Part shown: positions 1-64,000 of the stretch, piece after piece
Position numbering within the stretch: position 1 is the stretch's first letter
Layout of the letters: each line of letters starts with the position of its first letter
Assembly (NCBI RefSeq): GCF_030867095.1
Contig: NC_081832.1
Coordinates: 60,497,444-60,561,443 of the forward strand
DNA from: Alligator mississippiensis
Lineage: Eukaryota; Chordata; Crocodylia; Alligatoridae
DNA: 64,000 nucleotides
Direction of reading: 5' to 3'
Notes under the pieces: model-generated
What the model was told of the DNA's origin: nothing
The model's database searches: none
The model's input: the letters and a program-made list of their open reading frames with translations, nothing else
Translations under genes and position numbers: made by a program

Positions 1-120
1 AGGCTGTAATTCTCTGCTTAATTGTATGTGTTTAGCTTTGTACCGTTGCTATGCGAAGGTCTTTGAGAGCAGTTGAGGGAGCTGGGCGGAAGCTGAGCCT
101 TTAGAAAAGAGCTTGTGCTG

Positions 121-260
121 GCCCAACCACAAACCGATCCCTCCACCCTCTCTTCATAGGGACCGATTTTCAACTGCAGTTGCCAAATTATTTACTTAGC
201 CTCGCTGCAAACAACGAGCCCCTCGGTCCCTGCGTCAGACTCCACGGAGATGCCCGGGGC
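121..260. other. CpG-enriched segment at the left edge, possibly conserved noncoding
   Basis: About nine CpG occur in 140 bases, including CCGATC, TCGCTG, ACGAGC and TGCGTCAG, in contrast to the CpG-poor flanks. No coding frame or RNA gene is recognised. It may be a conserved noncoding element between miR-145 and the gene to the left. Confidence 0.2.
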
Positions 261-3200
261 TGGTCCAAAGTTCATCTGTAAATGTGAGCTAAGGGCAGGT
301 TGCTGGCCAGCCTGTCAGGAGCAGCATAGCCCCTGCCTGCTGGGTAGGGCTGAATCATAGGGCAAAAGCTAGTCAGCAATGTGGCTGCTTTGACGCTCTA
401 CGCAAGCTGTGATCTGTGATGGGGGAGGCGCTTGCTTGTGCAGTGGATACATTTGACTGGGCCATCGCTAGAAACCCCCAATTTGCTCCCCCCGTCCTGG
501 GCAGGACCGCACTGTGCAGGGTGCTGCATGAAAAACACAGGCCTTGCCCCTAGTTGAGGGACATCTAGTCCAGCACCTTGCACACGTGCAGGATTCCCTG
601 CTTAGCTGCCCCAGACACTCTACAACAGAAGTAAGCAATCCCCAGCATGGGTGTCAGAGCAGGGCGCACACAAGCATTTTGCTTGGCACGTGTGCCTTGG
701 AGTGGACAGCGGGCAAGGGGCCAGGGCCGTGCGCACTGACACAGCAGTGATCAGGCCCCTCGGGGTGCTCCCACTATCTGCCTCTGTTGTGACAACATCT
801 TACAAGTTGAGGTTGTGGGTGTGTTTGGCACTCTGTCTGAAAACGTTGCCACCTATGTTGCTTCTCTGTGCTATGGCAGATTTGCTATTGGGCACCTCCT
901 TTCCAGGAAGGGAGATGGGATGCTGGAGCCATGCTGACAGAAATGTGCTCTTTTTTCCCATAGAGATCCTCCAACAAAAACACAGCAGGGCAGGGTGTCG
1001 TGGGGTTCTCGGTTCATGGGCAAATAGGAGTACTGCTGCTTTCTCATGTGTCCTGCCTGTAATTTAATCTCGGAGCTGTTGTCGCTGCATGTATCCTGCA
1101 GTCTAGTGGTAGGAGAAGGCCTAGTTGCCCCTAGCATCTAACCTCTGCCCAGAATCCCTCTTTCTGCAGTCCCTTTATGTTGCAACTGGGGACACTAAGA
1201 CAGCTCGCAGCAGCTTGGCTGCAGGGGCTTTTGCTGTGCTGGGTCAGCCACCCCAGCAGTGGGCTCTGGTTTGGGAGGGTGCAGGGCATGGCCACTTGTT
1301 TGAAAACCAAGAGGCCTAGGGCCCAGCTCCCTCCTGCTCACGGGCTGGGGCTGCAGTGCAGTGGGGGCCAGGTCCCTGGCAACTGCAGCTGTGAATTCAC
1401 AGGGGTTAAGGTGCAAATTGAGTTACAGGTGCAATAAACCACTGCTGGGGCTTGAAGTGCCTCCAAAGGGGAAGAAGAGAGATAAGCAGAAGGAACTAAC
1501 CCTCTCTGCCAGGCATCCCCTAGCAGCCTGTGCAGAGAGATCAAAGGGTAAACTGACTTATAGTGGACCCTAATGGCTACAGTTCTGCTGAGCTCAGGTA
1601 AGGGAGAGGTCATGTGCCTGCCCCTGCCCAGCTCTGTTCTCTCTTGGAAGCTCTTTCTCTGCCATCTTGCCAGCCCCAGCTTTTTATCCTGGGTTCCCTG
1701 CCCCACAGTACTCCTTGCTCTCTAGGACAGGAGCTGCCTAATGGCAGGGCTTGTCTGGGGCTGGGCATGTTACCCATGTTCAGCAATCCAAGCCCTGGAC
1801 CTGAGTGGGGCTGGAGTGGACGGGATCAGCGCTGGGTTCTGGTCCCAGCCTGGGGATGGTCCTGGTCACCTCTTAGGTAATTGCCAGTGGATGTTTGCAC
1901 TGCCTCTGCCTCCCTTCCAAAGGACTTGCTGCTGCTGCCATGCACCAGGGCTTTCATTTTATTGGTCCTTGCTCACTGCTTTCTGCACAGGCCCCTTCAG
2001 CTGGGAGCTGCCGGCAGTCACGCCCTGGGCTTGTGGAGGAGGCTGCCATGCTGCAAGGGGAGCAGACCTGGGATCCCTGCTCCCTGCCATGCAGCGCTGC
2101 CCTGACCCTGGGTGGCCTTGAGTTGCTTTGTTCCTCAGCAAGGGTGGGGATACTTGCTCTGTTCTGCACCAAAGAGCTGCTGACAAAGGGGCTTTCAAGG
2201 CCTGTGTTCTCCTGGCAGTCAGGGCATGTCTAAGCAGCAGCTCCCTCCCGAGGGCAGGGCTTGGCTCCTCTCCCCGCTTTCTTCTTCTGCCATCCTCTGA
2301 GTTGCCAGCTCTCCTTTGTGTGCTGGCTGCAGGAGCTGCCAGGCAGCAGAGAAATTCAGGGCGTGCCTTGCTTTATCCCCCCAGTGAAAAGGCGATTTTG
2401 GGGGGGGGGATGTGCTGGAGGACCCAGCATGGCACTGCTGGGTGATCAGCAGGGTTATTGGCTTGCAGGCTCACAGGGCACCTCCAAGCACAGCTGAGAG
2501 GAGCAGGGGGTGGGTGGGTGATGGCAGGGCTGGGGCTGGCAGGGAACTTTAGTAGTTCCAGCCAGGATTTCCAGCACCTGGGATCTCCCTGCCTGTCCCT
2601 TGTGACCTCCTCAGGGTCCATGTCTCATGGGCTGGAGCTTGGGCTCTGCTGACTTATGGGCTCTGACACCCCAGAAGGCTTGGCTCCCACTGCTGCCCCT
2701 ACCCCTGTCCCTCCCCCCACCCCTCTCTGCACCTTGCTGGGCTCCTCCCTCTGCTGATTTTGCTTCCTCTGCGCTCTGAGCCCTGAGCTGCACAACACAG
2801 CAGTTATTCGCCCACGAGGCAGGCCTGGAAAAGGCACCCGGGTAGTTCAGTATTGACATGACTTTCCTCCAGTGCTGACTCAGGCAGGGGGAGGGGGGGC
2901 ACCCCAGTGACTGGAGAGCCACTGCCTGGCTGTTGAGTTTGTGCAGTGATGGGTGAAGGGCAGATAGCAGATCCCCCTCCAGCAGGGATTTGTTGCTTGG
3001 CCTGAGGAAGGGTATGAAGCAACACCCTCCCCGCCTTGCTACCAGCATCCTCCCAAATCCTTCACGCCTCAGCTGCCTCGCCAGCAGTAAAGATGCACCC
3101 TGGCATTTCTTAGGAAAGCCAACTTGCATGGGGGCCTGGCAGCCATTGCGGTGTCTGTCTGCAAAGGCATGGAGAACTCAGCTTCTCCACACAGTTACCT

Positions 3201-6200
3201 TCTCTGCATGGCGCTATTGGAGGGCACTATTGGAGAGCTGGACACACAGCGGTGCTCGCTGTCCAGCTGCCCGTGGTCTTAATGCTCCAGGGAACCATGT
3301 AGACAAACAGGCTGAGCATAGCTATCCGATCTCTTGCTTCAGGGTGCAGGCTGATCACTGCAGGCAAGGGGAGGGAAGGGGGTCAGGAAAAAAATGCCCC
3401 TATGTACTTCTCACAGGCTGTTGGGGCATTGCACAGTTGCCTGGTGCAGTTGGGGTGGGGGGTTCGCTGCCTTCTGCAGTGTTTGGGGCTAGCTGTGGAG
3501 GCAGGGCACGGGGCTAGCCTTGCCTGTAGTCCACACACAGCTAATGTGGAAGGAAGAGGAGGTGAGTCCACGTCTCCAGTCTGGCAGGAGCTCGGTTACT
3601 GCTGCTCTACTCCGGCAGGCCAGGAGCCAGTGTCAGGTCTCTTGGTAGCTATGTTGACCTTGTCTCCCACGGCTTGCCTGCAAAGTGGGCACTGGAAGAT
3701 GGCCTAGCGGGCAGGGGCACACGCACTGAATTCTCCTGGGTGAAGTGAGGGCTTTTATCCACCTGCTCTACCCACTGTTCTTCCATGTGCTTGAGAGCAG
3801 GCTCTGCGTGTGCATATATGTGCAGGCACACATCTGTCAGCCATGGGTGAGGGGAGATTAGCTGAGTGTAATTGCAGCCAAGGTGCCCTTCTTCACCCAT
3901 TAGCAACCCCAAATAGCAGTAGCCAAGGCTCTAGCAGGATTATGCTGCTCCCATGAGGACACAGGTCTGGACTGCAAATGGTGAGTGAACCCACCATGGA
4001 GCTGACCTCTGCACACCTGAGAGATCAGGGGAGCCAGTCAGCCAGTGGCAAGTCCAAAGACTATCAGGGGGCTCATCAGGCCAGGACCTGAGGCCTCTTC
4101 ACACCTGCTATGGGAAGCAGGGTCAAGCTGGCTTTCCTGCTCCCTCCCAGGCTCGGAGCCTCCTGTGGCAGCCAGAAGTCAAGCACAGGCATTGACCCCT
4201 GTTAGGTCCTCTCTGACCCAGCTCCGCTTGGCATGTCCCTTGCAGTGTATTGGCCAGGATTTCACCATCCCCCTACAACGTCACAACCCCCTTGCTATGG
4301 CGCAAGGAGCCCTCCATTCTGCAGGACACTGCCAGCCAGCAGAGATGTAACAAGGCAGCCAGATGCTTGGGGTAGCTGCAACTTCTGACTCCTGCAGATG
4401 TGATTGTGCAGCTGTTGTTTTCCAGCTCTACCCCCATGTTGGCACCTGGGATGACTGTCCCAGTCACCTTCCCCCCCCACCCCAACTATGCTACTCCTGA
4501 CTGGCCTTGAGAGGTCAAGACCCGATGGCGTGGTGTCTTCTAAGCTCCCTTTTACCTCCAGAGGGGATCCTTCACCCAGGGGTGGAATTGGTGCGGAGCT
4601 TGCTGTTGCTGCCACTACTAAAGGCTTTCGGGCTCCAGGACTCTCAGCACAGCACCTGCCACCAGCACAAAATCTTGGGCCTTCATAATGCCCTGGCCTG
4701 GAAATACTGAACCCAGCCAGGAGCGGGACAGGTGGGTGAGTGTTTCTGGTTAGAAATGTGCTGAGCTGTTCTAACAAATATAAAAGCTGCTGTGCTGGGC
4801 AGGGGGCCCATCCCTGCTGTGGGGTCTTTGGCTCCGGACTGAGGACAGCATGACACCTGCCGCAGCGCTCAAAGCACAGAGCTGGGGCTGCTGGGACCAG
4901 CAAGGAGGGGATCTCTATAGAGGATACAATGGCTGGGGCCTGGCTGCTGGCCATTGGTGCGTCTGGGATGGTCTGGCAGCTTCCTCACTCTGCCAAACCA
5001 CTAGTATAACTCAGCCCAAGAGATCAGTGTAGTTGGGGCACTGTGAGCCCTAGTTGATTGGACACATGCTGGTTTCTGCATAGGGGAGCAATGCGAGGGC
5101 CTCGGGGCCCCTGAGCCGGGAGGCTGAGTTTGGGCAGGCACCAGGCATGTATGATTCATACAAGAATTTGCTTGCACTGCACTGTGAGGTGATGTGAGGT
5201 GGCGTGTCTGTCCCGCAGAGGTGGAGGTGCTGAGCCTGTCCATGCGGTAAATGTGATGTAGCCTTGCATAGCCGCTGACCCCAAGGCGGGCAGGTGCAGC
5301 TGTCGGGAGGACTCTGCAGTCCTGCTTGCAAGCTGCTAGTATTCTCCCATTGCTGGTGTTAGATGGAGGATGAGGTGGAGCGTGTGCGACTTGGGGAGAC
5401 GCCCTGGCGGCAGCAGGGCTGCCTGAGAGACAGGCTGTCGGGGCAGGCAGGCCTTGCCCAGAACGTCGGCTGTGTACACTCTTCTGGCACTGATTCAGCC
5501 CTGCCTCTGCTGTGCTTGGGCAGCGTAAGCAGCTGATGGAGGCCTGACTCACTGACACAAGTCACCTTCCTAGAGAAAGAGCCTTCCCTCCTCCCCCTTA
5601 GCATCAGATAACGGGGCCAAGGCTCCCATCCCTGCTCTCTGTTCTCTGCCTGCGTGCATGTGCTGCTGCAGGAACCAGCTTCTCTCAGACCCCAGAGGCC
5701 AAAGCAGGACAAGGGGGATTAGCTTTAAGCTGATTTCTGCTGTGCGTTAGGCAAGTGCTGAGGGGATGCTTTACCTCATGCTCTGCTGTTTCCCCAGCTG
5801 CTGGCATGTCACACGATACCAGAGCAAGCGAGGGTAGGGGGTAGCACTAATGCCAGGCATTGGGGCAGAAGTGGAAAAGGAAGGGGGTCAGAGCAGAGCC
5901 CTGGAAAAATACAGCAGCCCCATTGCAGCCCGACACCCCCCCCAATGTAACGGGGGGGACATGTAGGATGTAGGCAGGGTTTAGAGAGGGACAAAGGGAC
6001 ATCCAGGGGGCTTCTTTTCATCCGGACCCAGTTCAGTTGCGTGGTGCAGCCCTGGCTGTGAGTGGCCAGAGAGCAGGAATCCCTGAACTGAACTTGGGGT
6101 TTGCTCCCTGCCCGCCCGGATGGCTCCAGCGTGTGAGGGACGCAGAGAACCAGTGCACTCAGCTCTCCTGCCTGCCCTCCCCACCTCCAGCAATTGCACT

Positions 6201-9200
6201 GGCAGAGAACCAGGAGCTCTGACTTCCCTCAGCCCCCCAAGCACCCTGCCTCCGCTTCTCCAGCAGCCAGGGCTGTGGTGAGAACAGGAGGCCGAGGTAG
6301 AGAGTGGGGGCACTCTGCCCTCACCAGCCCACCTCGCGGGTTCAGCTCACTTTGCTTTCTGCCGGCAGGGAGGCACCAAAATAGCCCCGAGCATCTTAGC
6401 TGTCCGGGGGAGCTAGCGTTCTGATTTTTCCCCAACGTTTCTGCAGAAAATGGAGATTTTATGAGAAAGTGTTTGCCCCCTAGGAATTGATTCCAGTAGA
6501 CTAGCCCTGCTCCAAACCACTCATCACCTGGGTAGGGGCCAAGGCCTTGGCCTGCCAGTTACTGAGCTTCCCCCAGGCTCTGCATAGAGAGCAATGGGAA
6601 GAGGGGTGAGGGTAGATTTACTCCTGCTGTTGAATAAGATAAGTCTGTGTTGAGGGGCACAGGAAGTCCTGTCTGCTTGTCGTAAAGCTTGGGGTGAGGG
6701 GTGATGAGAGAGTATATCTTCCCACCTCATTTTCCTGGTAGCCATGACTAGGGAAAAACAAAGGTGCATGCACAGCTCTGACCAAAATCCAGTGGTCCCA
6801 CAGGCTGTTCAAGCAATTGTGGAAGATGGTGCAAGGTTTGCCTTATCCAGCCTGGGGCATGACCTCAACCTTCCTCCTATACCAGGTCACCCTGCATTCT
6901 GCCCTTCTTCCTAATGGCCACATTCCCTGCCCTTTGGTACTCATACTCAGGAGACCCTTTCTGCAGGCACTTCCCATATCTCGCAGTGGGGCCTGAGCAA
7001 AGCTTCACTGTCCCCACCTGTAGTGTCTGCTGATGAAAGGGGCAGGATGTTGGTGAGCCCATGCGGCAGGCTAGAGAACACCCACTGCATGGTGAATTTT
7101 CCCCTTCTCCTTTTTTCAGCCAACAGTTTCCCGCACCATGCTGCCAGCCTCCTCTCCAAGCTCACTGCCGCACAGGCCTAGCCAAAGGACTTCTCATTTG
7201 GAAGGAATCCCCTGGGCAAATCAGCTCTTTGATCTTCTTGCCCTTCCCCTACCATGTACTCTTCAGTGCCAGACACTTTTCCAGGAGGACTATCAGCCGA
7301 GTTCTCTTCTAAGCACTGCTTATCGTAAGCATTGCTGGAGGGATTTTCATCTCTAGCATGTCCCCTAGGGTACTGATCTCCATTAAAACAAATTCCCTCC
7401 ATAGCAAGCTCTACCCCAGCAATATTATTTTTAAAGGATCATTATCATCATTGCATTTTTTTAAACATTTTACCTAGTTTTTTTTCCAGTTCAGCAGAAT
7501 TTCTGCACAATTCATGCCCTACATCCCCAAATCCTTGTGAATGGCATCGAAGGGGGCCATGCACACAACCTCCAATTGTAAGCTAGCTAATAGGTATGTG
7601 AGCCAAGAGGTTCTTCTCATGTGTTGATTTCCCTTTGTGCCCTCTGCATTTTGTCCTTGCTACTTTACGTCCCTGGGACTTGCGCCTTGAAGCCAGTGTC
7701 AGGGCCTGTTTCATTTCCTTCACTACAGCTGTCTCTGGGGATGTGTTCGGAGCATAACAGGCAGACTCTTCCTGGAGCAGAAACCTCCTGCACCTGCCAG
7801 ATTGCAACGTGTCATGTGAAGGAGCATGCCCAGCTCCTTGACAGGAGTGGTGCCATTCTCCATCACTGGGAATTTCAGTGCTTGGGAGCAATGGCTCTGC
7901 TTTCTTGTCTCTCAGGTGCTCATTCCCAGTCTCTCGCCCCATCCCACCCCACCCCACCTACTGCTGCTAAATGGGTTAACGTCAGCTTCAGGTCCATCCT
8001 TGGGCAAGGGCTCTAGAAGGCCCCCTTAGCCTGCACAAGAGCTGGGCTTCTGGTCTGAGTGACAACTGGAATCAGGAACACAGTGACCTCGGTGCTCTTG
8101 ACAACCCCAGCTCTCTGGCAAGAAGTGAACCCACCCACAGTCTGCTGGCATCTCCTCTGCTCAGACCCAAGGAACTGAGCCAGGAGGAGTGTTACCCCAC
8201 ACTGATCCACCTTCAGCCAGCAGATTCTGCATGAGTTAGTCAAGCCTGGCTTTCATCCGGGAGCCTGAATGTGAGTCATGCTGCAGGCCTGGCAGATCTC
8301 TGCTGCAATATCATCCCCTTAGTTTCTGAAGGGTTGGTTCATCAAGTGGCTTCCCAAGCACCAATGGAAGGGCGGTGGCAGGGACACGTACTGACATCCC
8401 AGGAATTTACTTTCTCATGTGGTTTTCCTTTTCTTCTCAGTTGTGTTTGCAGCCTCGGCACATTTGGGGCCAAGTCGCTGCACAGCATAAGCCTGTATGT
8501 GGGGCTAAAGAACAGGGTGTGAGGAGGAGAGTGGGAGATCAAGCAGCCCTGGCTGGCTGGGAAGAATTCACAGCAGAGGAGTTACCCACAAGACAGTAAC
8601 TCTGCACCCAGGGGCACAAAAACCCACAGGTGTCCCAGAAAGGGAGGGCTGCAGGCCTTCAGGGTCATGAAGCTGGCCTTTTGGGAGCTGGGGTTGCTGC
8701 TGACATTTTAGCCGGGTTAGGAACACCCTGGAAATCCAAAGGATTTGTAGCCATTACAGAAGCTTTACATATGGTCCTAGGAGGGATGGATGATAAATGT
8801 GATAAATGAGACCCCACCCTCCTGGCAAAATGTAAGCAAATAGGAGGGTGGCCTTCTTTCCATCTGTTTCTAGCTATAGTTTTGTGAGGTCATTTGTGCA
8901 TCATTCTCCTTCATGCTGCTGTGATCTTACCAGCCCAGCTGGGGCAGGGCCAGGGAGGGACCAGAGGAGTTGGGGAGGTGATGCCGGTTGTGTTGCAGCC
9001 TTGCTGAAGCCGTACCCAGGTACAAAGCATCAGTGAGCGCTCTGCTGGCAGACGTGCTGCCTTTGGGGCAAGGTGTTGAAGGTCTTACCCACTGAGCTAC
9101 GATATGGGGGAGCTGGAGGTGAAAGCAGTGCTCAGAGTACAGATGGACATTCCCGTAGGCTGAATCAGTGGTTTGGGGCCTTCTCTCCTTGTGTTTGTGT

Positions 9201-10429
9201 GAAACCCCATGTATGGATCCATTTGTCTAACCTACCACCACTATCATGTGCCTGGGATCGATGAGTGTCCACAAAGGCAGCCCAGGGTGATGTGACATCT
9301 TATGGGAGCCATCAGAAAGCCACACTGAGCTAATGGGACAGCTTGGGGTGGGGCACGTTGAAGAAGGGGGCCCCTTCTCTCAGGGTGTGCAGGAATGTGA
9401 TCCCACCCTTGCCAACTCTTGTGATTGTGTTACACATCTCCTGGGGTTTGGGGCTTCCCTAGTAAAGCCCCAGTTTCTGGAGTCATGGGATGAGGTGAGA
9501 ATCTCCACTTTCCTTTTAAGTAGCAGCTAAGTTTAGAGCCCTCCTGTGGGGGGAGAGACGCTGGAAAAGTTGACTCACATGCAGGAACCAGAAACCAAAA
9601 TAAGATGCCAGCCATATTCATTTTAGGCTAATCCTGGGGGCCTGACTCATGCTTTTCCCATGCTTGGAGTGGATAGCACAGTGATTCCCAGGGCTGGAGT
9701 ACTTTCTGCATTGCCTACCTGCTCTCTGCATATGTGAATGCTTGCACTAATGCTGAAAGCCTGTACAGCTGAGATCCCACGTTTCCCTCCCTGAAAGGAA
9801 AACTAGGTGTTGGGAAGGGGAGAAGTCTCCATTTGGGGGGGGGTTCTGGGAAGGAGTGGGGAGTCATTGTTATGGAAGGGCCATAGCAGTAACTTGGTGC
9901 CTTCTCCTCTGCTCTGCTTCCTTGCTGACATGAAAGGGAATTGGCCCAGCCTGGATAATCCTCTTGGGACTTGCTCCTGATTTGGAGTTTAGGTGGAGGC
10001 AGCAGCTGACTCCACCTAATGATTAGCTGTTACCTGCCTGCAGCACTGCACCCCTGGCAGGCTTCCAGACCCAGGACTTGATTCCTTAGTTCTGGAAAGG
10101 CCCAAGCTTGGCAGCAGCCAGGCTACATGCAGTGGCAGACTGGATCCTTTCCCTGAAGTGGGAGATGTGTTTGCCTTGGGAGGAAGCTGTGGCCATAGAA
10201 GCAAGAGCTGGGGCAGCAGGCAGGGCTGGCACTAGAGGATTTAAGTAGCCTCCCTCAGTCCCAGATTCAAACCCCAGCTCAGCCTTCCAGAAAAGGTGGG
10301 CCTCTTTCAGTAGAGACTTCCAACACGGAGCTCCTGACCTCTTAATGAACAGCACAGACCCCTGGACACTTTCCTCAAGAGCAGGTGCTGGCCTAATGCC
10401 TCCCTACATGAGAGAAAGGAGGGAGTTTG

Positions 10430-10555
10430 TGGTTAAAGCAAGGACTGGGAGGCAGGAGCCAGGAGCTCTCTTCCCACTCTCACTGTCAGCTGTGCAGTGC
10501 CTCAGTTTCCCCAGTAATGAAATGCAGTCGTTGTTCCTGCCCAGGCTCTATTAAT
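10430..10555 (+). repeat. Ancient MIR/CORE-SINE-like remnant
   Basis: The run from GACTGGGAGGCAGGAG through GCCTCAGTTTCCCC to the following AATGAAATG resembles the conserved part of MIR-type SINEs. There, a 'tgcctcagtttccccat' block follows a 'gggagtcaggag' block. It is short and diverged. Confidence 0.45.
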
Positions 10556-11071
10556 TCAAGTGCTCAGATCTCTCCCTGTGCATGCAGTGACAGTTTCCCA
10601 GCCTCTGTGTCAGTGCCATAACCAGCTGCCACCAGTGGCCTGGCTCTTGAATACACCAGACAAACCTGTGTCCACACTCTGATGGCAGCCCAGGGAGAGG
10701 CAGGGCCATTTCACCACATGATGCTTTTCCTCCCAGCTGAGCTGGTAGTGCAGCTCACCTGCTTGCTGGGGCACAGCTGGAGGCATGTGTTGCTCACATG
10801 GGGTGGGGAGGGATGCGAGGTGGAAGGAAATCCAGTGAGGCAGCCCAGCTCCATTGTTACTAGCCATAGTGCTGGCTCCGGTGCTTACCAGCAAAGCCAT
10901 TTAGCCTCCAAAATAGCAGGAAGTGGCAGCTGCACTTGCGTTTGTTCCTTTGCCAGGAAAAACAGCCCTGACCAAACCCAAACCAGCAGCTTCCTGCACT
11001 GCCTGCTCTTCGGCTCCACTGTGCTGCACGGGGCTAGCCTGGGGCTGTATCGTCTGTATTGCCTAAACGCA

Positions 11072-11083
11072 CCCCCCCCCCCC
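11072..11083. repeat. C homopolymer, 12 bases
   Basis: Twelve consecutive C residues (a G run on the - strand) lie directly before the CA-bearing tandem repeat. The length may be uncertain in assembly. Confidence 0.8.
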
Positions 11084-11127
11084 AATTAACCAATAACACA
11101 CATGCGCACGCAAGAGCCTCAAATTAG

Positions 11128-11158
<31 letters not shown>

Positions 11159-11200
11159 TGCATGTGAGAGCCTCAAATTAGCCAGTAATACACATATACA
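11084..11200. repeat. Tandem duplication carrying a (CA)n microsatellite
   Basis: Units starting with AATTA at 11084, 11122 and 11176 share the frame AATTAGCYAGTAACACAC ... GAGCCTCA. The middle unit carries an uninterrupted CA run at 11134-11158. Unit lengths differ (38 and 54 bases, the third partial) mainly because of the CA tract. Confidence 0.8.
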
Positions 11201-13074
11201 CCCCTTCCTCTCAATCTGATGAGGCTCAAATGTGGGACATGGCATGCACCAAAGATATCAAAGGGAGAGGCTTGCAAATGTGATTGCAGGACACTGGGAA
11301 GGGAGCCTGGCACCACAAGGCTGCATTTCAGATGCAAAAGTTCATTCAGTTGTATAGGGACGGGCAGGCCAGGAACCAGGCCTCACTGGAGAAGAGACTG
11401 TCAGTGTACACACCAGTGGCTGGCTCTGTGCTGCTGGTAAGCCCAGGAGTTCCTGGGGGGGAAGTTTCACTGGAGCTGGTGGGTCAGGGTAGCTCAGACT
11501 GCAGGCTCCTGCAGTGCTTTCCCAGTTCTAACCCTCTGGTCTGATTCACTGCCAGGCATCCACTGAAGTCCCAGGCGCTTTGCCAGGGACAGGAGTGCCT
11601 GTCAGGGCCCTGCCACTCCTTGACCCAGAGTCTGCCTTTGTGTGGCTCAGCATGAATGCCTGTGACGCAGCTGGAGCGCAGCAGGGCTGGAGGCAACTCA
11701 CTGCTCTCCCACAGGGAGCCAGGTTGGGCAGGGGAACTCTGGTGAGACACAGGCCTCCACTGACAGAAAGAGGAAGGCATGCCAGGTTACACCTGGGACT
11801 TAAGGCAGAAAGAGAGAGAGAGAGCATGTGCATCAGTGGGAGGATGAGAGAGAGGGAGTGGAGGTGCTGAGCAGAGCAGGAGCCAGGGTGGGAGAGGCGG
11901 GCACAGGCTGCCAGGGGCTGGCTGCCTTTGCATGCCCTGCTGAGCTCTGCAAGAGCCTCACCTGGGTGTGCCTGCCTGCCTACACAACCCTGATTCAGCA
12001 GTTGCTTCACAGAGAGTCTGAACGCTGTTAACCCTCCACAAGCCGGTGCTTTCCACAGCGCCAGTCAAACAAAGGCATAGGGCTCTGCTGTCCTGCGTGC
12101 TTCCTAAAGGCAAAAAGATTAACTGAGGTAGAGGAGGAGGTGAGGGAAGAGCAGCTAGTGAGAGAGGATGATGCAGAGCCTGCACGTGGATGGGGAGTGT
12201 GCATGTGAGGGGCAGCTGCTGTGCTTGGGAGCCTTGGGAAGCTGCTGGTGACTTGCCTGTGACCTGGGGTTTTGCTCCCCCAGCTGAGAGCCAGGGGAGC
12301 TGGGATCAGGTTGGAGGGTGTGTGTGGTCCCTCCTGAACTGGTTGCAGAAGCTGGAGAAAAAGTATAACTTAGCGACTCTAGCAGGCAGACAGGCCTGGC
12401 AGCAGGAGGTGGCCAAAGCCACACTTCAGATGAGCAGGGCAGGATATAAATAGAGCCACACTCAGGAGGCCCCTGATACAGTGAGCGTATGAGGCAAGGA
12501 GCAGCACCCAGAGTGGGGCATCTGGGTGTATGGAAAACAACCGTGAGCTGTCCCCAGCCCACTTGCCATCTTCCAGGGGGAGGGGATAATCCTGAGTCCA
12601 GCCTCACGTAGGCACCAGCCCCATATCACCTTGACCAAAGCTGTGAGTCAATATTCAGGGTCTTGAAGGCTGTTTCCATGAGGGGAAACTGATGCTGGGG
12701 TCAGGCATTTTTTTGATGCAGTCCTGTGCTGCTTTGACACAATCCTGCTTGCTTACAAGGAATGTGGATGTGCCTGTCTCCCATCCCAGGGCACAGCAGC
12801 GATCAAAGAGCTGGAGGTTGGCTTTGCTCCTAGGTCTCAGCCTCCTTCAGAGAGTGCTCTGGTCAAAAGGCCCTCCTGGTCGGTGACTCCTACTATGTGC
12901 CCTGTGCTTGTTTTGCCTGTGCCCTTGGCTCTAGGCATACCGCTGTATTCCCTGTTAGATCCCAAAGAAGCCCTGTGGACTGCATAGCCCAGCCATTGCC
13001 TTGGCTTCATCCCAGCCCAGTCCTAGGGGCTTCAGTTGTGGCTAAACAAAAGGGTGTTACATTGTCCCTTGGTT

Positions 13075-13544
13075 CATAGTTTCTCAACCTGTGGTACATG
13101 TACCCCTGGGGGGTACGCGAGACACAGGCACCCCAACACTCTCTCTCACTCTCACCCTCTTTTCCTCTCTCTCTCACCCTCTTTTCCTCTCAAAACTATA
13201 GGAAAAAATTTGGTGCGCTGCACATTGCGCGGCACTTTAAATTTCCCAGTAATAATTTGTTGTGCAGCACTTTACGCGGCACTGGGTTCAGTCCTCCTAG
13301 CTTTGGGCAACGTCACCTCTAGCCCAGGTACATACTTGAGATGTGGACCCCTGGTGTAAAAGGTGGCAACCTTGTCCACACCAGATCAGACATCTGTCAT
13401 ATCATGGCATTATATACACTGCCCTTCTTTGAACATATTGCACACATTAGTCTGTAAATATAAAATCCCCTGGAAAATTGGGGTACTTATTAAAATTTTC
13501 AGAAGTTAGGGGGCACTTGCTACTTAAAAGTTTGAGAAACACTG
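13075..13544. mobile_element. hAT-type non-autonomous DNA transposon, complete ends, perfect 8-bp target duplication
   Basis: The 470-bp element starts with CATAGTTTCTCAACCTGTGG and ends with AGTTTGAGAAACACTG. The ends form imperfect inverted repeats of the CAGTGTTTCTCAA type known from Charlie-like hAT elements. CCTTGGTT at 13067-13074 and 13545-13552 is a perfect 8-bp target site duplication, diagnostic of hAT insertion. Inside is a CT-rich tandem duplication (13139-13196). No transposase frame is present, so it was mobilised in trans. Confidence 0.9.
13139..13196. repeat. CT-rich tandem repeat inside the hAT element
   Basis: Two nearly identical copies of CTCTCTCACCCTCTTTTCCT lie head to tail after a shorter CT run. 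Confidence 0.75.
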
Positions 13545-13552
13545 CCTTGGTT

Positions 13553-15330
13553 TAGCCAGAGTGAAAGGCCTCTCTCACCTCTGGCAGCATCAGCACAGTG
13601 CCCTGACTTTCCAACCCCGGCCCTTTGCACTACAGTTCATCCCAAAGCAGGTCTTCACACCTCTGTATTCCCTCCTTTTCCTCATGCTGGGGCCAACTCT
13701 GAGCCTGGGGCGGATGAAAGCAACCCTACTTTGTGCGTGGCTGCCCACGGTGTCCATGGGCAGTTTCAGCAGCAGGGACAGTGTTTCCCATGGAGCTGGG
13801 TGAGTGGGCAGCTCTTGGAGGGCAACACAGCCCTGTCTCTCCCCATCATCCAGGGCTTCCCAGAAGGGCAAGTCCCCGGGGCTGCTGGTAGGCTGTGCAG
13901 TGAACCTGGCTCTGGTGCACCCAGGCACTCACATGTACCTCCAGGCCATCCTGTCGCCCTTCCTACATGCTTACAGCCCCTCACGTGGATGGTCCATAAG
14001 GAAAGCTGGCTCCCTGAACACTGGCTGCTCCTCAGGGCTATTCTTAGCAGTCAGGACTAGGCTGATCTATCTGTCACTTCCATCCATTGACAGTAACGGG
14101 ACCCCGGGCCCTCACATTCTGCATCCCTTCAGCTGCCTCCCACCTGACAAAATGGACAGGCTTGGCTGGGAAGCCACCAGCTGCTGGCAGGGCCCAGAGA
14201 GGGTCACATCCAGCACAGAAGGAGCAGGGAGCACAACAGGGCCCAGGGAGCAGCGAGTGGCCCCTGGGTACCAAGTGGTGCTGTGAGGGGGTGAGCACAG
14301 CTGGCCCAGAGTGGGGGAGGGCCTGCTATGGGCAGGGAGTGCGGAGGAGGCAGCGGGCACCATGCTGTGTTGTGCAACAGGCAGGTGTGCATGCCACGGT
14401 CTGTGTGGCTTGGAGACCCCGGTTGTGTGCGCCATAGTGATTCACTTAGGTGCCTGCAGAGCACCTTGGTGGTCAGAGCTTGCCCTCCAGTGCCACTGTG
14501 AGGGGTGTCCTATGTCCTCGTGAAGGGGCCACATGGCCCCGAGCAGGTGCAGTGCTGAATCCATGTGCAGCGCTGAGGAAGGGCTTCCGGCAGATGAATC
14601 ACTTGCAGACAGTCCCTGCACTCCATGCCCGCCCCATGACTCAGAGCATGGTGGGGCGTGTGAGGGAGCAAGGGGCCAAGTGCCGCCTTGCTGGTGCCCC
14701 CTGCCGGGGGAAAGGAGAACAGGCTGCACTGACAGCCAGCTGAGGTGGCACGTGCCCCCTGCTTGCCTTGGGCACTGCTACCAGCCCAGCCCAGACAAGG
14801 GCATCAGTGGGATGGGCAGCGGGGCCTGCATGCTCATCAGTGAGTTGGGCACAGCAGGGTTGTTTCTGGGAAAGTGCCAGGGACAGGGCCACAGCAGAGG
14901 CCCCAGAAGGGACATCATGGCATGAGGACAAGGGTCTGCCATAGCGGTAAGCACAGCTCATGAAAGCAATGCAGCCCCTAAGGGCTCTCTTTACTTATTA
15001 CCAGGCCTGCATGGACTCTGGTGTACCAGCCCTAGCAGCCAGGCTTATGTCTGTGTCAGGGACCTGGAGCTCCCCCTGCCTGTGCTCCAGCTGAGGGATG
15101 GCCTGGCTGGGCTCTGGGGAACTGACAGCTGGGATTCCTGTGGTCCTGTCAGCCTGGACTGAGGGGAGGGCTGGCGCTTTGTGCCCCTCACTCTTTAACC
15201 TTGCTCTGAGCCAGGGAAATCCCACTCCAGTCTTCAGGGCTGGTCACACAGCCTGCTACACTGAAGGCCCTGCCCCATCTGGCTCAGCCCATGCTGGAGA
15301 CACAGACATGGGGCCACAAACTGATGGAGA
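13553..15330. other. Intergenic, nothing recognised
   Basis: GC-rich unique-looking sequence with overlapping open frames on both strands and no protein similarity that I recognise. Confidence 0.5.
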
Positions 15331-15556
15331 GCATATTTAGCTTAGACATCAGGAAGGGTTGCAGTAAGGGTTGCCAAAATCTGAAATGGGCTTCCAAGGG
15401 AGGGGATGCTCTCTCCTGTCTTGGGGGTCTTTAAGAAGAGGCTAGACATGCACCTGGCTGGGGTCATCTAACCCCAGCGCTCTTTCCTGCCCAGGGCAGG
15501 GGGTTGGACTCGATCTGCTGAGGTCCCTTCTGACCCAAACATGTATGAATCTATGG
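15331..15556 (+). mobile_element. CR1 LINE, 5'-truncated 3' end
   Basis: It begins in the block TTTAGCTTAGACATCAGGAAGG. It continues through GGCTTCCAAGGGAGGGGATG, GGGGTCTTTAAGAAGAGG, CACCTGGCTGGGGTC and CTGAGGTCCCTTCTGACCC. It ends in the CR1 tail ATGTATGAATCTATGG. It covers the end of the reverse-transcriptase frame and the 3' UTR. The copy is diverged, with base changes across the former coding part. Confidence 0.92.
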
Positions 15557-18387
15557 GCTCGCAGCTTCTCTGAGTCAGGGCAGTGCCTCCTCACAGCCTG
15601 CTCTGTGCCTACAGGCCCAGGCAGTGCCTCAGTCCTCATGAGGGCAATCTGGGCTGAGGGCCAGGGATGGACTGTGGGCCACTCACCCTGACCCCAGTGC
15701 CTGAGAACCAGGCCGTAGGGGCTGAGCTGACAAGGAGCACACCATGGTCAGGCAGGGCAAAAGTCACAGGTGCTATGACCCCAAGGGGGGGATGGAAGGA
15801 CAGGGACAGGAACTAATGGAGGTGACCAGCTGGTTGGGCACAGTCCTGGGGCAGCTGTTTGAGCAGCACTAGTGCTCTAGGACAGATGCAGCGTAGCTTG
15901 GCTTGACCCTAGTCCCAAGGCATCATGGCTGCATGCACCCTTTCAGGCTGTGAGGCATTGCTTTCCTCTTGGCAAGTCCAGCCCCTACCAGGAGGGCAGA
16001 GAAGCCCAGGGCTGAGTGCAGTCAGGCTTAGCTCAGCTTGCCCGCCATCCTGCACTCTCCCCCCACCCCAACCGCCCTCCACCATGGCTGCTTCTCACAC
16101 CAGGTCCCTGCCCTTCTTCCAGTGGCCAGGCCAAGGACCGTATGGGGGAAGCCAAGTTAGTTACCTAAAGGGCCTGGGCTCCAGGAGAACCTGGGACCCT
16201 TGTGGTCAGACACTCATGGCTCAGAAGGATGACCCAGCTCCAGCTTCCTGCTCCCACTGGCTGGAGATTGGGGTAGATGAGTCAGAAGAAAGGGCTGCAA
16301 CTATGTGGTGGGGTGCCATCACCTCCCAAAGTAGTAAATCCAGTTGTTCTAGTTTGATCCTGGGCGTGGAGGCAAAGGATGGCTTTTTCTCCACCCCCCC
16401 AGCCCACCCCTCCCCTCCTCATTACAGAGAGGAGTCAACACTGGAAGGTGGCGAGGGTTTCAGCCCCTTGGAGCCAGCAGGTCTGCAGCTCTTGTACCTG
16501 TTTCATAGGCACAAGGATCTGTGTGTGTTCGCTCCCAGCCCACTGTGTGCACCCAGCTTCCCTCCAGCTCTTGCAGGCTCATAGGGCATTGCCAGCTCCC
16601 CTAGTCCTGAGGTCTGGCACGCTCAGCTGATCCAGTCATCTGCCTCCCCCAGTGCCTCACAGCCCCGAACCCCAGGAATGCTGCAGTTCCAAGTCTGGGC
16701 TAGGAGGAGGAGGTTCCCCCCCTCCCCCGCCGTGGCCTGGGCCAGTCTTGATCTGCAGCACCACCTGCCCATCACATCTCTCCCTGGCTCTGGCCTAAAG
16801 CAAAGCAGCCTGCTCCTGGCCCCCAATGCGGGGCAGGCCTGCAGTACATCGGCTTGGGGACCTTTGAACACACACTTGCTTCCAAGTGTGACCATGTTTT
16901 GTTCTCCTGCCACTCCCACTGAGCTCCCTTAGCAGCGCAAGCCCCTTCTACAGACTGGGGCGCTAGAAGCCTCCACCTACCTAGAAGAGCTTCTCAGCTT
17001 ATGAGAGTCATAGTGGTTGAACAGCCCCTAATGGAATGGCTCTTGACTCATAAATAGGTCTGCCATGCAAAATGATCACCGTGTGTGCCAGGAGCTGAGA
17101 CTTGAACCTGCCGCGGGCGCTGTGCTGGAGATGGCAGAACCAGCAAAGGTAAGGGCCACCTGTAGGAAGAAAGATAGGAACCATCCTCATGGTTTTGTAA
17201 AAGCTCAGTTGTTTGGAGATGGCAGGCTAAGCTGCTGGTCACCCCTTGGGCCTCACCGTCCTTGCTTTGCCCACTGGGGTGCCAGCTGCCAAGTTGCCCT
17301 CCTTTGCCTACTCTGCCATGGGACGCTGGGGCCCCCCCGGGGTTTCCCGGGCTTTGTGCAAGTGCAGATGTAGCCAGTAGGTGGCGCTTGTCGCCCAGTC
17401 TTTTTTACTGTGTCTCCTTTTCAGAGGAAGGAGCAGGGGCCATGCCCTGTGGTGGGAGTGCGGCGGTACCTGGGGCTGGGGCTGTGCAGGGGTTGCTGTG
17501 GGACACCTCAGCACAGGCTGCACACCCTGGTGGGGAGGGGGGGCTACAGTGCCCCTGCAGCGCCTGCCCCTCTGCCGCCTAATGCTGTAACCCACACAGC
17601 TGAGATGGGCCGCAGGGCAGGGGCAGTGCACAACTGGCCACCATTCCTCCCTCAGGGTGACACCAAGCAGTGCCTCAGGCATCTGGGTCAGGACCCTGCT
17701 CATTTCTGTTATGATTGCACCTCGATACAAACTGTGCTAGGAGCTATATGAACATGCATCAACTGCTACTGTGCCCCGAAGGCCACGGTCCCAGGGGTGC
17801 TCGTGGCCCAGCTGCTGCTTGGAGGCTCGCTGCAGAGTGTGGGTGCCACACCTTGCCGGTGTACAATGTGGTGCCATTGCTGATGCCAAGGCCTGACCCT
17901 TTCACCTGCCGACCAGCATGAAGAAACAGCCCAGCGCAACTTGAGTCAAGAGCCCAGGTCTTTATTTATACAGCTGTGGCCAAGTAACACACAGGGCAGC
18001 AAGACGGATGTCACCACCCACCCATCACTCAGCCCCTCGGGGAGGGCAATGCATTGTATGGAAGAAGTGGTGAGCCAGTACCAAAGGAGCGGTCTGGCCC
18101 TGCCTGTGACCTCCCAGAGTGCGTGGTACTGCAGTGAGCTGCGAATGCAGAAGCTGTTGTACTCAGTTGGGTGCAGAGGTCCCTTTGGTCTGGAGGAGCT
18201 GTGGTGTATAGGACATGGGCTCCGCCTGCCCTCCCTCAGTCCAAGGGGTGACAGGGGAACTGTCAGGGCAGGGGGCTCTGGTATTCCAGCCTTCATCCCA
18301 CTCAGCCCAGCTAATCCTTGAAGTGATTCTGGACCTTGCTCTCCAATTCCCCTGATGGTCCAAGGAGCAGGCCTTTTCCAGCTGCTG
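15557..18387. other. Intergenic, downstream of miR-145
   Basis: No gene recognised. A 219-codon open frame at 15925-16584 on the + strand shows no family resemblance. A stretch around 17700-17770 (CTGTGCTAGGAGCTATATGAAC) resembles the tail block of L2/MIR-type repeats. The microRNA host transcript may extend into the right part of this interval. Confidence 0.5.
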
Positions 18388-18475
18388 AGCCACGGCCCCA
18401 AGAACAGTATTTCCAGGAATCCCCAACACAGTGCCCAAGGGATTCCTGGGAAAACTGGACCCTGAGGACACAGCA
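18388..18475 (-). ncRNA. MIR145: microRNA precursor mir-145
   Basis: On the - strand the 5p arm (18460 down to 18438, 23 nt, seed UCCAGUU) and the 3p arm (18422 down to 18401, 22 nt) match human miR-145-5p and miR-145-3p without difference. The stated bounds correspond to the 88-base human precursor, and the aligned length is the same. The flanks (GTCCTCAGG before 5p, TGGGGCCGTGG after 3p) resemble the human ends, while the terminal loop is clearly different in sequence. miR-145 is the main smooth-muscle differentiation microRNA in mammals and is co-transcribed with miR-143. It is the downstream member here because transcription runs leftward. Confidence 0.97.
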
Positions 18476-19204
18476 AGGAGAGGACCTTCTGCTTCCACCT
18501 TCCTCCCTATCTTTGAGCCTTCATTAGCCAAGCACAGCTTCACCTGTTGTCAACATGGGATGCCGTTCCCAGAGGCAGAGTGCAGTGCTTTGGGCACCTT
18601 ACCCCAGCAAAGTGCCTCCTGAAGGGGTGTACAGTGCCTATCCCACTCAGCCTGCCTGCTCCCATCATTCTCTAACCAGATCATCTGTTCCTACCCCCCT
18701 CGCCCTTCCCCTGGGTGGGCTGAATCCATTTCTGTATGGCCTGTGCCCAGAGGGAGCTTTGGGCCTGTGCCATCAGCCCCTAGATATGTTCCACTCCAGC
18801 CACAGGCCTTGAGTTTTGCCTTGCACAGACACCTCCGTGAGTACGGCTCCTTGAAACCTGGCCCTCAGATTCAGCAGGAGAACTGGTGCAGAGACCCAGC
18901 AGAGAAGGCAACGGCAACCTGAAGGGATGCCTCCTAGATGTTCATATCCATGAAAATCCTTCCTCAGCCCTGTCCTGTAGCAACCACAGTACCATCCTGA
19001 GTCCTGCGTAAGGACTGGGCTTGGTGCTAGTGAGCTTGTGAGTCTTGTGTGGCCCCAGCTCACCTGATCCTGCTCTTCATGTCTGAGCCAACTAGTGCCT
19101 CGTCCTCCTTATTGCTGGTCAGGTCAAGCTTCTTCCTGGAGCAGGAGGTCCCATGGCCAGGGAGCCCGCAGGCCTGCTGGGCTGACACGTCTCTCAGCTG
19201 CACA
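18476..19204 (-). other. Spacer between miR-145 and miR-143
   Basis: About 730 bases separate the two hairpins. The human gap is about 1.6 kb (from memory), so the cluster is tighter here. No other hairpin or repeat was recognised. The spacer is expected to be part of the common primary transcript. Confidence 0.7.
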
Positions 19205-19289
19205 GTTCCTCCCTTCCCGAGCTACAGTGCTTCATCTCAGACTCACAACTGACCAGAGATGCAGCACTGCACCTTGGGCTGGGAGACAT
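19205..19289 (-). ncRNA. MIR143: microRNA precursor mir-143
   Basis: Read on the - strand, this is a classical microRNA hairpin. The 5p arm occupies 19273 down to 19252 and the 3p arm 19239 down to 19219. Both agree base for base with human miR-143-5p (22 nt) and miR-143-3p (21 nt, seed GAGAUGA) as I know them. The loop (CAGTTGTGAGTC) differs from human by about one base, and the lower stem is closed by TCTCCC pairing with GGGAGG, as in human. The precursor ends are set by this stem and are approximate. In mammals miR-143 and miR-145 come from one smooth-muscle transcript and target regulators of contractile differentiation. Here miR-143 lies about 0.73 kb upstream of miR-145 on the same strand, the expected order. 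It is also about 40 kb from divergently oriented IL17B, as in human 5q32. Confidence 0.97.
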
Positions 19290-19460
19290 TGAAGAGCTCT
19301 GTCTGTATCCATCTGGTGCGCAGGCAGAGGGTATGCAGGGAAGAAGAAACACCAGGCAGGGGAACTGGCTGGACACAGGGGCAAAAAGCTCAGACTGCAG
19401 GGGACTTCTGGCTCCCAAGGAGCATGGCTGAGACCATTCCACCATGTGCTTGTCAGCTGT

Positions 19461-19560
19461 GTGTGCGCGCATGTGCATGTACATGTATGTGTGTGTGTGC
19501 TCACATCTCAGTGCATATGTGTGTGTGTGCACATGTGCATGTATGTGTATGCACATGCAC
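19461..19560. repeat. GT-rich simple sequence
   Basis: Degenerate TGTGTG/CATGTGCATG repeats run for about 100 bases, only about 170 bases upstream of the miR-143 hairpin on its strand. Confidence 0.8.
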
Positions 19561-21412
19561 CTAGCTAGATTACAGACAGAATAGGATGTCCCAGCCCCCT
19601 CTTGACAACACTGACAGCAGAGGCAACTCCTTTCAGAAGTGGAAAGCAAAGGGGTTATGTCGGAGGACAGAGCTACACCAGGCTCTCCTGAGCAGTGATG
19701 AGCAGGGAACAAGCTGCTTTGTCTAGGAATGTTCCCCCCTCCAGCCTCTCCCCAGCCTCATCCCAGTGTGGGCAGTGGGGGGGAAGCTTAGTCAGTGCTG
19801 CATGGTTACACCTGCAGATGTGCTTTGGCAGACAGCTGGGCTTGGTGCTTTACTTTCAGAGCTCACAAGAGCCAAGGTCTCACCATGGTTTTACATGAGG
19901 AGATGAGGCAGACAGAGCTTTGCCATCACTTCTTGCAGTGTGAACCTGGGGCATCCAGATGGATGACAGCTCTGGAGATGGACTCTAGTGACCCAAGGTG
20001 TCATTTGAAGGTTACCACTCAGAGTCATGTGTCTACCCCAGTTGTTCCCTCTCCAAGCCCAGGCTATCTGATCGTCCTGACCTTGCAGTGGCCTTGGAGA
20101 GGGGCCTGAGTCCACTTCCCTGTGGAGGGATCTCTGCGGTTGGCACAGCTGGTAGGACAAGATATAAATGAGCTATAACTAGTGCCACACTTCACCCCTT
20201 AGCCTTTGGAGCTCCAAGGAAAATCATTACTGGCTTCTAGTTAAAAAATAACCACCACAGGCTTCATCCCAGGGAACCGTGGGACCCAGATACCATAGCG
20301 ATATGAGAACACATGATTGATGGATGGCTAGATAGATAAATAAGGATGATGTCATGGGAGGTGGAGGAGAGGGGAGAGAGCAAACAGGCCTGGGTGACGT
20401 CCTTCTGGGCTCCTTCCTTCCCTTTTATGGCAGGAACTCATCTCTCTGAAACTGAGCTGGTGTGGCAGCTCCCCTGGGCTGCCTCCTGCCTGGCACAAGC
20501 CTGCAGATGGCTGGGTGGCCCCCGGCGTGGGGAGGACAGGGCTGTGGAGAGCAGTGTTGTGGTTTCCACTGGAAAGAAGCCCATCAATCAGTCCCTCTGA
20601 GGCAGACAAAGAACAGGGCAGGCCCCCGAGCTCGGCCTAGAGGGCTGTAGTGTGTTTGTGGGGACAGCTGATCCCCAGATTAAGGCTCTGTATGACATTT
20701 GTCAAAGCACAGGGTGCAGCGAGGTTTATGCAGGTTACAGACTGAGACACCAAGCTGGGCCTCCCCACTCCCCAACCTGAGCCTGCCGAGGTCCGGGGAG
20801 GGATCAGCCCTACTAAAAATGAGCAGCAGGGGAGACGGACAGGACTGGTAGGACTCCTGGATTTGGAGCAAGGGGAGTGGCCGGGGCTGGCACCTGGGAA
20901 GTAGTGAGATGCTGAGAGCTCAAGGAAGGTGCTAGCTAGCAGGCCAACCCTGGTGACCCACACAAGCCAGTCTGCTCTGGATCCTGCAGCCATCCTACCA
21001 GGGCTTGCAGTGAGATGGCTGAAGGCGCAGACATAGGGAGCAGGCCTTGGGGTCTCATCTTGACAGGTTAGAGCATTGGGAGACACCCAATGCTGTGAGA
21101 GCAAATGCAATGCAGCCCTGACCATGCAGGCAAGTGGGGAAAGGCTCAGGCACACAAAGAGTTAAGGGAAGTTAAAACAGCCTCTCTCATCCTCTCCCTG
21201 AAGGAAACAGCAGCACCTCTGTCACCCATGGGAATGCAGCTTGGGGCCCCAGTTCTAACTTTATCCCCAGGCTCCCTGAGAGGACATGCCATCCAAAACT
21301 TGTGCACTTGAGGGCAGGACCAGCCCAGGGTACATTGATGTGTAGAGCAAGGCCATAGATGGTAGCAACAGTGAGCACATAGTGGGGAAGAGGGAGGAGG
21401 GGAAGTGAACAA

Positions 21413-21428
21413 GGGGGGGGGGGGGGGG
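21413..21428. repeat. G homopolymer, 16 bases
   Basis: Sixteen consecutive G residues, the longest such run in the window. It may form a quadruplex and may be imprecise in assembly. Confidence 0.85.
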
Positions 21429-22679
21429 AAGGGAGACCAAATCCAGCAAAGTTTTTGCAGACAAGCACTAACATCCTGTGCAATCCTGTGCAGGGTAAAC
21501 AGAACATCCATCATTACAACATCCTCACGCTGGGATCCAGCCACCTCCGCCAGCCGGCAGCTAGGAACAGGCACTCAGAACAGCCTGACAAGAAGCAGAT
21601 GGCAGCTTTCTGGGCTGGCGTCCCTTCCATCCGGCACCCTGGAAGCCTCCCTCTCCCCTATGCTCCATACACAACAGTTGCTTCCCAGCTTCAAATCCAC
21701 AGGGAAGGAACATACCTCCACAGGCAAAATGCAAGCCAGGGTGTAACAGTGGTTGAGTTCTGCAGCTCACCCCATGCTTCCAACCAACCCATGCTGCTGT
21801 GTCTTTCAGGGGAAGGAAGAAAAGCAAAATCACACCCAGGCTAGTGCAAAGTTGGAAGGACACCCTACAAACAGGTTTTCCCAGCCTTCACCATCAATCA
21901 GTAGGCAGCATTCAACAGAGCCCACAGCAGTCAACAGAGCAAGCATGGATGAGCCCTGCATTGAAAGCAACCACCATTTTGAACATTGGAGATCCTCACA
22001 CAACTAGCGAAACTCACCTTTCCCAACACCTTAACCCCATCCTAGCTGGCAACATCACAGACTTTGCCTCTGGTGTCTCTGAAGTCACCAGGCAGAGCAG
22101 ACCAGACTGACTTACCTACATCAGCTCCTTCAGCCTCAGCCTTGGCATGGCTTGAACAAGTCACTCAAAAGAGGAGGCTTTTCGAACCATTTCCAACGTT
22201 ATCTCCAAGCCCAGAAACAGCTAGGCAAACAAGCAGCATGCTGAGGCCAAGTTTGGAAAGGAGCTGCAATGAGTCAGAGACAGGCAGAACAACTGCTGTG
22301 ATCTAAGCAATTCCTACCGGAGAGGAGCAAGAGGAAATCAAGGAGGAGACTCTACCAAGGCTCTGGTATCTCTGACATCTATGCAGCTAGGCTTCCAATT
22401 GTTCATGCCACAGTCCTCTTTCCCTTGGGAGGCAGGGAGAACAGCTGATGCAGAGGGATCCCCTGGGTCTCCTACCCCCAGGTACTCCATCAGGTCCCAG
22501 CTCTGCTATCATATGCACCTCTTCCAGGCCAGACTTTAGACTCAGACCATCTGAGACTCCCAGCAAACCTTCACCATATGCTATGATATGCTATGATACA
22601 AGCCTAGTCAGTGCTGGGGTGGGGGATGCAGCCCCCATCTGCTGTGCAGTAGGGAAACAAATTTACTCAGAACATGAGC

Positions 22680-22950
22680 AACAGCCGTCAGGAAATGCGT
22701 CAGCTCGCTAGAGTAAACTATACTATAACAATGCGGCCAAACAGCACACGGGATCTGCAAGACAGGGAGCAGCGCCCGGTGCTGAGTGGGGAGGGCAGAG
22801 GCTGGTTTGGAAGGACGGAGCTTCAGGCAATGCGCGATGGTAACACCTAAGCAAACATCAACAGGCCTCCTGCTGAAACCGCTCTGCTCTGCCTAGGAGG
22901 AAGCCAATCTTCCTGTTAGGCAGTGAATAAATATTCATAACCTTTGCGTG
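22680..22950. promoter_or_regulatory. CpG-enriched patch with FOX-like sites, candidate enhancer upstream of miR-143
   Basis: About 10 CpG occur in 22680-22840. GTAAACTA and GCAAACATC, both forkhead-type motifs, lie within or just after this patch. It is about 3.4-3.6 kb upstream of miR-143. In mouse, a fragment of about 4 kb upstream of miR-143 is known to drive smooth-muscle expression, so the distance is suggestive. No perfect CArG box was seen here. Confidence 0.3.
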
Positions 22951-24859
22951 CTTACCTGAGTGTGTCAGCACCACATCCTCATTCACCTGCCCACACACAG
23001 AGCCTCTGCACAATCTCTGTTAGTGTATAACCAGACTGCAAGTATCTGGGTTGGGGAGGAAAATGCCCTTCCAGCCACCTCTCTATGCTGGATGATATCA
23101 CACCACAGATCTCCCTGGCATACAGCAATGCCCTGCTTCACACCACTGTGCCTATCCATGTTGGTTTATTGCATCATGCAGGGACTAGATAGCTTGAGCA
23201 GAACAAAAGCCCCAGGACCCAGAGCTGGATGAGTCCTTTTAAGCATTTGGGAAAGGCCGGTCAGGGCTTCATTGCAGACTTGAGCTGTGAGCTCAGACCC
23301 AAGGGGAGCAGACAGATTCAGCTTTGGGCTAAGCTGTCATAAGTACTTGTGACCGGACCTGGGCACACACAGTAAAGAATGGGCTATAAGTGTGCAAACA
23401 ACAGACTTTGCCTTCCCGTGAGGCCAGTAGTCTCATGATCTAAAGAGCAAATCCACAGGCTAGTAATTGGGGGGGTGTGTGTGTGTTTCCACTGGTTCAT
23501 ATGAAGAGGTGCTTGTTGTTTGCCTCTAAGTGTATGTGTGTACATGTGTGTGTCTGTCCAAGGAGCATGAATGTGGCTGGCAGTGGGCAGCATGCGCTTT
23601 GCCCAGTGCTGGTGGTGTAATGGGTAATCACCTTGTCAAGTCGGCCTGGCAAGCTACATCTGCCTTTTGTCAGTCATACAGGGGCTGTGCCTGATAATGT
23701 GGCTGTTTGGTTGCCCCTCCAGGCAGCCTCCAGAAGCGGCTTCCTCAAAGCTGTCATCTGCATGGCCTCTTGGTCTCTGCAGCCCCAGTGGCTAAGCCTG
23801 TAAGGGAGAAAAAGAGACTGGACATCAGTAGCCGCCAGGAAGGAGCCCCATCACACAGGCTCTCCACCCAGACAACAGCACTAAGCCAGCTGGCGCTCAT
23901 AAGTGCCAGGAGTTCAGCTGCTTCTCAGCTTTTTGGCCTTTTATTGCAATCTGCAGCCTTGTGAGCTGGCTGGGCAATACAGTGAGTAAAGGGTGACTCC
24001 AGGGAGGAGTCTGAGGGAACTACTGGCTGTTGTGCCAAGGTCTAATGCAGCCATGTCTGCACTGAGAGCACAGCCATGCTACCTGTGGCCCTGTTTGCAG
24101 ACACTTGCCAAGCTCAGCTGAGTGGGTGCATCTCTCACTGGGCTAATTCAGCAGCCAGGCATGTTCCTTTGAAACACTCTCTTTGAGGCCCCAGGCCCAT
24201 CTGGCAGCTCTCTCATGCCCCACTAAAGCAGAGGCTGAGGAAATACCAACACATACCCTTATGGTAGATATCCCAGCAGCAGCTGATTGAACTCAGCATT
24301 TTGGCCATACCACTTGAGTGCCTACAACACTTTTAGCCGGAGCTAAAAGCAAACTAAAAGTGAACAAGGCCTCTGCAGCTGAACAACAGGATAGCTGGAA
24401 GTTGGGTGCCCTCTGTATCCACAGCCTTGGGCTCAGGTTCCCTTGGTTTAGCTGCAGAGGACTCCAGGGTCCAGCCCAGGCTGAGGTCCTTGGCAATCTG
24501 AAGGACAACAGGAGCTTTCCTTGGTAGTGAGGGAGGGAATCATTTTTCCAACTGACCGATTCTTAGACCGGCAGATCTCTGGAGCAGGCCTGGTTCCCTG
24601 CTCTGTGTCTGTACAGCACCTGGAACAGTGGATCCCGGGGCACGGTGGGGGCTCCCAGGCCAAAAGTGAGAATGACAGAATGGATGGGACAAGGAATGGT
24701 AGGCTGGAATCACCTGAAACAAGAGTGAGTGGGGCTGGCTGGACCTCCCCCAAGGAGACAGCGGTATTCTGGGGACCACACAAAAGAACAAGACTATGAG
24801 GCTTTGGCCAGTCTCCATGTGAGAGTAGGGCTGGTTTAGTACTTGGAGGAGCAGACAGG

Positions 24860-24960
24860 GAGCTGGTTCTGTGCCTAGCTTGGCCTCTGACTCATTGAAT
24901 AGTTTGGGCAGGTCACCTGTGCCTCCTGTACCTGTGTTTCAACAACCTGGGCATTGGTTG
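24860..24960 (+). repeat. MIR-like ancient SINE remnant
   Basis: CTGACTCATTGAATAG followed by TTTGGGCAGGTCACCTGTGCC and a trailing pyrimidine/TTTC block matches the order of the MIR core. Similarity is weak and the call tentative. Confidence 0.35.
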
Positions 24961-25310
24961 TGGGATGCTGGCCAGGCTCCCAGGGGGCTGGGAGGTGAAA
25001 CCATTCACTCAGCATCTTGGCATCCTCAAACAGGAGGAGGACAAACAGCAGGTTATCATTAGATCTGGGAGGTCCAGGATCAGGTCTGGATTTCCAGTCC
25101 AGTCTGGGAAGCAGATGGTGCTGCTGGCTGGGATGTGTTAGGGGGATCTGCTCTGGCCTTGGGTGCGTCTCTGAGAGGCTGACTTAAGGGCCCAGGGAAG
25201 TTTGCTCTGCTGTTCCCCAAAGGCTGGGAATGCAACAGCAGCACACATAGGAAACGGCCATTCTGGACAAGGGACCCCCCCCCCAGTGCACAGGCTCCCC
25301 CCTCACTGCA

Positions 25311-25710
25311 TATGGTAACACCCGCATGATGTCCACACATATGTAACAGCTGTATGCACACTTCCCACACGACCTACTTACCACTGCACATGCAGACTCA
25401 TGCTACCCATACACCGGATATGTCCACATGCCTCCCCCTGCATGTATCAATGCACTCCACTGGTCATGCACACATATATGCTGTGCACACCAACACGAAG
25501 CATAAACACACCCTCTATACAGTGACATATAAAACACATGCAAAGTACATGCATATACTCATAGTGCATTCCCATACTCATTTATGTGTGCACCAGTATG
25601 TACATCCATAGTGTATGTGCCAACAGGTACTTGCACACAATGTAAATACACATTGTATTTGCTGACTTGCACACATTCACAGTGCATACCAGTGCATATA
25701 CACATAGATG
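25311..25710. repeat. CA-rich cryptic simple sequence
   Basis: About 400 bases of interrupted CACATG/CATACA words without a fixed unit, probably a decayed microsatellite field. A long frame through it is low complexity (His, Thr, Tyr) and not a gene. Confidence 0.75.
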
Positions 25711-26394
25711 CTACCTCTGATCCTCCCTTCAGTTTAAAAGGAAAGAAGAAAGGATCAGCTCAGCTCAGAAGGACCAGGGCAGAAGAACAAACAAGTTAAG
25801 GAAGATGATGAGCCAGGTGAGGGGGAAGCAGCTGGCTGAGGCCTGATGTGGCAGGGCCACAGATTTTTCTCCCAGAGGCCACCCTGAGAAATGGGGTATC
25901 AACTAGTAAGCTGGACTCCAGTCCCTGAGCTCCCAGTGCCCCTCAGAGGATGTTTTCCTTCATTTCCTTTTGCTTTCCCCCACAGCAGGGCAGGGGACAC
26001 TGCTGTGCTCACCAGGCCTCGCAGCCAGAGTAGAGCACATGAGATCCCTCCTGTGTAGGGCTTGGTTTTCAAATGAAATGTCTTAATACTGGGGCACCTC
26101 TGCCCCTCACCATAATACTAATTGCTCCATGTGGAGGGACAAGCTTCAATAACCCATCATTTGTGGGCAACCCCACAGTAGCACACCAGCCAGCCAAGCC
26201 CCAGTGCTTGTGAGGGAACTGTGTCTGGTGGGCCCAGCACTCACAACCAACCCTGGGCCAACCAACTGGGCCCATGCAGCCAGGGAAAGCACATTCTTCC
26301 TGTCCCAGCCCTGAGATGGCCCATGCAGGCCAAGTGAGCCATGAAAAGCACAAAGGATACTTTTTCTATGAACTCTAATCAGAACCCTCCAGCA

Positions 26395-26584
26395 TGCTGC
26401 AGTGTCTTGTACATAAGCGTCCCACGTTTCAAAATGGTGGTGGTGGCCCTTTGACTAAAGCCATTGAACAAGGTTTAGTTAAAGTGCCCCCACTGCCATT
26501 TTGAAACGCAGGATGCTGAATACACTAGACGCTGCAGGCATTTTAATTAGAGCAGCTCCTGAGAGCCACTCTAATTAAAATGCC
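26395..26584. mobile_element. Foldback/MITE-like element with two nested hairpins
   Basis: The left arm (about 26395-26462, TGCTGCAGTGTCTTGT ... CGTTTCAAAATGG ... TTTGACTAAAGCC) is the imperfect reverse complement of the right arm (about 26472-26538, GGTTTAGTTAAAG ... CCATTTTGAAACGC ... GACGCTGCAGG), with about 9 bases between them. Directly after it, GGCATTTTAATTAGAG (26537-26552) pairs perfectly with CTCTAATTAAAATGCC (26569-26584). No transposase frame is present. Crocodilians are known to carry MITEs such as Chompy, but I cannot assign this copy to a family. Confidence 0.65.
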
Positions 26585-26700
26585 CCCTATCCATCCTGGG
26601 GCACATGCATAGGCCCCCAAAGAGACAGTAGGAACTGTGCTTCCACCATGCTCCAATGCCCAGAGGATGCTCAAAGTCCAGCGAGCAGGAAAGCCTCCCA

Positions 26701-27000
26701 GCAGCCACCCGTCTCTCTCCTCCCACTGCGGCTTTTGGCCTGGCCCAAGCGATTCGGTGGGAAAAGCTATGGCAGAGCGTTCTCGTCATCCTGAGCCCAG
26801 GGCACCGAGGTCTCAGCTGCTGTCCCCAGGGAGGGGCCGGCGGCCGATGAAATGCAAGGGAACGCTCCTGGAATGCGGAGGGCCGCGTGTCCGACGGAGC
26901 CGGGAAGTGGAACATCTGCTGGGAACCAGCCCTCCCCCTGGCGCTGGAGGGGACAGCGTTGGAGGAAGGGAGGATTCCCACCCCGATCACTCCACTTAGA
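26701..27000. promoter_or_regulatory. CpG-rich patch, candidate regulatory element
   Basis: I count about 20 CpG in these 300 bases, while most of the window has only a few per 300. GC content is about 60%, and observed/expected CpG is roughly 0.7 by hand count. It lies about 7.4 kb upstream of miR-143 and directly beside a foldback element. It contains a TEAD-like GGAATG. An open frame of 220 codons on the - strand crosses it, but other frames are open too and no protein family is recognisable. Confidence 0.35.
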
Positions 27001-28997
27001 GCTCCCCAGTCGCTGAGGAGGAACATGAAGTGGAAGACATGCCTGGGCCTCCCCTTGCCATCTTCTCTCAGATACTCATTTTTCTCCCTCGTGCCTCTCT
27101 GCAGGGAAGTGAGGCTGAGACCGGGGGGTTCTTCCACTTTCCCTGCTGGCCCCAACTCAGGTACAAGGACAGTGAGTGATTTGGCCAAGGCCATCCCAAT
27201 CAGCAAAGTCTTAAGCCAGAATACGAGACCCATAGGTTCTCTCCTACAGGGCAGAGCAGCGAATGCACATCAGCTTGAGAGCTCATGTCTCATCATCAGC
27301 CACCGCTGACACCGGAGTGGCACCAGAGAAGAGTAAGGCCCTTTCTGACAGAGCAAACACACTTCTTCCTGTCTTAGATACAGACATAGACCCAGGTGAG
27401 GGAGCTTTCCAGGCTAGAAGGACTTGCAAGGTAAGCAGAGCACTTCTTACTGAGCCTAGCCATAGTTGTCATGTGTACAAGCACCCACCATGTACATCAT
27501 CTGTGATTCGTCACATCCAAGGCTTGCTGTAGACAGGTTACAAACTGGGTGAGAGTGGACAGGCCTCTGGGCTGAGGGTCCCTCCCCAGGTACATCTCTG
27601 TGGTGTCTGAAGGACTCTACCTTGAATGATACAATGGTGGCCCTTGACAGACAACAACAGGGTGTTCATGACGTGGGGCAGACCCCACTCTCTGTCAGTG
27701 CCGGATGTAGGCTGTGAGGAAATGCCCTGCTTCTTTCCTGTGTCTTTCTTTTTCTTTTTAGAAGCCCTTTTCAAGATCTGGGTGGATAAATTTCCTAGGG
27801 ATATTTTGGGGTGTCTCACCTGCTTCGATTGTGGGGAGAGGGTGACTGAGCTGTGCTGCTCCATCACGATAGGAACGGACAACACCAGCACCTGAGTACA
27901 CTATAATGGTCCTGTGACACTCCTCCCTCTGCTCCTATTAGCAAGGTGCATAGGTAGTATTGGGCCTGATCCTCAAAGGCATTTGAGCACATTGAAATAA
28001 AGGAGAGTTCAGTAGTTAGACACCTCGGAGAAGCTGGCTAGCCCTGACACAGACAGGATCATTGAGGCAGAAGACTCACCCAAAGCCGAGCTGCAGAGCC
28101 AGCTGGAATTCTTTGTTCGATCCCTTTCATCAGCAAAAGTGGCTTTTGTTTTCGGGAACAGCTGTCTCTCTGGGCCATGCCTGTTGCCCTCATACGCCTC
28201 ATCCCAAGGCCATGGGATTCTACGGAAAAGTGACCCCGGGCTTTTAAAACTATGGGTTCATCAGGGGGACTCAGAAGAGCCAGGCATCTGTACTGTTTGC
28301 CTTGCCCATTCCCTTTTGTGGTAGCCGAAGAAGTTCCCTTTTGTGAGAGCATTTTTGAGTGGCCAGGTTGTTTCCCTGTGGGATATTTCTTCACTTGGAG
28401 TCATTGCTAATGCCAATGGGGAGACACTGAGTCTGCAAAACACCCTTTGATATTGCAGTCAGGAGACAGAGCCTAGGTCACCCCCACCTCCACCTCCCAT
28501 GCAGGGCCAGGCAGAAGGAGCTTAGTGATGGAGGACCTTTTTTGTCTGTGGAAAACTCGGTGCCAGGTGCCCCTTCCCTGCCCAGCCACCCTGCACCAAC
28601 CAGAGCAAACAGCTCTGGAACCAGCGACTTTCCCAGAGCACAGCTGGCAAGCAGGAGGCAAAGGCAGTCTTGCTGGCATGCTCTCCCAGCCAGTGTGTCA
28701 CAGCCCAGCTCGCTCTCTCTCAGCCTAGCCCATAAAAAGACATTCTGGGCTTCATACAAAGAGATCTGGGATTTCTGCAGGGTCTACACATGCTGAGAAA
28801 CACTCCGGCCTCACTGCTGACCCCACCACTGCCCCTGGGGGTGTCTGGGAACAGGGTTGTGGAAGGGCATTTCCCTCACATCTGCCCCCACTCCCCTTTA
28901 AAATCAAAGGCTTCTGAGAACATGGAGCGAAAGAGCAAGATCCCAATCCGACTGCAGGCCAATTAACCCCAAGTTCAAACCTGGGCCCTGATGCTCA

Positions 28998-29064
28998 CTA
29001 TAAATAGCTCTGCCTTTCCTTTCCCATCCTCGATGGGGTCTGAGAAATGCCTGCCCTTTTATGG
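28998..29064 (-). promoter_or_regulatory. CArG box plus MEF2/TATA-like box, candidate proximal SRF-responsive promoter or enhancer
   Basis: CCTTTTATGG at 29055-29064 is a perfect CArG box (CC, six A/T, GG), the binding site of SRF. It is the only perfect match I found between 18 and 62 kb. About 48 bases away, CTATAAATAG at 28998-29007 fits the MEF2 consensus and, read on the - strand as CTATTTATAG, can act as a TATA box. On the - strand the CArG lies upstream of the TATA-like box, the usual layout of muscle promoters. The pair is about 9.7 kb upstream of miR-143. Mammalian miR-143/145 is known to be SRF/myocardin dependent; its use here is inference. Confidence 0.5.
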
Positions 29065-29455
29065 TCAAAAAGGCCGATTTGGAGCAGAGCAGCCCAGCTC
29101 TCCCGCGCTGGGGGTGAGCCAAGGGGGCCCAGGCGACACAGCGCTGGGCCTGCGCTGTTGAGGCTCCCTCGCAGAGGAGCTTTGCTGGGATAAATTGTAA
29201 TCCCAGGAACAAAGAGCAGGTCTGAGAAGTGGAGATCAGAGCACGGGGGACGGGGTGCTGAGGCAGCTAGAAGCCGTGGCTGGGAAATGCCCCTTGATCC
29301 TTCCAAGGCACATAACACTGTCTCTTCCCACACACACAGCACTGCTCCTCCAAGTGCCCCAAACTGGTGCTCAGGCTTCAAAACCAGGCTCCCTGGGGGT
29401 CAGGGCCAAAGGCATTTGCCTTGCAAGAGCTTCCTAAGAGCAGGCCACAGAAAGA

Positions 29456-29573
29456 ACTGTGTACATGTGTGCACAAGTGTGTGCGTGTATGCACACACAC
29501 ATTTGTAATGGGAGGTCTGTTGTGGTGTGTTCATGAAACACATACATGCATGCATGTCCTGTGTGTGTGACAG
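29456..29573. repeat. GT/CA-rich simple sequence
   Basis: Interrupted TGTGTG, CACACA and CATGCATG words run for about 120 bases. Confidence 0.75.
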
Positions 29574-29690
29574 ACTGCAGGCTCACTAGGGCAAAGGCTG
29601 TCTTTCTCCTAGGCCTGTCTCATGTCCAGCACATGGGGACCCCAGTCAGGGCCTTCAGACAGAAAAATATTTGCTACTAATAATGAGGTA
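29574..29690 (+). repeat. Amniote L2/MIR-type 3' tail remnant
   Basis: GCAGGCTCACTAGGGCAAAG, GCTGTCTTTCTCC, CATGTCCAGCACATGGGGACC and the final CTACTAATAATGAG follow the order of a common amniote repeat tail (block 'gggcagggactgtct', then 'cagcacctagcacaatggggtcc', then an AAT-rich end). Family assignment is uncertain. Confidence 0.45.
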
Positions 29691-32600
29691 TATTTACATG
29701 TTGGAGCCCACTCCCATGGACAGCTAGGGCCATGCTCTCTAGGAGTCAGCCAGAGCCCAGGCCTGATGAGCAGCTCTACAGTAAAGTAGCTTCATGCCCC
29801 TTAGTTAGCTAATTATGTAGATTAGCAAAGAGTTCTGGACCAGCCAAAGTCCTTGGGCACAGACAAATGACCACAGGCACTGGTATAAATGACAGTGGGT
29901 TTGGAGCTGGCGATGACGTCTCACCAGTAGGTGGCAGGGCAAACAGCTACCCAAAGATGAGTGTGGACAGATGACCCCTGTCCTGTGCAACTGTCAGGGT
30001 ACAGTTTTACCCCCGATGCTGTCAGGGGTAGCTCCCAAAAGACTGAGTGAAGTGACCTTGGCATAGGGTTTCACATAATCTGTCTGCTATGTTTTTTACA
30101 CTGGCACGATGCTTATTGCACCAATGTAAGCCCTGCCACTGCTAAGCATGACACACAGAAAGAAAGGTGCGGAGATGTCACCTGCAAGGCTAAAGGTACG
30201 TAGAGGAGAATGGTGCCTTCCTTATGGCAAAGTAGAGAAATGCATTCAGTGAGGGTACTGGTGAGCGCAGGGAGGGGGAGCAGCACCAGCAGGCAGTAGG
30301 TGGGTGTCCACAGGCACTTGCAGCTTTGAGGGATGTGCATGGTGAAGGCATAACCCAAGATTTTGAAGGCATGCATTTCTAGGGACAGGTGGTCTTTGTC
30401 CCTAAATCTTAGCTCACCAGGACCCAGCTCAGCTTGGAGAAAGACCTCTCACTGGGGCAAGTCAGAGAGGATGGGAGTGGGGCAGAAGGAGATATGCCAT
30501 CTCTCCCGGACAGGCCCCATTTTTCAGTTTGATGTTTGGGGCCTACCAAGGAAGGGCAGGAATGGCAGGAAACAGGACACATGTCCTGCTCAAAGTCAGG
30601 GGGTGATTTCCAAAGTACAGCCACCAACTGGCTGCAGTGTGACACTGTTACCCATAAACCCACTCCCACCTCCACTCAGCCTGCTTCCCTTGCTCCCTGC
30701 CTCCCTGCCCAGATGGACCCCACCCCACCATTCCCCACTCTGCTTCCTTTCTGCCCAGTCTGCGTCCCCTCACTTCTCTCGCCCTCCCAGCACATATCCC
30801 GGGCAGAGCCTCAGGCTCAGTACAGCCCCTGTAGGTGCTAGAGGGTAAAACCTTAGGGGAAACTTAGCTCTGCAATGGGAATTTCAAAAAGCTTTAGACC
30901 CCGAGTGGACCAAGCCTTAAGGCAATGCGCATGCCACCCCCTTCCCAATCCACCCCCACCTGCCCCGAGGGCTCTTAGGGCGTGTGAGCTGGGGACTCCG
31001 AGATCAGCACTTCCTGCTCTGTTTACACGTCACATTCTTGGTAAAGAGGAAATCACTGGGAGGGAGAATTCCCAAGGGAGCGGCAGTGAGCCGGCCGGAG
31101 CCAGTCCTTCTGGTGGCTAGATCCATCTCACAGGAAGAACTGGAGGGGGAAGGAGAGGCTCAGAAAGGCAGAAGGGAGAGTCCCAGGAGGCCCATTCAGG
31201 AGGTCAAAGTCACCCTGATAAAATCCATGGCTATTGATATCCTGCTGCATGGGGATGGCTGAGGCCTGATGCAACTAATGTGGAGCTACTGGTGCCTCCA
31301 GCTGGTGGGAGCTGCTGTGGGATCCAGCCCAGGCTCAGCATTGATAATAAAGCCCTGTGCTCTCTATGTGAAGAAACCTCAGCTGGAGGAAAACAGCTCT
31401 GCTGTCCTGTCCCGCAGATCTGCTGGCCTCTGCCCAGGCCTTGCCATGAGGTCAGAGCACAGCTCAGCCACTCAGCGGGGCTGTCACCGAACAATCAAGG
31501 TGGAAAGAGCAGGATGCTCTACCCTGAGGCAGGGATAATAATGCCTGTTACTGCTGGAGCTGTGTCTGAGCAGAACTGGGCCATGCTATCACAGGGAGGG
31601 ACAGAGAACAAAGCAAGATCCAGTCAAAGGTCCCTGCCTAGGATGAGGCTGGTGCTCATTACACTTATCATGAGCAGTTCCCCTTCTCTCACATGTCTCC
31701 GCACTGGCAGGGCCAGCACGTCCAGGAGAGAGCCTGGATTCAGGAGCAAACCACTTCCCTGGTGGGCAGTGTGCTTACTAGCCCAGAGCACTGAGACTCG
31801 GAGGCTTTCCCAGCATTGCTTGCCTGCTCTGGGGACTCTGTCAAGGGCAATGGGGACGCCAAAGAAGAAGAGTTGTTGCTTTTGCAGCAGACCTGAGCTC
31901 GGAGCCTATTTCCTGCACCTGGGCTGCGACCACAGAGAGCCCCGGGCACAGTATATGGTCACCGACAGGAGGAGGCCAGAAAACAAGTCACGTCTAAAAA
32001 CCCCAAGTTGGTTTGTTTTAATTAAAAAGCATGGATTTGGGGCCTTCTCTCCACCTTCTGCTTCCGAGTCTTCAGGATGCCTTTGGCTCACAGTTTAGGT
32101 TTTTCTCACAACTGAAGTGTCTCTCAGATCCAGGAACCAGGCACAAAGAAATCCCCCAAAACTGCAGGAGCTGACAGCACTACGGATATCTTTGTAACAC
32201 ACTATTATGCCTCAAAGGAGCCCTGCCCATGGCAGAAGGTGAACCTAAGACCTTGAACACCAAAAGGGAGTGCATGCCGACACTTGGGGAAGAACTCCAG
32301 GTGCAGAGAACCAAGGGCGAGCTGCCTTCTCCCATTTCCTTCCCTCTCAAATGAAAACATGACTCTAGACTCCACCAGCTCCCCCCTCCCACATCTCCAT
32401 ATGCCAAGGCTCTGAAGGCAAAAGCCTCCAGCTGTCTGCTGTGGGTCCCAGGGAAGCTTGTTATTTTACCTCGCAAGCTAATTTGTTAGGAGGTGTGTGG
32501 TCTGCTCCCCTCTGCAATGCCTTCCAGGTCAGGCTGTGAGTTATTGAATGCTCAGGCTAGGGCAGCTCATTCATAAACATTCATTCCCTGACCCAAGGCA

Positions 32601-34210
32601 CGGGAAGCTCTTGGAAATGGCGGCTTCAGCTTAGACAGTTTGATTCTTTGTGATTGATCCCCCACAAAAAGCAAGGCCTGACTCTACTGAGTTAAAATGA
32701 TTCCTTTTAAAATGGCAGAGGGTTTCTTTTCCCTCCCTCCCTGTCTCTGTACTTATAGGAAGGGTCTTTATAACAAGGGAGAAGCCAACTCCAGCCCTAC
32801 TCTGTATCCTGTGCAGAGCCCTGTGTTATCTGGGGGCACTGCGCAGACACTACACTGGTTGATGGACTCGGGTCCACCTGGACTCTCCAGTGGCAACAGA
32901 CAGCTGAACACCCAACACGAGCGAATGAAAAGCCAAGACACCCTTCACTAACAAGGACTCCCAGCAGCAGATGCATGTGCAGTGGTTTCTAATGGGTTAT
33001 GCTTTTCAAGTTGATGGGATTTCTACCAAACCAGGGATCTAAAGGTTCAAGGTGGTAGTGAGAATTAATTGAGGCAGGAGGGAGCTTGCTCTTGCAAAGT
33101 AGAAGGCTCCTCACTAAGGCAGAGCTGTTTGCTAAAACCTCCCACTTGCAACAAAAACTTAGGGCTCATACGGCCGTTCAGCTGCTGTTTGGCTCCAACA
33201 AGCTCTGCGAAGAAAGAGGCACAGAGAAGTGTCAGAAAGAGAGCAAGAAAGAAGCAGGGTTGGAACTGGGAAGGAGCAGCAGAGAAGAGCAGGATGAATC
33301 ACACAGCTGAAGAAAAAGGCATGAGGAAGGAGACTGGACTGGGGAAGGTTCACACTGGACCCTATTCTGCAAAAAGCTGAGAACTGACAGCTCAATCCTA
33401 GGGAAAGAATCTGGCCCTCATGAGACCTCCGAGCACCCGCCTGGGCCCAGCGCCTGTGGCCAGTTCTACAGACAGCTGCTCACCTCAGGACCAGATTTCA
33501 GACTGATGGACAGGCTTGCTGCTGACAGCCCTGCCTCTCTAGCCAGCTGCCATGTGTCAAGGAACAACATCTGGAAAGGCTAAGCCTCACCAACAGAAAA
33601 TATGCTCGCTCACTGCTCTCAGTACAGGTTCTAGCTGGGATAAACGTTTGTGACCCTGCAAACGTGTAAGCACAGGCTGAAACTTCAGTAGTGGAAGTAG
33701 TCCCAAGGAAGTCAGTTAAACCCATGTGTGAGAGACAGCAGGATTAGGGCCTAAATGCCTGGTATTAGCATCCAGCTAAGACAGACAGCAAAGCTGTAAC
33801 GTGAGCCCCTGCAGCCGAGAGCCAGCACAGATGTCTTTTAAAGAGGATACTGACAACGCCAATGTTCTGAATTGGCTCATTTGTTAAAAACTGCATTTCC
33901 TGATCAGGCTTCTTTGAACAGGAGGCGTTGATCCCTGTTTATAAAATTCCCCAGATCAACTGCCTGGGAGTAAAGGGGAACTAACAAAGCTTGCTCTACC
34001 CAGTTGCTGTCCAGTGCACAAAACCAACAACCCAGCAGAACTGGTGTCAGTGGATTTCCAGAGCTTGGGTTGGTAGCTACACAGCATTGAGCTTTGATGC
34101 TTGAATACTATTGAAGGGCTAAAGAAGACTATATCCAATCCTTAATACCAGCAGTAGTTAAATTAGTGTCTTCAAAATGAAAATGAAGAGAGAAAAGAAC
34201 AGGTTAGTTC

Positions 34211-34530
34211 ACCCAGACACACACATTAATAGCTACATATGAGGTATGTGCACAAACACCAGTGCCCAAAGATATTTACATGTGATGTGGACAGACCACA
34301 TACACACAGGCTAACATGCTCCAACATTCAGGGTCATAAACATATAAGGAGGCACATGTACACAAAAGCTTATCTATACATACAGCAGCATGCTGAGATC
34401 TGAATACACACAATCACATACACATGCAACTCTCCTGCACATACCTAGACACAGACCTAGAAAGCCTTGTATAGTCACAGGAACATGCTCCTGTCTACAA
34501 ATTCATGTGCACAATGTGGACATAAATTAA
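34211..34530. repeat. CA-rich cryptic simple sequence
   Basis: About 320 bases of scattered ACACAC/CATACA words, directly before the CR1 fragment. No fixed unit. Confidence 0.7.
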
Positions 34531-34548
34531 GCACCCATATGTCAGCAT

Positions 34549-35015
34549 ATCATAGATTTCATAGACATTAGGGCTGGAAAGGACCTCGGAATATCATCGA
34601 GTCCAGCCCCCTGCCCCAGGGGCAGGAAGTCAGCTGGGGTCATAGGATCCTAGCAAGATAAACATCCAATTTTCTCTTGAAGGCGTTCGGAGTAGGTGCT
34701 TGAACCACCTCTGACGGCAGGCTATTCCAGACCTTGGGGGCTTGGACAGTAAAGAAATTCTTCCTTATGTCCAGCCTGAAACGGTCTTGCAGGAGTTTAT
34801 AACTGTTTGACCTTGTCATCCCTTGGGGTGCTCTGGTGAACAATCGTTCCCCCAGATCCTGGTAAACACCCCTGATAAACTTATAGGTAGCCATCAGATT
34901 GCCCCTAAGCCTGTGCTTTTCCAGGCTGAAGAGTCCCATGGCTCTCAGTCTATCATCGTAAGGTCTGCATCCAGGCAGACACACGGCTCTCATTGCTCTT
35001 AGGCCCCACAGAAAT
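34549..35015 (-). mobile_element. CR1 LINE, 5'-truncated, with the C-terminal reverse-transcriptase coding part
   Basis: On the - strand an uninterrupted frame (34993-34640, 117 codons) encodes the end of the CR1 ORF2 protein. It includes RPYDDRLRAMGLFSLEKHRLRG, GNLMATYKFIRG, LDIRKNFFTVQAPKVWNSLP and a final FKRKLDVYL. It is followed by the CR1 3' UTR (GGGGCTGGACTCGATGATAT-like block) and the tail of repeated ATGATTCTATGAAATC type. The frame is open through the remaining part, so the copy is relatively young compared with the other CR1 pieces here. It is 5' truncated, as usual, and not autonomous. Confidence 0.95.
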
Positions 35016-36249
35016 GTCCTGCCCCATCCTCATATGCAGTGAAGGCATTCACAGCCAAGGTATTCATATTTTCCAATAAAAAATCCTGCTTTTTCCATCC
35101 AGTTACAGCTGGACCCATCTGGCAGGACTGCTTCCTCCATCTGTACATAAGGGGGTGGCTGTGAAGTGCCTTGCTGGCATGGTCAGCAGCACAAAACGCC
35201 CTTTCCCCCCATCCCCAGGCAATTAGGGCTCACCCCATACTCCATTTTTCCAGAAGCGGGTACTGGCTCCATCCCAGCCTGCTGGACTTCAGCCCTGCTG
35301 TAACTTTAGCTCCATCTGCTATGAGATGGCAAGCTACTGAGCTGAGATTCCTGGCCCTGCCCAGCTCTGTTAGTGGGTAGTCTGAGGGGTCGGGAAGGAA
35401 AGTCAAGGCTCTTCTTTTTTCTAAGCAGGCTCAGTCACCCGCTTCCTTTCATGTGGATGCTTGTGATCTCCCTTGAGCTGTTTGACAGAGAATGGTCCCT
35501 GTCCTGCCTTGGCTTTACCTAGGAGGTCTTTTTCATTCCTCTCTCTAGTGGCAGCTTTACTAGCTCCTCCAGCTGCCCACCCCTGCACAGGGATAAAGAG
35601 CTGTGGAGCTGATGGAGTACCGGAGCAAATGCATTTGCCAAGGGACTAGCGAGATGGGTAGGGGTTCCCTACTCAGCCCTGGAAGCTTTCAGGTGTGCAA
35701 GCCACCTTCTTGTGGCTTGGGAGAAGCCCGTTGTGCAGGAGACCTCAGGCTGGCATGGCAGATATCAGCACCTCCAGGCCATGGCAAACTCCTTTCCCTA
35801 CCCCTGCTGCTCCAAGGAAACACTGACCTTTATGGAGCATCCTCTTTGGGCCCATCAGGAGCTTTTCAGATATAAGCAGTGGCAGAAGAAGAGAGAGCTG
35901 AAGCATGTGGTGAGGGCAGGTAGCCAGTGGGCAGAGCTTCTCACCACTGGGGCCAATGGTTTCTCTGAACAAAGATACAACCCCAGATGAATGTCCATCC
36001 CCCATCACAGCAGCTGGCTGCCACAAGACCCTTGCATGGGGTGCGCATTTGTCCTGCAAAAGCCCTAGTGTAGGTCAGCTCTGTTTCCCCTCTCTCCTCA
36101 GTCATGCAATGAGGGACTCAGTCATGGTTGTGCTTGGTGGAACAGACCCAGACCCAAAGGGGACATAATCCCACATTAACCCACCATCTCCAAACAGTAT
36201 CTCCTTCCATTCACTCGTAGCCAGAGAGAACTCCTACACACAAACCGTT

Positions 36250-36262
36250 GGGGGGGGGGGGG
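36250..36262. repeat. G homopolymer, 13 bases
   Basis: Thirteen G residues followed after five bases by a second run of nine. Confidence 0.85.
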
Positions 36263-36882
36263 AGATGGGGGGGGGAAGGAAAGACCCTACAGAAGGCTTT
36301 ATTTTCTGCACCATTTGGGGCAGATGTTCCAATTCAATGGCATGTTACAGGCATTGTAACCTGCATGGGGGAGAGGAAGAAAGACTGTCACCCTAGCGCT
36401 GGAGAGCACCTTCCTGTTCTCAAGCAAAAGCCCCCACATCAGAAAGGAGCTGCTGGCCAGGCAACCTGGAACCCCATGGCCTGCCTAAGGGAAAATCCTG
36501 AGTGCTGAGCAAGTGCATCTCCCACTGCTGGGAGTAGTTTATATGATAGAAGCTGTCCCATGATACCCAGCACCTGTCCTGAGCTGAGGATACTGAAGGA
36601 CTAGCTGGGTCCTCATGACTGAAACCATGACCCCCAGCCCTCTTTGCTGTTTCAGTCCTGGCTTCCCAAGCAGGGAGCTCCTCCACCCCCGGCATCTGTT
36701 TCTCTTTCCTTCTCTTTGTATGTATTTTTGGCCAGGGCCTCCAATGGTGAAACAGTCCCAGAGTTCAGATTTCTAGCCTCTTGCCTCATTGTGAGCTATA
36801 TGACTCCAGTCCCTAGAGAAAGAGCCTTTCCTTCCTCTCCCCCACGCAGGTTACAATGCCTATAAAATGCAGACAGATACCT

Positions 36883-37008
36883 TCTTTTCTCTGATGCCTG
36901 ATGATGGGTGTTTGTACCTGAAAGCTTACAATTAAAGACATTTTTTTGCAAAAATCTTGTTAGTCTAATAAAAGATATCACCTCTGTCCATGAGCCCGGA
37001 TTGCTTTT
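36883..37008 (+). mobile_element. Short retroelement tail flanked by an 11-bp direct repeat
   Basis: GACAGATACCT occurs at 36872-36882 and 37009-37019 and frames a 126-bp insert. The insert carries CCTGATGATGGGTGTTTGTA, CTGAAAGCTTACAA and TTAGTCTAATAAAAGATATC. This string resembles a 3' tail common in reptile genomes ('ctgaagaagggtgtttgt... gcttgcaa... ggtctaataaaagatatca'). The variable-length target duplication suggests target-primed insertion of a truncated LINE- or Penelope-like element. Family not certain. Confidence 0.6.
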
Positions 37009-37060
37009 GACAGATACCTCATGCCCTTAATGACTTCCATCAGAAGTATACGTCCCCTCC

Positions 37061-37300
37061 ACACACACACGGGGCTACATATTCATCCTGTAGTGCACTC
37101 TGCACACCCTACTAATACACACACATTGTAACAACCATAAATGCGCATGAGACTGCACTTCAACTCTGCGATACACTCTGCATAAAATAGGAACACAAAC
37201 GTACTAACAGATGCACCCGCTCTGCTAGGACACATGTGGCCCGAAACAAATGTGCACACACCCCAACACTTACACACCTGCATTGGCATCAACACACAGC
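37061..37300. repeat. CA-rich cryptic simple sequence
   Basis: Scattered ACACACAC words over about 240 bases. Confidence 0.65.
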
Positions 37301-40300
37301 ATTAACTGTTAATTAGCAATTAAGCCATAAATCACACAACATGCCATCCAACATATATAACCTCCTCCCATCCCACATAACTCTTCTCAGTCTCCTTTCT
37401 AAAAAGAAGGAAGAGCTGGTGCTAGAAAGCCTGTAAGAAAGCGGCAGAGAGAACATGGCAGGTTCTGCCTTATGCAGGGGTGGAGGGGGACACATTTCTC
37501 TGCATCTCAGCTTTGGGGCTCTGTGCCAGCTTTGCAAGCTATGGTTAAAAAAATAAAAGTTTAATCATCCGCAGACAACCCTCTTGACAAGAGAAGAGGA
37601 AAATGCCACTCCGTCCAGGAGCGACTCAGAACTGCAGCCTGTCTAGACATAGTCTTCCCCTGAATTCCTGCTGATAACTGCTTGGGAAATCTTTGGCCGA
37701 GGTGCATGTGTGTATGTGTGCGCGTGTACTAGAAATGAGCTCACCTCTCAGCATCAAGCTGCAAAGGCACTAACACCTGCTCTCTAGCACCTTTGGTTCT
37801 GAGCCAGAGTCTGCTGTCACATCCCAGTAAATCATGAGAAACTGCACGGACATGAGTGGAGCTATACTAGGACACAGCGGGTCTGTGGGAGAGCAGAATC
37901 GGGCTGTGGCTAGGAGCAGTGTGCCCGCAGCTCAGACTGCTTACTTGAGACGCTGTCTGGGAAAGTAGCAAAAGGAGTAGAAAAGGTTACCATCTTTTCC
38001 AGGGTGCTGCAGCTTGTGCTGCAACATGCAGAAAGGGGATCCATGGCCTTTTGAAGGAAATGGGACTCATAAGCTGGTTCCCACACCGAGCAGCAAGGTA
38101 TAAGGGGGTTTCGGAGTGCAAACCATGGTGTCTCCAGCCTGCCCAAACACTTCACTGGAGTGCAACCCACCCTGCCAGCCCCCTGCCCAGTGTCCACCTC
38201 TAGCCTACGTTCCAGGTATAGTTTTCCCTCCTCTTATAGTCAAAAGCTCAGACCCCAAGATTGTAAGGCAGGATGCTCCTAGGAGACACCTCAGAGGCAC
38301 TCTCATACCAGCCGCTTCTCCCCCTACCCCATGCCTCAGTTCTCTGCCATGGGATGCTGCTGCTGGGAGGGTTAGTGGGAGGTACAGCTGGCTGAAAAAA
38401 ACACTGACATTTGTTTTCTGTTGACAAAAAGAGCAGCTTAAATCAAAACCATTCTGTGGAACCAAGATCACCAAAGTTTTCAAAGGAAAAAAGCTGGAAT
38501 GAGTCAAGACAACTGCCTCACTTTTACCTTATTTTACCAATATGAAACGGGGTAAAAACGAGTCATTTTGACTCATGCTTCAACTCATTTTATTTAGACC
38601 CTTCTAGGTTATTAACAGTGTTATGCACAAGTTCTCACTGCATATGAACCACTGATGCTGTAACACCCCAGAAAAGTTGAAACAAACCAACAAAGTCAAT
38701 GTGAAAGGCCTGACCTAACGAGAAGGGCACAGTCTTACCACAATGGAATTATGCACCATTAGCAATGCACAATCTTTCAACAGCCTTGAACTGAGATTTT
38801 TTTGTGCTTTTCATTTTACAGGATATTTGGAATTTTTGGCTCCTTGTCCCTGCTGGGAATGATTTTCATTCTGATGCACTGGAATTTCCTGAGACATGAT
38901 AAGCCCTTGTTGGAAGCCCTGGTGTGGGCTGGAGGTAAGCACGTCCTGGGACTGCTCTGGTCCCACTGGCTGACCTTTGGCCTGAGAAACTGTTACCCTC
39001 AATGGGAGATGAGGCAATGTTTACTGGGGTTTGCACTTTGGTCTCTACAGGGTGCATGACCAGCCCTGGAATAAAACTGCATTCAGCAGACTCCCCCAAG
39101 CTGGCAGCAAGGGAAAGGGGCCAGGCATCTTTGGACAGAGCGAAACCCTTTGGATGCTCTGACCAGGGGACCAGCTATGATCTGAGCAGTCCTGATTGTT
39201 ATTCCAAGTCTGAGAGGGCCTGGTCCATGTGGGCAAGGTGGCAGAAAAGCTTGCTGATACCCTCAGAGAGTCAACACAGGTGTGCCAGCCATGATTGTAT
39301 GAGTACCTTGATCCTGGTGGGGCAACATATTCTGATTCTGCAGCTGGAAATGCAGTGACCTTCATGTAGCAGCCTCTAGAGCACCAGGTGCATTGGTATT
39401 TGATGAACCTTTGACCAGACATCCAAGTGGAGTCAAAGACCATTCGGGGATAGAGAGATGCCCCCAGTCTGGCAAGCCTATAGCACTCTCCCAAACTTGC
39501 CCCACCGCTTATCCTCACAGCCTCATACACAGCTTGCTCAACAGCTCCTGAAGGCTGGTGGGTAAGGACAGGCACACAGAGGTCTCACACCTGGGGCAAT
39601 GCACAGCAACTGCACTGAAGGCAATGGGATCCCTCTGGATCCACTAAGAAATAGTTCTGCCAGGACAGAGGAAACCGCTCCAGGGACAATGCCGCAAGGA
39701 TACAGACTTTCTGCCCAGTCTCGCACCCCCTGGCTGTGATCTCTTGTCAGACAGTTGCCCACTGAGATTCTAGTATAAGGGGTTCAGCCATGGCTGCCTT
39801 CTTCCCCATGTTGTAATTCTGCTGAACAGCAGCTAGAGAGAGCAGGGACCATGCACTGGGGCCATTGACCAAGGAGTTGTGGAAGCCCCTGCACTTGGGA
39901 GAAAGCCAGGACCGCTCCCTGGGGAGGAAAGCAATGCAAGCATCTGTGAAGGGTCAGGCTGGTGCATGGGGCCCATCAACCTGCGAGCTGGGACCCTGTT
40001 ATCTACACATGCTCAGGGTGGCACCAAGCAAGGGCAAGCAAGTAGAGGCACAGGGGTCCTCCACAGCTTGACAGCAGCCCCCTTTCCTCAGAGAAGCTGC
40101 TGTCTGTGGAAACTGGCAGCCACGTCCCTGGCTCAAGCAACCTGGACCGGCGGAGCTCAGGCTATTGTCATTTTCCACTTGGGGAGGCGCAGTGCCAAGC
40201 ATGGCTGGGATTTCAACGGGCTCCTTATTTTCCAACCTGAAAAAAATGTAGGGCAAAAAGCAGCTCTGAGGAGACACATCATGCCTCACAGCAAGCAGCC

Positions 40301-41374
40301 GGGGAAAGCTGCCTGCAGCCCCAGCCAGGGGGGCTGCCAGGCTCCATCTGACTTCTTCAGGGCTGCAATTCCCAGCAGCTGTTCCAATGAGAAGTGGGGA
40401 AAAGGCCCTTCCGCCCCAATGCTCAAGCTGCCGATGCTCAGAGCTGCAACACAACCCTCCTCCCTCACCCATAGGCTCTGCCATGCCCGGGGCTCTGTTC
40501 GCCCTGACCCCCTGGCACACTGCAGCAGGTTGCAGGACGGTGTGGCTACTGCAGAACTACAGGGAGTGGGAGGCAGAGCCCAGCATCCATCCCCAGGCAG
40601 AGAGAGGCTGCCCTGCCCAATCCGGGCAACCCCTAGGTCGTGTTCTGTGGAAAGCAGCACCACCCAAGACTGGCAGCTGCACAGCAACCCTCCCTGCTGC
40701 CCACCGTCCGATGGAGCCCACCACCCCACAATTCTTGGCTGTCATCCGAGTGGGCAGGGAGAGACAGGCAGAGCCCCATGGCTTGCTAGAAGAAGGATCC
40801 ATTATTATTTCCTCCCTACAACCTTCCCTCCCTCCCACCCTGGACTTTGGTTCCCCTTCGTGCCTCAGCCTGGGAGAAGTTTGTTGCACAAAAGATAAAA
40901 CAGCAAAACAGAAGCAGTCAGCCTAGGTGCTTTGCGGCATGTACCTGGGGACTGAAACAGCCTGGTATTCCCACGAGCAGAGAATTCAAGTATACAGGAC
41001 AATTAGAGCTACTGGCTTTAGCTCTGTAGCTGCCTTTCTACTTGTAGCTGTGCAGATGCTACAAACCCATGTCCATATATATTCACAGCTGAGCCAGTTG
41101 GAGACATGAGTACGCTCAAGCACACTTGCACACGCACACCCCCCCTTGGTCTCAATGTGTACGTACCTGCATTGCATGGGGAGCAGAAGTATTCACTCAC
41201 ACCTGTTGTGCACTAGGCCCCATGGGGGCGTGGAGGGGGGGCTGTCACCTCATCTCTTCAAAATATAGCCTGCCACTGGGGCCCCGGAGCTGCCAGGCTG
41301 GGTTTTTTAAGTAGCTGGCATGGGGGTCCTCGGCGAAAACTCCTTCCACGCTGCTCAGAATCTGGAAAACCTTT

Positions 41375-41476
41375 TTCTTTTACCTTATATGAGCTGAAAA
41401 AGGAGGCCAGGCTGCCGACGGCCACATCTGTCAGGGGCGCCGAGGGGAGCCATTGGCTGCAGCCCCATCACGTGGG
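41375..41476 (-). promoter_or_regulatory. Candidate distal promoter of the miR-143/145 host transcript (E-box, CCAAT, TATA)
   Basis: Read on the - strand, in order, there is an E-box CACGTG (41474-41469), a CCAAT box in GCAGCCAATGGC (41456-41452), a GGCGCC patch, and TATAAGG within TCATATAAGG (41392-41383). The CCAAT and TATA elements are about 63 bases apart. A start some 30 bases past the TATA, near 41355, would put the CCAAT at about -100. The TATA-containing decamer is also one base from a CArG box. The surrounding 200 bases are richer in CpG than their neighbours. Position and strand suit CARMN. No transcript evidence is available. Confidence 0.5.
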
Positions 41477-41635
41477 CCGGCTGCCTTGACCTGCGACAGT
41501 TCAGCTGCGTGTTGGTTTTACCCCCTAAGGAAGGAGTGCTTGACAATTTTCATATTTCTTCTAAATTTGGAGATTTCAGACAATGCTGGGAGGCTTGGCT
41601 CAGGATGCCAGAGGCCCATGTGGAAGTCATTAAGT

Positions 41636-41719
41636 CTGAGAGGGAGAGCAAGAGAGAGAGAAAGAGAGAGAGAGAGAAGGAGGGGTGGTGGGGAAAGGGG
41701 GGAGGAGAGGGAGAGAGGC
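41636..41719. repeat. GA-rich microsatellite
   Basis: Interrupted (GA)n with AAAG and GGGAGA interruptions. It lies just upstream, on the - strand, of the candidate distal promoter of the microRNA host. Purine-rich tracts of this kind are common near promoters. Confidence 0.85.
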
Positions 41720-41764
41720 CTGTGGCCGTTGCCAGCTAATGCCTGGGAACATAAGTGAACTCAC

Positions 41765-42120
41765 TCAGAGAAAGTTGTTTGTAATAACTGACTTCCTTTC
41801 CAGCCCCACTGCCCCATATGGGAAAGCAGAAGAGCCCTGAGAACTGTGCTCTGGAAGGAATAAATTTTACCTTGCCGGTGACATGATCGCAGGAGGGAAA
41901 AAACACTCCTTGGAAGAAACGAGGGGAAAGATTCCCTAATTCGATTTAGGGGTCGTGCCAGGCCAGTACCTTATGGCGGGCTGCAGCCCATCCTGCAGGG
42001 TGCGAGGGGAAGGGGACTCTCCCTGGCCTGTCGTTAAGGTGTCTTGCAATCCCATTACCTTGAAAAGCTCCATTTGTCCAAGCTGGAAAGGGCGTTTAGG
42101 CACGTGAGCATCGGAGCACA
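41765..42120. other. Moderately CpG-enriched, unique-looking segment, possible conserved noncoding element
   Basis: About 11 CpG occur between 41861 and 42120 in sequence free of recognisable repeats, upstream (on the - strand) of the candidate CARMN promoter. Conservation would have to be measured by alignment. Confidence 0.3.
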
Positions 42121-42148
42121 GGAGAAATAGGCTGACCTGTTCTCAGCA

Positions 42149-42186
42149 TATGCGTATGTCTGTGCACGCGCGCGCGCACATGTGTG
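42149..42186. repeat. (CG/TG)n alternating purine-pyrimidine tract
   Basis: GCATATGCGTATGTCTGTGCACGCGCGCGCGCACATGTGTG-like sequence is a run of alternating purine and pyrimidine, able in principle to adopt Z-DNA. Confidence 0.8.
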
Positions 42187-44461
42187 GGGATTCCTATCAG
42201 GACTACCAAGGGTGGAGCAGGGTCCACAATCCTCAATTTCCTGTCCAAAAAGGCTGTATTGTCCCTCCTAGCCATGTGGGTCCTTGAGAAGGTCTAGGAC
42301 CTCAATGTCATGCCAGTCACAAAGCAGCTTGGCCCAGGCTGCTGTCTCAGCGCTCCATGCCCAACCAGCCGCTGCAGGAAGTTTCCCTCCTAACACCCCT
42401 GCAATGGCTGCGGCCCACATAGCCTGGCTCTGGTCTTTCAGAAACTCCAGAATAAAGTGGACTGTTGTGAGGGGAGCCTATGTCCCAGAAAGAAAGATTG
42501 GGGCTGGCTGTCGTGGGGACACAGTGGGGGACTCCTTTGCTCTTGGAAGTATTCACCCAGTCAGCGCTCAGTCCCAACCCCACAAGGCCACGCTTGCTGA
42601 GCCTCGCCAGCACACAGATGTGTAAGCGAGTCCATGTATGGCATGCGCTGCTCGCAGAGAGCGATTTCAATTAGCAACCGGTCAACAACTCATGAAAAAA
42701 ACATTCAGCTTAGAAACAACCCCACACGCGTGAGTCCTGCAGTCCCATTCCCCTTGCTCTCCCCATTACTGTGATCTGCAGGTCACAGTCTCTTGCATGG
42801 AGGGAAGGGGGAGTGAGGGAGGAGAATCATTTGCTTTGGATGCTCATTCCCCCTCCTGCCCCAAACTCCTGAAAACTATAATCCTATCTGCATCAGCATA
42901 ATGGTCTCCTCAGCAATTAGGTGCAGCCGAGGATCATGACTCCAAATGAGCAATAAGTAGCGGGCACAGAAGGGCTCCTGAGAAAAGCCTTGGAGTGCTC
43001 TGTGATGCAGGGACTGCTTCAGTGGGCTTGATTTATACCCAAGGGCACTGAGACAGAAGCAGTGGAAATGGCTTGGCCCAGAGCCAGGCCTGCCTGACTC
43101 CCACCTGCACCACTAGACCATGCAGCCTCCCCTCTGGGTACCAGTGTCCTTTGGCAATTAGCAGGGATAATAAGTGGGGAGCTGGGAACCAGAAATGATC
43201 TAATGGGAGGAACTGCTGCTTCAAGCTAATGTTTTTCCAGGTGGTGTCAGTAGCTTTAAATAGCAGAGGTCTGCTCTGTGGGACATCTACCACTCCCATT
43301 GCCCCCTTGGGATCAGGCTAGAAGTGACTGAGGAGTCGTGTGAGGGCACAGTTACACATGCTGCATGCAAAGGAAACCAATGAGATGCCTGGAAACACGT
43401 GTGCAGTGCAAACTACCTGCCATGTGCAATGGTCCGAATCAGCTGGGCCCATCTGGACTCAGAGCCCTGCTAGGGAGAGTCTCTGTTCCCCCTCCCTGCC
43501 CTCTCCTGACTCGGCATCCTGACTAGCAGCTCCGGCAAAGGCACTAGGCTATGTCTCATTGTGGAATCTGAGGAATTAGAAATGGGTCGTGGCTGCTTTT
43601 GCCTTTGCCTTGACACTTGGGGCTTTTTTCTTCACAGAATACATTCCTCTCAGCAAGGCACAGACCGTAAACAAGAGCCCGCCGGCACCAGTGATTGAGG
43701 CTGGAGACCAAGAAGGAAATGACGGAGGGACTTGTTCATGCTTTCCACAATTCCCTGAGGGCCAAAGAGCTGTTCCTCGAGGCCCCAGGAGAGTCCCCAA
43801 GGGGCAGGGAGAGAGGCTGACCATGCACACGAGTGTGGATCCCTCATAGCAGCGTGGACTTCAGCTAGGGGTACCAAACCTGCTGTGCTGTCTCAGTCAC
43901 AGGAGCTACAACCCAAAGTACCAGCTCCTGTAGCGGGGGCCTCATGTCCCAGGAGATGGACTAACATGTGGGGAATGAGGTACGTGCCCTGGCATTAGTT
44001 GTGGGATGTCATACGCCCTGTATAGACTACTCAGCACATGGTATGCTGCAGCATTTCAGCATAATGAGGAACTGCAGGGCTATTCCTCCTTGCTCCCCAA
44101 ACCAGGTGACCATGGCATAGAGCTTTGCATGGCACAGTCCATTGTTTCAGTGTAAAGACCAGGGTTCATTAGCCAATCATGGACATGCAACATAAGCTGA
44201 ATCTGGATGCACTGGGTTTCATGTTTAGACATGCAACAGTGTACCCAATTAGCACAACTGCATATGCAAATCAAGCACCTGTAGATGCAAACAACCTAAT
44301 TTGGCATGACTATGCATACCTGGCAAGTGTGTACCTGGCTACATGCAAGTCTGGGCCATAAGGGTCTGTAAAACACGCCAAGTTTGACAGCTCTCCCTTC
44401 AGCTATGAAGCAGTTTCCTCATGCAAAGTGATGAATCACAACACCCGTGGAAGTGTGCGTT
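42187..44461. other. Intergenic between the host-lncRNA promoter and IL17B, no gene
   Basis: It contains a MIR-like remnant on the - strand (43030-43140). Around 44176-44350, repeated CATGCAA words occur without a fixed unit. No gene recognised. Confidence 0.5.
43030..43140 (-). repeat. MIR-like ancient SINE remnant
   Basis: On the + strand the blocks GGGCACTGAGACAGAAG, ATGGCTTGGCCCAGAGCCAG, CCTGACTCCCACCTG and CACTAGACCATGCAGCCTC follow the reversed MIR order ('gaggcacagagag', 'cttgcccaaggtca', 'aggagtcctgactccca', 'ccactagaccac'). Confidence 0.55.
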
Positions 44462-44530
44462 TCATAGATTCATAGAAGTTAGGGACTGGAAGGGACCTGA
44501 TGAGATCATTGGGTCCAGCCCCCCTGCTCT
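44462..44530 (-). mobile_element. CR1 LINE 3' tail fragment
   Basis: TTCATAGATTCATAGAAGTT then GGGACTGGAAGGGACCTGAT and GGTCCAGCCCCCCTGCTC form the CR1 3' end read in reverse. Sequence beyond about 44530 no longer matches, so only the tail remains here. Confidence 0.85.
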
Positions 44531-44702
44531 TAAAATGCCTTTTAATGAATGCAGATCAAATCCAACTGCTCTGATCTGCCCAATCAGTCTAGAAACATTA
44601 CCACGAGGATGAGTTGGGTCATGGAAAAATTCCTGAAAGGAAGGAATTAGCCTAATCAAGTTCTGAATAACTGAAAAAGGAGAGAGGGAGAAGTGAGCCT
44701 TC

Positions 44703-44790
44703 CAGAAGAGCATCCAGGAGCACAGAACTGGAAGGGGCCCCCTGGACTACTCAGTCCATTCCCCTGTGCTCACAAATATTTGCTATGTGA
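44703..44790 (-). mobile_element. CR1-like 3' fragment, diverged
   Basis: AGAACTGGAAGGGGCCCCCTGG followed by CTCAGTCCATTCCCCTGTGCTC resembles the reversed CR1 3' UTR ('agctggaagggacctc...gtccagtcccctgctc'). It is older than the tail 170 bases to its left. Confidence 0.55.
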
Positions 44791-44837
44791 GCTTCCTATG
44801 AAATACCCTGCAGAGGCAGCATATTAGTCATCTGGGC

Positions 44838-45059
44838 CAGTGGCAGCCAACCTTTGTGACAGAAATGTCACAAACTAGCTCTCCAAGAGAGTGCCATTCT
44901 GATACCCTTCCCCTGCCTGTTCTGCCTTCTGCTCCCTAGCTTGTGATCCCTGCTCCATCTGCCACTGTGCTGCCTGCCCCCTCCTTGATCTGCCACATGC
45001 CACACACACAGGCTGCTCATGCCACTTGTGGTACATGTGCCACAAGTTGGGATCCCCTG
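44838..45059. mobile_element. hAT-type non-autonomous DNA transposon
   Basis: The 222-bp element starts CAGTGGCAGCCAACCTTTGTG and ends CACAAGTTGGGATCCCCTG. The right end, read in reverse, is CAGGGGATCCCAACTTGTG, an imperfect inverted repeat of the left. The flanks ATCTGGGC (44830-44837) and ATTTGGAC (45060-45067) agree at 6 of 8 positions, both differences being transitions. They are read as a decayed 8-bp target duplication. No transposase frame. Confidence 0.8.
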
Positions 45060-45067
45060 ATTTGGAC

Positions 45068-47576
45068 CATCAGCTCAAGAAACACAAGCCTTCAGGGGGC
45101 AAAACCAAGGAGCAACCTCCCTAACCGAGCCACACAGGACAGCTGCATGTCAGAAGGTTTATTATTCTCAAGTCACAGCCAAGGGTACCCATTTAAATAA
45201 GGCAAGAGAAATCTGTGGACCAACCTGGAGTCGGTAGTTTCACAACGGACAGATTTAGCTCATGTTGTCCCAAACCCTTCTGGAAGTTGCCCCTCGTACA
45301 GTGCTCTCTGGAGCAGAAGAAAGTCTGGAGTGGGCGCTCTGCTATTCATACTCCCACCACTGCAAAGCACCGTGCAGACCAATGGGACACCTGAATTTGC
45401 GCTGCAGAGAAGGGAGACAGATGTTGCCCACTAGGTTTAGGTATGGGGGAAGCACTGAGCCTTCCATTTCTTTACTTGACCATCACAAAAGGTGGCAGAC
45501 AGACTGTTTAAAAGTTAGCCCTCTGCAGCATCCCAGCTGTACCAGCTGTGGGGGTGACCAAGTCCTAGCAACAGAACCTGCCATGTTCTGCTTCCAAGAA
45601 GAGACCTCCACCCCCTGAGTCACTGCGTCTGCTGCCATTACGAAGACCATCTAGCGAGTCAGACCAACAGAGAAGCTCCCTAATTTCCCATTAACCCAGA
45701 GGTAATCCATGAATTTGAATCCTTGTTGACCCAAATCCCTGCAGCAGAGTAAACCATGAACCAGCTGCTCGCACAAAAGCAAGAATCTGCCACCAGCCCT
45801 TCTCTGTTGTTCCCAACACACTAAGCCCCATCTCCCATGTTTCCTTCCTTCCTCCAGGGAAGAGCTGAGCCCAGACAGAACAAACTGGGGTTGGAAAGGG
45901 ATTTGTAGAGCCTTTTGAGCTGGGCCTCGGGGGCGTCCTTTCTTGTGCTGCACATTAGCCTGAGCAGTGTGGGGCAGAGCAAAGGACACAGTACAAGCGC
46001 TACTGCTTCAGGTTTCCACAAGTAACGTCAGCCCAGTGCAGGCAGCTTTCTGGGGTCCCAGACTGTCAACACAGCTCCTGCTTCAGCATTATCCTAGAGC
46101 ATGGCTTCTCAGCCAGAAGCTTATGACCTCGGGGGGGGGGGGTGAATGTGTCAGGGGGAGAGGTGGCAGGAGGTTATGACCTCCTAGTCGTTTCCACACC
46201 ATTGAACTATGAGGGGACCTGACTTGGGCGAGGCTGGAACCACCATCCTACAAGACACTGGTGACAAGGCAGAAGTGGTTAGTGTTGGGGCTCTTCCTTA
46301 GGCCCTCCACACCCCTGGGGATGGAGAGACTCTGTTAGCATGAACCTTGGGCAACGTCCTGTCCTTCCCAGCCTGCACTGCCTTGGGCCTGGCCTTCCCC
46401 TTGGCTCTGAGCCTAGCACCCAGCAGACAGCTCCCCTGAGCTCACCAATCATTTTCCTTTCCCTCCCTCCCCCCCCCCTCCCACCTCCTGGCTCCTCCGC
46501 AGTGTGGTGCCCACCCCCAGCAGTCAGGCACACAGCCCCCAGCCTCCTCTTACGCCAATGGGTTGGCTCCAGCCGAAACACAAATAAACTCTGCCATTAA
46601 ACAAACCCTATAATTAGAAACCAGGTTTCCTAAATGAAGTGAAAAATGTAACGTTACCCTCTGTTTGTTCGCTGGATGCTACAGGCTTGTTCCATGACCC
46701 AAGGGGTCGTGCCCTGTGGTTTCTAAGAAGCCTTAATAAGGTAATGTTTAGGAGGTTACTATCTTTACAACTCTCGTCTTATTACAACTCGGTAAGAAAA
46801 ACATTTGGGGCAAAGCAGGATTCCAAACAGCTGGGTTGTTTTTTTACTACTTTGCCGAGATGCTGCGGAACACATCCTCTTCGCAGCGGACTTGGTTTCT
46901 GTATCTCCACACAAACGATCCTTGGCTGCCTCCTTCCACCACTTCACGACCTCTGTCCCCACTGCTGCTTTTGCTGGCCGTGAAGCCCTGGGTGGTCCCT
47001 ATGGCTCTGGGCTCCAAGGCCAGCAGTGATCCCATGCTGACCCTTGAGCCACCTCCCTCTACCCCAGCCCCAGTTCTGGGAAGAGCCCTTCAAACGAAGC
47101 GAGGCGTGGCTGGCCTGGCTGCAACATGGAAAAGCCTGTTGAGGTCTGTCTGGGAAAGGATTCCTCATTTTCCTTGTGTTTATGTAGCCACTGGTTCTCT
47201 GGCTTGTGCATTACAACATCAGTGTTATGACCCATGGCACACTGTGCTCTTACTCAAATGTCCTTCAGCCGTGGAGTACACCCTGGCTCAGAGCATTACT
47301 GTATGACCTCCTACAGCCCCCAAACCACCTTGTGGAAAGCTCTTGCTCCTCCATCTATCACTAGGGAATTTATTGCTGGTCCTACACCACACACCTGTGC
47401 CCACATAAGAGTCTGCTCCATTAACCATCAGCAGGGAAGGGCTCACATGGGCCACAACACAGCAAATCCAGAAGCCAGGAAGGAGGGGTCTGGTGGACAG
47501 GCTTGGAGAGCTGAGAAGACTGGTCATACCTTAGGGAGGGTCCTGCTTCTAGGTGACAAGCTCACAAGAACTGCCA
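45068..47576. other. Intergenic, no gene
   Basis: A 12-base G run (46131-46142) lies between two copies of an (A/G)GTTATGACCTC-like word. CATGGCTTCTCAGCC just before it hints at a broken hAT end. The AT-richer stretch at 46600-46900 looks unique and could be conserved noncoding. No coding gene recognised. Confidence 0.45.
46131..46142. repeat. G homopolymer, 12 bases
   Basis: Twelve consecutive G residues after TTATGACCTC. Confidence 0.85.
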
Positions 47577-48195
47577 TTTACTGGGTCAGACCATAAGTCA
47601 ACTTGCCCCATCTCTGATTCCCTCTCTGGGCAGTGCCCACTGGCTCCTTGGACTCATTCAGGGGGTAGTAGACACTGTCCAGCATGCCCTGCTCAGTGTC
47701 CCTCCTCAGTGCACTAGTTATAAACCTTTGACCTCCACTCCCATCCCTTTTTTGTTATCATTTGTCCCCAGGAATCACTTGCCACTTTCCCAGTAGCCTC
47801 CTTTTCTGAGGGGGGCTTATAGTTTCACTTGGTGGGCTTTTTTAAAATGGCAAATAGGTTTGTGTTGCACAGAGGCAGAGAATGGATGCTGAAAGGGGGA
47901 GTGAACTGCATATAATCGCGGGGGGGGGGGGGGTCCCCCATTGTTCCTCTCTTACTTGCAGCCTCCAGGATTTAAGGTCTAGGAAGTTCCAGTTCAGAGG
48001 CTGTATCCCCAACTCCCGTGCTCAATAGCTACTGATGCCCCTTTCCTCCAAGAATGTGTCCCACCCCTTTTTCAAATCTGGCTAAACCATCAGCTCCCAC
48101 CACATCTGGTGGCCGAGAGTTTCACACTGTGTGAAAAAGAACTTCCTTTTGTTAGTTTTAAACTTACTACTTACTAGCTCAATTCCTTCCAGCCT
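47577..48195 (-). mobile_element. Old CR1 LINE fragment, reverse orientation, diverged
   Basis: CTGGGTCAGACCATAAGTCAACTTGCCCCAT, read here in parts, and CACTGTGTGAAAAAGAACTTCC with TTTTGTTAGTTTTAAACTTA correspond to reversed CR1 segments. Those segments have 'actgggtcagaccaatggtcca' upstream and 'tgtgtgaaaaagtacttccttttgtttgttttaaac' in the RT C-terminal region. The middle part is poorly preserved and holds a 14-base G run (47920-47933). It is much older than the CR1 at 34.5 kb. Confidence 0.65.
47920..47933. repeat. G homopolymer, 14 bases
   Basis: Fourteen consecutive G residues followed by TCCCCC. Confidence 0.85.
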
Positions 48196-51040
48196 GGAAA
48201 TGCCTATAAAGCTACTGCAAGCTGGGGACCCCTGTGTGAAATGGGCTGGCAGGGCTCTATCCTGGAGCTACTGGGGAACGCACCCCCCTCACACACAACC
48301 TCTTGCTCCAGCAGCCTCTGGGTTGTCTGAAGCAAAGCCATAATGAGGACCTGCTTTCCATTCACAACAGGATGCCAAAGCAGGATGGGGGAAGCAGCCC
48401 ATGCTGTACTTCTCCTGGGTTGTGGTGAAGCACTCATGTCCCCAGCAGAGTCCACCCAACTCCCATCCCCAGGGCTCTATTCACTAACCCTAGGAAACCG
48501 AAGAGAAGGCTTCCTGTCCCTCCGCCCCTGTTCCTGGTGAACGAACAGACACAAGCCAGATGGCGAGCCTTTGAGCAAGGCCAAGGCAAACTCCTCTGTG
48601 AGAAGATAATCAGGCATCGGATACCGTGCGTGTGCTCTGAACTCTGTGGTACCTCAGACAACAAGCGCAGACGCTGATAACGAAATGCCCTCTCCAATAA
48701 CCCTGAGCTAATACACAAACACACCAAATTTACAGCCGTTTAATCTACTACATGACATCAGATAGAGACTGCTTGGAGATAGACTGGAGTTTCTCAGCCC
48801 ATATATTATTAAAAGCAACAAAAAGCAGAACCTAGCTTCCTTGTTCCTCAACTGCATGTGCTGTCTAGATTACGCTCATGACAGCTGGCGTGATTAATGT
48901 GCATGTCGGGGTCAGAGTGGCTCCAAAGGGTCATGTTCAGAACAAGCCTGCTCTAGGTTCTAGCCCACTTTGCTCTCTGCAGTGTGCTTGGCAAAACACG
49001 TTCCTCTGTCTGCATGGCCAGAAGGATGTGGAACAGGCATGGAGCCTCTTGCCCTTGGGTCACTACCTTGAATAATGTCCAGCCTTGTAAGCACCACCAG
49101 GTGAGGATTCCTGGAAGCTCCTATATAGGCAAGTAGGTAGTCTCAGTCCCATCCATAATCAGTATCCACATCCCAGTTGATACCCTTTGGTGACTATTCA
49201 GCAGGTGTTAGTCACCTGCATTGGTCCCAGAAAGGTGTCCTCTGGGATAAGAAAATAATTAAGTAACTGAGTCTATGCCACCTGTGGCCTCTGTTGAGTG
49301 TGAAATCAGTGGTATTCACTCCACTAGGAAACACTACAACTGCCCACTCACCCCTTTTCCAAAGAGGTGGCTGAACAGACATTGCCAACAGAGCCAGATT
49401 TGAAACGGCTCCAGCCACAGCAGCTTTTTTATCCTGTTCCTAGGCCCTTCAGTCAACAGCCGTCTCTCCTCCATGCCTAGCAGATGTAAACACTGAATGT
49501 TGCAAAGAAAGTCCTGCCAAGCTCTTGAGCAAGGGAGCATCATGCACAGCTCTTCAGAAGGTGGGTGGCTTGATGTGAGAGCAACTGGCTCTCAAGAGAG
49601 TTGTAAACATAATGGGGAGAAGCATTGATCAGCCTTTCACATGGACAATCAGGTCCATCTACTTGGTCATTCCTGCCCCAAACAATTTGTTCTTTAGGCT
49701 CCTTGCTTTGAGCCAAAGTCTTCTCACACCATGATGTTTGGCCTCTGATCACTGACTCTGAAGGAATGGATGTTCAGAAAGGGATTCCAGCTCCTTCCTA
49801 CCTTCCTGCCAAAGGGAAGACTAGACCCTAGGGAATCTGTAAGGGTTGTGGGCAGTGTCCGAGGTTGGTTGTGAACCTGCATTGGGGAAACAGCAGTAGG
49901 TAAGTAGAAGGCTTTGTCTCCTAGGATGTATGGGTCAGATGAGAGGAACAGGTCATGCCTAGTGGGGAGCAAGGAGAAACACCAACGGCATGTTACACTG
50001 AGCCTGATCTGAGGCCTGCCTACTCAGTAGTTAGCATGCTCCAACAACTATCTTGCCAGACCCTGGGAAACCAAAGCTGGCTTGGGCATTGTCCAAGAAG
50101 CCAGGCATTGCACTTTAGTGCTTCAAACTGCCTGGACAAGACAGGTTATAATTGGGACCACTAGGTACAAACTACTCATCAAGAGTTTGCGTATTTTGCC
50201 TGGCAGTAGAAAGTTAAATAAGAGTTTAACTGTCCATCTCGCAAGTCCTAACGCAAGAACTGAATGGTTTGAAGCAGGAGCCAGGTACAGGCTGAGATGT
50301 AAATGTTAGGATGTTTGCAGGCTATAAAATCCTCCTGCAGCCAGAACCTTGGCTGGCGTTGGCCCATTCCATCGGCAGACAGGACCAATTAGGGAATGGC
50401 TCGGAGTCTTAAAATTAGAATGGCATCTCTGCTGCCTCCAGGGACAGTGCTGCTGGAGATGTGGGTGGCAGCCAGGCCTACATAGAAGCGTTTTAGAAGT
50501 AGAGCCACAGGGAGAAGCAAGAGAGCATGTCTGCCCACCTAGCAGATTCCTACCTGTCTGGCTGTGGAGCGACCTCCCTTTGTGGAGGCACAGTACTCTG
50601 GCACCAAGAGCTGCAAGGGAAGGGAAACTTAATGAGTCTCCTTCCAGTCCCTTGACGACAGGTATCCAAATCCCAATAACTGTGGCAAGCTGTTGCCATC
50701 TGGCTTCCTAATTTTACAACCTCAGTGAAGAACCCCCACACCCAATAATCCTTGAGCTGTCTCCCACTCAATAGGGAGGCTATTCTGTACCATGCCAGAA
50801 GAGAGGCACTAGTGGGGTTAGGGGGGAAACTTGTGCTAGTGCAGGGCCTGTTCTGGAAGTGCACAGAAGCATAGCACCAGGTACACCTTGCCCAGTGATC
50901 TGGGAGCAGGACAGACACTGGGTGCACACATGCTAACTGCAAAGACAAATGCCTGCAGGATGTCTGGTGCTGCACTACAGGACATGGCAGCAGAGCTCAG
51001 CACTGCCCTGCCCTGTGCCTTTGGTTTGTTTCTGTTCCCC
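48196..51040. other. Intergenic, no gene
   Basis: No gene or strong repeat seen. 48540-48900 is AT-balanced, repeat-free sequence with scattered CpG that could be conserved noncoding. Confidence 0.45.
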
Positions 51041-51365
51041 AGGCACATCTACACATTCCTTAATATGCAGTAGTTACTGCACATTTAGTCTAGTACTTGT
51101 TTAATGAAGTACTAAGTAAATGAGCAGTAATGAAGTCCTTACTAAAATCTGAGCTTAGCACTAACACTAATTTAATGAAGTACTAACAAAATGATCAGTA
51201 ACTACAGTTACTGTGCAATAGTACCAGTAACCGGGTTGGGGTTTTTTTGTGACGTTTACTGCACAGTAGCCTTCAGTAGTGTATCAGCACGTTTTTTGCC
51301 CAGCACACTACTGCACAGTGCTATTAGGCTACTGCACATTAAAGTTTCTCATGTAGACGCATCCT
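51041..51365. mobile_element. MITE with terminal inverted repeats and an internal direct duplication
   Basis: The 325-bp element has ends AGGCACATCTACACATTCC ... and, read in reverse from the right, AGGATGCGTCTACATGAG. Both are followed by TTAATRTGCAGTAG, giving an imperfect inverted repeat of about 35 bases. Inside, TTTAATGAAGTACTAA occurs at 51100 and again at 51171, each followed by a similar AAATGA.CAGTAA block. It has no coding capacity. Superfamily uncertain (Harbinger or mariner type); I see no clear target duplication. Confidence 0.75.
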
Positions 51366-52974
51366 CTGTGTAGCAGCTGGGTCTGCAGCTCACTGCTGAC
51401 CTGGCTTGGATCACCTTCCATCCCAGTATCATAGCGCTTGCCTTGCAGCCTCTGGGCCTTTCCCTGGGAAAGGGAAAATGGCCAGGCAGTCTGGATGGTG
51501 CCTATCCCTGCTCAGCCAGGCCAGCCGCGCTTGGAGCTGCAGTGGAGATGGGGGCCTCTGCGTGGGTCTATCCTGGAGATCAAAGGGAAGACGGAGTGCT
51601 CGGGGCCCTGCTGCACTCCTGCCTTTCCACAGCTGCAGTCGATTATTCCCTGGGAACCTGTAACCCGTTACTCCTGGAGAATTAGACTGGGGCTTTGAGA
51701 GGAAACAGAACAATAGGCAGAAAGACCCTGCAGCTTTCCTTGTGCCCACACCAGAGAGCCTGCAGCCAGGCCTCACTCTGCATGGGGGAAGCTGATGCAG
51801 GGGACCCGAGAGAAACCCTCCAGCACTGCCTGCTGTGGGAATGGCCTGGATTATCCTCCGCATAGCCAGACTGCGTGGGGTGATCACAGCATGGACAGGC
51901 CCTTGGGGCCTCCCCCGAGTCTCTGCCATCTGTGGATCTGGCTTGGTTGGAACAGCTGCTAGCTTCTGGATCGGCCTGGAAGTAGCTCTCCCTTAAATAA
52001 CCCAAAGCTATTTGCAGTCAGTTACCTCTCCCTCTGGGAGGCAGATTCAGGCAAGGACTGTGGTCTCCTTTGGCACTGTCCATGGGGTTCATTTCCGCAG
52101 GCCCTTTCTTCTGTCTCCATTGCCACTCCTGGCAAACTATCATGAGTCTGGGCCCTAAGTAACAGCAGTCTCCCACTTCTTTTGACTGATGGACTTGGCA
52201 GCCTGCAGCTGCCAAGCTTAGTGCCAGACTGGTTTTAAGCATGACGGCTCTGCTCTTTAGGGGTGCGTCGGCCTGCCAATGCTTTAGTGACTAGTCTGTG
52301 CTTGTCCAGGGGAACAACTGGGGCCCATTTCATTAATCCTACAAGCCCTTCAGGCTGGTAAGGGCTTCACAACAGTTGCTGTGGGTTATACTCAGCACAG
52401 ACCCTAGCAACAGCAGGGGCCTAAAAGGCCCAGGCAGACCCCAGGTGAACAGGTTCTCCTTGGCAGCTGCTTGGGGCTGGAGAAAGAAGGAAGGAAGCAC
52501 AGGGTGTTTCTAGGAAAAGGAGTCCAAACAGGCTTTTTCCATCAGGTGCTCAGCATCAAAAAGCCAAAAGAAAAGGAAACAAAAGGCAGAGCAAAGCAGG
52601 GAACCTGCACATCTGGAATTTGTAATGGGCGACATGCTGTAAACTCTGCCACGGTGATGGATGTGCTGGAGCCGTGGCGGCAGGATGTGCTGCAAGTCCC
52701 ACACCATTGGTCCCGCTCTGCTGACACACTGTTTACTGACAACAGAGACAGTTCATCTCCCTCCAGTTCTGAGAGCCCTTCTCCTGGCCCCCATGTTATG
52801 GGGCTGCTGGGCAGGCATGGGTCACATCAGGCCTGGGCTCCAGTGGAATTTGGGAAAACCTGAAGCAGGGCCAAGACTGCAGCTCACCCCATAGGAAAGC
52901 CATGCGCTGGCTCTCAGCTGAAGCAATGGGACTTGGCTGTCACCTCACAGCCTTTATCCAAGGGTCTCCAAACA
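51366..52974. other. Intergenic, no gene
   Basis: Open frames on both strands in 51.4-52.0 kb overlap one another and have no recognisable product. No repeat recognised. Confidence 0.45.
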
Positions 52975-53136
52975 GTTTATAACAACTCATAAGTGCTAGG
53001 AATTTCATGTCCCTTTTACAAGAGGCAGGAGTGCCACACTGACAAACAGAGGTATGGTTTTAGGTGTACAGTTATCCCAAGGGCACTGAGCAGGCTGAGA
53101 CCCAGAGAGATTTAGTAGTTGGGCACATGATCACTT
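52975..53136 (-). repeat. MIR/CORE-SINE-like remnant (first part)
   Basis: TCCCTTTTACAAGAGGCAGGAG, TGAGACCCAGAGAGATTTAGTAG and TTGGGCACATGATCAC follow the reversed MIR order ('ccattttacagatgaggaaactgaggcccagagaggttaagtga...cttgcccaaggtcac'). The expected continuation appears at 53600-53680, beyond a CR1 insertion. Confidence 0.5.
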
Positions 53137-53176
53137 ATAGAATAACAAAGAAGGAGGGCTGGAAGGGACCTCCAGA
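53137..53176 (-). mobile_element. CR1 LINE 3' tail, part 1 (split by a hAT insertion)
   Basis: ATAGAATAACAAAGAAGGAG then GGCTGGAAGGGACCTCCAGA is the reversed CR1 3' end. It breaks off at 53176 and resumes at 53393. Confidence 0.8.
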
Positions 53177-53392
53177 CATTGGTGATGCATTGGGGGGGGG
53201 GGGGGAGGGGGGAAGACACATGCCCCCTAGATTTCTTCACTGAAGGTAGGGCATGGGGCTACAGTGGCATTGCAATTTCTGCACTGATAGTGGGCACAGG
53301 GCTGCAACCCAGACAGAGCCAGCACCCCACAGGAACAGGGGTGGAGGCAGTATGGAGCCCCCCCCCAAAAAAAAACTTACGCAGTGTCAGTG
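53177..53392. mobile_element. hAT-type non-autonomous DNA transposon nested in a CR1
   Basis: The 216-bp insert starts CATTGGTGATGCATTGGG and ends ACTTACGCAGTGTCAGTG. The right end in reverse, CACTGACACTGCGTAAG, matches the left imperfectly. It is flanked by CCTCCAGA (53169-53176) and ACTCCAGA (53393-53400), an 8-bp target duplication with one difference. The CR1 sequence continues on either side, so the hAT entered after the CR1. A G-rich left arm (14 G at 53192-53205) and a C/A-rich right arm (C run at 53358-53366) are mutually complementary. Confidence 0.82.
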
Positions 53393-53480
53393 ACTCCAGA
53401 GGTCATCTGGTCCAACCCACTGCCTGAGGCAGGATTGTGCCCATCTAAACCATCCAATACAAATCCATAATCTAGTAAAA
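53393..53480 (-). mobile_element. CR1 LINE 3' part 2, after the hAT insertion
   Basis: CTCCAGAGGTCATCTGGTCC, AACCCACTGCCTGAGGCAGG and ACCATCCAATACAAATCC continue the reversed CR1 3' UTR broken at 53176. Confidence 0.8.
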
Positions 53481-53599
53481 TTACTGTTAACCCTGCCAAG
53501 ACACAAGACATAACACCCTAACTTGCCACAGGTAACATGTAGCAACCACAGCAGACAATGTCCAGCTTCCATAAAAGGTAACAACCTATACATTCAGGA

Positions 53600-53680
53600 G
53601 ATCCTGGGGTAGAGCTGGGTGCAGAACCCAGGAGTCCTGGCTCCCAAGTTCCCCATTCAAGTTACTAGGCCACTCAGGCA
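53600..53680 (-). repeat. MIR/CORE-SINE-like remnant (second part)
   Basis: GAGCTGGGTGCAGAACCCAGGAG, TCCTGGCTCCCAAGTTCCCC and TTACTAGGCCACTCAGG correspond to the end of the reversed MIR-like repeat begun at 52975. The CR1 therefore probably inserted into this older SINE. Confidence 0.5.
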
Positions 53681-56600
53681 TTGCAGCATAAAGCTCGGCC
53701 ACTCAACATTTATGCATTAACCAAACAACGTTCTCATAAAAGGCCGGCAGTAAAGGAACACTAAATACCAGTGGAAATCACATGGGAACAACTTTCCCAC
53801 TGCGGGTGGGAATCACTGGGGACTATGCCTCTGCATTCAACAGGGCTTGAACTCCTGCCCTCCACTCCTGATGCATGCACAGGGGAGGGCACGGAGCAGG
53901 CACTGGCCTAGCCTGACTGCTAGTAACAAATTCCCCTCCCCAAATGTCTCTGTGTTTATGTAAGGCAGTGCGTCGGCAGAATTAAGTGCTTTTAGTTTTT
54001 CCCTTTTTTGAGAACGGAGAGTTCAATTCCCACCAAACAACGTTCTTTTCCAGCAAGCTTAAAATAAGCCTATTTGGCTGGGGCCTCATGCAAGTTGCGA
54101 GCATGTCAGGCAGCAGTTTGTGCAAATATGGGCTTGAGCAAAAGGCCTCAAGGTCAAACAGGACGGGATCGCTGCTACCTGGTAGGGGCAGGGCTAGATG
54201 GGGACTAGTACAGCAGAAGAGCCTCAGTATCCTAGGTCTTCCTGACCTCAGTCCCCTACTCTTCTTGTTGTTGCTCCTTTAAAAGAGCAGGATTTGCTCT
54301 GGCAATTGCTGAAATATAGCTGTGCTGGCTGGCGGAAAATGTTATTCATGCAGCAGATAATGGGTCCCTCAGTCCCAGCTCTGCAGCCCACTTGGTTTCA
54401 GCTGGCTGGTACTGCTACAAGCAAGAGTGAGTTGGGGCCCCTTGTCTGCTGCTCCCTCCCCTGCTTTCCTTCTCATGCACCAGAAGGGCTGGTCTTTTTG
54501 CTGGTTTAATTCCTTTATGTAAGAACTGCAGGTTCAAATTTGCACTGGACTGCCATAATATTCAGCTTCCAAAGTCCATGGGATTTAGACCAAATTCCAG
54601 CGTGCTGTCTGAATGCCTCCAAGGGCTTGGGATACTTCTCACAAGAGCAAGGATTTGCTAAGACTGCCTTAGCCAACACTAGCTCTCAGGCTGTGCCTGT
54701 TCTCCCCAGGCAGCCGTGCTGGGCACTGGCTGGGAGCTCTCAGAGATCCTTCAGCACAACACAGGCTACAGAACTGAGGCTCTTCGCATTTGGGGCTGGT
54801 TTCACTGTGCTCATCCTGAACGTGGGAGGGCAGCTTCTCACTGGCAAGGACATTATGGTAGGGGGCACCCAGATAGGCACCCACCAGTCTTTTGGGGGAG
54901 TGGGGACAGGGGTCACATTTTTGGTGGCACAGGTAGCAAATGGATATTTAGATGGGAAGGGGCCTGGCTTCAAAGGATCCACCCTGCACTACAATAGGTG
55001 GCTCCTTCCAGTCCGCCCCGTCCTCTCCGGGATCTTGCTCTCCTGAGACTTCATGCCTGCCGTCACAAAGCAAACTGTTCTCGTGGTGACCTTGGCCATG
55101 TCTTTCAAGGTCAGCCAGCAGCACCCCGCGACCTCTCTTCCCTCGTACACACCGTTACCAGTATTTAGTGCCAGTCATAAAACTGTACATGCAACCCAGG
55201 TCCCCTCACCTGGACCCGTGTTAACTGCTTGAGGGCTCTCATTAACTGTCTGAGTAACCCCAGTAACCGCACATAACTGTGCATGCTAATCACACACATT
55301 TTTGCCCCTCAGTGTGAACCCTCATTACTAGTGCTAAGCCCCAGGCTGGCAGGCACTTGCCAGCCCTGCCCTCCAGTTCCTGCAGGCAGGCAGGCTGCTC
55401 CTCTGGGTTCTTCTGGCACAGGCCAGATGCATCTGCTCTTCAGCAATACCAGTGCTTTCCTCTCTTGGCAGGTTGAACTCCTGGGCAGAACGAAGGCTAT
55501 CAAAGGACTGAGAAGACCAAGCAAGGGTACAGGCACTAGGCCAAAGGCAACATGATGCCAGCTGCTTATAGAGATCCTGCACTGAGCCCTCCCATGGTGC
55601 AGTAAAGACCTTGACTACCCTGTGGTCAGCACAAGGGAGACCAGACAGGAGATTTAGACCTAAACATTCTCAGAGCTGGAAAGGGCTCAGCTGCAAGGGT
55701 TTGCTTTGGGCCTGTCTCTAGCTGCCCATCACCTCAGACTTTGGTAAAGGAGCAGAGGCAGTGTTTTGTGGAAGAGCTGGGGTGGTAACAGCACAGCCTG
55801 GCAGCAGCAAACTGTCCCTGCACATGATACACAATGGCCTACCAGACCTTTCATACTGTGTGCACCCAGTGGCTGGTGTTCTAGTTACATAGCTAATCTC
55901 AACCCATGGAGCGAGAGCTCAGCTGGGACAGGACCATGGACAATAAGCCAGGATATCACAGGGCACCCACTAAGTCACCTGACCAGCAAGGTACATTTGA
56001 CTTTCTCCTGCTCCTCCTTGAGGTTGGTTACCTGTCTGCTCCCATCCACATTTCATCCTTTCCTTTCCAAGGCAGTGGCGGGCTGGCAGCAGAGTTTCCA
56101 GAGGGGAGTGGGGCACTGGGAAATTCAGCAGAAAGGGGCAGGACCTGAGGCAGAGCAGGAGCTGGTAACAACGGACACAGGGATACAGATAAATATAAAC
56201 CAAGAACTTCAGAAGGTCGCCGACCCCCCGTTCCAGAGCACAGGCTGATTTCGGGTGGGGCAGGGGGCAGAGGGAAGCTTTCTGGGCTCTATGCCCCCTA
56301 ACCAGCCATGGGTTTCTTCCTCTGCAGGAACTGGTACTAGCCATGGGCAGAGGCAGGAGGTCCGATCCAATCCAGCTAGTCCTTGGAGTGGGGGCAATGG
56401 AGGCTGTGGACACAGGACTAGGACAGCTAAACACCTCCAGGGAAATGTGCTGTCATAGCCTGGGGCCATGTCCAGAAAGCTGAGTAGACAACAGGCAGCC
56501 TCAGGTCTCAGCAGAGCCACCCACTGAGGGGTCTGGGCTAGTCTCTCCGATGCCCTTAGCTCAGGCATGAGGGCTGTGATGACAGAGCCCCCCGGCAGAT

Positions 56601-59600
56601 GAGAATATAGCAGTGGAGCAGCCTGTGTGCTCACCCTCTTACCCCCCACTTCCGTTTCCTGACCATGAATGCTTTGCCCATCACATCGCAAGCCTGCAGA
56701 ATCCCACCAGCTTCCCCTGGAGCCCCCAAGCCAAATTTAACCCTGGCAGAAGCCGATGCGTCTCCCCTGAATTAGCACTGGCTCCCGCCAGCCCTGAACC
56801 TCAGGGCTGGGGAGGGGTGGGGGCTGCTTGACAGTGCTTTAAGCACCGCTGCATGAGGCTCTGTTGACAGGGTGGCCAAAGCCCAAAGTCTGAAGCCACG
56901 GCCTCTTTCTCCCTTGGAGGGTGGGGCAGCCGCCTCACCAGCTTATCAAATTTGGCCATGTCTGTAAAGCCCTCACTTCCTTTTCACCAAAAAAGATCAA
57001 AACTGGGTAACTGGCTCCCAGAGCAAATGCCTCTGAGCCTCCCTCATGTGTAAACAGCATTTCCAAGTGTTGATACAATGCAGGCTGCAGCCCAGGCACA
57101 AGCATCCCAGGCATTCCCAGGGCGCACATGACCCCAGAGCAGGGGCAGCACTGTGCCTTGGGCAGCAGAGGAAGGGGAGCTGTGGGCACGCTCAGCTCAG
57201 AGAGCCCCAAGGGCCTTGGGATGAGGGGATTCTTCCCACATGGTAGTGGGGCGGACCATGTGAATGACTCCTAAACTAGTCTAGGTCAGGACAGGAGGTC
57301 AGGATCATGGGGTGGAGCCTCCAGAGGCTGCCCAGAGCCCCACAAGCACTGAGGGTTCGAGAGACTCAGAGCATCCTCTTGTCTAAGCCATCATTGCCCA
57401 AGTGACCTTTCTGCAACTGCTCCCCTTATCTCTCATCAAGACATAGCAATTGCTGACACCCATAGTCTGGAAACAGGCAGGGTGCCGGCTGGGAACCAGG
57501 GATGGGCAGTGACAGCTGCTGTCCTGGGGATTGAAGACCGCTCAAGATCCAGATTTTGAAGCCCTCAGAGTCCAGGAGAGTTACTGTTCAGGCCTCTGGC
57601 TCAGCCCGTTGCAGCTACAAAGGCTGGCTCTGTTGGAGTTCAGACACTCTCCCTTCCCCAGACTCCAGCAGCATTTGAATACTGGGCCTAACAGTTCCCC
57701 TGGCTTTTCGCATCCTGCAACAGTTTGGCATGAGGCACAGGAGCTGTCCTAGAGTGACAATGCCCGTTTCCAGCAGACCTAGGTAACCGCAGTGCTCCTG
57801 TGCAGTGCAGGAAGACAGGTCGGAAACGAAGCCCCATGCCCTGTCAGTGGTGACACACTGCAGTCTGTGTCCCCTCCTTTCCAGCAGGACTTTGAAACAG
57901 AGGCTGATAGACATTGATGACCATGCTCACGGCTGTTGGGAGTAGCTGGTGCCCTCAACTGGTTGGTATTGCTGCTGCTCCATTTAGTGCCATGCCTCCT
58001 GTACAGCACTGGGCAAGAGAGGAGCAGCACTGGTGCTTCTTGTGAGTTGGGCAAGTTCCACCATCTTTGGTGGTTTCCCTAAAGCCCCAGCTCCTGGAGT
58101 CACATGAACACGAGAATTTCCGATACATAGACACAAAGCTTTCATGCTGGCAGAGAACCAGCTAGACAGCACGGCCCAAACACAGCAAGCCTGAAGGGAA
58201 AGGGGAACCCAGTTTTGTTGCAGGCAGTTGGAGGAGGCCTGGCATTTTGAAAGCTTGGAGTGGGCCCTGCAGGTAGACTGAGGAGCAGGCTCAGAGCCTT
58301 CGGGGTTTGCATGCAGGGACGAGTAGCCCCTGCTCTGCCTGGGTGCATTTGTCGCTGTGGTGTTGCTGGGATGAGAAGAGGAGGAATGAAGGAGAGACCC
58401 CCTTCTACCCCCGCATCACAGCCCGCTGTCCAACCATTTGGCTTTAGGGTAGCACCACCCTGTGGCAATGCTCTGACATGACCGCTCCCTGCATGCACCA
58501 GCAGCCAGAGCCCCTGTGGGGAGCAGGGCCCTGCTGTAGAGAAAGAACAACAGCCCCCGTGCCAGGGCAGGTGCAGCCAGGAGCCCTTGGGCACCCCAGG
58601 TCCTTGTCTAGGATTAGCAGCAAGGCTCTGCCACAGATACAACCCTCAGCACCACACAGCAAGCCCTTCTCCATGAAAAAACAGCTGAGAGCCCCTCTAG
58701 TCCTCTCCAGCAAGGGCCACAAAATCCTGATGCACAAAATCCAGCCTCCTCCCACACCAACTCTTGCCTGCACCCATCTCCAGCAACAGGAAGAGATGTG
58801 ATTCTGGAGCCATCAAGCCCATACATGACATGGGGTGCATGTGTGGCAAGAACAGGCCAGGGGCACTGTGCAAGGGGACAAAGTCAGCTCCAAAGCCAAG
58901 TGGGTAGCTGGCTCCACAACCTCTTTAAAGCTAGCCCAGCCCGTCTGCCTAAAGCTGCTGCCATGAGCTGTATCAACCACCATCCTCCCTGTGACCGATC
59001 TAGGGACTGGTCTGAAAAGCCCTTGGGGCCTTTGAAGAAGAGGATTGAGGGGAAGCCACAAATGCATATGCTGGGAGCAGCCAGGAATGGCACTACATGG
59101 GAGGCTTGCACTTCTCTGCATGGGAAGAGCCCAGGGCTGCGACTTTCTACCGACAGAAGAGCCACCGCAGCCTGAGAGAGCACGCTGGCACTGCTCACAG
59201 CAGAGAAATCCAGCTGGCCCAACAAGCATCAGTCCTCTAGGGCTGTTACCAGGAGGCACACCAGTGCCAATACCCAGGCTCCAGGGTTCCCCCCCCTCCC
59301 CCATTCTTCTGACCTGGCCAAGCCACTGCAAGATGAGAATTTCTGAGCTGTAGCATCAGCTCAGCTGGACTCAAGTCCTCAACCTAGAGCAAGGAGAGAC
59401 TCACTGTTCCCTTCCAGTCTCCAAGGAAGAGTGGTGGCTATAGGGGGTGGGAAATCAGCACCCAGAGCCAGGCCTCCAGCTCAGAGCGCCTGCTCCCAGT
59501 CCTGCATCCAATCCCTCCACCCACCGCCTCCCAAAGCCCAGCCAGGCCCCTCCACTCAGCCTGACGCCTGTCTCCAGAGGAAGTGGCCACCCAAGGAGCT

Positions 59601-59880
59601 CCCAGGGGACTCTGCTCATGGCCTGTGTCTTTGCCGAGACCGCAGGTGCTTAAGAAAACAGCCACGAACTCTCACTGCCAGCAAGGTGCGTGGGGGTCAT
59701 GGGGCAGCCACCTCCACACGCAACCCCAGACAACACTGGCCTTTGTTCCCTCTGTCAACACCCCAGCTGGCACTTGGGGGAAGCTCATTGTGCTGCCAGA
59801 CACACCTCCTAGGCCATGCAGGCGCTGGGGGCTGGGGCTTTCCTGTTTTAATCTCTGGCTCATCCTGTTCCCTTCACACA
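53681..59880. other. Intergenic 5' of IL17B, no other gene recognised
   Basis: A 168-codon + strand frame at 54540-55046 overlaps other open frames and has no family I recognise. The region probably contains the IL17B promoter and perhaps upstream noncoding exons. I could not identify a TATA or CCAAT arrangement convincingly. A 9-base C run lies at about 59290. Confidence 0.4.
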
Positions 59881-59912
59881 GCACTGAGGCGTCTCTGGGC
59901 TGCCCTGCGATG

Positions 59913-59933
59913 ATGGACTGGACTCCAAGCCTG
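59913..59933 (+). CDS. IL17B: IL17B coding exon 1 (MDWTPSL)
   Basis: Seven codons reading MDWTPSL, corresponding to human MDWPHNL, end in phase 0 before a strong donor (gtaggt at 59934). An in-frame ATG three bases upstream would add one methionine. A pyrimidine-rich stretch ending in cacag at 59880 could be a splice acceptor, so the 5' UTR may begin in a further upstream exon. Alternatively, transcription may start nearby, but no clear TATA box was seen just upstream. Confidence 0.88.
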
Positions 59934-62900
59934 GTAGGTGCCTGGGCTGCTTACTCTGGGGGCTTTTATTATTTACTCTGTATACTGGCAACCAGTTGGG
60001 TTTGTTTGCTTTGGAGCTTGCCTGCCCAAGTTACTATTCCCCTAGCCCACCTGGGACAGACCAGCCATGGCCCTGGGGATGAGCAAGAGAGGAATGGCTT
60101 GTGCTTCAGAGACCTGCTTCCCTCCCCACCGTGCCCCATAATAGGGATCCTTTCACCTAGCACTGAAAGGCAGCTGCCTCTGGGGTGGGGCCCGACCGGA
60201 CGGCACACAGCACTGCTTCACAAGACTGCAGGGTAAGCAGCATGATCCCCGTAGCTAACGGCAGCCAGAACAGTAGGGACCACCACTACGAACAATTTTT
60301 ACTGCGAGGAAGCCAGCCTGGCCTGTCAGGAGGCGGAGAAGATGCTCCTGAAGGGAGACAGTGGGGTGGACACTGCCAGCAGCCCCAGAGCCCTGAGCTG
60401 TAGCTGGAGGGTAGAGGTGGATGGCTAAGGAGCTCAGCACTGGGGCACGCTAGACAGAAGAGAGAGCACTCTGGGCATGGAGCGTGCCACAGACAGGGCT
60501 GGTACCTCTGTGACCCAGCTCCCAGGGGCTCTGGCCACTGCCTGGCAGCCCCTCTGCCACTGGAGGGAACAGGCAAAAGAAGGCATTTGTCCATCTCCTC
60601 AGCATGAGGGGCAGCTTCAGGGAACATTTACATTGTTTTATATTTCTGCCCCTTGCCCCAGAAGGTCCCTGTGCTCTGTATGCTCCATACTTGTACGGAT
60701 TCCCTTCGCCCACATTTCAGAGACAGTGGCATCCCCAGACAAACAGGCCACCCCACAGAGCCCAAGAGGGAGTGGGGAGGGAAAGGGCATATCAGTCATA
60801 GCAGAAACCCTGCTTTTATGATGGCTCTCACATCCACACGTCATACATGCGTGTCGTCCTTATTCCTCCCTCGCATGTCCTCCCCATAAAACGGCACCCA
60901 GATCACCTTCCCTGGGAGAGGGGAGGGGTCAACCATCCTCAGCAGGAAGGCATGCCACTGTCTTCTTGGCTCCAGAGTCAAAGTAGCTCAGTGAGGACCC
61001 TAGAGCTGCAGCCATCTCCTGGTCACACAGGGGGCTGACTCCCTTCCTCCCCTGCCCACCTGCACCTTTCATGAGGACAGGTGCAACTCTGAGAAATGCC
61101 CGGAGGATTCAAAGTGCAGATCTGCAAAGAGACCCCCTGTGGCACTAAACAGCCCCTTGAAGTCACCATGTGTTCAACCAGGACTTCCCATGGAGAACAG
61201 GAGATGCAGGGGCATGAAGGGTGTTACCTTCTGCATTTGCAGGCCCCTGTCAAAAGCTCTGTTCTAATTTATCTTGGGGGAAATCTTTCCAGCCTCACTG
61301 GGTGGCCAAGCCTCTGTAGAGTCTGTCCTTAGTTTCTGCACCAACTTCACTGGCAGCTGGGGCACTTGCCAAGAGCAGGCAATCAGCCTGTTCAGCTCAG
61401 GAAGGGCCATCAGCAAACTGGAGATGCTGCTAGTCGGATGCCCCACGCACCCTGCAGGGAGGGTGGGCGGTGGGGCTACCATCTGGCAAAAGAGGTCTAT
61501 AGCAACATTTCTCAACCCATGGGTCTTGACCCAAAAGATTGAAAGAATATATGAAAGGGTCGCACACGGACTTTAAAAATGGATCAACAAACTTTAAAAA
61601 TGGGTTCCTCCTTTAAAGGAGAAAAATGTGGGAAACTGGCTTTTCCCTTGCAGGCTGAGTTCCAGCCTGCAAGGGGCTGCTTGAGGCCCCCATGTCCCCC
61701 CTCCCCACACACTCTGCGAGGCAGCAGGTCAGGAGCGAGGGGCACTGGGTCAAGACTGGTCATCAATGTTTATAAATGGGTCCTGGTACAAAAAATAATG
61801 TTGAGAACTACTGGCCTACAGGACATACCGGCTCCAGGCTCCCCAGTTCCTCAGGGCCATTTCCAAAAAGGGCAACACTTTTTATTTTTTTTTTTTGCAT
61901 TGCATCCACCCACCCAGCTCAAAGCATGTTAGAAGGAGCGTCCAGATCACTACCCCTCAATTACAGAGAAAGGAACCAAAGAAAGAGAGATTCAGTATTT
62001 TAGGATCCCATAGCAAGACAGCCACACAATAGGGATCCCAGGAGCCCAGGCGCCATCTCCTGGCTCCTCTTGCTACAGCAGCCTGCCTCCCACCTGGAGG
62101 GTATGAGCCCTGCCAGGTAGAGCAATTCCTACCACTCAGCTACATGCAGCACTGTACCTAGTGTCCTGACAGCTCTGGGTGAACTTTTAGTATTGGGCCC
62201 CCCTTTGGCAGAGATAGTAATAATAATAATTATTATTATTATTATTATAAAATTACCATTTTCAGGCCTCCTTTCTGTCCAGACCCTAGATGGCCACCTG
62301 GTTTGCCCATACCTGTGTCCAGCTCTGACTACATGCAAGAATCCCCTCTCAGGCACCCACATCCCAGTAGAAGGGTGGATTAAGCATGGGTCAGCGCTGG
62401 GAAAGTTATACCCTGTCCCACCTTCCTTTGCAGCTTCTGCTCTGCGCTTTCTCCTTGACCTTCATGCCAGCTGCCTTCACAGAAGCAAAAGACCGAAGCA
62501 AAGCAGTCAAAGGAAGGAGAGGACAGGCTCGGGACAGGGTCCAGCTCCCGGGGGCCCAGACCTCCCCCCCAGGCCCCAGGCTGAAGGCAAATGCATTGGC
62601 CATGGATGATACATACACCATGGTGGAGGAATATGAGGAGAGCATTCAGGAGATGGTACGCCAGCTGAGGAACAGCTCGGAGCCCCCTGACACCAAGTGC
62701 CAGGTCAGCCTGGGACTCTGGAGTCCCAACAAGAGGAGTCTGTCTCCATGGGCCTACAGGTGAGGCTGCAGGGCAAAGCACCACTGAGATGGGTGCTCCC
62801 CAGCCCAGGTAAGGCCCTTCCGCGCACAGAGCAGGGCTCAAAGCTGACGGCAACCCCAGTTAGATAGTGTGTAACCCTACAGTGGGCACTAAGCCCACTT

Positions 62901-63412
62901 TACAAGCTGCTGCTCCATTGCCACAGGACCACATTCCTTCATGTGTGGCTGGTGCAGCACAGGCAGCCAGGCAGAGAGAGCTCCAGCAAGCCCCTTTCTC
63001 CATGAGGAGGCTTGCTCCTTGCATACCCAAGTCCTGGCTTGCAGTTTTTGTGGCACCCATACCCGTTTCCAAGGAGGAAAACCCTACCTATTCCCATGGG
63101 GCCTGCCCAGGCTGAGCGGTGTCCCTGCACCTACCTCCTCTGCTCCCTCTCTTCTTTCACAGCATAAATCACGATGCAATGCGGATTCCCATGGACATCC
63201 CAGAGGCGCAGTGCCTCTGTGTCGGCTGCATCAACCCTTTCACTATGCAAGAAGACCGCACCATGGCCAGCATCCCCATCTACAGCAGGCTGCCTGTCCG
63301 CCGCCTGCTATGCCAGCCAGGGGCCAAGGCCCCCAGGAAGAAGAAGGGTTGCCACAAGAAGTACAGGATGGTCATGGAGACCATCGCCGTGGGCTGCACC
63401 TGCATCTTCTGA
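59913..63412 (+). CDS. IL17B: Interleukin-17B, three coding exons (59913-59933, 62434-62759, 63163-63412)
   Basis: Secreted cytokine of the IL-17 cystine-knot family. Mammalian IL-17B forms a homodimer and signals through IL17RB. The spliced frame is 21+326+250 nt, encoding 198 residues (human: 180, from memory). Residues 1 to about 25 form a signal peptide (MDWTPSL then a leucine-rich core). A basic, proline-rich linker follows to about residue 65, then the block EEYEESIQEMVRQLRNSS with an N-glycosylation site at N87. The core holds eight cysteines at 96, 133, 135, 138, 166, 179, 194 and 196, with the blocks NKRSLSPWAYSINHD, CLCVGCINPFTMQEDR and METIAVGCTCIF almost as in human IL-17B. IL-17D and IL-17A/F fit much less well. 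Splice sites are canonical: CTG|gtaggt, ttgcag|CTT, ACAG|gtgagg, cacag|CATA. Two ATGs stand in tandem at 59910 and 59913. I chose the second because it has A at -3 and G at +4 and matches the human MDW start. The stretch between C166 and C194 is longer and more basic than in human. Confidence 0.96.
61503..61813. mobile_element. hAT-type (Charlie-like) DNA transposon relic in IL17B intron 1
   Basis: The 311-bp element starts CAACATTTCTCAACCCATGGG and ends AATGTTGAGAACTACTG (in reverse CAGTAGTTCTCAACATT). These are typical Charlie-type ends. The flanks GTCTATAG (61495-61502) and GCCTACAG (61814-61821) agree at 6 of 8 positions, both differences being transitions, a decayed 8-bp target duplication. 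The internal pair GACTTTAAAAATGG / AACTTTAAAAATGG is a short direct repeat. Confidence 0.82.
61940..62060 (-). repeat. MIR-like ancient SINE remnant in IL17B intron 1
   Basis: CAATTACAGAGAAAGGAACC, AAGAGAGATTCAGTA, CATAGCAAGACAGCC and GATCCCAGGAGCCCAGGCG follow the reversed MIR order. Divergence is high. Confidence 0.45.
62216..62250. repeat. (TAA)n/(TTA)n trinucleotide repeat
   Basis: TAATAATAATAAT passes directly into TATTATTATTATT, so the tract is a perfect small palindrome. It lies about 180 bases before IL17B exon 2. Confidence 0.9.
62434..62759 (+). CDS. IL17B: IL17B coding exon 2
   Basis: The exon follows the acceptor ccttcctttgcag and encodes the rest of the signal peptide (LLLCAFSLTF), the basic linker and the start of the IL-17 fold up to SPWAY. 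It ends in phase 2 (AG, completing Ser116 with the C of exon 3) before gtgagg. The N-glycosylation sequon NSS and the first framework cysteine (KCQV) lie here. The same exon boundary in the SPW(A/G)Y-S codon is found in other IL-17 genes. Confidence 0.95.
63163..63412 (+). CDS. IL17B: IL17B coding exon 3 with stop
   Basis: The exon follows the acceptor cttctttcacag after a 403-base intron. It encodes SINHDAMRIP through GCTCIF and the TGA stop at 63410-63412. Seven of the eight framework cysteines are here, including the CLCVGC and GCTC motifs of the cystine-knot fold. Relative to human IL-17B there are extra basic residues around KAPRKKKGCHKKYRM. They remain in frame and keep a cysteine at the place expected for the human PC residue. 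Confidence 0.96.
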
Positions 63413-64000
63413 GGGAGGACAAGCAGGTCTTCCCAGCTCTCCCACACCCCCATGCAGAACTAACCTGAGGCCTCTGGGACTGGAAAGCAGCTACCGTCTA
63501 AGCAGCCATTTCTCATTACAGCCATTTTGCAAGGGCCCCAGCTGGGGCCCCCAGGAGAGGGGTTAACAGGGCCTGGTGCATGTGGGGAAGACCCAAGTAG
63601 GTGGGAAGCAGCTACTTAGACCCATAGAGTTTTCCCCTTCACTCTCACATCTCCCTGCTGAGCCTGGAGCATGACTGCAGCATGCAGCCCCCAGGAGCTG
63701 GCTGGGTGGGGTAGCTGGCACCCACACAGCTCTCAGCAGCTCCCAACATGCAGCCACCTCACTTACCTTTTGGGCAGTGCATGGCACAGCTGCACACCTG
63801 TGCTGTTTCCTGGCAGCTCAGCAGCAGCAGAAGAGAGAGGTAGCCAGAATCATGGAGGAGGGGAGGAGGAAACAGCTGCTAACCAGGGCCCTCAAGCAGA
63901 GGGAAAAGGCTCTCAGTCCTGCCTACCTTGGGAGCTGCAAACAGCACCTGCCTCTTGTTCCCACCCGCTCCAGACGGTGCATCGGTCACAGCAGCTGCCA
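63413..64000 (+). other. Downstream of the IL17B stop (3' UTR and flank)
   Basis: These 588 bases presumably contain the IL17B 3' UTR. I see no AATAAA or ATTAAA hexamer up to the window end. The polyadenylation signal must therefore be a weaker variant or lie beyond the edge. No further coding sequence is recognisable; PCYOX1L, the next gene in human, would lie farther right. Confidence 0.5.

Follow-up and report, generated by a model that had tools for sequence, protein, structure and literature searches.

We found that a 64,000-nt window of the Alligator mississippiensis genome, by which we mean the whole stretch of DNA analysed, contains the mir-143 and mir-145 hairpins on the minus strand and two exons of IL17B on the plus strand (Table 1). 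When the whole window was searched with the Rfam 15 covariance models at their gathering cut-offs, these two hairpins alone exceeded the threshold, with mir-143 scoring 108.4 bits against a cut-off of 60 bits and mir-145 scoring 97.4 bits against a cut-off of 50 bits. Both are thereby assigned to their families, at the place and on the strand where the original prediction had set a miR-143/145 cluster (18388-19289, read leftward). In the direction of reading mir-143 comes first and mir-145 follows 730 bp later on the same strand. The minus-strand hairpins are also stable folds, as none of 200 shuffles was as stable for mir-143 (0/200) and none for mir-145 (0/200). A CNNC motif downstream of the 3p arm aids Drosha; such motifs start 19 nt past the 3p arm of mir-143, whereas mir-145 has one at 17 nt past its 3p arm and further ones at 14 and 31 nt.

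Table 1. Features of the miR-143/145 locus, in window positions
Feature	Position	Strand	Remarks
pre-mir-145 hairpin (Rfam RF00675)	18389-18474	minus	97.4 bits, E 1.9e-21, fold z -4.0
miR-145-3p arm	18401-18422	minus	identical to human letters
miR-145-5p arm	18438-18460	minus	identical to human letters
spacer between Rfam hairpins	18475-19204	minus	730 bp
pre-mir-143 hairpin (Rfam RF00683)	19205-19288	minus	108.4 bits, E 1.8e-26, fold z -6.4
miR-143-3p arm	19219-19239	minus	identical to human letters
miR-143-5p arm	19252-19273	minus	identical to human letters
CArG box CCATAAAAGG, candidate SRF site	20421-20430	minus	1.13 kb upstream of mir-143
MEF2-type site CTATAAATAG	28998-29007	minus	
CArG box CCATAAAAGG	29055-29064	minus	
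IL17B exon 2	~62434-62759	plus	start read from acceptor site, approximate
IL17B exon 3 with stop codon	~63163-63412	plus	

Upon comparing the hairpins with the Rfam consensus, we observe that 0 of 88 arm positions differ, versus 20 of the 82 hairpin positions outside the arms (Fisher p 1.2e-7, with positions taken as independent). Each of the four mature arms occurs once within the window, on the minus strand, and all four (4/4) are exact to the human letters that served as the reference. The changes are unevenly spread, with 7 of 15 positions unlike the consensus in the miR-145 loop and 12 of 55 in the hairpin flanks, while the miR-143 loop is nearly unchanged (1 of 12). The human precursors likewise have a miR-145 loop and hairpin flanks unlike those in the window. 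It had been proposed that the four arms show no difference from human and that the miR-145 loop has changed, and both statements hold at this level of comparison. Mature sequences and seeds of miR-143/145 are described as conserved in vertebrates, and the invariance of the arms here is expected from that published conservation (PMC8306979). The precursor comparison in that source covers 30 species for mir-143 and 25 for miR-145 and speaks of mammals, amphibians and teleosts, reptiles being unnamed in its account (PMC8306979).

Because hairpins are palindromic in form, matches and folds on the opposite strand are expected, and on the plus strand there are indeed weak matches to the two families (49.4 and 42.1 bits, below cut-off) as well as folds (z -6.1 and -3.1). 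These values could be taken to mean that antisense microRNAs are made from the plus strand of the hairpins, alongside or in place of those from the minus strand. But the minus strand scores about twice the plus strand for both families, holds the exact arm letters, and is oriented with respect to IL17B and CSNK1A1 as the human cluster is, so that we regard plus-strand microRNAs as extremely improbable and retain the leftward reading. At a permissive Rfam threshold the window gave 21 matches, comprising the 2 hairpins, their 2 antisense shadows and 17 others; the latter were rejected as further RNA families, all being below cut-off. Seven of them are weak miRNA-family matches within a CA/TG-rich stretch at 19452-19575, approximately 165 bp upstream of mir-143, where Tandem Repeats Finder, run over 17000-22000, listed no tandem array (0 rows).

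Across the assembly of 2,346,462,532 bases (2.35 Gb), we observe a single locus over the cut-off for each family, which is the window locus. Scoring was applied to the best 55 of 567,931 and the best 54 of 296,834 first-look candidates, among which the only other match was the antisense strand of the same locus; a badly decayed copy might escape, since the best candidates alone were scored. A second, better conserved cluster elsewhere in the genome had been named beforehand as evidence that would speak against the assignment, and none was found among these best-scored candidates. Single-copy status is also described for miR-145 in zebrafish, human and other vertebrates (PMC8306979). According to the same source, human and zebrafish both have the miR-143/145 cluster inside a lncRNA, which in zebrafish is BX088707.3, where the two microRNAs are clustered, miR-145 is single copy and synteny is partly common with human (PMC8306979). 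The spacer, whose sequence the original prediction held to have changed freely, was compared by its length, which is 730 bp in the Alligator window versus approximately 1.3 kb as reported for the human cluster (PMC2903500).

When examining the neighbouring genes, we find that IL17B exons 2 and 3 are bordered by AG/GT splice sites and that their joined product matches the Pfam IL17 family (E 1.8e-27), with 25 PDB matches that are IL-17A, IL-17F and IL-25 chains. Against the human IL17B sequence, 93 of 151 aligned residues are identical, in agreement with the divergent IL17B that the original prediction had placed nearby. Beyond IL17B, all on the minus strand, lie PCYOX1L (Pfam Prenylcys_lyase, 4.4e-84; pieces within contig positions 60565337-60567757), GRPEL2 (3 pieces, the best 71% identical over 118 aa to the human sequence) and AFAP1L1, whose PH-domain exons (Pfam PH; within contig positions 60596800-60601976) are near the AFAP1L family and have one solved-structure match, 2cof (KIAA1914; 5.1e-14). 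The choice of PCYOX1L over PCYOX1, and of AFAP1L1 over its paralogs, was made by position. On the mir-145 side, CSNK1A1 is found on the plus strand as 7 pieces with 76-100% identity to the human sequence, within contig positions 60457444-60473243. The resulting order of AFAP1L1, GRPEL2, PCYOX1L, IL17B, the miR-143/145 cluster and CSNK1A1 is that of human 5q32 mirrored, with orientations agreeing. The human MIR143-MIR145 pair in CARMN (MIR143HG) at 5q32 has in common with the window both hairpins, their order and their strand relative to IL17B and CSNK1A1, as well as the exact mature arms. The claim that this locus is the counterpart of human 5q32 had been based on the cluster together with IL17B. 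Orthology is now supported by conserved neighbours on both sides of the cluster, since AFAP1L1, GRPEL2, PCYOX1L and CSNK1A1 add to the evidence from IL17B. A published figure legend names PCYOX1L, IL17B and CSNK1A1 as neighbours of the human cluster and writes 5q33 (PMC2903500). It is conceivable in principle that the cluster here is a silent or duplicated copy and that the working one lies elsewhere, but the arms are intact and the hairpins fold well, each family has one locus among the best-scored genome candidates, and the ancestral gene neighbourhood surrounds the cluster, all of which leaves this alternative with next to no likelihood in our view.

Upstream of the orthologous cluster, the second CArG box of Table 1 stands 47 bp from the MEF2-type site, and this pair (28998-29064), 9.8 kb upstream of mir-143, is a possible host-gene promoter or enhancer. 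The number of CArG boxes in the window is not significant, as 7 were found versus 4.0 expected, a count also reached in 9 of 100 shuffles. Of the exact form CCATAAAAGG there are 3 copies versus 0.10 expected, an excess that is overstated because this form was chosen after the first list of CArG boxes; the flanks of the three copies look unrelated by eye. MEF2-type sites number 2 versus 0.23 expected, and random placement brings a CArG box to 60 bp or less from a MEF2 site in 2.6% of cases, by a criterion chosen after the fact. In the literature, the CArG box of the mammalian cluster is located in a distal promoter (PMC4720888), and mouse Carmn is reported to have regulatory regions that contain SRF motifs as well as MEF2 motifs (PMC12795861). 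The match of the upstream CArG and MEF2 sites to mammalian SRF control is suggestive only. As to base composition, CpG observed/expected across the window (1-64000) is 0.18 at approximately 54% G+C, and there is no CpG-island-like kilobase, since across 64 steps of one kilobase the ratio peaks at 0.38.

A LINE fragment, presumably CR1-like, lies at 34543-34964 and shares 91% identity across 422 bp with another copy, in locus L008; the open piece at 34640-35029 had no match in Pfam. Additionally, a near-perfect hairpin of 144 nt is found at 26397-26540, 7.1 kb upstream of mir-143, and next after it stands a second short palindrome (26536-26586). As RNA, the longer hairpin folds at -83.3 kcal/mol on the plus strand (z -13.3) and at -72.5 kcal/mol on the minus strand (z -10.3). 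Human CARMN starts approximately 24 kb before mir-145 by published coordinates (PMC8306979), and at 7.1 kb upstream the Alligator hairpin thus probably falls within the cluster's primary transcript. Two 13-base pieces of it had no exact copy in 13 fetched loci, and the literature searched for the name of a crocodilian MITE listed nothing relevant. We consider it probably a palindromic transposon remnant; that it gives rise instead to a third, lineage-specific small RNA of the host gene appears very unlikely.

At the cluster itself, the hairpins, the exact arms, the strand, the single locus for each family and the conserved gene neighbourhood are directly seen, and it is almost certain, in our assessment, that the cluster is the ortholog of vertebrate miR-143/145, which would be carried on one leftward CARMN/MIR143HG-type transcript with a probable smooth-muscle role and predicted SRF/myocardin-driven expression. 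In mammals the two microRNAs are described as a bicistronic transcript with MIR143HG/CARMN as host gene, under SRF/myocardin control through a CArG box (PMC6395947), and miR-145 is reported to act by way of KLF4 and KLF5 in favouring the contractile state (PMC3596552). For the window cluster we infer the same arrangement from other species, from the shared transcript and its processing to the targets and the regulation by SRF. Transcription would be driven by SRF/myocardin via the upstream CArG boxes, yielding one leftward primary transcript, the putative counterpart of the CARMN/MIR143HG lncRNA, that bears both hairpins; Drosha and Dicer would then excise miR-143 and miR-145, which may repress factors such as KLF4 and KLF5 and so maintain the contractile state in smooth muscle.

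No open question is settled by this locus, since the conservation of both microRNAs across vertebrates, among them mammals, amphibians and teleosts, is already published (PMC8306979). It is an ordinary version of a well-known smooth-muscle microRNA gene pair, of an already known kind. Its surrounding 5q32 gene block stands in human order, and for the biology of smooth-muscle microRNAs in the Alligator mississippiensis genome the cluster is a clean orthologous reference point.
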